IMG/VR virus record: IMGVR_UViG_3300049217_000290
Coordinates: 1-25,800 of that record
Strand: one strand, 5' to 3'
Length of the DNA stretch: 25,800 nucleotides
DNA from: a virus
Each line of letters opens with the position of its first letter. The first letter of the stretch is position 1. Under the pieces are notes generated by a model. It made no database searches, had not been told where the DNA came from, and saw only the letters and a list, made by a program, of their open reading frames with translations. Positions 1-25,800 of the stretch are shown here, one piece after another. The translations under genes and the position numbers were made by a program.

Positions 1-3000
1 ACCGGCGCCGGTCAGGACGCCGTCGCCCGGGCTCGCCTGCACGAAGGGCGCCGAATGGAAGGGGCCGATGCCGAGCGTGGCGAAACTGACCGTCGTGCCG
101 GTGGCGCCGACCGCGACCCCGGTCACGGTCTCGACCGAGGCCGCGGGCACGTCGCCGGTCATGGTGAACTGGGTCACGACCGAGGGAACGGCGGTATTCT
201 GGACCAGCCTCCCTTTGAAGAACTCGGCGTCGACGTTCGCCGCAGCCGGCCAGGATGCATAGGTGTTCGGGTCGCTCTGGCCGGTCTGCCAGCTGTCCAG
301 GCTGAAGGTCATCGCGGTCGAGCCGACCACGCCCGGCCCCGGTTTCCCGGCATCCGAGAAGAAGACGCGCAAGGTATCGTTGAAGCCGACGTCCTGGGTC
401 GGCGTCGTATAGGTCGGGTTCGAGACGGGATCGGGCACGAAGCTCTCGAAAAGCTGCGCGTTGGTGAGCGCGCTCGCCAGCACCGTCGAATCCGGGATGA
501 GCACGCCGGTATAGTGCAGGACGAAACCGGCGAGCGTCCCGAGCCAGTCGGGCGCGGCCAGGAAATCGATCACCGGAATATTCGCGTTGATGACGCTGAG
601 ATTGACCGACGCGGCCGGCCCGAGCTGCTCGGCAATGTCATGCGCCTGGATATAGATGGTCCAATTGCCCGGCGGGATGGAGACCGTCGATTCCGAGGTG
701 GCCCGCGAGGCCTCCGTGACCAGCTTGGCGCTCGCCACCGTGCCTCCCTGCGCGCCATAGCGGATGTCATACCCCTTCAGCGCGTAGCTTGCCGGCAGAT
801 CGGTCCAGGCGATCAGCACGGTGTCGCCCGACTGCGTCGCCGAGAGGCCGGTGACCGCGATCGGCAGCGGCGGGCCCTGGAGCGTGAAGGTGCTGGCGCT
901 CACCTCGTCGAGCTGCTGCAACGCGCCGCCCCAGAGGTTGAAGGAGAGCAGCTTTACATAGATCGTGGTCCCGATCTGATCCTTGCTAAACGGATAGTCG
1001 AAGATCGCGTTATCAAGCCGCGCGAACAGCGTGCCGCTCGCATGGGCCGCGATCGTCGTGCCATAGGCGCCACGGCGGAGGTAAATCAGATTGTAGGCGT
1101 TCGGCCCGGTGAGAGTCGCCGTCTCATAGGAGATCAGTTCGCCGTCGCAGTAGCAGAGCGTCGCGTAGCTGTCGGCGTCCGCCTGAGTCCCTGACAATAG
1201 AACCGCGCTGGATTCGGTGAGGTCGACCGACAAGGTGTCGGTCGTATCCGGGTCCGTTCCCAACGGCAACACTGCGGTCAGCACGCCCTGGCGCGCCGGG
1301 CCCTCTACCGTACCGGCTTGTTTATAGGTGTTGCCGTCGGTCGAAACCCAGATCTGTGCTCCGGCCCAGACGGACCCCGAGCCCGAAACCGCGATGCCGA
1401 CCTCGAGCGAGCCGTTCGGCGCGATCTCCACCGGGTAAGTGAAGATAACGGGCGCGTTGGCGTCACCGGGATCCTGGTTGTAGTTCGGCACGTAGCCGCT
1501 GTTCGGCTGATGGCCGTAGGGCGTGATCGCAGCGTTGCCGGCATTGAAATAATCCTCGGCCACAATTGTCAGGCTCTGGCCGAAATCCTTGTCGTAGTTC
1601 TCAGTGATCTCGGTGACCAAGCAGAGGTGATCGGCCAGCCCGAGGTTGCTGTCGTTGATGGCTACGAGATCCATGGGATCGAGCTGGCAATATTTGAGCC
1701 CGACCGTAAAAGTATAGGTGTTGCGCACTTGCTGGCGCGCACCCTGCAGTGCGACAGCCTGATTGGCCGCCGTGGCGGCGCAGAAGAAGTGGAAAGTCTT
1801 GGTGTCCTGGCTGCGCAAGCCGTAGGCGGTTATGGCGGCATCGTCCTTCCACTCGACGATGGCGGGGTTATAGGCGTTGGTGCGGTCGAGATATTCCACC
1901 TTGATGTCGTTGTAGGCATCCGCGGGTCGCGTGCGATTGACCAGCACCGGGTCGTATTTGCCGCCCTTGTCGGTGACGGTGACGCCGGAAGAGCCGCCGT
2001 TCTGGTTGGTGAGGTAATCGTCGTCGGTGAAGGTAAATTGAGCCGCGGCCGCCGGCGTGAAACTCGAGCCATTGCCGGACACGCTGCCGGCATCGCCGTA
2101 GGGCACGATCGAGAGCTGTCCCGACGACCAGACGAACTCGCTGTTCGTCGCGTCGGTGAGGCTCTTCAGATAGTCGCTTGCCGCCTGCTGATCGACCAGC
2201 GCATCGGAGATCAACAAGCCCGCGGCACGACAATAACTCGAAAACATCGTCAAATCGCCGATGTTTTCAAGAGGGAACCCCAGCCCGTAATAGGGATTCG
2301 TCAGATAGTCGGTGATGACCGCGGCGGGGTCCGCATCGGCTGGCTGGCCGGAGGTCGAGGAGGCGTAGTTGACGGTAACGGCGACGCCGGCATCGGCTGC
2401 GTTGAAGGTATAGTCACCGGCATCGTCGACCGCGTATTGGCCGGGTCCTGGCGCCGAGGCGACCTGAGTATAGGCCGTGCCCCCGGCGGAAACCCCGAGG
2501 TCGTAGAGGAACCCCGTGCCGGGCACGCCGACACCCCCGACGACCTGTTGCGGGCCATAGGTCACCTGGAACCTGTAGGGCGCCGAAGACGGGATGGTAT
2601 GCGCCTCCGCCAGCGGCGACACCTGGAAAGCCAGCGGCGAGCAAATCTCAAAGCCGAAATTGGGCAGTTCGGCGCTATTGCCGAGTTGCAGCGGGCCGGC
2701 AGCAGCATAGGCGAGCCCACGATAGTTCAAGGCCGCGTTCGCCGGCTGCTGATTCCCGGCGGTATAGGAGATGGTGACGGTCTCGCCGGCATTCGCCGCG
2801 TTGAAGGTGTAGGTGCCGGTTGATGCATTGATCACGTACTGATTGATGGCGGGCGCGCTGCCGACCGCCGTGAAGGCCAGGCCGGAAGGGCCGGCCACGC
2901 CATCGTCGGCGATGAAAGGCGCGGTGTAGTCGACCGTGACCGTATAGGGCCCGGTGGCCGGGATGGTATGCTGCTCCGGTATCGCCGCGGAGCCGCTCTG

Positions 3001-3390
3001 CAGATAGCCCCAGGCGCTTTGCGCGTAGCTGCCGAGAAACGGCGTGAAGTTGTAGGCCGCGAGCGTAGCGGCAGTCTTGTCGTCCCAGAGCTGATCGATC
3101 GCAGCCATCGGGCCCTCGCACAAGGCGATGGCCACGCCGGCCTGGTAGGTATAGTTCACGTTGGCGCCGCCGTTCCCGCCGCCCTTGCCGCCGCCTTTGC
3201 CGCCACCGCCGCTGCTATTGGCGATGGCTTCGAAGTTGCCGTACCAGATCAGGTTGCCGGAAATGCGGATCTGGCCATAGACGATGGCGACCGCCTTGCC
3301 GGCGACGGAGGTCTGCACGCGGAGCGAGGAATATTGTGGTCCCTGATTCGACTGCTTGCCGCCTGCGTTGCCGAAAAGAAAACCGCTCAT
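1..3390 (-). CDS. Phage tail tip / host-specificity protein J, C-terminus outside the window
   Basis: This is the largest tail gene. The frame is open from an ATG at 3390 to the left edge, giving at least 1130 codons with no stop, so the C-terminus is missing. It starts MSGFLFGNAGGKQSN and has a glycine/lysine-rich linker at about residues 58-75, as in many alphaproteobacterial tip proteins. Two copies of a beta module follow at about residues 141-210 and 264-341. Next comes the conserved tip-protein core with DYLTNPYYGLGFP at about residue 355, and a fibronectin type III-like domain at about residues 840-930. J proteins form the hub and tip of siphophage tails and contact the host receptor. 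GAGGG at 3395-3399 is a fair ribosome binding site 4 nt before the ATG. It is the last gene seen in the DUF2460-DUF2163-NlpC/P60-J series. I see no TIM-barrel segment like that of the gene transfer agent homolog. Confidence 0.88.
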   Translation of the reverse strand, partial: MSGFLFGNAGGKQSNQGPQYSSLRVQTSVAGKAVAIVYGQIRISGNLIWYGNFEAIANSSGGGGKGGGKGGGNGGANVNYTYQAGVAIALCEGPMAAIDQLWDDKTAATLAAYNFTPFLGSYAQSAWGYLQSGSAAIPEQHTIPATGPYTVTVDYTAPFIADDGVAGPSGLAFTAVGSAPAINQYVINASTGTYTFNAANAGETVTISYTAGNQQPANAALNYRGLAYAAAGPLQLGNSAELPNFGFEICSPLAFQVSPLAEAHTIPSSAPYRFQVTYGPQQVVGGVGVPGTGFLYDLGVSAGGTAYTQVASAPGPGQYAVDDAGDYTFNAADAGVAVTVNYASSTSGQPADADPAAVITDYLTNPYYGLGFPLENIGDLTMFSSYCRAAGLLISDALVDQQAASDYLKSLTDATNSEFVWSSGQLSIVPYGDAGSVSGNGSSFTPAAAAQFTFTDDDYLTNQNGGSSGVTVTDKGGKYDPVLVNRTRPADAYNDIKVEYLDRTNAYNPAIVEWKDDAAITAYGLRSQDTKTFHFFCAATAANQAVALQGARQQVRNTYTFTVGLKYCQLDPMDLVAINDSNLGLADHLCLVTEITENYDKDFGQSLTIVAEDYFNAGNAAITPYGHQPNSGYVPNYNQDPGDANAPVIFTYPVEIAPNGSLEVGIAVSGSGSVWAGAQIWVSTDGNTYKQAGTVEGPARQGVLTAVLPLGTDPDTTDTLSVDLTESSAVLLSGTQADADSYATLCYCDGELISYETATLTGPNAYNLIYLRRGAYGTTIAAHASGTLFARLDNAIFDYPFSKDQIGTTIYVKLLSFNLWGGALQQLDEVSASTFTLQGPPLPIAVTGLSATQSGDTVLIAWTDLPASYALKGYDIRYGAQGGTVASAKLVTEASRATSESTVSIPPGNWTIYIQAHDIAEQLGPAASVNLSVINANIPVIDFLAAPDWLGTLAGFVLHYTGVLIPDSTVLASALTNAQLFESFVPDPVSNPTYTTPTQDVGFNDTLRVFFSDAGKPGPGVVGSTAMTFSLDSWQTGQSDPNTYASWPAAANVDAEFFKGRLVQNTAVPSVVTQFTMTGDVPAASVETVTGVAVGATGTTVSFATLGIGPFHSAPFVQASPGDGVLTGAG

Positions 3391-3407
3391 CGGACCCTCA
3401 CGGACAA

Positions 3408-3490
3408 CAGGTTAACCACAGAGGCACAGGGCAAAACGTTTTTGCGGCAAAGCCGTGAAGAATCTTCCCTGTGCCTCTGTGGTTAACCTG
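3408..3490. repeat. Inverted repeat with perfect 24-bp arms between NlpC/P60 and J
   Basis: The arms at 3408-3431 and 3467-3490 are perfect reverse complements around a 35-nt centre. Their core reads TTAACCACAGAGGCACAG, a motif I recall from dispersed intergenic palindromes in many unrelated bacteria. The right arm contains the TAA stop of the NlpC/P60 gene (3483-3485). The left arm ends 8 nt before the ribosome binding site of J. In the mRNA this would be a long stem between two tail cistrons. It could be a mobile palindromic repeat that landed in the junction, a processing or attenuation signal, or both. Confidence 0.85.
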
Positions 3491-3929
3491 CTTCTGAGAA
3501 TACGCTGAAGAATTTGGTGTCCCGCCCCGCCAGCCGGCCACCATCACCACGATCGAGCACCACCATGCGGGCGCCGGCATAGGCGTGGATCACTTCTTCG
3601 GGCCATGGCCTGGTGATGATCGCGCCGTGCGCGAAGGCGCGGCCCCAGCGGTAGAGCACGATATCGCCGGGAACTGGCCGCTCGATTTCATGGGCCACGT
3701 TAATAATGACGGCCAGGTATCGTTCCAAGTCCCGATGCAGGTGCCAATCCGGCGGGTAGTGACCGATGTCGACGGGCGGCACAGCGCCGGCGCGGGCGAA
3801 GACTTCGGCGAGCAAGGTCGCGCAATCGACGCCGCCGCCCTTTATGCGCCCCATGTGGTGGTAGGGCGTGCGGAGCCAGGTCTTCGCCTCGGCAATCACG
3901 GCAGCGCGCAGAACGGTTTCGGCTGACAT
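3483..3929 (-). CDS. Phage NlpC/P60-family cell-wall peptidase (tail tip lysin)
   Basis: A 148-residue papain-like peptidase of the tail tip that would cut peptide cross-links of peptidoglycan during DNA entry. The catalytic triad is visible: Cys36 in GVDCATLL, His101 in AFAHGAI and His115 in IHAYAGA. The length and sequence match phage NlpC/P60 proteins, including the gene transfer agent tail peptidase. A GTG at 3932 directly precedes the ATG at 3929. The ribosome binding site AGGAGG (3936-3941) is 6 nt from the ATG and only 3 nt from the GTG, so I chose the ATG. The gene lies between DUF2163 and J as expected. Its stop codon is inside the right arm of the 24-bp inverted repeat, so the repeat may have reshaped the last two codons. 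Confidence 0.9.
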   Translation of the reverse strand: MSAETVLRAAVIAEAKTWLRTPYHHMGRIKGGGVDCATLLAEVFARAGAVPPVDIGHYPPDWHLHRDLERYLAVIINVAHEIERPVPGDIVLYRWGRAFAHGAIITRPWPEEVIHAYAGARMVVLDRGDGGRLAGRDTKFFSVFSEAG

Positions 3930-3940
3930 CACGCGCCTCC

Positions 3941-3977
3941 TGAGAGATGCGGCCTCTCACGGTTCGAGGGCGAACCG
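3941..3977 (-). promoter_or_regulatory. Two small hairpins in front of NlpC/P60
   Basis: Two adjacent inverted repeats lie in the DUF2163-NlpC/P60 gap. The first is TGAGAG/CTCTCA (3941-3946 with 3954-3959). The second is CGGTTCG/CGAACCG (3960-3966 with 3971-3977). The first ends at the ribosome binding site of the peptidase gene, so the folded leader could affect its translation. With the larger hairpin at 3993-4029 they make three hairpins in a row in about 90 nt. The role is inferred; only the pairing is seen. Confidence 0.5.
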
Positions 3978-3992
3978 CTGCCGGCCTAGGTC

Positions 3993-4029
3993 GCCGCAGA
4001 GACCGCAGCTATGCTGCGGTCTCTGCGGC
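3993..4029 (-). terminator. Strong hairpin over the DUF2163 stop codon
   Basis: A perfect 16-bp stem (3993-4008 with 4014-4029) closes a 5-nt loop. The DUF2163 stop TAG (4009-4011) lies in the loop, and the last five codons are encoded by one arm. No T-run follows on the minus strand, so this is not a classical intrinsic terminator. It is better read as an intra-operon attenuator, an mRNA-stability or cleavage element, or an inserted palindrome. Confidence 0.6.
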
Positions 4030-4995
4030 TGGGATAAACGGCTGGCCGCCGAAGTTGGCGGTGTTGGCGAAGTAGGCGCAGGCCTGGAAGGTCTTGTTGC
4101 AGCCGGGATAGGCGGTGAAGGTGTCGCCGACCTGCACCGGAAAGTAGAAGGGTGCGAGCAAGGTCATCGTTCCCGTCCCGCCATTCCACATGCGGACCGA
4201 ACGGCTGAAGCCGGCGTTGTTGCCGGAAGTCATCACCACCTGTCCGAGCGCGAAGGTGCCGCCGGCACCGGCGCCCGCCGGCGGCACTGCCGTGGTGACG
4301 ATGGTGTTCTGCGTGCTGCCGGCGCCTAGCGTGCCGCTCACGGCAAAGGCGGCGCGCGACAGAGTGCAGCCGGCATCGAACAAGGTGTGCCGGCAGGGCG
4401 CGCCGAACAGATTGCGCGGCATGTTGATGCCGAGCAATTCCAGGTGGCTGTTGATGGAGATGACCGCGGCACTGCGCCCGAAATCAACCGTCGCGACGCG
4501 GCCGTAAAACCAGCAGATGGCGCCGACCGGCACCCACGATGTCGCGCCGGCGTTTGGCGGGCCGGAGAAAAAGGCGTAGTCGACTTCGACAGTGGCACCG
4601 TCGAGCGCGCCGGCTGCGAGCGCCTGCAGCCAGGGCTGGCCGCCGATCATGTCGGGGAAGGCCGCGCCGGTGAGGTCATCAGTTGATCGAGGGCTTGCCG
4701 CGACTTGGAAACTGTCTACATCGAGGCCGATCTTGAAGTGGCCGACAGCTTTCTGATCGTCGCGATCGAAGCGCACCTCGCCAGAGGACCAGATCTGCTG
4801 GCCGTAGGTCGGATGGTCAAATGATATGTCGATGTCGGAGACCGCATAGTAGAGCCGGCCGCCACCGGCGAGATTGAAGGTGTAGAGATCTACTTTATAG
4901 CCGGGCTGCGAGCTCGACCAGGCGGCCAGCAGTGCCTGTACGGCTGACGTGGCGGAGCTGGGCAAAACAGGTTTGATAGCAACCTCCCTACCCAA
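4009..4995 (-). CDS. Phage tail protein, DUF2163 with BR0599-type C-terminal domain
   Basis: Tail-tip baseplate-like protein of up to 328 residues, related to gene transfer agent gp13. The N-terminal two thirds matches DUF2163. The C-terminal part has the cysteine-rich BR0599 signature: CRHTLFDAGC around residue 210 and CNKTFQACAYF...NFGGQPFIP near the end. These proteins bridge the distal tail protein and the J hub and often carry a metal-binding cysteine set. The start is uncertain. The only upstream canonical codon is a TTG at 4995, but it precedes the good ribosome binding site TAGGGAGG (4983-4990). The site lies 5 nt before an in-frame ATC at 4975-4977, and the next in-frame TTG is at 4963-4965. 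The gene is flanked by DUF2460 and NlpC/P60, and its stop is in the loop of a 16-bp hairpin. Confidence 0.88.
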   Translation of the reverse strand: MGREVAIKPVLPSSATSAVQALLAAWSSSQPGYKVDLYTFNLAGGGRLYYAVSDIDISFDHPTYGQQIWSSGEVRFDRDDQKAVGHFKIGLDVDSFQVAASPRSTDDLTGAAFPDMIGGQPWLQALAAGALDGATVEVDYAFFSGPPNAGATSWVPVGAICWFYGRVATVDFGRSAAVISINSHLELLGINMPRNLFGAPCRHTLFDAGCTLSRAAFAVSGTLGAGSTQNTIVTTAVPPAGAGAGGTFALGQVVMTSGNNAGFSRSVRMWNGGTGTMTLLAPFYFPVQVGDTFTAYPGCNKTFQACAYFANTANFGGQPFIPAAETAA

Positions 4996-5057
4996 AATGT
5001 GCTTGCGCCGTGCGGCCTTCCGCGACGATGCGCAGTGCGCATCGCGCTGCCAGCCGC

Positions 5058-5098
5058 CAAGAAATTACAATTTTACGGTCGTAAAATTTAATTTCTTG
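5058..5098 (-). terminator. AT-rich near-perfect palindrome over the DUF2460 stop codon
   Basis: The arms are 5058-5077 and 5080-5098, complementary for 19 pairs with a single-base bulge and only two bases in the centre. The sequence is strikingly AT-rich against its GC-rich surroundings. It encodes the last ten residues of the DUF2460 protein (LKKLNFTTVKL) and its TAA. It may be an mRNA-end hairpin or an inserted palindrome that supplied a new C-terminus. No T-run typical of an intrinsic terminator follows. Confidence 0.55.
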
Positions 5099-5652
5099 AG
5101 TTCTCGAAGATTCGTCATGAACTCTGCCAACTCCAGGCCGTTGTCGTCGTCGAAGCGGCAGCACCAATAGTAGGCGCCGGTCCAGGTGAGAGCATGTGTC
5201 GCCGCCGGCGCCGTGGTGAAGGTGACGATGCCGGTGGGTCCGACGGCGTAGTTCGACGAACTGACGAGCGAGCCGTTGTCATAGACCTGGATGGCGCCAT
5301 TCGGGCTCTGCACCGGCATGATGAAGCCGCCGAGCGTCCGTACGAGCTGGAACGCCGTCGTGCTGCCGTCGCCGGTGCCGAACTGCTGTGCCGAAACGGC
5401 GTTGTCGGTCGCATCGTTGAAATAGAACACGCCAGCAATGCCGCCGACACTGCAGAAAAGGCCTTCAAGACTCTGCCAATCGGCGACGGCCAGGTAATCG
5501 AAGGTCAGCTCGTACTGGTATTTGGGATAGAGCCACTGCCGGATGGTGGTTTCCTTGCCCGACTGCGAGGGCTGACGGATCGTGTAGAAGAGCGGCACGC
5601 GCTTGACCGGCCAGGACAGACCGATCAGGGAAGGGAAGACGGGGATGGTCAT
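5065..5652 (-). CDS. Phage distal tail protein, DUF2460 family
   Basis: A 195-residue protein matching DUF2460, the distal tail protein family (gene transfer agent gp12) that joins the tube to the tip. The N-terminus MTIPVFPSLIGLSWPVKRVPLF and the phrase YQYELTFDYLA are typical. Residues 88-162 form a beta-rich segment ending in GIVTFTTAPAATHALTWTGAYYW, distantly like the module found in the connector, tube and J. CRFDDD and the leucine-rich end match the family's C-terminus. The ATG is 3 nt after the tape measure stop. The last ten codons lie in an AT-rich palindrome (5058-5098), so the extreme C-terminus may differ from that of relatives. Confidence 0.88.
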   Translation of the reverse strand: MTIPVFPSLIGLSWPVKRVPLFYTIRQPSQSGKETTIRQWLYPKYQYELTFDYLAVADWQSLEGLFCSVGGIAGVFYFNDATDNAVSAQQFGTGDGSTTAFQLVRTLGGFIMPVQSPNGAIQVYDNGSLVSSSNYAVGPTGIVTFTTAPAATHALTWTGAYYWCCRFDDDNGLELAEFMTNLRELKKLNFTTVKL

Positions 5653-5655
5653 GGC

Positions 5656-7023
5656 CTAGTATTTCGGCCGCAAGCTGGGGTTGGCGTTCATCTGCTGCAC
5701 CACGATTTTCGCCAACTGCCGGGCATAGGTGTTCGCCATGGTGGTGAAGGAAGCAGCATCCACGGCGGTGACGTTCATCGCCACACCCACGCTGGTGCCT
5801 CCGCCACCTGGCGAACCGCCGGGACCGCCCAAGGTCAGCTCGCCGCTCCGGATGCTATTGGCGAAGCTCGCCGGGACCACCATCTCGCCGGCGTGCAGCA
5901 GCGCGCTCATGTTCTGCGGAATGGTGGCCGCGCCGATCTCGAAGCTGCCGAAGGCCGCCACCGCCGCGAAGGCAGCCGCGGCGGCCGGCGGCGCCAGGAT
6001 CCATCCGACATAGGGAATGGCACTGACCGAATTGTAGACGTTGGCCGCGGCGTTCTTCGCATCCACCAGGATGGATTGCGAGGCCGCCGCCTTCTGCTGT
6101 CCGATACCGGCCGCTGTCGAAGTCGAATCGGCGGACAAGATAGTGCTGTCGGCCGCCACCGAAGCATTGACCTTCTGCGTCTCGGCTAGCAGGTGGGCAA
6201 GCAGGCCGCCCTGCGCCGTCTGCTTGTCGGAAGCGAGACCCAACGCATTGTTCAAGAGCTTGTTCGTCAGCCATTTGGCATCGGCCATGATCTCGGACTG
6301 GACGAGTTGCTGCGTCGCCGAGCGGATCGATTCGTTGAGCGACTTGCGGCCCGAAAGCATGTCGCGGATGAAGGTATCCTCCGCGCCTTCCACTTCGCGA
6401 AACGAGCTTTGCCATGCTGCGGCTTGCTGGTCGGCCTGCTTCTTTGCCTCTATGGCAGCCTGGTCACGGAGCCTCTGGATCGCGGCGGTCTGCTGCTGGG
6501 CGATCAGCGTCTTGCGGTCTTCCGCGGTCTGAAAAGCTACAGTGTCCTTTTCATAGAGCTTCGCCAGCTGGTCGATCAGACCAGATTCTGTCGTATAGGT
6601 CGCTTTCGTCAGCGACTCCTCCTGCTGGAGACGTTGCGCGCTGCTGATCTGGCCCACGGCATAGAGCGCCTGATAGTGCTGCATTCCCGCCTGAAGCTGC
6701 CGATCGAGCAGCCTGATCTGATCGTCGATCGACTTGGCCGCCACGGCGGTGGTGCGCCCGAGATCCGCCGCAGCGGGCGCCGCCGCGGCAAGCTCGGCAC
6801 TGAGGTTCGCCACTTGCGCCCTCGCCTCTGTCGCGTGCCCTGCCGCGGATGCCAGGCCAGCGCTCAACGCGGCAGTGCCGGTCTGGCCGGAAGCCGCCAT
6901 CTGGTCGCCCAGGCTCTTCACGCTGGCGCTCAGACTGCCGATGCTGGACTGGACCTGTGCGAGCTGCGCCTGAAGATCGGCGGTCGTTGCCGTGATCTTC
7001 AGTTCGATGCTGTCGTCGGCCAT
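5656..7023 (-). CDS. Phage tail tape measure protein (short)
   Basis: A 455-residue protein that sets tail length and is threaded in the tail tube. The N-terminal half (residues 1-200) is alanine/glutamine-rich and predicted coiled-coil. A hydrophobic stretch of alanine, proline and glycine follows at about residues 335-365. After it comes the conserved tape-measure C-terminus ATIPQNMSALLHAGEMVVPASFANSIR. A glycine-rich linker (GGPGGSPGGGG) precedes the final domain. At about 1.5 angstrom per residue, the usual rule for tape measures, the tail would be roughly 70 nm long. The position between the chaperone and DUF2460 genes is the expected one. Confidence is high from order and C-terminal motif, although the repeats are weak. 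Confidence 0.85.
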   Translation of the reverse strand: MADDSIELKITATTADLQAQLAQVQSSIGSLSASVKSLGDQMAASGQTGTAALSAGLASAAGHATEARAQVANLSAELAAAAPAAADLGRTTAVAAKSIDDQIRLLDRQLQAGMQHYQALYAVGQISSAQRLQQEESLTKATYTTESGLIDQLAKLYEKDTVAFQTAEDRKTLIAQQQTAAIQRLRDQAAIEAKKQADQQAAAWQSSFREVEGAEDTFIRDMLSGRKSLNESIRSATQQLVQSEIMADAKWLTNKLLNNALGLASDKQTAQGGLLAHLLAETQKVNASVAADSTILSADSTSTAAGIGQQKAAASQSILVDAKNAAANVYNSVSAIPYVGWILAPPAAAAAFAAVAAFGSFEIGAATIPQNMSALLHAGEMVVPASFANSIRSGELTLGGPGGSPGGGGTSVGVAMNVTAVDAASFTTMANTYARQLAKIVVQQMNANPSLRPKY

Positions 7024-7043
7024 GGGATGCCCTCGAGACGGAA

Positions 7044-7313
7044 TTACGCTTTGAAGAAGCCGCCGGGCGACAGGGCGAGCAGACCGCCAATGTCTTGTGG
7101 CTCTGTTTCAGGCGCCGACGCGCGCCTTGGCTTGACCTGATAGACGGCGGCAAGGATGTCCCGCGCCGGCGGGAAGTCGGCCCAATATTCGAACTGCTCG
7201 TAGACCTGCGGAAGCGTCATCGCATCTATCTGCGGCCGGGTATAGCCGCACTCGGACGCTAGGCGACCGTAGATGTGGACCCAATCGATGCCGCTTCCGC
7301 TTTGGCTTCCCCC
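7044..7313 (-). CDS. Tail assembly chaperone, frameshift extension (GT-type product)
   Basis: The 81 or so codons downstream of the chaperone gene, in the -1 frame, encode IDWVHIYGRLASECGYTRPQIDAM and VYEQFEYWADFPPARDILAAVY. This resembles the second part of tail chaperones that bind the tape measure protein. The frame has no ATG, GTG or TTG before the conserved part begins, while the upstream frame (7259-7606) runs on past its start. As in lambda G/GT, a programmed -1 shift should fuse them. The only homopolymer in the overlap is five G (7309-7313 on the minus strand, CCGGGGGAA), which I take as the likely slip point, although it is not a perfect X-XXY-YYZ site. The stop is TAA at 7044-7046, 20 nt before the tape measure gene. 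Confidence 0.65.
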   Translation of the reverse strand, partial: GGSQSGSGIDWVHIYGRLASECGYTRPQIDAMTLPQVYEQFEYWADFPPARDILAAVYQVKPRRASAPETEPQDIGGLLALSPGGFFKA

Positions 7314-7606
7314 GGCGACAAGACCAGGCCGGAATGCTGCAGGATCGTCATGTTCGCCTGGCTCAACTCGGTGAGCGTCACTTCCAGGTCGAGAATGACA
7401 TCGGCAGTGACAACGGGGTTGTCCCGCGACAGCGCGGCCGCGACCGTTTCGACCATGTTGTCGTAGGCCAGCTTCTCCGCCGCAGCGGGATCCGGCGGCG
7501 CGGCGCGGGCCTTGGCAAGGCAGACGCCGAGCTCGCGAAGCTGACGCAGGGTGAGCGGCCGGACGACATAGTCCCGGCCGCCAAGCCTGATGGTTACATC
7601 GGGCAT
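7259..7606 (-). CDS. Phage tail assembly chaperone (G-type)
   Basis: A 115-residue protein between the tube and tape measure genes, the slot of the lambda G-like tail chaperone that coats the tape measure during assembly. It begins MPDVTIRLGGRDYVVRPLTLRQLRELG, a pattern shared by many proteobacterial tail chaperones, followed by a helical section. Its ATG overlaps the tube stop (TGATG, 7604-7608), so translation is coupled. The C-terminal 18 residues after the G run would be replaced by the 7044-7313 extension when ribosomes slip. Family membership is judged by sequence pattern and position. Confidence 0.75.
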   Translation of the reverse strand: MPDVTIRLGGRDYVVRPLTLRQLRELGVCLAKARAAPPDPAAAEKLAYDNMVETVAAALSRDNPVVTADVILDLEVTLTELSQANMTILQHSGLVLSPGEAKAEAASIGSTSTVA

Positions 7607-8352
7607 CAGCTGACCTCCGCGAAGGCCATCTGCAGCACGTTGCCGGCGGCATTGGCGAAGCAGTCGAAGTCAAGCTCCGGGATCACGAAGTCGTCGAGCT
7701 TGGTCGCCAGCGCCAGCTTGCTGGAGACGCAATTCAGCAGCTTCACGTTCAGCGGCAGGCCCTGAAAGGTCGTGTAGAGCTGCGCCTGGAAGGCCGGCGT
7801 GGTGCCGAGCAGGTTGTTCGGCAGGGTGAGCTGCTGGCCCGAGGCCGAGACGGTATAGGTGTAGGAGATCAGCACCGAGATGCCGCTGGTATGATCGGCG
7901 GAGGCAAAGGTATAGACGCCGCCGGCGGCAACGGAATATTGCCCGGCCACCGGCCCGCTGGCGACGCGGGTGAAGGGCAGGCCGGTTGCCGCGTTGATGA
8001 CGCCGTAATCGTCGACCCAGGTGGCGCCGTTCGCCACCGTGATCTGGAACGGGCTCGCCGGGATGGCGGTCGGGCCTTCGCCGAACGAGGTGGTGAGCTG
8101 GCCGGCCGACAGAGTCAGACCGAAGAAGAGATTGGCGAAGGCGATGCCGGATATCTTCGCCATCTTGGCCTTGCCGGAGACCTTCCCCTTGCCGCGCGCG
8201 ATGGCGACGGGAAATTGGTTCTGGCCGTAGAGCATCTTGGTGTCGAAGCCGACATCCAGGCTGACGTCCTGGACCAGGCCGAAATTGATCGGGGTCGCAT
8301 TGGCGATGTCGGTGCGCTGACCGAGCAGAACGCCGGAGCCGAAGGAATACAT
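7606..8352 (-). CDS. Major tail tube protein with inserted beta module
   Basis: A 248-residue tail tube subunit, recognised by MYSFGSGVLLGQRTDIANATPINFGLVQDV and by the phrase GKGKVSGKAKMAKISG. The tube fold is interrupted at about residues 95-168 by a beta module that begins TAIPASPFQITV and ends GVYTFASADHTSGISVLISYTYT. Sister copies sit in the connector and in J. In the assembled tube the module should project outward and decorate the tail surface. The gene is the first structural gene downstream of the toxin/immunity insertion, so its transcription must pass through that locus or begin in the 118-nt gap 8353-8470. Its stop overlaps the chaperone start. Confidence 0.85.
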   Translation of the reverse strand: MYSFGSGVLLGQRTDIANATPINFGLVQDVSLDVGFDTKMLYGQNQFPVAIARGKGKVSGKAKMAKISGIAFANLFFGLTLSAGQLTTSFGEGPTAIPASPFQITVANGATWVDDYGVINAATGLPFTRVASGPVAGQYSVAAGGVYTFASADHTSGISVLISYTYTVSASGQQLTLPNNLLGTTPAFQAQLYTTFQGLPLNVKLLNCVSSKLALATKLDDFVIPELDFDCFANAAGNVLQMAFAEVS

Positions 8353-8470
8353 GGGATGAGATCTCCGTCTTGGGGATGGTTCGACGCCTCACGGCGTGGC
8401 GTGATATTTGGATTTTTCTTTGGTTCAAAAGCTGCGACGGACGCAAAGGACCGGCGATTGGCCCAATGCA

Positions 8471-8725
8471 TCATTTGTCCGGTTCGCGTCCACCGTATGT
8501 TGCCTGATCGAAAGAGATAAACCCTTCAGTCCAGCCGTCCCGATCGACGACACTTTCGAATATTTGGAAATCGTCGGGAAAGTCCCGGAACCCTGGTCGA
8601 GGCTTGAGCCGCTCGATGGCGTCCTTGGCTTTTTCTTCTGTCGAATAGACGCCGATGAACTTCTGATCCTCCTCGTCCTCATCGTCGGAACAGTGAATGT
8701 GATAGAGCAAATATACCTTTGTCAT
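8471..8725 (-). CDS. DUF7336-like small protein, probable immunity protein
   Basis: An acidic 84-residue protein: KVYLLYHIH at the start, then an acidic patch (CSDDEDEEDQ), FIGVYSTEEKAKDAIERLK, PGFRDFPDDFQIF and GWTEGFISF. This is the pattern of DUF7336, a family often found beside polymorphic toxins. It starts 13 nt after the stop of the toxin gene 8739-9593 in the same direction, the usual toxin-then-immunity order. It most likely binds and neutralises that toxin's C-terminal domain in the producing cell. The pairing is inferred from position. Confidence 0.7.
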   Translation of the reverse strand: MTKVYLLYHIHCSDDEDEEDQKFIGVYSTEEKAKDAIERLKPRPGFRDFPDDFQIFESVVDRDGWTEGFISFDQATYGGREPDK

Positions 8726-8738
8726 GGGACACCTTTTG

Positions 8739-9593
8739 TCAAATCACTGTCCCCGGCGGAATCGAATCAGGAGACGACAGCATGGGCGTATAAGGATAGG
8801 GCGTGACCGAAAGCCCCTTCGGATCTCGGAACGAACGGTCTCCCCATTTCTGTATTTTGCTAAACTCGCTGTCTGGGCCCTTTTCATAATTGCCTTTCCC
8901 ATATTTTTCGTCCAGTAGTCGCTGGGCAAAATCCTTGCCGGATTCGCCCACGCGCGGGCGCTGGCCTTCGGCCCAGCTCGGCGGTCCTTTTGCGCCTTCC
9001 TTGCCGCCGACGCGCGGTATCGTTTCCTTGAACTGCTCGACGATGCCATCTTCGGGAACGATGATAGGAGGCCTTGCCAACAGGAACTCTTGTGCCAGCA
9101 CGACATTCCCGTCGCGGCTTCCCGCACTGCCACTGTCCCCCGAGTTCGTTGCGGAAGACGGCGCCGGCGATGCGCGGGCTCCGGTTGTCCAGCGGCCGCG
9201 CTCATCACGTGGCTCATCCGGATCGAAGCCTTTAAGCAAACGATTGGCCTCAGCGAGGCGCTGGAACGCAGCCGGATCGTCGACCGGCGGCAGACCCAAA
9301 TGCACGGCCGCGATGGCGGCACGCGGAAGATCGCCGGCGTCGAGTGCGCGGGCCACGGCGCCGAGCCCGTTGGACAGCGCGGCGGCGGGGCATTCGCCAT
9401 AGGCCGCTTCCATAAGCAGCGCGATCTCGATCTCCGGCCGGAGGTGAGCGCGACCGTGGCCTCCCTTGCGGAGCTGGACGGCGATGAGCGGTGTTCCATC
9501 GCCGAGAAAGAAGCCCTCCAGCGTGACATAGGCTTCACCATTTGCCGCGTCGGGCATGCCGAGGCGAACCGTGCGGGCGAACGGCTGATGCAT
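8739..9593 (-). CDS. Polymorphic toxin B: shared N-terminal domain plus a toxin-type C-terminus
   Basis: A 284-residue protein. Residues 1-139 are nearly the same as in the toxin at 12263-13282 (both begin MHQPFARTVRLGMP and both contain RDxRGRWTTG at about 129-138). Then the sequence diverges: a low-complexity Ser/Gly/Ala linker to about 165, a region around PPIIVPEDGIVEQF, and a C-terminal domain from about 196. That domain contains SWAEGQRPRVGESGKDFAQRL, DEKYGKGNYEKG and SEFSKIQKWGDRSF, a pattern I associate with C-terminal domains of polymorphic toxins. I cannot name its enzymatic activity. The DUF7336 gene just downstream is the likely antidote. Upstream lies a copied 3' end of the tail completion gene (9680-9769), which marks this gene as a duplicate of the other toxin locus. 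Confidence 0.72.
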   Translation of the reverse strand: MHQPFARTVRLGMPDAANGEAYVTLEGFFLGDGTPLIAVQLRKGGHGRAHLRPEIEIALLMEAAYGECPAAALSNGLGAVARALDAGDLPRAAIAAVHLGLPPVDDPAAFQRLAEANRLLKGFDPDEPRDERGRWTTGARASPAPSSATNSGDSGSAGSRDGNVVLAQEFLLARPPIIVPEDGIVEQFKETIPRVGGKEGAKGPPSWAEGQRPRVGESGKDFAQRLLDEKYGKGNYEKGPDSEFSKIQKWGDRSFRDPKGLSVTPYPYTPMLSSPDSIPPGTVI

Positions 9594-9679
9594 GCGCGGA
9601 CCTTATGTCGATTGTCGCAAGAAGCGGGTGCGGGCGAAGGAATCCGGCGCCGGGGAAGCGCCGGCGAGACGTTGGAGAC

Positions 9680-9769
9680 CTATGGAATCAGGATCGCGAC
9701 GGGAATGACGGCGACGGAGCGGCCGTTGGCGTCGAGGCCTACGTAAGATTCAACGTTGCCTTCGATCCA
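9680..9769 (-). pseudogene. Copied 3' end of the tail completion gene
   Basis: The frame encodes WIEGNVESYVGLDANGRS and then VAVIPVAILIP before TAG at 9680. This matches the last 29 residues of the tail completion protein at 13493-13942 (WIEGNVEYYEGLDTNGRS...VAVISVAILIP) with only five changes. Nothing resembling the rest of that gene is upstream. The fragment precedes toxin B just as the intact gene precedes toxin A, so it is a scar of a segmental duplication that copied the 3' end of the phage gene along with the toxin gene. Confidence 0.85.
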
Positions 9770-9833
9770 GTCCCGACGCGGATGCGTGCATCCAGCCTGG
9801 CGGCTTGGAGCGGCGGCTTCAGGATAGAGAACA

Positions 9834-10301
9834 TTACGGTTGCGATTGGTCTGAAGTGCCGCCCTTCCAAATCTCGTCCGAGTCAAGCCACGTGGGATAT
9901 TTGAGGAGGAAAGAATAAAAGTCCGGCGCTATCAGCAAGACGTGCTGAGGCTCCATGCCGATGAAGGGCACCGCCACAATCGGCATTCCCTCTTTCCGCA
10001 CGTCGAACGCAAATGCCTCGCCCCCGCCGTCAGAACCAAACACCAACAGACCCGGCATATATTCCGCAACCTTGTAAGCATCGTTCAGCTTGGTAATTTC
10101 TTCGACGCGCCACAAGCTGATATAGAAATGGTCGTCGACAAAGCCGTTGCCGCCATTCGCATACATAAGAAACGCAACATACTCGACCGGCAGGGGGCGA
10201 CCATATTCCTCTTCGAACAGCCGAATGTCTGACAGATTTGCGGGCGGGTTCCCGTTAAATTTCTCCAGCAATCGCGCGAAGTTCCATTCGTTTGAGGTCA
10301 T
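9834..10301 (-). CDS. SMI1/KNR4 immunity protein, copy 3 (divergent)
   Basis: A 155-residue SUKH-family (SMI1/KNR4) protein. Motifs: IRLFEEEYGRPLPVEYVAFLMYANGG at the N-terminal half, ISLWRVEEI, LLVFGSDGGGEAFAFD and PIVAVPFIGM. SUKH proteins neutralise diverse nuclease toxins by direct binding. The frame is open up to 10376. I start it at ATG 10301 (MTSNEWNF), which aligns with the starts of the two other copies (MTSAQW). The ATG overlaps a TGA in the toxin frame (ATGA), as in the intact toxin A/immunity pair. It is roughly half identical to the other two copies and has an extra C-terminal tail. No intact toxin gene is directly upstream, so it now appears to be an orphan immunity gene. Confidence 0.85.
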   Translation of the reverse strand: MTSNEWNFARLLEKFNGNPPANLSDIRLFEEEYGRPLPVEYVAFLMYANGGNGFVDDHFYISLWRVEEITKLNDAYKVAEYMPGLLVFGSDGGGEAFAFDVRKEGMPIVAVPFIGMEPQHVLLIAPDFYSFLLKYPTWLDSDEIWKGGTSDQSQP

Positions 10302-10376
10302 TGAAGCAATCTCTTTTAGGGCCGCCCACCATGGCTGTATCACCCAGTGCTTGAACGGTTCAGGATTCGCCACCAT
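10298..10376 (-). pseudogene. Relic of an HNH toxin 3' end
   Basis: The sequence just before immunity copy 3 resembles the end of toxin A. Both have TGGTGGGCG followed about 23 nt later by CAATGA. The translation PFKHW...PWWAALKEIA resembles toxin A's HRPFTTWWATLQ. The frame leading to the overlapped TGA is shifted by one base and broken by TAA. I read it as the tail of a lost toxin gene whose antidote was kept. Confidence 0.55.
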
Positions 10377-10671
10377 TCCGAGTGCCCTTCGTAGCGCGTC
10401 GCCATGGCGAGGTTAGAGCCTCGCGCCAGGCACACCATCCCAAAGGCAGGTCCCAGAGCTCTTCGACGCTAGGGTCCAGCTCCACGATCTCGCGCAGACC
10501 GACGACGGCAGCATCGCTCTCTTTCGGAGGTCCAGATGCATTGGTGTGAAACTGCCATCCACCGTCCCATGCATCGTGCGAAACATAGGCAATCCAATCC
10601 CGGCCGCTGACAATTCCTCGGATCGCAATCACCGCTACGTTGGGAGGATCTTGGAACTTCCAATCTGCCAT
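10360..10671 (-). CDS. Small DUF2185-like protein, possible immunity protein
   Basis: A 103-residue acidic protein starting at ATG 10671. Visible features are VAVIAIRGIVSGRDWIAYVSHD, then GGWQFHTN, and LREIVELDPSVEELWDLPLGWCAWRE. The pattern of a Gly-Trp-x-Phe strand followed by 'LDPSV.EL..LPLGW' is like DUF2185 (Imm33-type) proteins, some of which are immunity proteins of polymorphic toxin loci. The location between two SMI1/KNR4 genes supports that role. Its 3' end overlaps the toxin relic at 10298-10376. The family call comes from memory of the pattern only. Confidence 0.55.
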   Translation of the reverse strand: MADWKFQDPPNVAVIAIRGIVSGRDWIAYVSHDAWDGGWQFHTNASGPPKESDAAVVGLREIVELDPSVEELWDLPLGWCAWREALTSPWRRATKGTRNGGES

Positions 10672-10905
10672 GTATCAATCCACTGGTTTGATCTTAATGG
10701 CTCTTGATCTGGCACCAACGAGATGCTCCGCAAAATCCAGATGCTTCGCTCCGTCCGAGATTCTCGAGGTCTAGTCATCAATCACTGCGGTATCTTCAGG
10801 TCGAACTCGCGCGCGATCTGCTCCGCGTGTGCATGCCGCTTTCCAGCAGCCGGAGGCGCATCGGCGTGAGGCCCCACATATTGCCCACTAACGTCGCAGC
10901 GTAGG

Positions 10906-11331
10906 TTAAGGGCCCGAAAAATCCCACTTGGACCATACCACGAGGAAAGAGTAAAAGTTCGATGCCATGGGACGTTCGTCCTCAATGGCGATATAATCCA
11001 CCATTACAACCGGCATTTCGTTCACTCGCATATTGAATGCAAATGCCTCCCCGCCCCCATCAGAACCAAAAGCCAGCAGGTGAGGCGCAAATTCATCGAA
11101 GCCACAACTTTTGTTGGCCTCAAGAATTTCTTCCAACGGCCACAGGCTAATATAACCATTGTCGCCCACCCAACCTTCGCCCCCGTTTGCATAGAGCAGA
11201 AAGGCGGTGTAGTCGGCTGACAGCGGTCGACCTAACGTCATTTCAAATTGCCGGATGTCCGAGATGCTCGCTGGCGCATTTTTGTCAAACTTTTCCAGCA
11301 ATTGTTCAAATTTCCATTGAGCCGAAGTCAT
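10906..11331 (-). CDS. SMI1/KNR4 immunity protein, copy 2
   Basis: A 141-residue SUKH-family protein, near-identical in design to copy 1 at 11841-12266: same length, same start (MTSAQW), same end (FYSFLVVWSKWDFSGP), differing at roughly 25 positions. Conserved motifs are IRQFEMTLGRPLSADYTAFLLYANGGEGW, LLAFGSDGGGEAFAF and the terminal tryptophans. Differences cluster near residues 101-125 (VMVDYIAIEDE against LMVPFIGMEHE), a region that could set toxin specificity. The 30 bp upstream repeat the end of the toxin A gene, including the overlapping ATGA. It is a recent duplicate of copy 1 that has lost its toxin. Confidence 0.88.
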   Translation of the reverse strand: MTSAQWKFEQLLEKFDKNAPASISDIRQFEMTLGRPLSADYTAFLLYANGGEGWVGDNGYISLWPLEEILEANKSCGFDEFAPHLLAFGSDGGGEAFAFNMRVNEMPVVMVDYIAIEDERPMASNFYSFLVVWSKWDFSGP

Positions 11332-11357
11332 TGCACCAACCTCGTTAACGTCCCCAA
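11328..11357 (-). pseudogene. Relic of a toxin A 3' end upstream of immunity copy 2
   Basis: In the toxin frame these bases encode LGTLTRLVQ followed by TGA. Toxin A ends WATLQRLLQ and TGA. At the DNA level almost all of about 30 bases match 12263-12292. The TGA overlaps the immunity ATG as ATGA. Further upstream the similarity ends, so only the tail of the toxin gene came with the duplicated immunity gene, or the rest was deleted. Confidence 0.65.
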
Positions 11358-11397
11358 CTGCTGCGCACGCCTCCTGAAATCAAACGCTGGGGCGGTT

Positions 11398-11811
11398 TTA
11401 TCCGGCGTTGAACAGATCGTGAAGCATATCGTCCTCGGCAGAGTTAAGCGGTTGCGACAAGCCGCCCCCCACATACCGAAGCTCCAATGCGCCGCCTAGC
11501 CGGCCATCTTCGATGGCGCGAACACCATCAAGCACACAGAAAAAACCGAACACTGCTTTGTCGACTGCGGCTTTGACGGTCAAGGCTAAGAGTCACTTCT
11601 GATCAGCGTCAAGCGTCCGGTACCACTCTGCGCGGACGACTAAATCTGCAGCAGGTTTTCGCTCGGGCGAATGCTCCATCGTCCCGAGTGTGTCCGCGGC
11701 AGCGCTATCACGAACAACTTCCTTTATAACGTGAACGAATTGCTGACGATCTACACCTACCTCGACAGCATTTCCGACAACTGTCGTCACATCGGCTCGA
11801 AGCCCTCTCAC
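11398..11811 (-). pseudogene. Small protein gene interrupted by an in-frame stop
   Basis: Two short open segments lie in the same frame, 11593-11811 (72 codons from GTG) and 11398-11583 (61 codons). A single TGA at 11593-11595 and three codons separate them. Read through, they give one protein of about 137 residues: an N-terminal helical part (VGVDRQQFVHVIKEVVRDSA), AEWYRTLDADQ at the junction, then AVDKAVFGFFCVLDGVRAIED, LELRYV and EDDMLHDLFNAG. The continuity AEWYRTLDADQ/LLALTVKAAVDKAVFGFF looks like one domain. I therefore call a nonsense mutation. I do not recognise the family with certainty. Its place between two immunity copies suggests a decayed immunity or accessory gene. Confidence 0.6.
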
Positions 11812-11840
11812 ACGTTATCGCTCACGCCGCTGCATATGGG

Positions 11841-12266
11841 CTAGGGGCCCGAAAAATCCCACTTGGACCATACCACAAGGAAGGAGTAAAAGTTCGCCGC
11901 CATGGGACGTTCGTGCTCCATGCCTATAAAAGGCACCATTAAAATCGGCATTCCATTCACTCGCATATCGAAAGCAAATGCCTCCCCGCCCCCATCAGAA
12001 GCAAAAGCCAGCAGGCCAGGCGCAAATTCGTCGAAACCGTAGCCTTTGTTGGCCTCAAGAATTTCTTCCAACCGCCACAGGCGAATATAACCATTGTCGC
12101 CTACCCAACCTTCGCCCCCGTTTGCATAGAGCAGAAAGGCGGTGTAGTCGGCCGGCAGCGATCGACCTAACGTCATTTCAAATTGTCGAATGTCCGAGAT
12201 TCTTGCCGGCGCGTTTCGTTGAAACTTTTCCAGCAATGGTGCGAAATTCCATTGAGCCGAAGTCAT
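11841..12266 (-). CDS. SMI1/KNR4 immunity protein, copy 1 (partner of toxin A)
   Basis: A 141-residue SUKH-family protein starting at ATG 12266, which overlaps the toxin A stop as ATGA. That coupling is the strongest sign that this is the cognate antidote for the HNH toxin. Motifs: FAPLLEKFQ, IRQFEMTLGRSLPADYTAFLLYANGGEGW, LLAFASDGGGEAFAF, PILMVPFIGMEHE and FYSFLVVWSKWDFSGP. The frame stays open to 12296, but the extra N-terminal residues there are antiparallel coding of the toxin end and I leave them out. SUKH proteins act in the cytoplasm by binding the toxin domain. Copy 2 at 10906-11331 is its near twin. Confidence 0.88.
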   Translation of the reverse strand: MTSAQWNFAPLLEKFQRNAPARISDIRQFEMTLGRSLPADYTAFLLYANGGEGWVGDNGYIRLWRLEEILEANKGYGFDEFAPGLLAFASDGGGEAFAFDMRVNGMPILMVPFIGMEHERPMAANFYSFLVVWSKWDFSGP

Positions 12267-13282
12267 TGCAACAACCTCTGTAACGTCGCCCACCATGTCG
12301 TAAACGGGCGGTGTTCGGACGGTGCCATGGGAATTTTGTTCGCCGGGTCAACAGGATCTCCTCCAAGTTTAATTGGATGGACATCATGAATATCTTGTCC
12401 CTCAAGCGATGGATCGGCGCGATGCAGTTTGCGGTTCGCGTTGTCAGCCGCGTCCCGCGCCTCAGTGTACTCCGACCCCTCCAAAATACGAAATGGACCA
12501 TCTGGCCTTGGGACACCCTCGGGATAGCCGCTCCAGTCCGATATTGAAAATGAACCTTCGCTATATGGTGCTGCTGCGGTTGCCGGAGGGGGCGATATCG
12601 GATTGGGGGCGGAAGCCGCCGCTAATCCGCCACCGACGAAAGGGCCAGCACTCCCGGGAGCGAGCCCAGGTTTAATTTGTTCGATATGAACGTTTCCATG
12701 CTCAGCGTCTTCTATTTCGCTGGTCTGACCGGCTCGACGCCTTGCTTCGTACGCAGGATCTGATGGCTGGTCGCTTTCGCTTGCTTCCGCGGTCCCGATG
12801 AAGTTGAAGCGATCCCAGAAGCCGGGACCGGTTGACGAGGTCTGGATGACTGGCGCAGTCGTTCCCGTCGTCCAGCGGCCGCGGCCGTCGCGCGGCTCGT
12901 TCGGGTCAAAGCCGCCCTTAAGCAGGCGATTGGCTTCGGCGAGGCGACGGAGCGTCGCCGCGTCGGCGATCGGCGGAAGACGCAAATGCACCGCCGCGAT
13001 GGCGGCACGCGGAAGATCGCCGGCGTCGAGTGCGCGGGCCACGGCGCCGAGTCCGTTGGATAGCGCGGCGGCGTCGGGGCATTCGCCATAGGCCGCTTCC
13101 AGGAGCAGCGCGATCTCGATCTCCGACCGCACTTTTGCGCGGCTGCTGCCGTTCTTGGCGAGATCGACAGTGACGAGCGCGCTGCCGTCGCCGAGAAAGA
13201 AGCCCTCCGGCGTGACATAGGCCTCGCCGCTCGCCGCACCGGGCATGCCGAGGCGAACCGTGCGGGCGAACGGCTGATGCAT
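12263..13282 (-). CDS. Polymorphic toxin A with C-terminal HNH nuclease domain
   Basis: A 339-residue modular toxin. Residues 1-139 are the N-terminal domain shared with toxin B (MHQPFARTVRLGMP at the start, IEIALLLEAAYGECP, an Ala-rich helix pair, and RDGRGRWTTG at the end), probably a targeting or packaging part. Residues 140-262 are a Pro/Ala/Ser/Gly-rich linker. Residues 263-339 are an HNH-type nuclease: IHDVHPIKLGGDPVDPANKI and SEHRPFTTWW, with candidate metal/catalytic residues His299, His302, Asn315 and His324. Such nucleases cut DNA in target cells. The SMI1/KNR4 gene overlaps its stop. It lies 210 nt downstream of the tail completion gene, in a slot where phages normally go directly to the tail tube. 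No signal peptide or secretion motif is seen. Confidence 0.8.
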   Translation of the reverse strand: MHQPFARTVRLGMPGAASGEAYVTPEGFFLGDGSALVTVDLAKNGSSRAKVRSEIEIALLLEAAYGECPDAAALSNGLGAVARALDAGDLPRAAIAAVHLRLPPIADAATLRRLAEANRLLKGGFDPNEPRDGRGRWTTGTTAPVIQTSSTGPGFWDRFNFIGTAEASESDQPSDPAYEARRRAGQTSEIEDAEHGNVHIEQIKPGLAPGSAGPFVGGGLAAASAPNPISPPPATAAAPYSEGSFSISDWSGYPEGVPRPDGPFRILEGSEYTEARDAADNANRKLHRADPSLEGQDIHDVHPIKLGGDPVDPANKIPMAPSEHRPFTTWWATLQRLLQ

Positions 13283-13428
13283 GCGCTGACCTTGTGGTGG
13301 TTGCGTGCAGGAAACTCAGGGCGCGAAGCGCGCCTGTGATGGGAGGAACCCGATCCCGCGCCACCGTCACGCTTACGGAGATCAGGTGTCCCGGAGCGCC
13401 GACACACGTACCGTCTCAGCGACTCTGG

Positions 13429-13448
13429 ATGCCCTCTTTCGAGGGCAT
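13429..13448 (-). other. Short hairpin in the 210-nt gap before toxin A
   Basis: ATGCCCTC (13429-13436) pairs with GAGGGCAT (13441-13448) around a 4-nt loop, about 45 nt after the tail completion stop. The rest of the gap 13283-13492 shows no gene. The hairpin may limit read-through from the head genes into the toxin locus, but it has no T-run. Confidence 0.35.
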
Positions 13449-13492
13449 GACGACAATAGAAAGGCCGTAATTCTGGGCGAGCTTTTGAGGGG

Positions 13493-13942
13493 TCAGGGAA
13501 TCAGGATCGCGACGGAGATGACGGCAACGGAGCGGCCGTTTGTGTCGAGGCCTTCGTAATATTCAACGTTGCCCTCGATCCAGCAGTGGGAGACCAGGCC
13601 GCCGAGGGTCTGCACGCCCTGCATGGCGAGATCGGTGCCGGCGGGCGCGAGCGCGGCTTCGACCGCGTCCACCATGTTGTTGAGCTGCGTCGCGGGAACC
13701 ACGCCCGCGATCTGTGGGTCGCAGGCGTAGAGCCAGACCAGGGCATGCAGGGTACGCTTCGGCGGCAGGCCGCGGCCCGGCTCTGCATATTTCTCCGGCC
13801 GCTGCGACAAGAACAGCGCCGGCATCTCGGAGGGCTGCACGTCTTCCGGGTTGCGCAGGATTCGCGATGCGGTCGCGGCACCGGTTGCTTCGGCCACTAG
13901 GTTGAACAGCGCGGCATAGATGGGCTCGCGGACGGCGGTCAT
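13493..13942 (-). CDS. Phage tail completion protein (DUF3168-like, gene transfer agent gp8 position)
   Basis: A 149-residue protein following the HK97 gp10-like gene with an ATGA overlap (13939-13942). The pattern I YAALFNLV near the start, LFLSQRPEKYAEPGRGLPPKRTLHALVWLYA in the middle and a C-terminal WIEGNVEYYEGLD...VAVISVAILIP match the tail terminator/completion slot, where DUF3168-type proteins cap the tail at the connector. It ends the head-tail joining block. Its last 29 codons are duplicated at 9680-9769 in front of toxin B, showing that the copied DNA segment began inside this gene. Confidence 0.75.
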   Translation of the reverse strand: MTAVREPIYAALFNLVAEATGAATASRILRNPEDVQPSEMPALFLSQRPEKYAEPGRGLPPKRTLHALVWLYACDPQIAGVVPATQLNNMVDAVEAALAPAGTDLAMQGVQTLGGLVSHCWIEGNVEYYEGLDTNGRSVAVISVAILIP

Positions 13943-14418
13943 GGTTCGACGGCCGCGCCAACGGCAGCACGCAGGCTGTCGCGAATCTGATCCGCCTGGT
14001 CCGCCAGGGCCGAGCGCAGGAACGAACGCTCCAGCATGCGCGAACCGGGATGCTGCACCCGCTTGGCGAAGATGGTCTTGCCGCCGATGCGGAACGCCAG
14101 CACGGAGGCGTCGCGCGGGGCGATCACGTGCGGCGCGGTCTTGCCGCCGTATTCCTGGATGGCGGCGTATTTCACCTCGGTGCCGAGGCTGGCGACGATG
14201 CCGTCGCCGTCGTCCATCACGGTCAAGGCGATGCTGTCCCGCAAAGTGCCGCTCCGCACCTTCAGCACCTGGCCGGAGAGCTTGTCCTGCATGACATGGG
14301 CTTGCAGCGCGAGGCCGTTCGTGGTGACGGCGGCGAGCAGCTTGTCATGCACCCGCGCTGCCATGGACGCGAAGCGATCGGCGACCGCATCGTCGCCGCG
14401 GATCTGCACCCCGATCAT
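13939..14418 (-). CDS. HK97 gp10-like head-tail joining protein
   Basis: A 159-residue protein of the HK97 gp10 family, which takes part in head-tail joining and tail completion. The family pattern is clear: VRSGTLRDSIALTV near residue 55, VKYAAIQEYGGKTAPHVIAPR near residue 85, and HPGSRMLERSFLRSAL near residue 125. Both ends overlap neighbours as ATGA (14415-14418 with the connector, 13939-13942 with the tail completion gene), giving tight translational coupling in the connector block. Confidence 0.9.
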   Translation of the reverse strand: MIGVQIRGDDAVADRFASMAARVHDKLLAAVTTNGLALQAHVMQDKLSGQVLKVRSGTLRDSIALTVMDDGDGIVASLGTEVKYAAIQEYGGKTAPHVIAPRDASVLAFRIGGKTIFAKRVQHPGSRMLERSFLRSALADQADQIRDSLRAAVGAAVEP

Positions 14419-15248
14419 TGCGGCGCTACCCGGCGATAGACCATGAGCTGCTCCCTGGTCCAGTCGCTCATGTCCTTCTGGCTGTAGGAAAGCCGCATGC
14501 TCTGGCCGGTGTCCTTCGACACTTCGCCGATGCGCGAGCGTTCCTTGTAGCGGAGCGCGACCAGCTCGATGCAGGCCTGCTCGATATCGAACGGCGTATA
14601 GCTGTAGGTCACGGCGATGGGCTTGCCGGCATCGGCGGCATTGAAGACGTAGCTCGGCGTGCCCGTCGTCGTGATGCCGTATTGTCCCTGCGCGAGGCTG
14701 CCGCTCGAGACGAAGACCAGCGCGGCACCGCCGGCGAAGGAAATACCGCGGTCACCGTTCCAGGGCCGGCTCAGCGCGGTCACCGGAAGCTGGAACGGCG
14801 TGCCGGAGGGGATCGCCTGCGGCTCGCCCTGTGCGAGATAGCCGGCGGTGTAGGCGACGGCGACGTTCTGCCGGCGCCGGTGGAAGGCATAGCCGACCAG
14901 CGCCAATTGCTGCGGCCCGGCTTCGCTCATCCCATCCCAGGGCTGCAGCAGATAGCCGTTGCCGCTCGGCGCCGGCGAAGACGCAGGGATGGTTATGGTG
15001 TCGATGGTCAGCGAGGCGACCGAGGTGACCGGCCATTGGCGCAGCAGCATGGCCGTGTCGCCGTTGCCGTCCATGGTCTCGGCATAGGCCTGGCTGGCGA
15101 TCTGCCGGCCGAGCCAATTCTGCACGAAGCTGCTGGCTGCCGTGACCAGGCGGGCCAGCAGCGCATCGTCGGTGGTCGGCAGCGGCTGGACGCCAGCGCC
15201 GAGCCAAGCCTTCACATTGGCCAAGGTGGTGAGATCGCCCGCGGCCAT
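14415..15248 (-). CDS. Head-tail connector protein (gp6/phiE125 gp8-like) with inserted beta module
   Basis: A 277-residue connector protein that attaches to the portal ring. The N-terminal helical part (TTLANVKAWLG, LLARLVTAASSFVQNWLGR) and PVTSVASLTID are typical of phage gp6-like connectors, as is the C-terminal helix DIEQACIELVALRYKERSRIGEVSKD. Relatives go almost directly from VAVAYTAGY (about residue 137) to PFDIEQA. Here residues 141-218 are an added beta module starting PQAIPSGTPFQLPV and ending SYVFNAADAGKPIAVTYSYT, the same type found in the tube and tip proteins. It would project from the neck of the virion. The gene overlaps the gp10-like gene as ATGA. Confidence 0.85.
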   Translation of the reverse strand: MAAGDLTTLANVKAWLGAGVQPLPTTDDALLARLVTAASSFVQNWLGRQIASQAYAETMDGNGDTAMLLRQWPVTSVASLTIDTITIPASSPAPSGNGYLLQPWDGMSEAGPQQLALVGYAFHRRRQNVAVAYTAGYLAQGEPQAIPSGTPFQLPVTALSRPWNGDRGISFAGGAALVFVSSGSLAQGQYGITTTGTPSYVFNAADAGKPIAVTYSYTPFDIEQACIELVALRYKERSRIGEVSKDTGQSMRLSYSQKDMSDWTREQLMVYRRVAPQ

Positions 15249-15254
15249 GGCGCG

Positions 15255-15554
15255 TCACCCCGCCTTCTGCGTGAGGATTTCCGCGCGGGCGCCGTCGCGC
15301 AGCTTGGCGTTGCTGACGGGATGTTCGACCGCGACGCCCCTCTCGCGAAGGAAGGCAAGAAGCGCGGCACGATCCATGCCGGCCACCAGGTCCTTCGCGG
15401 CCGCCGCATCGATCGGCGCGGCGCGGCGATAGCCATGGGCGGAGAGCTCGGCCACCGCCTCGTCGGGCACCTCGACGAAGCCATCCACCACCGGATGCTC
15501 GACGCCCTGGAAGGCGACGCCGGTCGCCCCCGCAGGAGCCTTCATGCGGACCAT
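15255..15554 (-). CDS. Small phage head-region protein of unknown function
   Basis: A 99-residue protein between capsid and connector genes. The N-terminal half has FQGVEHPVVDGFVEVPDEAVAELSAHGY, and the C-terminal half has MDRAALLAFLRERGVAVEHPVSNAKLRDGARAEIL. The latter resembles a short helix-extended-helix (SAP/HeH-like) motif seen in small head proteins of siphophages. It could be a head-fibre, decoration or connector accessory protein. I do not recognise a precise family. It is 7 nt from the connector start and 35 nt from the capsid-end hairpin. Confidence 0.7.
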   Translation of the reverse strand: MVRMKAPAGATGVAFQGVEHPVVDGFVEVPDEAVAELSAHGYRRAAPIDAAAAKDLVAGMDRAALLAFLRERGVAVEHPVSNAKLRDGARAEILTQKAG

Positions 15555-15588
15555 GATGTGTTCCTTGATTCGGATTCAGAGCGCAGGA

Positions 15589-15615
15589 CGGGGCCGGATT
15601 TCAGGTCCGGCCCCG
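15589..15615 (-). terminator. GC-rich hairpin just after the capsid gene
   Basis: A perfect 10-bp stem (15589-15598 with 15606-15615) with a 7-nt loop lies 13 nt downstream of the capsid stop. There is no T-run, so it is more likely an attenuator or a 3'-end stabiliser. It would let capsid mRNA outnumber downstream connector mRNA, as needed for the stoichiometry of a virion. Confidence 0.55.
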
Positions 15616-15628
15616 CATGGAGACCTGC

Positions 15629-17149
15629 TCAACCGTTGGCGATGTTGGTGATGACGCCGAGGCTCGGCGGGAAATAGTGCTGCAGGATCTCGTCGGCATA
15701 GACGCCGTATTCGTAGGCGCGGCGGATGAGCGGCCATTCGATCTGGTAATAATCCTGCCGCGTGCGGATCTGCGCGACATTGGCCACGTTCGACAAGGGA
15801 TAGGGCAGCTTCGAGGTGAAGAACAGGATAGTGCCGGCCGGCATATTCGGATGCACCTCGACGGGAACCACCTGTCCGCCCGCCATGCTGAAACGATTCA
15901 GGTATTGCCGGATCATCACGCCGCCGGCCAGCATGCCGTCCTTGATCTCAGCGGTGTAGCGCAGGTTCGAGGTGGAGCCGCCGGCCAGCATCTTCTTCGA
16001 GATGTTGAGCGCTTCCTGGCTGTTCACCAGGATGAGGTCCGGCGACAGGCGGTAATTGTCCCAGAAGGATTTCAGCGCCGCGTCGATCTCGACGATGCCG
16101 CCCTCGCCGTCTGATGTGAGCGGCGTGCCGGTGCCGACGGTGCCGGTGGGCTGCGACGCGAAATAAGCGTTCGAGCCGGATTTCAGCGCCTGGGTCAAGA
16201 GTCCATCGAACACCAGCGTGTTCGCGCTGTTGTCGGCGCTGCCGAGCGAGGCGGCGGTCTGCGTGCCGGTCGCCGTGGCGGTGATCACCAGGCTGTTGAT
16301 GAAGGTGATGGCGCCGAGCACTTCGGAGCCCGCGGTGCCCCAGAACCAGGCATAGCCCATGGCGCCCTTCACCGCGGCAACCGAGGCGCCGCAGCTGCCG
16401 TTCGGACCGGTGATGGAGGCGGTGGCGTTGGTGGATTGCTTGGCCGCGCCGCCGCCGAACACGTCGCTGTTGCTGTAGGGGCCGGCCGAGGCGCGGGTGA
16501 TCTGGCCCTGGATGCCGCCGGCGACGGAACCGTTGATCACGCCGTCGAGGGACAGCGCGACGCAGATGACGGAGAGCGTCTGCGTGGCGAGCGAGCCGCC
16601 GCTGGTCGAGGCTGCCAAGGTCGGCGTCGGCGTGGTGCCGAGCGCGAGCGAATTGTTGCCGCCGAGGATGAGTTGCTCCTCGCCAAGCATCACCGCTTCC
16701 AGGAGGGCCCGCGCCGCTACCGCGCGGATGTCGTCGAAGCCCATGCCGGCGTATTGCGCCTCGAAGTCGACGCTGTCTTCCAGGCCGATGCCCTTGTAGA
16801 CGGCGATATAGTCCTGGGTCGAGATGGCCATGACGCCGCCGCGATTGCCGCCGGACACGCCGAGGCGCACGCTCGAGGTATTCACGCCGGTGATGGCGCG
16901 CCAGTTGGCCTGGATGCCGCCCTTGCCGGAGACGCGGGGGATGCGGTTGCGGAGCGGCGTCAGCACGGGATAGAGGAACTTGGCACCGGTTTCCAAGTCG
17001 TAATAGGTGAGGCCGGAGGTGGCGCTGGCGTTCTGCGCGAAGGTGCTCTTGGCCAGCACGCCGGCGAGGCGGGGATCGTCGATCGGCGACTTGTAGGCCG
17101 CCTTGAAGGCATCGAGCGTCTTCTGCACTGCGTTGGGATCAAAGGTCAT
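15629..17149 (-). CDS. HK97-fold major capsid protein with an internal insertion domain
   Basis: A 506-residue shell protein. The N-terminal part (FLYPVLTPLRNRIPRVSGKGG) and the C-terminal part (SPDLILVNSQEALNISKKML, YPLSNVANVAQIRTRQDYYQIEWPL) belong to an HK97-fold group in siphophages. The region of about residues 172-310 is rich in Gly, Ser, Thr and Ala with beta-type phrases (VICVALSLDGV, GAMGYAWFWGTAGSE, AITFINSLVITATATG). This looks like an Ig/FN3-like surface domain and explains the size above the roughly 300-390 residues of a simple shell protein. The expected upstream gene, the protease/scaffold, is 5.9 kb away on the other side of the ubiquitin-like island. TGGAG sits 9 nt before the ATG. 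A hairpin follows the stop. Confidence 0.88.
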   Translation of the reverse strand: MTFDPNAVQKTLDAFKAAYKSPIDDPRLAGVLAKSTFAQNASATSGLTYYDLETGAKFLYPVLTPLRNRIPRVSGKGGIQANWRAITGVNTSSVRLGVSGGNRGGVMAISTQDYIAVYKGIGLEDSVDFEAQYAGMGFDDIRAVAARALLEAVMLGEEQLILGGNNSLALGTTPTPTLAASTSGGSLATQTLSVICVALSLDGVINGSVAGGIQGQITRASAGPYSNSDVFGGGAAKQSTNATASITGPNGSCGASVAAVKGAMGYAWFWGTAGSEVLGAITFINSLVITATATGTQTAASLGSADNSANTLVFDGLLTQALKSGSNAYFASQPTGTVGTGTPLTSDGEGGIVEIDAALKSFWDNYRLSPDLILVNSQEALNISKKMLAGGSTSNLRYTAEIKDGMLAGGVMIRQYLNRFSMAGGQVVPVEVHPNMPAGTILFFTSKLPYPLSNVANVAQIRTRQDYYQIEWPLIRRAYEYGVYADEILQHYFPPSLGVITNIANG

Positions 17150-17188
17150 CTAAGGGCTCCATCAAGGGAGGGGCGGCGTCTCCTGCGA

Positions 17189-17205
17189 CAATCGCTTCGC
17201 GATTG
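17189..17205. other. Hairpin in the leader of the capsid gene
   Basis: CAATCGC (17189-17195) pairs with GCGATTG (17199-17205) around TTC, about 40 nt upstream of the capsid ATG. With the 17-bp repeat at 17264-17280 it is the only structure I see in the 150-nt gap between capsid and the ImmA gene. This gap must hold either a capsid promoter or a read-through path from the ImmA gene. Confidence 0.35.
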
Positions 17206-17263
17206 CGCCAACGACGCGGCCGATTGCCTTGCCCAAGGGCCTGCAGGTGGATTGCCCGGCCCG

Positions 17264-17280
17264 GGCGAACAGGCCGGCGA
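17264..17280. repeat. 17-bp direct repeat, left copy, bracketing the ubiquitin-like module
   Basis: GGCGAACAGGCCGGCGA occurs here and, identically, at 20496-20512. The bases on either side differ, so the match is exactly 17 bp. The two copies enclose the ImmA, XRE, ubiquitin-like, JAMM and E1 genes and nothing else. This is consistent with an insertion, excision or recombination boundary. Confidence 0.7.
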
Positions 17281-17299
17281 AAACAAGAGTAGAGATTAG

Positions 17300-17884
17300 C
17301 TATCTACGCGCGCTAGCACGCGGTGAGCGCAAGCCGAGCTGGTAGTCAATTCCCGTCATCCGCACGCGCCACCTTAGTAGATCGGGACTTACGGCGAAGT
17401 GTGTGGCCGCATCGTCGTCTGACATTGACATTCGCCGCATCCATAGGAGCGCAGGCCGCGGCAGCAAAAGCGCTGCTCCGAGCCATGCGGCTTCGTCTTC
17501 CTGTTCTTGGTTGAAGGCGCTCGGCACAAGATGTCCATCGGATGTTTGCACAGCCGAAGCTAACTCATGACCCAACATAATGTGCGCTAGCTCATGCATA
17601 ACGACACTATTCTGGCGTCGCGCAGATTGCTCAGAATTCACAACAATTAAATTGTGGATGCCTATGCGTAGCGTGAAGCCGGACCATTCCTTCGCCCCTG
17701 CTCCACGCAATTGTCGAAGGTCCGCGGTGGACAAGCCTGCAACGTCTTCTGTAAGCCAGATAGTTACGTCGAGGTCTTTCGCGACGTCACTTCCCAAGAG
17801 GGGGGCCGTGTCGCCGAGCCCCATCCTTCGGCGCAACTCTACGGCGCGCCGTTCGCTTTGAGATTTGAACCCCCGCTTGAGCAC
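17300..17884 (-). CDS. ImmA/IrrE-family metallopeptidase
   Basis: A 194-residue zinc peptidase of the ImmA/IrrE (COG2856) family, which cleaves a partner XRE repressor on a signal. The zinc-binding motif HELAH is at residues 97-101, preceded by a beta strand (HNLIVVN at about 77). The third ligand region is EQEDEAAWLGAALLLPR at about 127-143. The C-terminal FAVSPDLLRWRVRMTG is a typical small helical tail. The GTG start at 17884 shares one base with the TAG of the XRE gene, so the two are translationally coupled. This is the standard derepression pair of mobile elements. Here it probably controls the divergent ubiquitin-like operon. It also lies upstream of, and in line with, the capsid gene. 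Confidence 0.88.
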   Translation of the reverse strand: MLKRGFKSQSERRAVELRRRMGLGDTAPLLGSDVAKDLDVTIWLTEDVAGLSTADLRQLRGAGAKEWSGFTLRIGIHNLIVVNSEQSARRQNSVVMHELAHIMLGHELASAVQTSDGHLVPSAFNQEQEDEAAWLGAALLLPRPALLWMRRMSMSDDDAATHFAVSPDLLRWRVRMTGIDYQLGLRSPRASARR

Positions 17885-18246
17885 TATTGGTGACCATCAG
17901 CTTTGATCTTTTCCGCAAACTGCCTATACGCGGCCATGATCAAGTTTCCCAGTGCCTTGGACGTCCCTGGCGTCACCGCCTTGTTTTTCTTGAAAACGAC
18001 TTGCACGTGGGGTCGATCCGTTGTCTGTGCGCCGAGCGACGTGCCCAAGTAACGTGCCGGCTCAACTCCGAGCCATACACATACTTTTTTCAAAGTCTCC
18101 AGGTCGGGGATTCTACCGTTCTCGATGCGTGAAAGGGTGGCTGGGCTGATCTCAATCTCCGCGGCGGCCGCCCGGACTCCCATGCTGCCGCGTTTCTGTT
18201 GGAGCAGCTGCCCAAGTTTCTTCGGCGTGAGTTGATCGCTTTCCAT
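17884..18246 (-). CDS. XRE-family transcriptional regulator
   Basis: A 120-residue repressor-type protein with an N-terminal HTH_3 domain at about residues 8-66: LGQLLQQKRGSMGVRAAAAEIEISPATLSRIENGRIPDLETLKKVCVWLGVEP. The recognition helix is in ISPATLSRIENG. The remaining residues form a basic tail (VQVVFKKNKAVTPGTSKALGNLIMAAYRQFAEKI), perhaps for dimerisation or for cleavage by the peptidase encoded next. It is transcribed away from the ubiquitin-like operon and separated from it by a 199-nt region with palindromes, the expected place for its operators. Confidence 0.88.
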   Translation of the reverse strand: MESDQLTPKKLGQLLQQKRGSMGVRAAAAEIEISPATLSRIENGRIPDLETLKKVCVWLGVEPARYLGTSLGAQTTDRPHVQVVFKKNKAVTPGTSKALGNLIMAAYRQFAEKIKADGHQ

Positions 18247-18445
18247 AGCGTCTCATAGAAGAAATAAGTGTTGCATACGTGAGGCTCCTGTGTTTCTCTA
18301 GAGAGACGGTCGAGAGAATCATGCCCGGAGTGCTTGGTCAAGTGATTCTCGCGAAAAGGGCAATCAGGAGTCCTCAACCAGGGTTTACGTCGGCACGGCA
18401 GGTAACGGGCAGGCGCCTATTGGCTAGCAACGTAGGAGTAGCTTC
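18247..18445. promoter_or_regulatory. Divergent control region between XRE and the ubiquitin-like operon
   Basis: The 199 nt between the two start codons must hold promoters for both directions. Visible elements are the perfect palindrome TCTCTAGAGA (18295-18304), and an inverted repeat GAGAATCA (18314-18321) with TGATTCTC (18343-18350) spaced by 21 nt. Both are plausible XRE operators. AGGAG at 18434-18438 is the ribosome binding site of the ubiquitin-like gene, 7 nt before its ATG. I could not pick a convincing -35/-10 pair. Confidence 0.55.
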
Positions 18446-18718
18446 ATGGAAGCGGCACAGCACAACGACTACGAAGTTGAGATCAACTACAACGGCGTCG
18501 TGAAACCGTTCAAGGTCACGGTGAGCGAGCTGGTGAAAGCTTTGCTGGAAAAAGCAATTCGAGTGTTCGGCATCAGCCAGAACATGCATTTGCTAGCGCT
18601 GTTTACCCCGAGCAACGAAGAGCTCGCGGACAGCAAGACCATTGGCAGCGCTGGCGTGCATCCGAACGAGCGCCTGAATTTGCGCCCCAGTGCAATGCGT
18701 GGTGGTTGTGGCCAGTGA
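18446..18718 (+). CDS. Bacterial ubiquitin-like protein (DUF2604-type)
   Basis: A 90-residue beta-grasp protein. The strand pair YEVEINYNGVVKPFKVT (residues 9-25), the long helix VSELVKALLEKAIRVFGI (26-43), the strand HLLALFTP and the final strand ERLNLRP follow the ubiquitin plan. It ends MRGGCGQ, so a Gly-Gly pair at 86-87 is followed by three residues that must be removed to free a ubiquitin-type diglycine tail. Next to a JAMM peptidase and an E1-like enzyme, this should be the modifier conjugated to target proteins. It starts the operon with a good ribosome binding site (AGGAG, 7 nt spacing), and its stop overlaps the next gene. The DUF2604 name is from pattern memory. The ubiquitin-like fold is supported by context and secondary-structure layout. 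Confidence 0.82.
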   Translation: MEAAQHNDYEVEINYNGVVKPFKVTVSELVKALLEKAIRVFGISQNMHLLALFTPSNEELADSKTIGSAGVHPNERLNLRPSAMRGGCGQ

Positions 18719-19155
18719 TCTACCACGTACCCCGCGTCGTGCTGTCGGAAACGTTCAAGATGTTCCGCCTATGTGGCGCGGGTGAGCGCGAATGCGTGAC
18801 GTTTTGGCTAAGCAAGTGGTCGACCCCTTATGCCATTAACGAAGTGGTCCATCCAAATCACTCGGGACATCAATACGGATTCGAGCTAGATCCAAACTGG
18901 CTGAACGATTTTTGGAATCGCCTAGCAGATCGCAGAGAAGGAGTCCGTTGTCAAATTCATACGCATCCGAAAACGGCGTTTCACTCCCCGACCGATGATG
19001 CTTGGCCTATCGTTCACACGTCAGGGTTTCTGTCATTAGTAATCCCGGATTTCGGAATGAAGTGCGTTGGATTTGAGCGCGCCTTTCTTGCCGAGCTCAA
19101 TCCTCATGGTCAATTCTGCGAATTGCCGATTCATCAGCGGCTGGTGATCGTATGA
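18715..19155 (+). CDS. JAMM/JAB-domain metallo-isopeptidase (prokaryotic Mov34-like)
   Basis: A 146-residue JAB-domain protein. The JAMM zinc site is visible: Glu43 in NEVVHPNH, His82 and His84 in IHTHP, Ser91 and Asp94 in HSPTDD. Later TSGFLSLVIPDFG is a typical prokaryotic JAB strand. The spacing HxHPx5SxxD is one residue shorter than in Rpn11 or RadC. In this setting the enzyme would trim the ubiquitin-like precursor after Gly87 and/or remove it from targets. The frame opens at a TTG at 18706, but GTG at 18715 overlaps the previous stop (GTGA) and gives a sensible N-terminus, so I use it. Its own stop overlaps the E1 start (ATGA). Confidence 0.88.
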   Translation: MIYHVPRVVLSETFKMFRLCGAGERECVTFWLSKWSTPYAINEVVHPNHSGHQYGFELDPNWLNDFWNRLADRREGVRCQIHTHPKTAFHSPTDDAWPIVHTSGFLSLVIPDFGMKCVGFERAFLAELNPHGQFCELPIHQRLVIV

Positions 19156-20453
19156 GCCCTCGGGAAGCCTTGGATCGAACGCTCCTACTTATGAGGAACG
19201 ACCTCCGCGCGGAAATCTCGGATGAAGTCTTGTTACGGACGCTCCTAAATACGAAAGTCGCGTTGATCGCCGACTTAGCAAACGTGAAGACGCACTCGGC
19301 ACAATGCGCATATGTCACTGCAGCCATAATGTGTATGCGCTCAGGGGCTACCGTCTATCTCGCGGCGCCGAACGTAGAGCTGTTGGGACCGCAGCCGCCG
19401 CTATCGCAATCCAAACTGATCGACGCCCTTCTCGATGTCGGCAACAAAATAATCCCATCTCGCCATTTTCACATCGAGCCCCCAAGGGTGAAGCTTGATC
19501 TTGTCATATTGCTTGGCGACACGACATGGACGGGCGAGGCAGACTTAGTTGTCAGCATCAATGCAAGCGATTGGAGCTGCCAGCTTAGTGAAGCGGGTGC
19601 CGCCGCTGCATGGGCTGGCAACGAATGGCCGTTCGGCGCGCTGGGTGCCGCAGCTCTCGCCGCTGGAGAAGCGTTCAAGGTAGCTATGCGCAAACTTCGC
19701 GATTGGCGCAAGCACGACATATTTGATGATTTTTTTGCGTTGACGACCTACGCACGTCTCCAACTTGCCTCTGATTTGACCCAAAAGCGGACTGCGCTCG
19801 ATCGTGCAGATTTTGTCAGCGGAGGAGCGATAGCGAACGCGGCGATTTTTGCATTAGCCCGTCTCCCGGCAGCACGCGGCGTCGTGCGAGTGATTGAACC
19901 CGATCTAAATGGCCTCTCGAACGCGAATCGCTACCCGTTGCTGACCCTAGATCGGCTCAATCTCGGTAAAGCGCATGATTTAGCCACCCGAAACCTTGGT
20001 AATCTTAAAGTGCGCGGCCTGCCTTTGCGGTTCGACGCGACTAGCCACAGGCGTATAGGTACTTTCGCACCGTCAGTCCTCGTGGGCGTGGATCATATCC
20101 CGAGCCGTTGGGACGTGCAGCGGACTCTTCCAAAATGGCTGGGAATAGGGGCAACTTCGCACTATGGCGTCATGATTACTGTGCATGAGGCAGGCTTGCC
20201 CTGCGCGACATGCGCCCACCCTATTGATGATCCGGGCACGGACCTAATCCCCACAGTCAATTTCATATCGTTCTGGGCCGGTCTTTTGTTAGCAGTTCGA
20301 TACGTCCGGCACATGAGCGGCATTCGTGAAGATCCAGCTGAGCAACTGATCTTGTTTCATCCGCTCCGTCCAGAACGGCCGCCACAGCGGGGGCCAGTGC
20401 CATTTCGTCCTGGCTGCGTGTGGACTGAAGATCGTGCTGTTGCATCGCGCTGA
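19152..20453 (+). CDS. E1-like ubiquitin-activating enzyme (two ThiF-type domains)
   Basis: A 433-residue protein with two Rossmann modules. The N-terminal one (about residues 33-180) keeps the ThiF layout (TKVALIADLANVKTHSA... and EWPFGALGAAALAAGEAFKVAM) but lacks the active-site set, so it looks like a pseudo-enzyme half. The C-terminal one (about 219-385) has a variant glycine loop, SGGAIANA at 223-230. It keeps the adenylation residues: Asp251 in EPD, Asn259 and Arg260 in SNANR, Lys273, and Asp314 in VGVDHIPSR. Cys351 and Cys354 (LPCATCAHP) are candidates for a thioester or metal role. It should adenylate the diglycine end of the small protein encoded by the first gene. No E2-like protein is encoded in the operon. 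The start overlaps the JAMM stop (ATGA). Confidence 0.85.
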   Translation: MSPREALDRTLLLMRNDLRAEISDEVLLRTLLNTKVALIADLANVKTHSAQCAYVTAAIMCMRSGATVYLAAPNVELLGPQPPLSQSKLIDALLDVGNKIIPSRHFHIEPPRVKLDLVILLGDTTWTGEADLVVSINASDWSCQLSEAGAAAAWAGNEWPFGALGAAALAAGEAFKVAMRKLRDWRKHDIFDDFFALTTYARLQLASDLTQKRTALDRADFVSGGAIANAAIFALARLPAARGVVRVIEPDLNGLSNANRYPLLTLDRLNLGKAHDLATRNLGNLKVRGLPLRFDATSHRRIGTFAPSVLVGVDHIPSRWDVQRTLPKWLGIGATSHYGVMITVHEAGLPCATCAHPIDDPGTDLIPTVNFISFWAGLLLAVRYVRHMSGIREDPAEQLILFHPLRPERPPQRGPVPFRPGCVWTEDRAVASR

Positions 20454-20495
20454 AGCTGGGTTTGGACTCCCGTCTCGACGCTTGATAAAGGCGCA

Positions 20496-20512
20496 GGCGA
20501 ACAGGCCGGCGA
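20496..20512. repeat. 17-bp direct repeat, right copy
   Basis: Identical to 17264-17280 and located 43 nt after the E1 stop. Between 20454 and 20643 I see no convincing gene, only this repeat and some very short frames. Confidence 0.7.
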
Positions 20513-20643
20513 CGGAATAGGTATCTCGCGAGTGGGATATGAAGGCCTACGCCATTCTGCAACCGAGAGAAAGGGCGGAATGACTCCTGACCCCGACTCG
20601 CCTTATTCTAGGAGTTGCAAGCTAACCCAGGGCGAACACCATC

Positions 20644-20916
20644 ATGAGAGAAGTCTTTTTCCTCGATTGGATCACTCCCGAGGACTATGAGGCCATCCGG
20701 GGTCTCCAAGGTTCGGACCTGCCCGACACCTATGATGAATGGTTCAAACTTCATACGACGAAGAAGATTGAACGCGGACACGTCGGCGATACCGTCGAAC
20801 TGGTCCGAGTCTATCCGCACGAGTTCATTCGGTATTGTCGAGGAGCAGGCGCAGCTGCCACCGGCCACAGTTTGAACATCTTCGCCCAAGGAAGAGGGGC
20901 CGGAAAGATATACTAA
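20644..20916 (+). CDS. Small protein of unknown function
   Basis: A 90-residue protein that I do not recognise. It begins MREVFFLDWITPEDYEAIRGL, has an acidic, aromatic middle (DTYDEWFKLHTTKKIERGHVGDTVELVRVYPHEFIRYC) and a Gly/Ala-rich end. No membrane segment or signal peptide is visible. It lies 190 nt after the E1 gene on the same strand but outside the 17-bp repeats, so it may not belong to the ubiquitin-like system. The ribosome binding site is poor (CAGGGCG 9-15 nt upstream). Confidence 0.6.
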   Translation: MREVFFLDWITPEDYEAIRGLQGSDLPDTYDEWFKLHTTKKIERGHVGDTVELVRVYPHEFIRYCRGAGAAATGHSLNIFAQGRGAGKIY

Positions 20917-21045
20917 GTAAGCACAACCCGGCAGACAGCAATTTGCTCAATTCGGGTTCCCGCGCAATCTGTCGGAGGGCGTTACAAAGTGGTGACATGC
21001 GCGGTAGTTCACTCGACAGCGCCAGCCAGACTAGGAGCGACGGCC

Positions 21046-21423
21046 GTGCCGAAGAAATTCCGACTCATTGGACTGCCAAGTGGCGCTGTGAATGCCGAAA
21101 AGCAGGAAATCGATTTTTCGCTTGCTGTCAGTGATGGGCGGCCGCTGGGGTTTATCGCAAAGATCGGGGTTGCCGAGCAGATCATTTCTGGCCTCGGCCG
21201 AATGGTTCGCGATTTGCGCCAGCCAAAGCCGCAGATGACTGCCGCAGAGGATGTTGCCGAATATCTCGTGCAGAGAGATGCTTTTGGGGGGCCAGTTCTG
21301 CTTCGGTTCGTGACTCCACATGGCGTCCCCTACACATTTGCCCTGCCAGCGGTGGCTGCAAGCGATATCGCTGAGCGATTGAAAACTGAAAGTCAAAAGG
21401 AGCGACCGGTGGGAAGGGCGTAG
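21046..21423 (+). CDS. Protein of unknown function
   Basis: A 125-residue protein starting at GTG 21046, chosen because AGGAG (21033-21037) lies 8 nt upstream. The frame is open to 20989, but the extra residues look random. Motifs: FRLIGLPSGAVNAEKQEIDFSLAVSDG, LGFIAKIGVAEQIISGLGRMVRDLR, and AEYLVQRDAFGGPVLLRFVTPHGVPYTFALP. It reads as a small soluble alpha/beta protein. No family or role is recognised. Confidence 0.6.
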   Translation: MPKKFRLIGLPSGAVNAEKQEIDFSLAVSDGRPLGFIAKIGVAEQIISGLGRMVRDLRQPKPQMTAAEDVAEYLVQRDAFGGPVLLRFVTPHGVPYTFALPAVAASDIAERLKTESQKERPVGRA

Positions 21424-21464
21424 TCATTCTCGATGAGCTCACAGGGCAATCAAGGAGATAACTG

Positions 21465-21533
21465 ATGATCTGTGCCTGCTGCCCGCACCTGCCCCATCAA
21501 ACACGAACGGCGGATGCTAAATTTCTGGCGTAG
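21465..21533 (+). CDS. Possible 22-residue leader peptide
   Basis: A 23-codon frame (MICACCPHLPHQTRT...) has the best ribosome binding site in the area, AAGGAGAT at 21452-21459, 5-6 nt before its ATG. It overlaps the start region of the membrane protein gene in another frame and ends after that gene's internal ATG at 21514. It might couple translation of the membrane protein or may simply be fortuitous. Confidence 0.25.
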   Translation: MICACCPHLPHQTRTADAKFLA

Positions 21534-22317
21534 ATGGGGCCCGGCTCTATTCGTTGGAGCGCTCTGCATCTCCTTCCCGGCAACAATGTGGTTGGCCGTG
21601 GAGTGTTCATCGATATCCGTCCCTGAGCAACCACCCACAAACCAGCAACACGCAGGCACTTCCGATCAAGAACATCCAGCCACTCGTGACGTGTCGTTGC
21701 CTTTTCGCATCGGAAAATTCCTCGACGATCACAACGGGACTGTTAGCGCCGTTGCCACTGTCGCCATTGCGGGATTTACCCTCGTCCTGATTTTTGTCAG
21801 CCGCACCCAGGCTCGACTCATGCGCGAAGGACTTGTCACTGGTGGCCGCGCATTCGTCTTCCTCGAAGATTTCGACACGGAGTTCACGACCAAATTTCGC
21901 GGCGGAGGATATCCACCCAATATCAGCGGAATGACCATCAAGCCCCGGTGGAAAAATGGTGGCAGGACGCCCACCAAAAACTTGATTGTCAAGGTGGCCT
22001 GCGACTCGATCGATGGCGAACTGGCCGCCGACTTCACCTTTCCATATGCTGATAACGCGCTGCAGACAATGATCGGTCCAGATGCAACGGAATGGAGTAA
22101 CCCCGTTCAAATCAGCGAATTTGACGCTAACAAGGCACTCGACAAAGAGAGGAATATCTACATTTGGGGCCGCGCAGATTACCTGGATGTCTTCGACCCT
22201 ACATCCCCGCGCTTCACCCAGTTTTGTTACCGCATCCATTTCCGCCGCAGCGAAGGCCACGTCAGAACTCAATTCATCGCCTATGGCGACTACAATAAGT
22301 CCGACCAAGACCGCTAG
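21472..22317 (+). CDS. Two-helix membrane protein of unknown function
   Basis: Up to 281 residues. Two hydrophobic helices are visible: about residues 23-42 (WGPALFVGALCISFPATMWL) and 91-109 (VSAVATVAIAGFTLVLIFV). A short Pro/Gln/Ser-rich loop separates them, and a soluble C-terminal domain of about 170 residues follows. That domain has GGRAFVFLEDF, ISGMTIKPRWKNGGRTPTKNLIVKV and YIWGRADYLDVF, an Ig-like beta pattern often seen after two N-terminal helices in membrane proteins of genomic islands. The GTG at 21472 gives the longest form. ATG 21514 (MLNFWRRWG), just before the first helix, is an equally good start. Function unknown; it may be passenger DNA of the island. Confidence 0.68.
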   Translation: MPAARTCPIKHERRMLNFWRRWGPALFVGALCISFPATMWLAVECSSISVPEQPPTNQQHAGTSDQEHPATRDVSLPFRIGKFLDDHNGTVSAVATVAIAGFTLVLIFVSRTQARLMREGLVTGGRAFVFLEDFDTEFTTKFRGGGYPPNISGMTIKPRWKNGGRTPTKNLIVKVACDSIDGELAADFTFPYADNALQTMIGPDATEWSNPVQISEFDANKALDKERNIYIWGRADYLDVFDPTSPRFTQFCYRIHFRRSEGHVRTQFIAYGDYNKSDQDR

Positions 22318-22452
22318 AAAACGACGCGCCCACTCGCATTTACGTTTCGACGCCAATAATCGAGTACTGAGGGCTGGGCAATCCACCGTCTCGTCAAGTC
22401 TTGTGCAGTCATGCATATAGTCGTCCCGACGGTGTCACCAGGGAGAATTGCC

Positions 22453-22968
22453 ATGAAGATCGAATCACTGCGACGCTTGCCGAGGCTTGTCGCTTTGTTG
22501 TTGGCTACCGGACTCTGCGGCGTGCCCGCCAAGGCGGACGGATTGCTGGTCACGCACCGCTTGCCGGCAGCGCTCGCCAGTCAGATCGCCAGCGAGGTTG
22601 TCGCTGCCTGCGCCAAGCAGGGCTATACCGAGACCGCCGTGGTGGTCGACGTGGACGGCGTGCGCCAGGCCGTGCTGCGCGGCGACCGGGCCGGCAGCCA
22701 TACGCTCGACAGCGCCAACGACAAGGCCTATACGGCCGCCTCGTTCAAGAACGACACCTCCGCCCTGGTCGAACGGTCGAAGACGGTGCCGGGCTTCGCC
22801 GCGCTGTTCACGCAGTTGCCGCATCTCATCCTGTTCGGCGGCGGCGTGGTCATCAAGCTGGGCGACGAGGTGGTGGGCGCCATCGGCGCCTCCGGCGCGC
22901 CCGGCGCCGACCTGGACGATGCCTGCGCCCGCGCCGGCCTCGACAAGGTGCGCGACCAGCTCAAGTAG
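22453..22968 (+). CDS. Secreted GlcG/HbpS-family protein
   Basis: A 171-residue GlcG/HbpS (heme-binding/heme-degrading fold) protein with an N-terminal signal peptide: basic residues in MKIESLRRLPR, a hydrophobic core LVALLLATGLCGV, and a probable cut after AKA (about residue 28). The family body is typical: LASQIASEVVAACAKQGYTETAVVVDVDGVRQAVLRGD, DKAYTAASFKNDT, LFGGGVVIKLGDEVVGAIGASGAPG and DDACARAGL. The frame is open to 22411, but ATG 22453 begins the signal peptide and follows GGGAGA at a good distance. Its codon use is much more GC-rich than that of the preceding genes. Family members occur as periplasmic proteins of varied role. It is an unusual companion for phage head genes. Confidence 0.82.
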   Translation: MKIESLRRLPRLVALLLATGLCGVPAKADGLLVTHRLPAALASQIASEVVAACAKQGYTETAVVVDVDGVRQAVLRGDRAGSHTLDSANDKAYTAASFKNDTSALVERSKTVPGFAALFTQLPHLILFGGGVVIKLGDEVVGAIGASGAPGADLDDACARAGLDKVRDQLK

Positions 22969-22989
22969 CCACACTGGTACCTGCGGAAG

Positions 22990-23009
22990 ACCGCGCAGGC
23001 GTGCGCGGT
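22990..23009. terminator. Hairpin between converging glcG-like and protease genes
   Basis: ACCGCGCA (22990-22997) pairs with TGCGCGGT (23002-23009) around a 4-nt loop. It lies 21 nt after the GlcG-like gene and 13 nt after the protease gene stop on the other strand, so it could end transcripts from both sides. No T-run is present, so confidence is moderate. Confidence 0.5.
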
Positions 23010-23022
23010 AGGCCGCGCAGGA

Positions 23023-24102
23023 CTAGCCGGGCTGGCCGAGCTTCAGGGGTTGGCGCTGGGCCATTTTGATGGCGGCGGCGGCGATCAGGTCGGGGTTGCT
23101 CTTCACCAGTTCGTCGAGCATGCCGGCGGCGGCGCGGGCGTCGTCCGCAGCTTTGTCGACGACGCGGTAGCTGTCGGTCCTGGCGGGGCCGCCCGGCATC
23201 GGCTGGTTCTCCAGCTTTTCGATGCGGGCGCGGAGCTCGTCGATCAAGGGCACCGCGGCGGTAACGGCCTCGCGCAAGCCGGCATTTTCCGCTGCGAGCT
23301 TGGCGAGTTCGCCCGAGGCGACCTGCTCGATCGTGTCTGTCGTTGTTGCCTGCTGCGGCGGGCAGGTGGCGCCGGCTTCGCAGAGCAGGTCGTGGGCCTG
23401 CTGCAGGCGGGCCTGGTCGGCCGCCGAATTCCGCGCGCCGAGCTTTGCGAGGACCGGTTCGGCAGCTGCGGCAAGCAGCTCGGTGCGGGCCTGCTCGACG
23501 AAATTGTGCCATTTGCTGGCGGCACCGGCGCTCTTGGCCAGGGCCTGCGCCTTGGCGACCACGTCGGCGTTGCGCAGTGGCGCGGTCGGGCCGGCGCCTT
23601 TCGGCTTGAAGTGCCGCTTCTCCACCACGCCGTCGGCCTTGATCATGCTGAAGGTGGCGGTCGGCATGCAGGGATTGTCGACCAGGCTGACTTCTGCCGG
23701 CTCGGCGGTGTAGCGGGTGACGCCGGCATTGCCGGCATCCTTCCAGCGCTTCACGTATTTGCCGCCGATGGAGAAGCCGGTGTAGACGCCCTGCTCCACC
23801 TTGGCCCATTCGTCGTCGTCCACCACCTTGGCGCAGGCCTCGATGCGCCTGGCTTCGTCGTCGAAGGCGATCTCGGTCAGCTTGCCGGCGGCGACCTTGC
23901 CGTGCATGGCGCGGACATTGCCGACGCTGCGTCCGTCGGTGGCCTTGGCGACGGCGCCGGACCAGGCCTCGAACAGCGGCTTGGAGCTGGCGTAATCCAG
24001 GATCTCGTCGGACTTGTCGACCACCTCCTCGGCGATGGTGCCATAGACCAGTCGCTTGGCCGCATCGACCTTGGTGATCGGCAGGAAGAGATTCAATTGC
24101 AT
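23023..24102 (-). CDS. Phage prohead protease (XkdF-like) fused to scaffold
   Basis: A 359-residue capsid maturation protein. The N-terminal half is an XkdF-like serine protease: VRAMHGKVAAGK with His67, and VYTGFSIGGKY with Ser111. RYTAEPAEVSLVDNPC supplies the acidic residue around 137. The C-terminal half is a helical, alanine-rich scaffold with a coiled coil at about 255-300 (LAKLAAENAGLREAV, LIDELRARIEKLENQ). Such fusions direct procapsid assembly and then digest the scaffold. It begins 3 nt after the portal gene. The capsid gene expected next is displaced by the accessory island, so from here minus-strand transcription faces the plus-strand island genes. Confidence 0.88.
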   Translation of the reverse strand: MQLNLFLPITKVDAAKRLVYGTIAEEVVDKSDEILDYASSKPLFEAWSGAVAKATDGRSVGNVRAMHGKVAAGKLTEIAFDDEARRIEACAKVVDDDEWAKVEQGVYTGFSIGGKYVKRWKDAGNAGVTRYTAEPAEVSLVDNPCMPTATFSMIKADGVVEKRHFKPKGAGPTAPLRNADVVAKAQALAKSAGAASKWHNFVEQARTELLAAAAEPVLAKLGARNSAADQARLQQAHDLLCEAGATCPPQQATTTDTIEQVASGELAKLAAENAGLREAVTAAVPLIDELRARIEKLENQPMPGGPARTDSYRVVDKAADDARAAAGMLDELVKSNPDLIAAAAIKMAQRQPLKLGQPG

Positions 24103-24105
24103 GGT

Positions 24106-25515
24106 TTACTCCGGGTTGGCGGGTGGGGCATCGGCCGGTGTCGGCGCGACGAGCGGCACGAAGCCGGTGGCGGTGGCGAACATCGGATGTTCACCACCCA
24201 AAGTGGGATCGAGGCCGAGCTGGTCGCGCGCCTCGTTCACCGAGAGGATGCCCGCCTTCACATAGCCCTGCAGGATGGTGGCCTGGGCCGTGCTGTCGAC
24301 CTCGCGGTCGTCCTTCCAGCGGAACTCCAGATGCGGGCAGCCGAAGTCGTCCTGGATCACGCCGTCGATCAGCTGCTTCACCCAGCTCTGGATCGGAACC
24401 AGGCCTTCCTGCAGCGCAGATTCGTGCGCCGTGTCGGCGGTGGCGCGGTTCATCATGGCGACGAAGGGCTGCGGCGACACCGAGAAGCAGAAGCAGCAGA
24501 TGCGCGCCAGCCACTCGTCGAACTGGTTGGTGAGCACCGCTTCCTTGGTGGCGATGAAGGTCTTGCCGACGCCGCCGGGCACGAACTTGGCGTGCCGGCG
24601 GGCGGCGGTGTTGCCCTCCAGGATGTTGTCCCACCAGACCTGGAACTCGCGGATCTGCGTCGGCGTCCAGCTTTCCGGCACGCCGATCAGGGCCTCCGGC
24701 ACATTGCCCTCGGTGAAATATTGCAGATGGTAGATCTGCCGGCGGAGCGCGATGTTCACCGTCATGATGATCTGCTCGACCGGCGAATAGCCATAGACCT
24801 TGTGCGCGCGGACGTTCCGCGGCGCATAGATGAGATCGTCGGCGGTATAATTCACGGCCGGCAGGCCATGCAAAACTTGCTGATAGGCGGGCACCGGCGG
24901 CGGCGGCGTGCGACCCCAGTCATCGATGACGCGCTTGATGGTGGCGCCGTCGATCACCTCGAGCGCATAGAGCTCGCCCGCCTTGGTGCGGCGGCGATAG
25001 AGCGCGGGCGCATCGAGGACGAACATCTCCTCCAGCAGCTCGCGGAGCCAGGTGTCCCAATAGTTCACCCGGTCGGGCCGGCGGAAGAAGGCCTCGATCG
25101 CCTTTACCTCCGGCGTGAACTTCGCATCGCCGGATTCGGGCTCGTCCTGGTAGCTGTCGCGGAGTTTGATGTTCCAGCTCATCTGAGCCATTTGATCTTT
25201 GCGGGTCTCGATGATTATCCGGAGCAGGTCATAGGAATCCGCCAGCGCGCGGAGATCGGCGAACTTGATCGGCTCATAGGCGCGCGGCTCGATATTGAGG
25301 TTGTAGCCGCTGGGGAAATCGAGGATGCGGCCTTGCACCGCATCGGGCGCCGAGGGTGTCTGCGGATTGAGCGGGCCGAACCAATCGGCGCCGTCGCCGC
25401 GGACGATGCCGCTGTTGCTGCCGGCCTGGTAGCGCACCGTCAGGCGATAGGGATCGTAGGGTGCCGATGGCACGGCCAGCGACGTCACCTTGCCGCCTTC
25501 GCCCCGTTCCGCCAT
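24106..25515 (-). CDS. Phage portal protein
   Basis: A 469-residue portal subunit, the dodecameric ring at the capsid vertex through which DNA passes. Portal features: LRALADSYDLLRIIIETRKDQMAQMSWNI near residue 85, a helical stem and wing region, the conserved DDLIYAPRNVRAHKVYGYSPVEQIIM near 220, and IYHLQYFTEGNVPEALI. The C-terminal crown region contains GYVKAGILSVNEARDQLGLDPTLGGEHP and ends in a Pro/Ala-rich tail. It is the first phage gene in the window; the terminase genes expected upstream are not seen before the right edge. A palindromic repeat lies 45 nt upstream of its start. Confidence 0.92.
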   Translation of the reverse strand: MAERGEGGKVTSLAVPSAPYDPYRLTVRYQAGSNSGIVRGDGADWFGPLNPQTPSAPDAVQGRILDFPSGYNLNIEPRAYEPIKFADLRALADSYDLLRIIIETRKDQMAQMSWNIKLRDSYQDEPESGDAKFTPEVKAIEAFFRRPDRVNYWDTWLRELLEEMFVLDAPALYRRRTKAGELYALEVIDGATIKRVIDDWGRTPPPPVPAYQQVLHGLPAVNYTADDLIYAPRNVRAHKVYGYSPVEQIIMTVNIALRRQIYHLQYFTEGNVPEALIGVPESWTPTQIREFQVWWDNILEGNTAARRHAKFVPGGVGKTFIATKEAVLTNQFDEWLARICCFCFSVSPQPFVAMMNRATADTAHESALQEGLVPIQSWVKQLIDGVIQDDFGCPHLEFRWKDDREVDSTAQATILQGYVKAGILSVNEARDQLGLDPTLGGEHPMFATATGFVPLVAPTPADAPPANPE

Positions 25516-25559
25516 GGAATGCCCCTGCCGATGATGATTAGAGCATGTTGCGACGTGAT

Positions 25560-25691
25560 GGAATCACCCCTCACCCTCCCAGCGCTTCGCGCTGGGCCCC
25601 TCCCTCTCCCACAAGGGGCGAGGAAATCAGAGAGCGAGGCTCGCTTGAACCCTCTCCCCTTGTGGGAGAGGGCAGGGTGAGGGGTGATTCC
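25560..25691. repeat. Palindromic intergenic repeat upstream of portal
   Basis: A 132-bp element with matching outer arms (18 bp at 25560-25577 and 25674-25691) and inner arms built on CCTCTCCC/ACAAGGGG near 25603-25618 and its complement near 25646-25661. A private 8-bp hairpin (CCCAGCGC/GCGCTGGG) interrupts the left side. This resembles the dispersed palindromic elements of many alphaproteobacterial genomes. The remaining 109 nt to the right edge show no gene. TATAAA on the minus strand at about 25711-25716 is a weak -10 candidate for the portal operon. Confidence 0.75.
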
Positions 25692-25800
25692 AACCAGTCG
25701 TGACGCGCTTTATACCAACCGCCGAAATTCCTGACTCGCGTTGAGTTTGGGGTTCCCGTTTGCCCTTACTTACGCTTCTCTCTTGCGAGTGGCGCGATTT

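Follow-up and report, generated by a model that had tools for sequence, protein, structure and literature searches.

How could a ubiquitin-like modifier (UBL), a JAMM peptidase and an E1-like enzyme operate together without an E2, and why would a phage carry them? Conjugation of the ubiquitin type is usually taken to need thioesters formed on both an E1 and an E2. The question is raised by three genes in a 25.8-kb virus record (the window, meaning the whole stretch of DNA analysed here), which an original prediction, made from the letters alone, had described as a UBL conjugation operon related to the bacterial Bil systems.

Three overlapping genes related to Bil proteins

All three reading frames of the predicted operon (18446-20453) were found as placed, with overlaps of 4 nt each (GTGA and ATGA):

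18446-18718, plus strand: UBL, ATG start, 90 aa, one beta-grasp domain, C-terminus MRGG followed by CGQ; PADLOC BilA 1.8e-4
18715-19155, plus strand: JAMM/MPN+ metallopeptidase, BilC-like, GTG start, 146 aa; PADLOC BilC 4.6e-11
19152-20453, plus strand: E1-like adenylating enzyme, BilD-like, apparently without a CYS domain, ATG start, 433 aa; PADLOC BilD 8.2e-10

BilA, BilC and BilD are the nearest characterised relatives of the three products, and this, together with the matches to solved Bil structures (PDB 8tyz_A and 8tyx_B), bears out the proposed kinship with Bil (BilABCD, the bacterial ISG15-like system; 8tyz/8tz0 and 8tyx/8tyy), an antiviral system that acts against phage through conjugation of its UBL to the particle. 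The UBL, JAMM and E1 are homologous in the two systems and stand in the same relative order, A-C-D. The general Pfam matches of the trio all lie under curated cut-offs, so routine annotation would overlook it. A chance trio of reading frames was rejected on the PADLOC and PDB matches to Bil and on the same gene order in five other loci.

A beta-grasp fold for the first product had been set beforehand as a test of the prediction. The AF2 model (pLDDT 82.4; alignment of four sequences) has strands and helix in ubiquitin order. Structurally it comes nearest to SUMO, ISG15 and ubiquitin, with Foldseek E-values of about 4e-6 to 3e-5 and VIA Z scores of 12.8 for ISG15 and 12.1 for BilA (8tyx_A). The predicted fold is thus beta-grasp, and the prediction passes this test. 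The protein aligns to the last domain of three-domain homologues. Its chain ends in RGG-CGQ and those of five homologues in RGG, QGG (three) and KAG, with nothing beyond the final G. The CGQ tail of the window copy is predicted to be removed to leave GG. Most UBLs of the lineage described below already end at glycine, unlike those of Bil.

The JAMM product carries the complete set of BilC-type catalytic residues (E, HxH and SxxD) that had been noted: E26, H82, H84, S91 and D94 are invariant across the family alignment, and E26 aligns with E33 of BilC, at which the solved structure bears a mutation. BilC is also the single solved structure matched by sequence (8tyx_B, 6.7e-9; family profile 1.1e-19). 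The JAMM is retained where the UBL needs no trimming, and this speaks for conjugates that need cleavage.

For the E1, the single solved structure matched by sequence is BilD (8tyz_A, 1.2e-11; family profile 7.6e-19). The predicted adenylation site is present, and its residues N257, R260, K273 and D314, seen across 15 aligned E1s, are invariant in the family together with the C351/C354 pair, also when compared with an E2-type relative (L094).

The E2, the CYS domain and the E2-less relatives

The missing E2 by which the locus had been set apart from the four-gene Bil type is confirmed at the motif level, since CEHH is absent from the whole window. This motif occurs once in each of 9/9 E2-type loci and in 0/6 E2-less loci (the window and five relatives). 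The controls comprised two true Bil operons, L094 and L095 (UBL, E2, JAMM and a 519-aa E1, with the E2 matching BilB 8tyz_C at 2.8e-112), and seven plasmid Bil-type operons. On Rhizobium etli p42a, a four-gene Bil operon (L105, 3052-8082) is followed by TIR-domain and caspase-family genes. The E2 profile PF14455 gave no match in four genomes with the E2-less set or on the Rhizobium plasmid and matched both control genomes. It was used in place of the PADLOC BilB profile, which misses a proven BilB and was dropped as an E2 test; PF14461 (Prok-E2_B) matched nowhere, controls included, and is uninformative. A BilB-type E2, with CEHH and recognisable by PF14455, is thus missing from the set.

The difference from Bil extends into the E1 itself, a point that the original prediction had missed. 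The CYS domain of BilD is a helical domain of ~80 residues whose Cys417 reacts with the BilA adenylate (PMC11354881). BilD-type enzymes have an insert after CxxC, and the HMM alignment of the window E1 with 8tyz jumps from 345 to 436, so that Cys417 falls in the part absent from the window E1. In the alignment of 15 E1s, the stretch between CxxC and F371 is 16 residues long and free of Cys in all six E2-less enzymes, and in all eight E1s with an E2 encoded alongside it comprises 82-96 residues with exactly one Cys, which is aligned; a ninth insert-bearing E1 (L107) was excluded from this count, no annotated UBL, E2 or JAMM being adjacent. As far as these alignments tell, loss of the E2 and loss of the CYS domain go together in strict co-occurrence. 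The conclusion that the window E1 has no CYS domain with its catalytic Cys417 is drawn from sequence alignment because the AF2 model of this protein failed (pLDDT 46) and went unused. An enzyme of this kind, with no CYS domain, should not run the Bil thioester relay. Judged by the composition of its genes, with both the E2 and the CYS domain apparently lacking, the window set is not a Bil system.

The homologous loci were checked for an E2, and five further sets were found, all E2-less. The closest plasmid set, from tblastn on plasmids, belongs to Rhizobium beringeri (40.6% identity over 94% of the E1) and consists of a three-domain UBL (Multi_ubiq), a JAMM and an E1, with no E2. One genome-collection scan gave the same trio in Sphingomonas abaci, Novosphingobium album and Sphingomonas montanisoli, and the alignment shows the Sphingomonas UBLs to be three-domain proteins. 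A profile search of 398 Sphingomonadales genomes added a set with a one-domain UBL, JAMM and E1 (genome G380). The total is therefore the window and five sets, from a Rhizobium plasmid, two Sphingomonas, a Novosphingobium and another Sphingomonadales genome. In the E1 tree the six E2-less enzymes form one side of a branch with support 100/100, within which deep splits separate the window copy, G380 and the Rhizobium/Sphingomonas group; the tree was built without the CYS columns and without an outgroup, and ancestral state and loss are indistinguishable in it. The earlier distinction from Bil thus stands in a refined form, as a separate E1 clade in which the CYS domain is gone as well. The tree and alignments indicate that the lack of an E2 is an ancient trait common to the clade, not a peculiarity of this contig, and that the trio represents a sister lineage of Bil with neither E2 nor CYS domain. 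A recent local deletion of the E2 was rejected, the clade being old and consistent.

The E1 family is rare, with full-length members in two of the 398 Sphingomonadales genomes. Genome samples of the class and the phylum yielded, besides two true Bil operons, one further E1 fragment; no further members of the family were found when the order of those Bil-operon genomes was searched. No second phage-borne copy came from tblastn of the E1 and JAMM against phage records, nor from viral-contig scans with E1, JAMM and degenerate HxHP..SxxDD patterns, which are short and weak as a measure of rarity. The set of G380 (locus L090) has the same five-gene layout as the window, including two regulatory genes considered below, on a chromosomal contig where it adjoins a LepA-type GTPase gene; the neighbourhood, read by eye, has no phage genes nearby, and no genes of known defence effect adjoin the set.

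Two side observations concern these relatives. On the Rhizobium plasmid, a stretch of about 11 kb accommodates two ubiquitin-like sets (L081, 784-3132 and 8798-11287), one of Multi_ubiq, ThiF E1 and DUF6527 and one of E2-less multi-UBL, JAMM and E1, in surroundings that include a sigma factor, UvrD helicases and a PD-(D/E)XK nuclease; the Sphingomonas copies are flanked by genes of the same size in the same order. At L096 (7762-8067) lies a remnant, a C-terminal fragment of ~100 aa of the E1 family without UBL or JAMM.

Two rival readings meet their evidence here. The first holds that the set is what remains of a Bil operon, now inactive or degenerating. The window E1 keeps only three of the four C-terminal Cys (CPVGC reduced to GC), a loss that breaks up a Cys pair and may weaken the metal site, and a partnerless E1 fragment occurs in genome G637; but the three intact, tightly overlapping frames, the complete JAMM site, the conserved adenylation residues and the retention of all three genes by six sets in one clade make decay a very improbable account. 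The second supposes that the host supplies the E2 in trans, or that the phage set disturbs a Bil system of the host, the wrong modifier being charged or removed, as counter-defence or hijacking. The Bil-type JAMM and UBL, the location on a phage and the Bil operons of rhizobial plasmids would all fit. We nevertheless consider it improbable, given the PF14455 result in the four genomes, an E1 that has no CYS domain to pass the UBL to an E2, and the presence of the same module in chromosomes, a setting in which counter-defence would serve little purpose.

Phage surroundings and regulators

On its minus strand the window encodes portal, protease, coat and connector, the coat being identified by its major-capsid relatives. 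The operon sits, as originally described, inside the head region, flanked by the genes for head protease and coat:

17150-23022, no strand: putative cargo interval that separates the coat gene (15629-17149) from the head protease gene (23023-24102)

This protease-coat interval measures 5.9 kb here. Among 80 related phage contigs it could be measured in 71, at -168 to 1776 bp, and the module genes are missing from all 80. The GC content of the module is 0.555 versus about 66% in the head genes, its GC3 0.55-0.70 versus 0.86-0.89 in portal and coat, and the operon runs opposite to the head genes. Because it is absent from relatives, low in GC, on the opposite strand and provided with its own regulators, the module looks like cargo, and it was probably acquired recently; a misassembled contig, although conceivable, is not needed to explain its position. 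The same features bear on a further suggestion of the original prediction, that the set modifies the particles of its own phage, which would mean its head or tail during assembly. Apart from the two head genes that flank the set, nothing was found in favour of this, and we rank it as the least probable of the readings considered, since the 80 related contigs do without the set and its strand, foreign composition and regulators are its own. The nearest named phages infect Brevundimonas, which makes an alphaproteobacterial host probable.

The rest of the interval and other parts of the window hold further genes. Three more low-GC frames on the plus strand (20644-22317; 90, 144 and 281 aa), without family matches and the last with hydrophobic segments, are possible companions of the module. 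They are followed in the interval (22411-22968, plus) by a gene for an HbpS-like protein (haem-binding/GlcG type) with a signal-like N-terminus and a GC3 of 0.87, like phage genes. In the phage structural region (8739-13282, minus), the proteins encoded at 12263-13282 and 8739-9593 share the N-terminus MHQPFARTVRLGM and differ at their C-termini, and three SUKH/SMI1-KNR4-like genes lie between them; this looks like a polymorphic toxin-immunity cassette.

A pair of regulators on the minus strand (17300-18246), likewise missed at first, belongs to the same module and is divergent from the operon:

17300-17884, minus strand: ImmA/IrrE (M78) metallopeptidase with HELAH motif, CapP-like; PF06114 2.2e-14, PADLOC capP 7e-8
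17884-18246, minus strand: HTH repressor (Cro/C1 type) in a CapH-like position, divergent from the operon; Pfam HTH_3 3.1e-9
18247-18445, no strand: divergent intergenic region, candidate operators; short TTCTC/GAGAA palindromes at 18291-18321 and 18343-18357

Both have counterparts at L090: the ImmA proteins are 30% identical (E 8e-24), and the HTH protein in the same place is weakly related (E 4e-7). A divergent HTH and ImmA/IrrE pair of the same kind also accompanies some four-gene Bil operons (L100 and L101). CapP cleaves CapH on binding ssDNA, and CapH with CapP, or CapW, regulate immune operons, one of them being present in 219/544 Bub operons (PMC13373217). The window resembles CapH and CapP in having an HTH repressor and an M78 metallopeptidase next to an immune-type operon; it differs in that the similarity is distant, and repressor cleavage and ssDNA sensing are here only predicted. 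By this analogy the regulators support a damage-induced immune or stress role.

Proposed working of the module

Known systems offer partial parallels. The window set departs from Bil in lacking BilB and the ~80-residue CYS domain and in forming a separate clade. Archaeal SAMP, UbaA and HvJAMM1 likewise combine a UBL, one E1-like enzyme and a JAMM, which conjugate SAMP reversibly without an E2 (PMC4443979; PMC11354881); UbaA, however, is MoeB-like and serves sulfur transfer too, and the window E1 resembles BilD, carries an additional N-terminal half and has no sulfur genes around it. The Bub and polyUbl operons (Multi_ubiq; row 6e of Iyer 2006) share the three-domain UBL of the Rhizobium and Sphingomonas relatives and the immune-type regulators, but the polyUbl operons of Iyer 2006 encode a metal-binding protein and an E2-like domain that is inactive, whereas the present set has just UBL, JAMM and E1; E2-like parts are listed for operon types 6a-6e (Iyer 2006). 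Type II CBASS, defined by a CD-NTase and an E2-E1 fusion (Cap2), differs in both respects, no CD-NTase match and no E2 part being found in the interval.

We propose that DNA damage would lead the ImmA/IrrE peptidase to cleave the HTH repressor, as CapP does CapH, and so release the UBL-JAMM-E1 operon. The JAMM would then cut CGQ off the modifier to expose GG, as would be expected by analogy with BilC, a step required in this copy only, since its relatives end at G. With its conserved active-site residues, the E1 would adenylate the UBL glycine. Since both the thioester domain of the E1 and the E2 appear to be absent, the activated UBL could pass directly to an acceptor amine, without an E1/E2 thioester relay; the acceptor might be a target bound at the E1, the E1 itself or the UBL. 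An unrelated E2 or E3 may also act in trans. The JAMM would take the UBL off again, as its conservation where maturation is unneeded suggests, and the outcome would probably be to defend the lysogen from other phages, or else a response to damage stress.

The main rival is activation without conjugation to protein, in which the UBL would carry sulfur as a thiocarboxylate, or join a small molecule, and the JAMM would trim or release the carrier. A UBL, JAMM and E1 without an E2 do occur in sulfur-carrier pathways, the models being the QbsC/D/E-type siderophore and CysO/Mec+ pathways, and the lack of a catalytic Cys domain and of an E2 is shared with MoeB-type enzymes. Yet no ThiS/MoaD, rhodanese or biosynthetic genes were seen near the six sets, and the loci examined show none of the sulfur-carrier families (ThiF/ThiS, MoeB/MoaD, QbsCDE); in the window, ThiS/MoaD Pfam profiles gave no match and ThiF one at E 0.048 only, below cut-off. 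Among solved structures the profiles match Bil proteins only, not MoeB or ThiF, and the immune-type regulators and the rare, patchy distribution also argue against this reading, which we regard as unlikely.

Our preferred reading, which we hold to be slightly on the probable side, is that the trio belongs to an E2-less, CYS-less sister lineage of Bil and acts as a damage-inducible module for E2-independent, reversible UBL conjugation, carried as cargo and probably defensive. Its more specific form is tentative: that a BilD-like E1, with neither thioester domain nor E2, would pass an adenylated modifier straight to an amine within a phage-carried, damage-induced defence module, a minimal ubiquitin pathway that would be either the simple ancestor of Bil or its stripped descendant.

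A phage thus carries as cargo a relative of Bil that is missing both thioester steps but keeps the JAMM. Whether a BilD-type E1 can conjugate alone is directly testable with this set, and the lineage bears on the order of origin of these systems, that is, on whether simple adenylate chemistry preceded the thioester relay or followed it.
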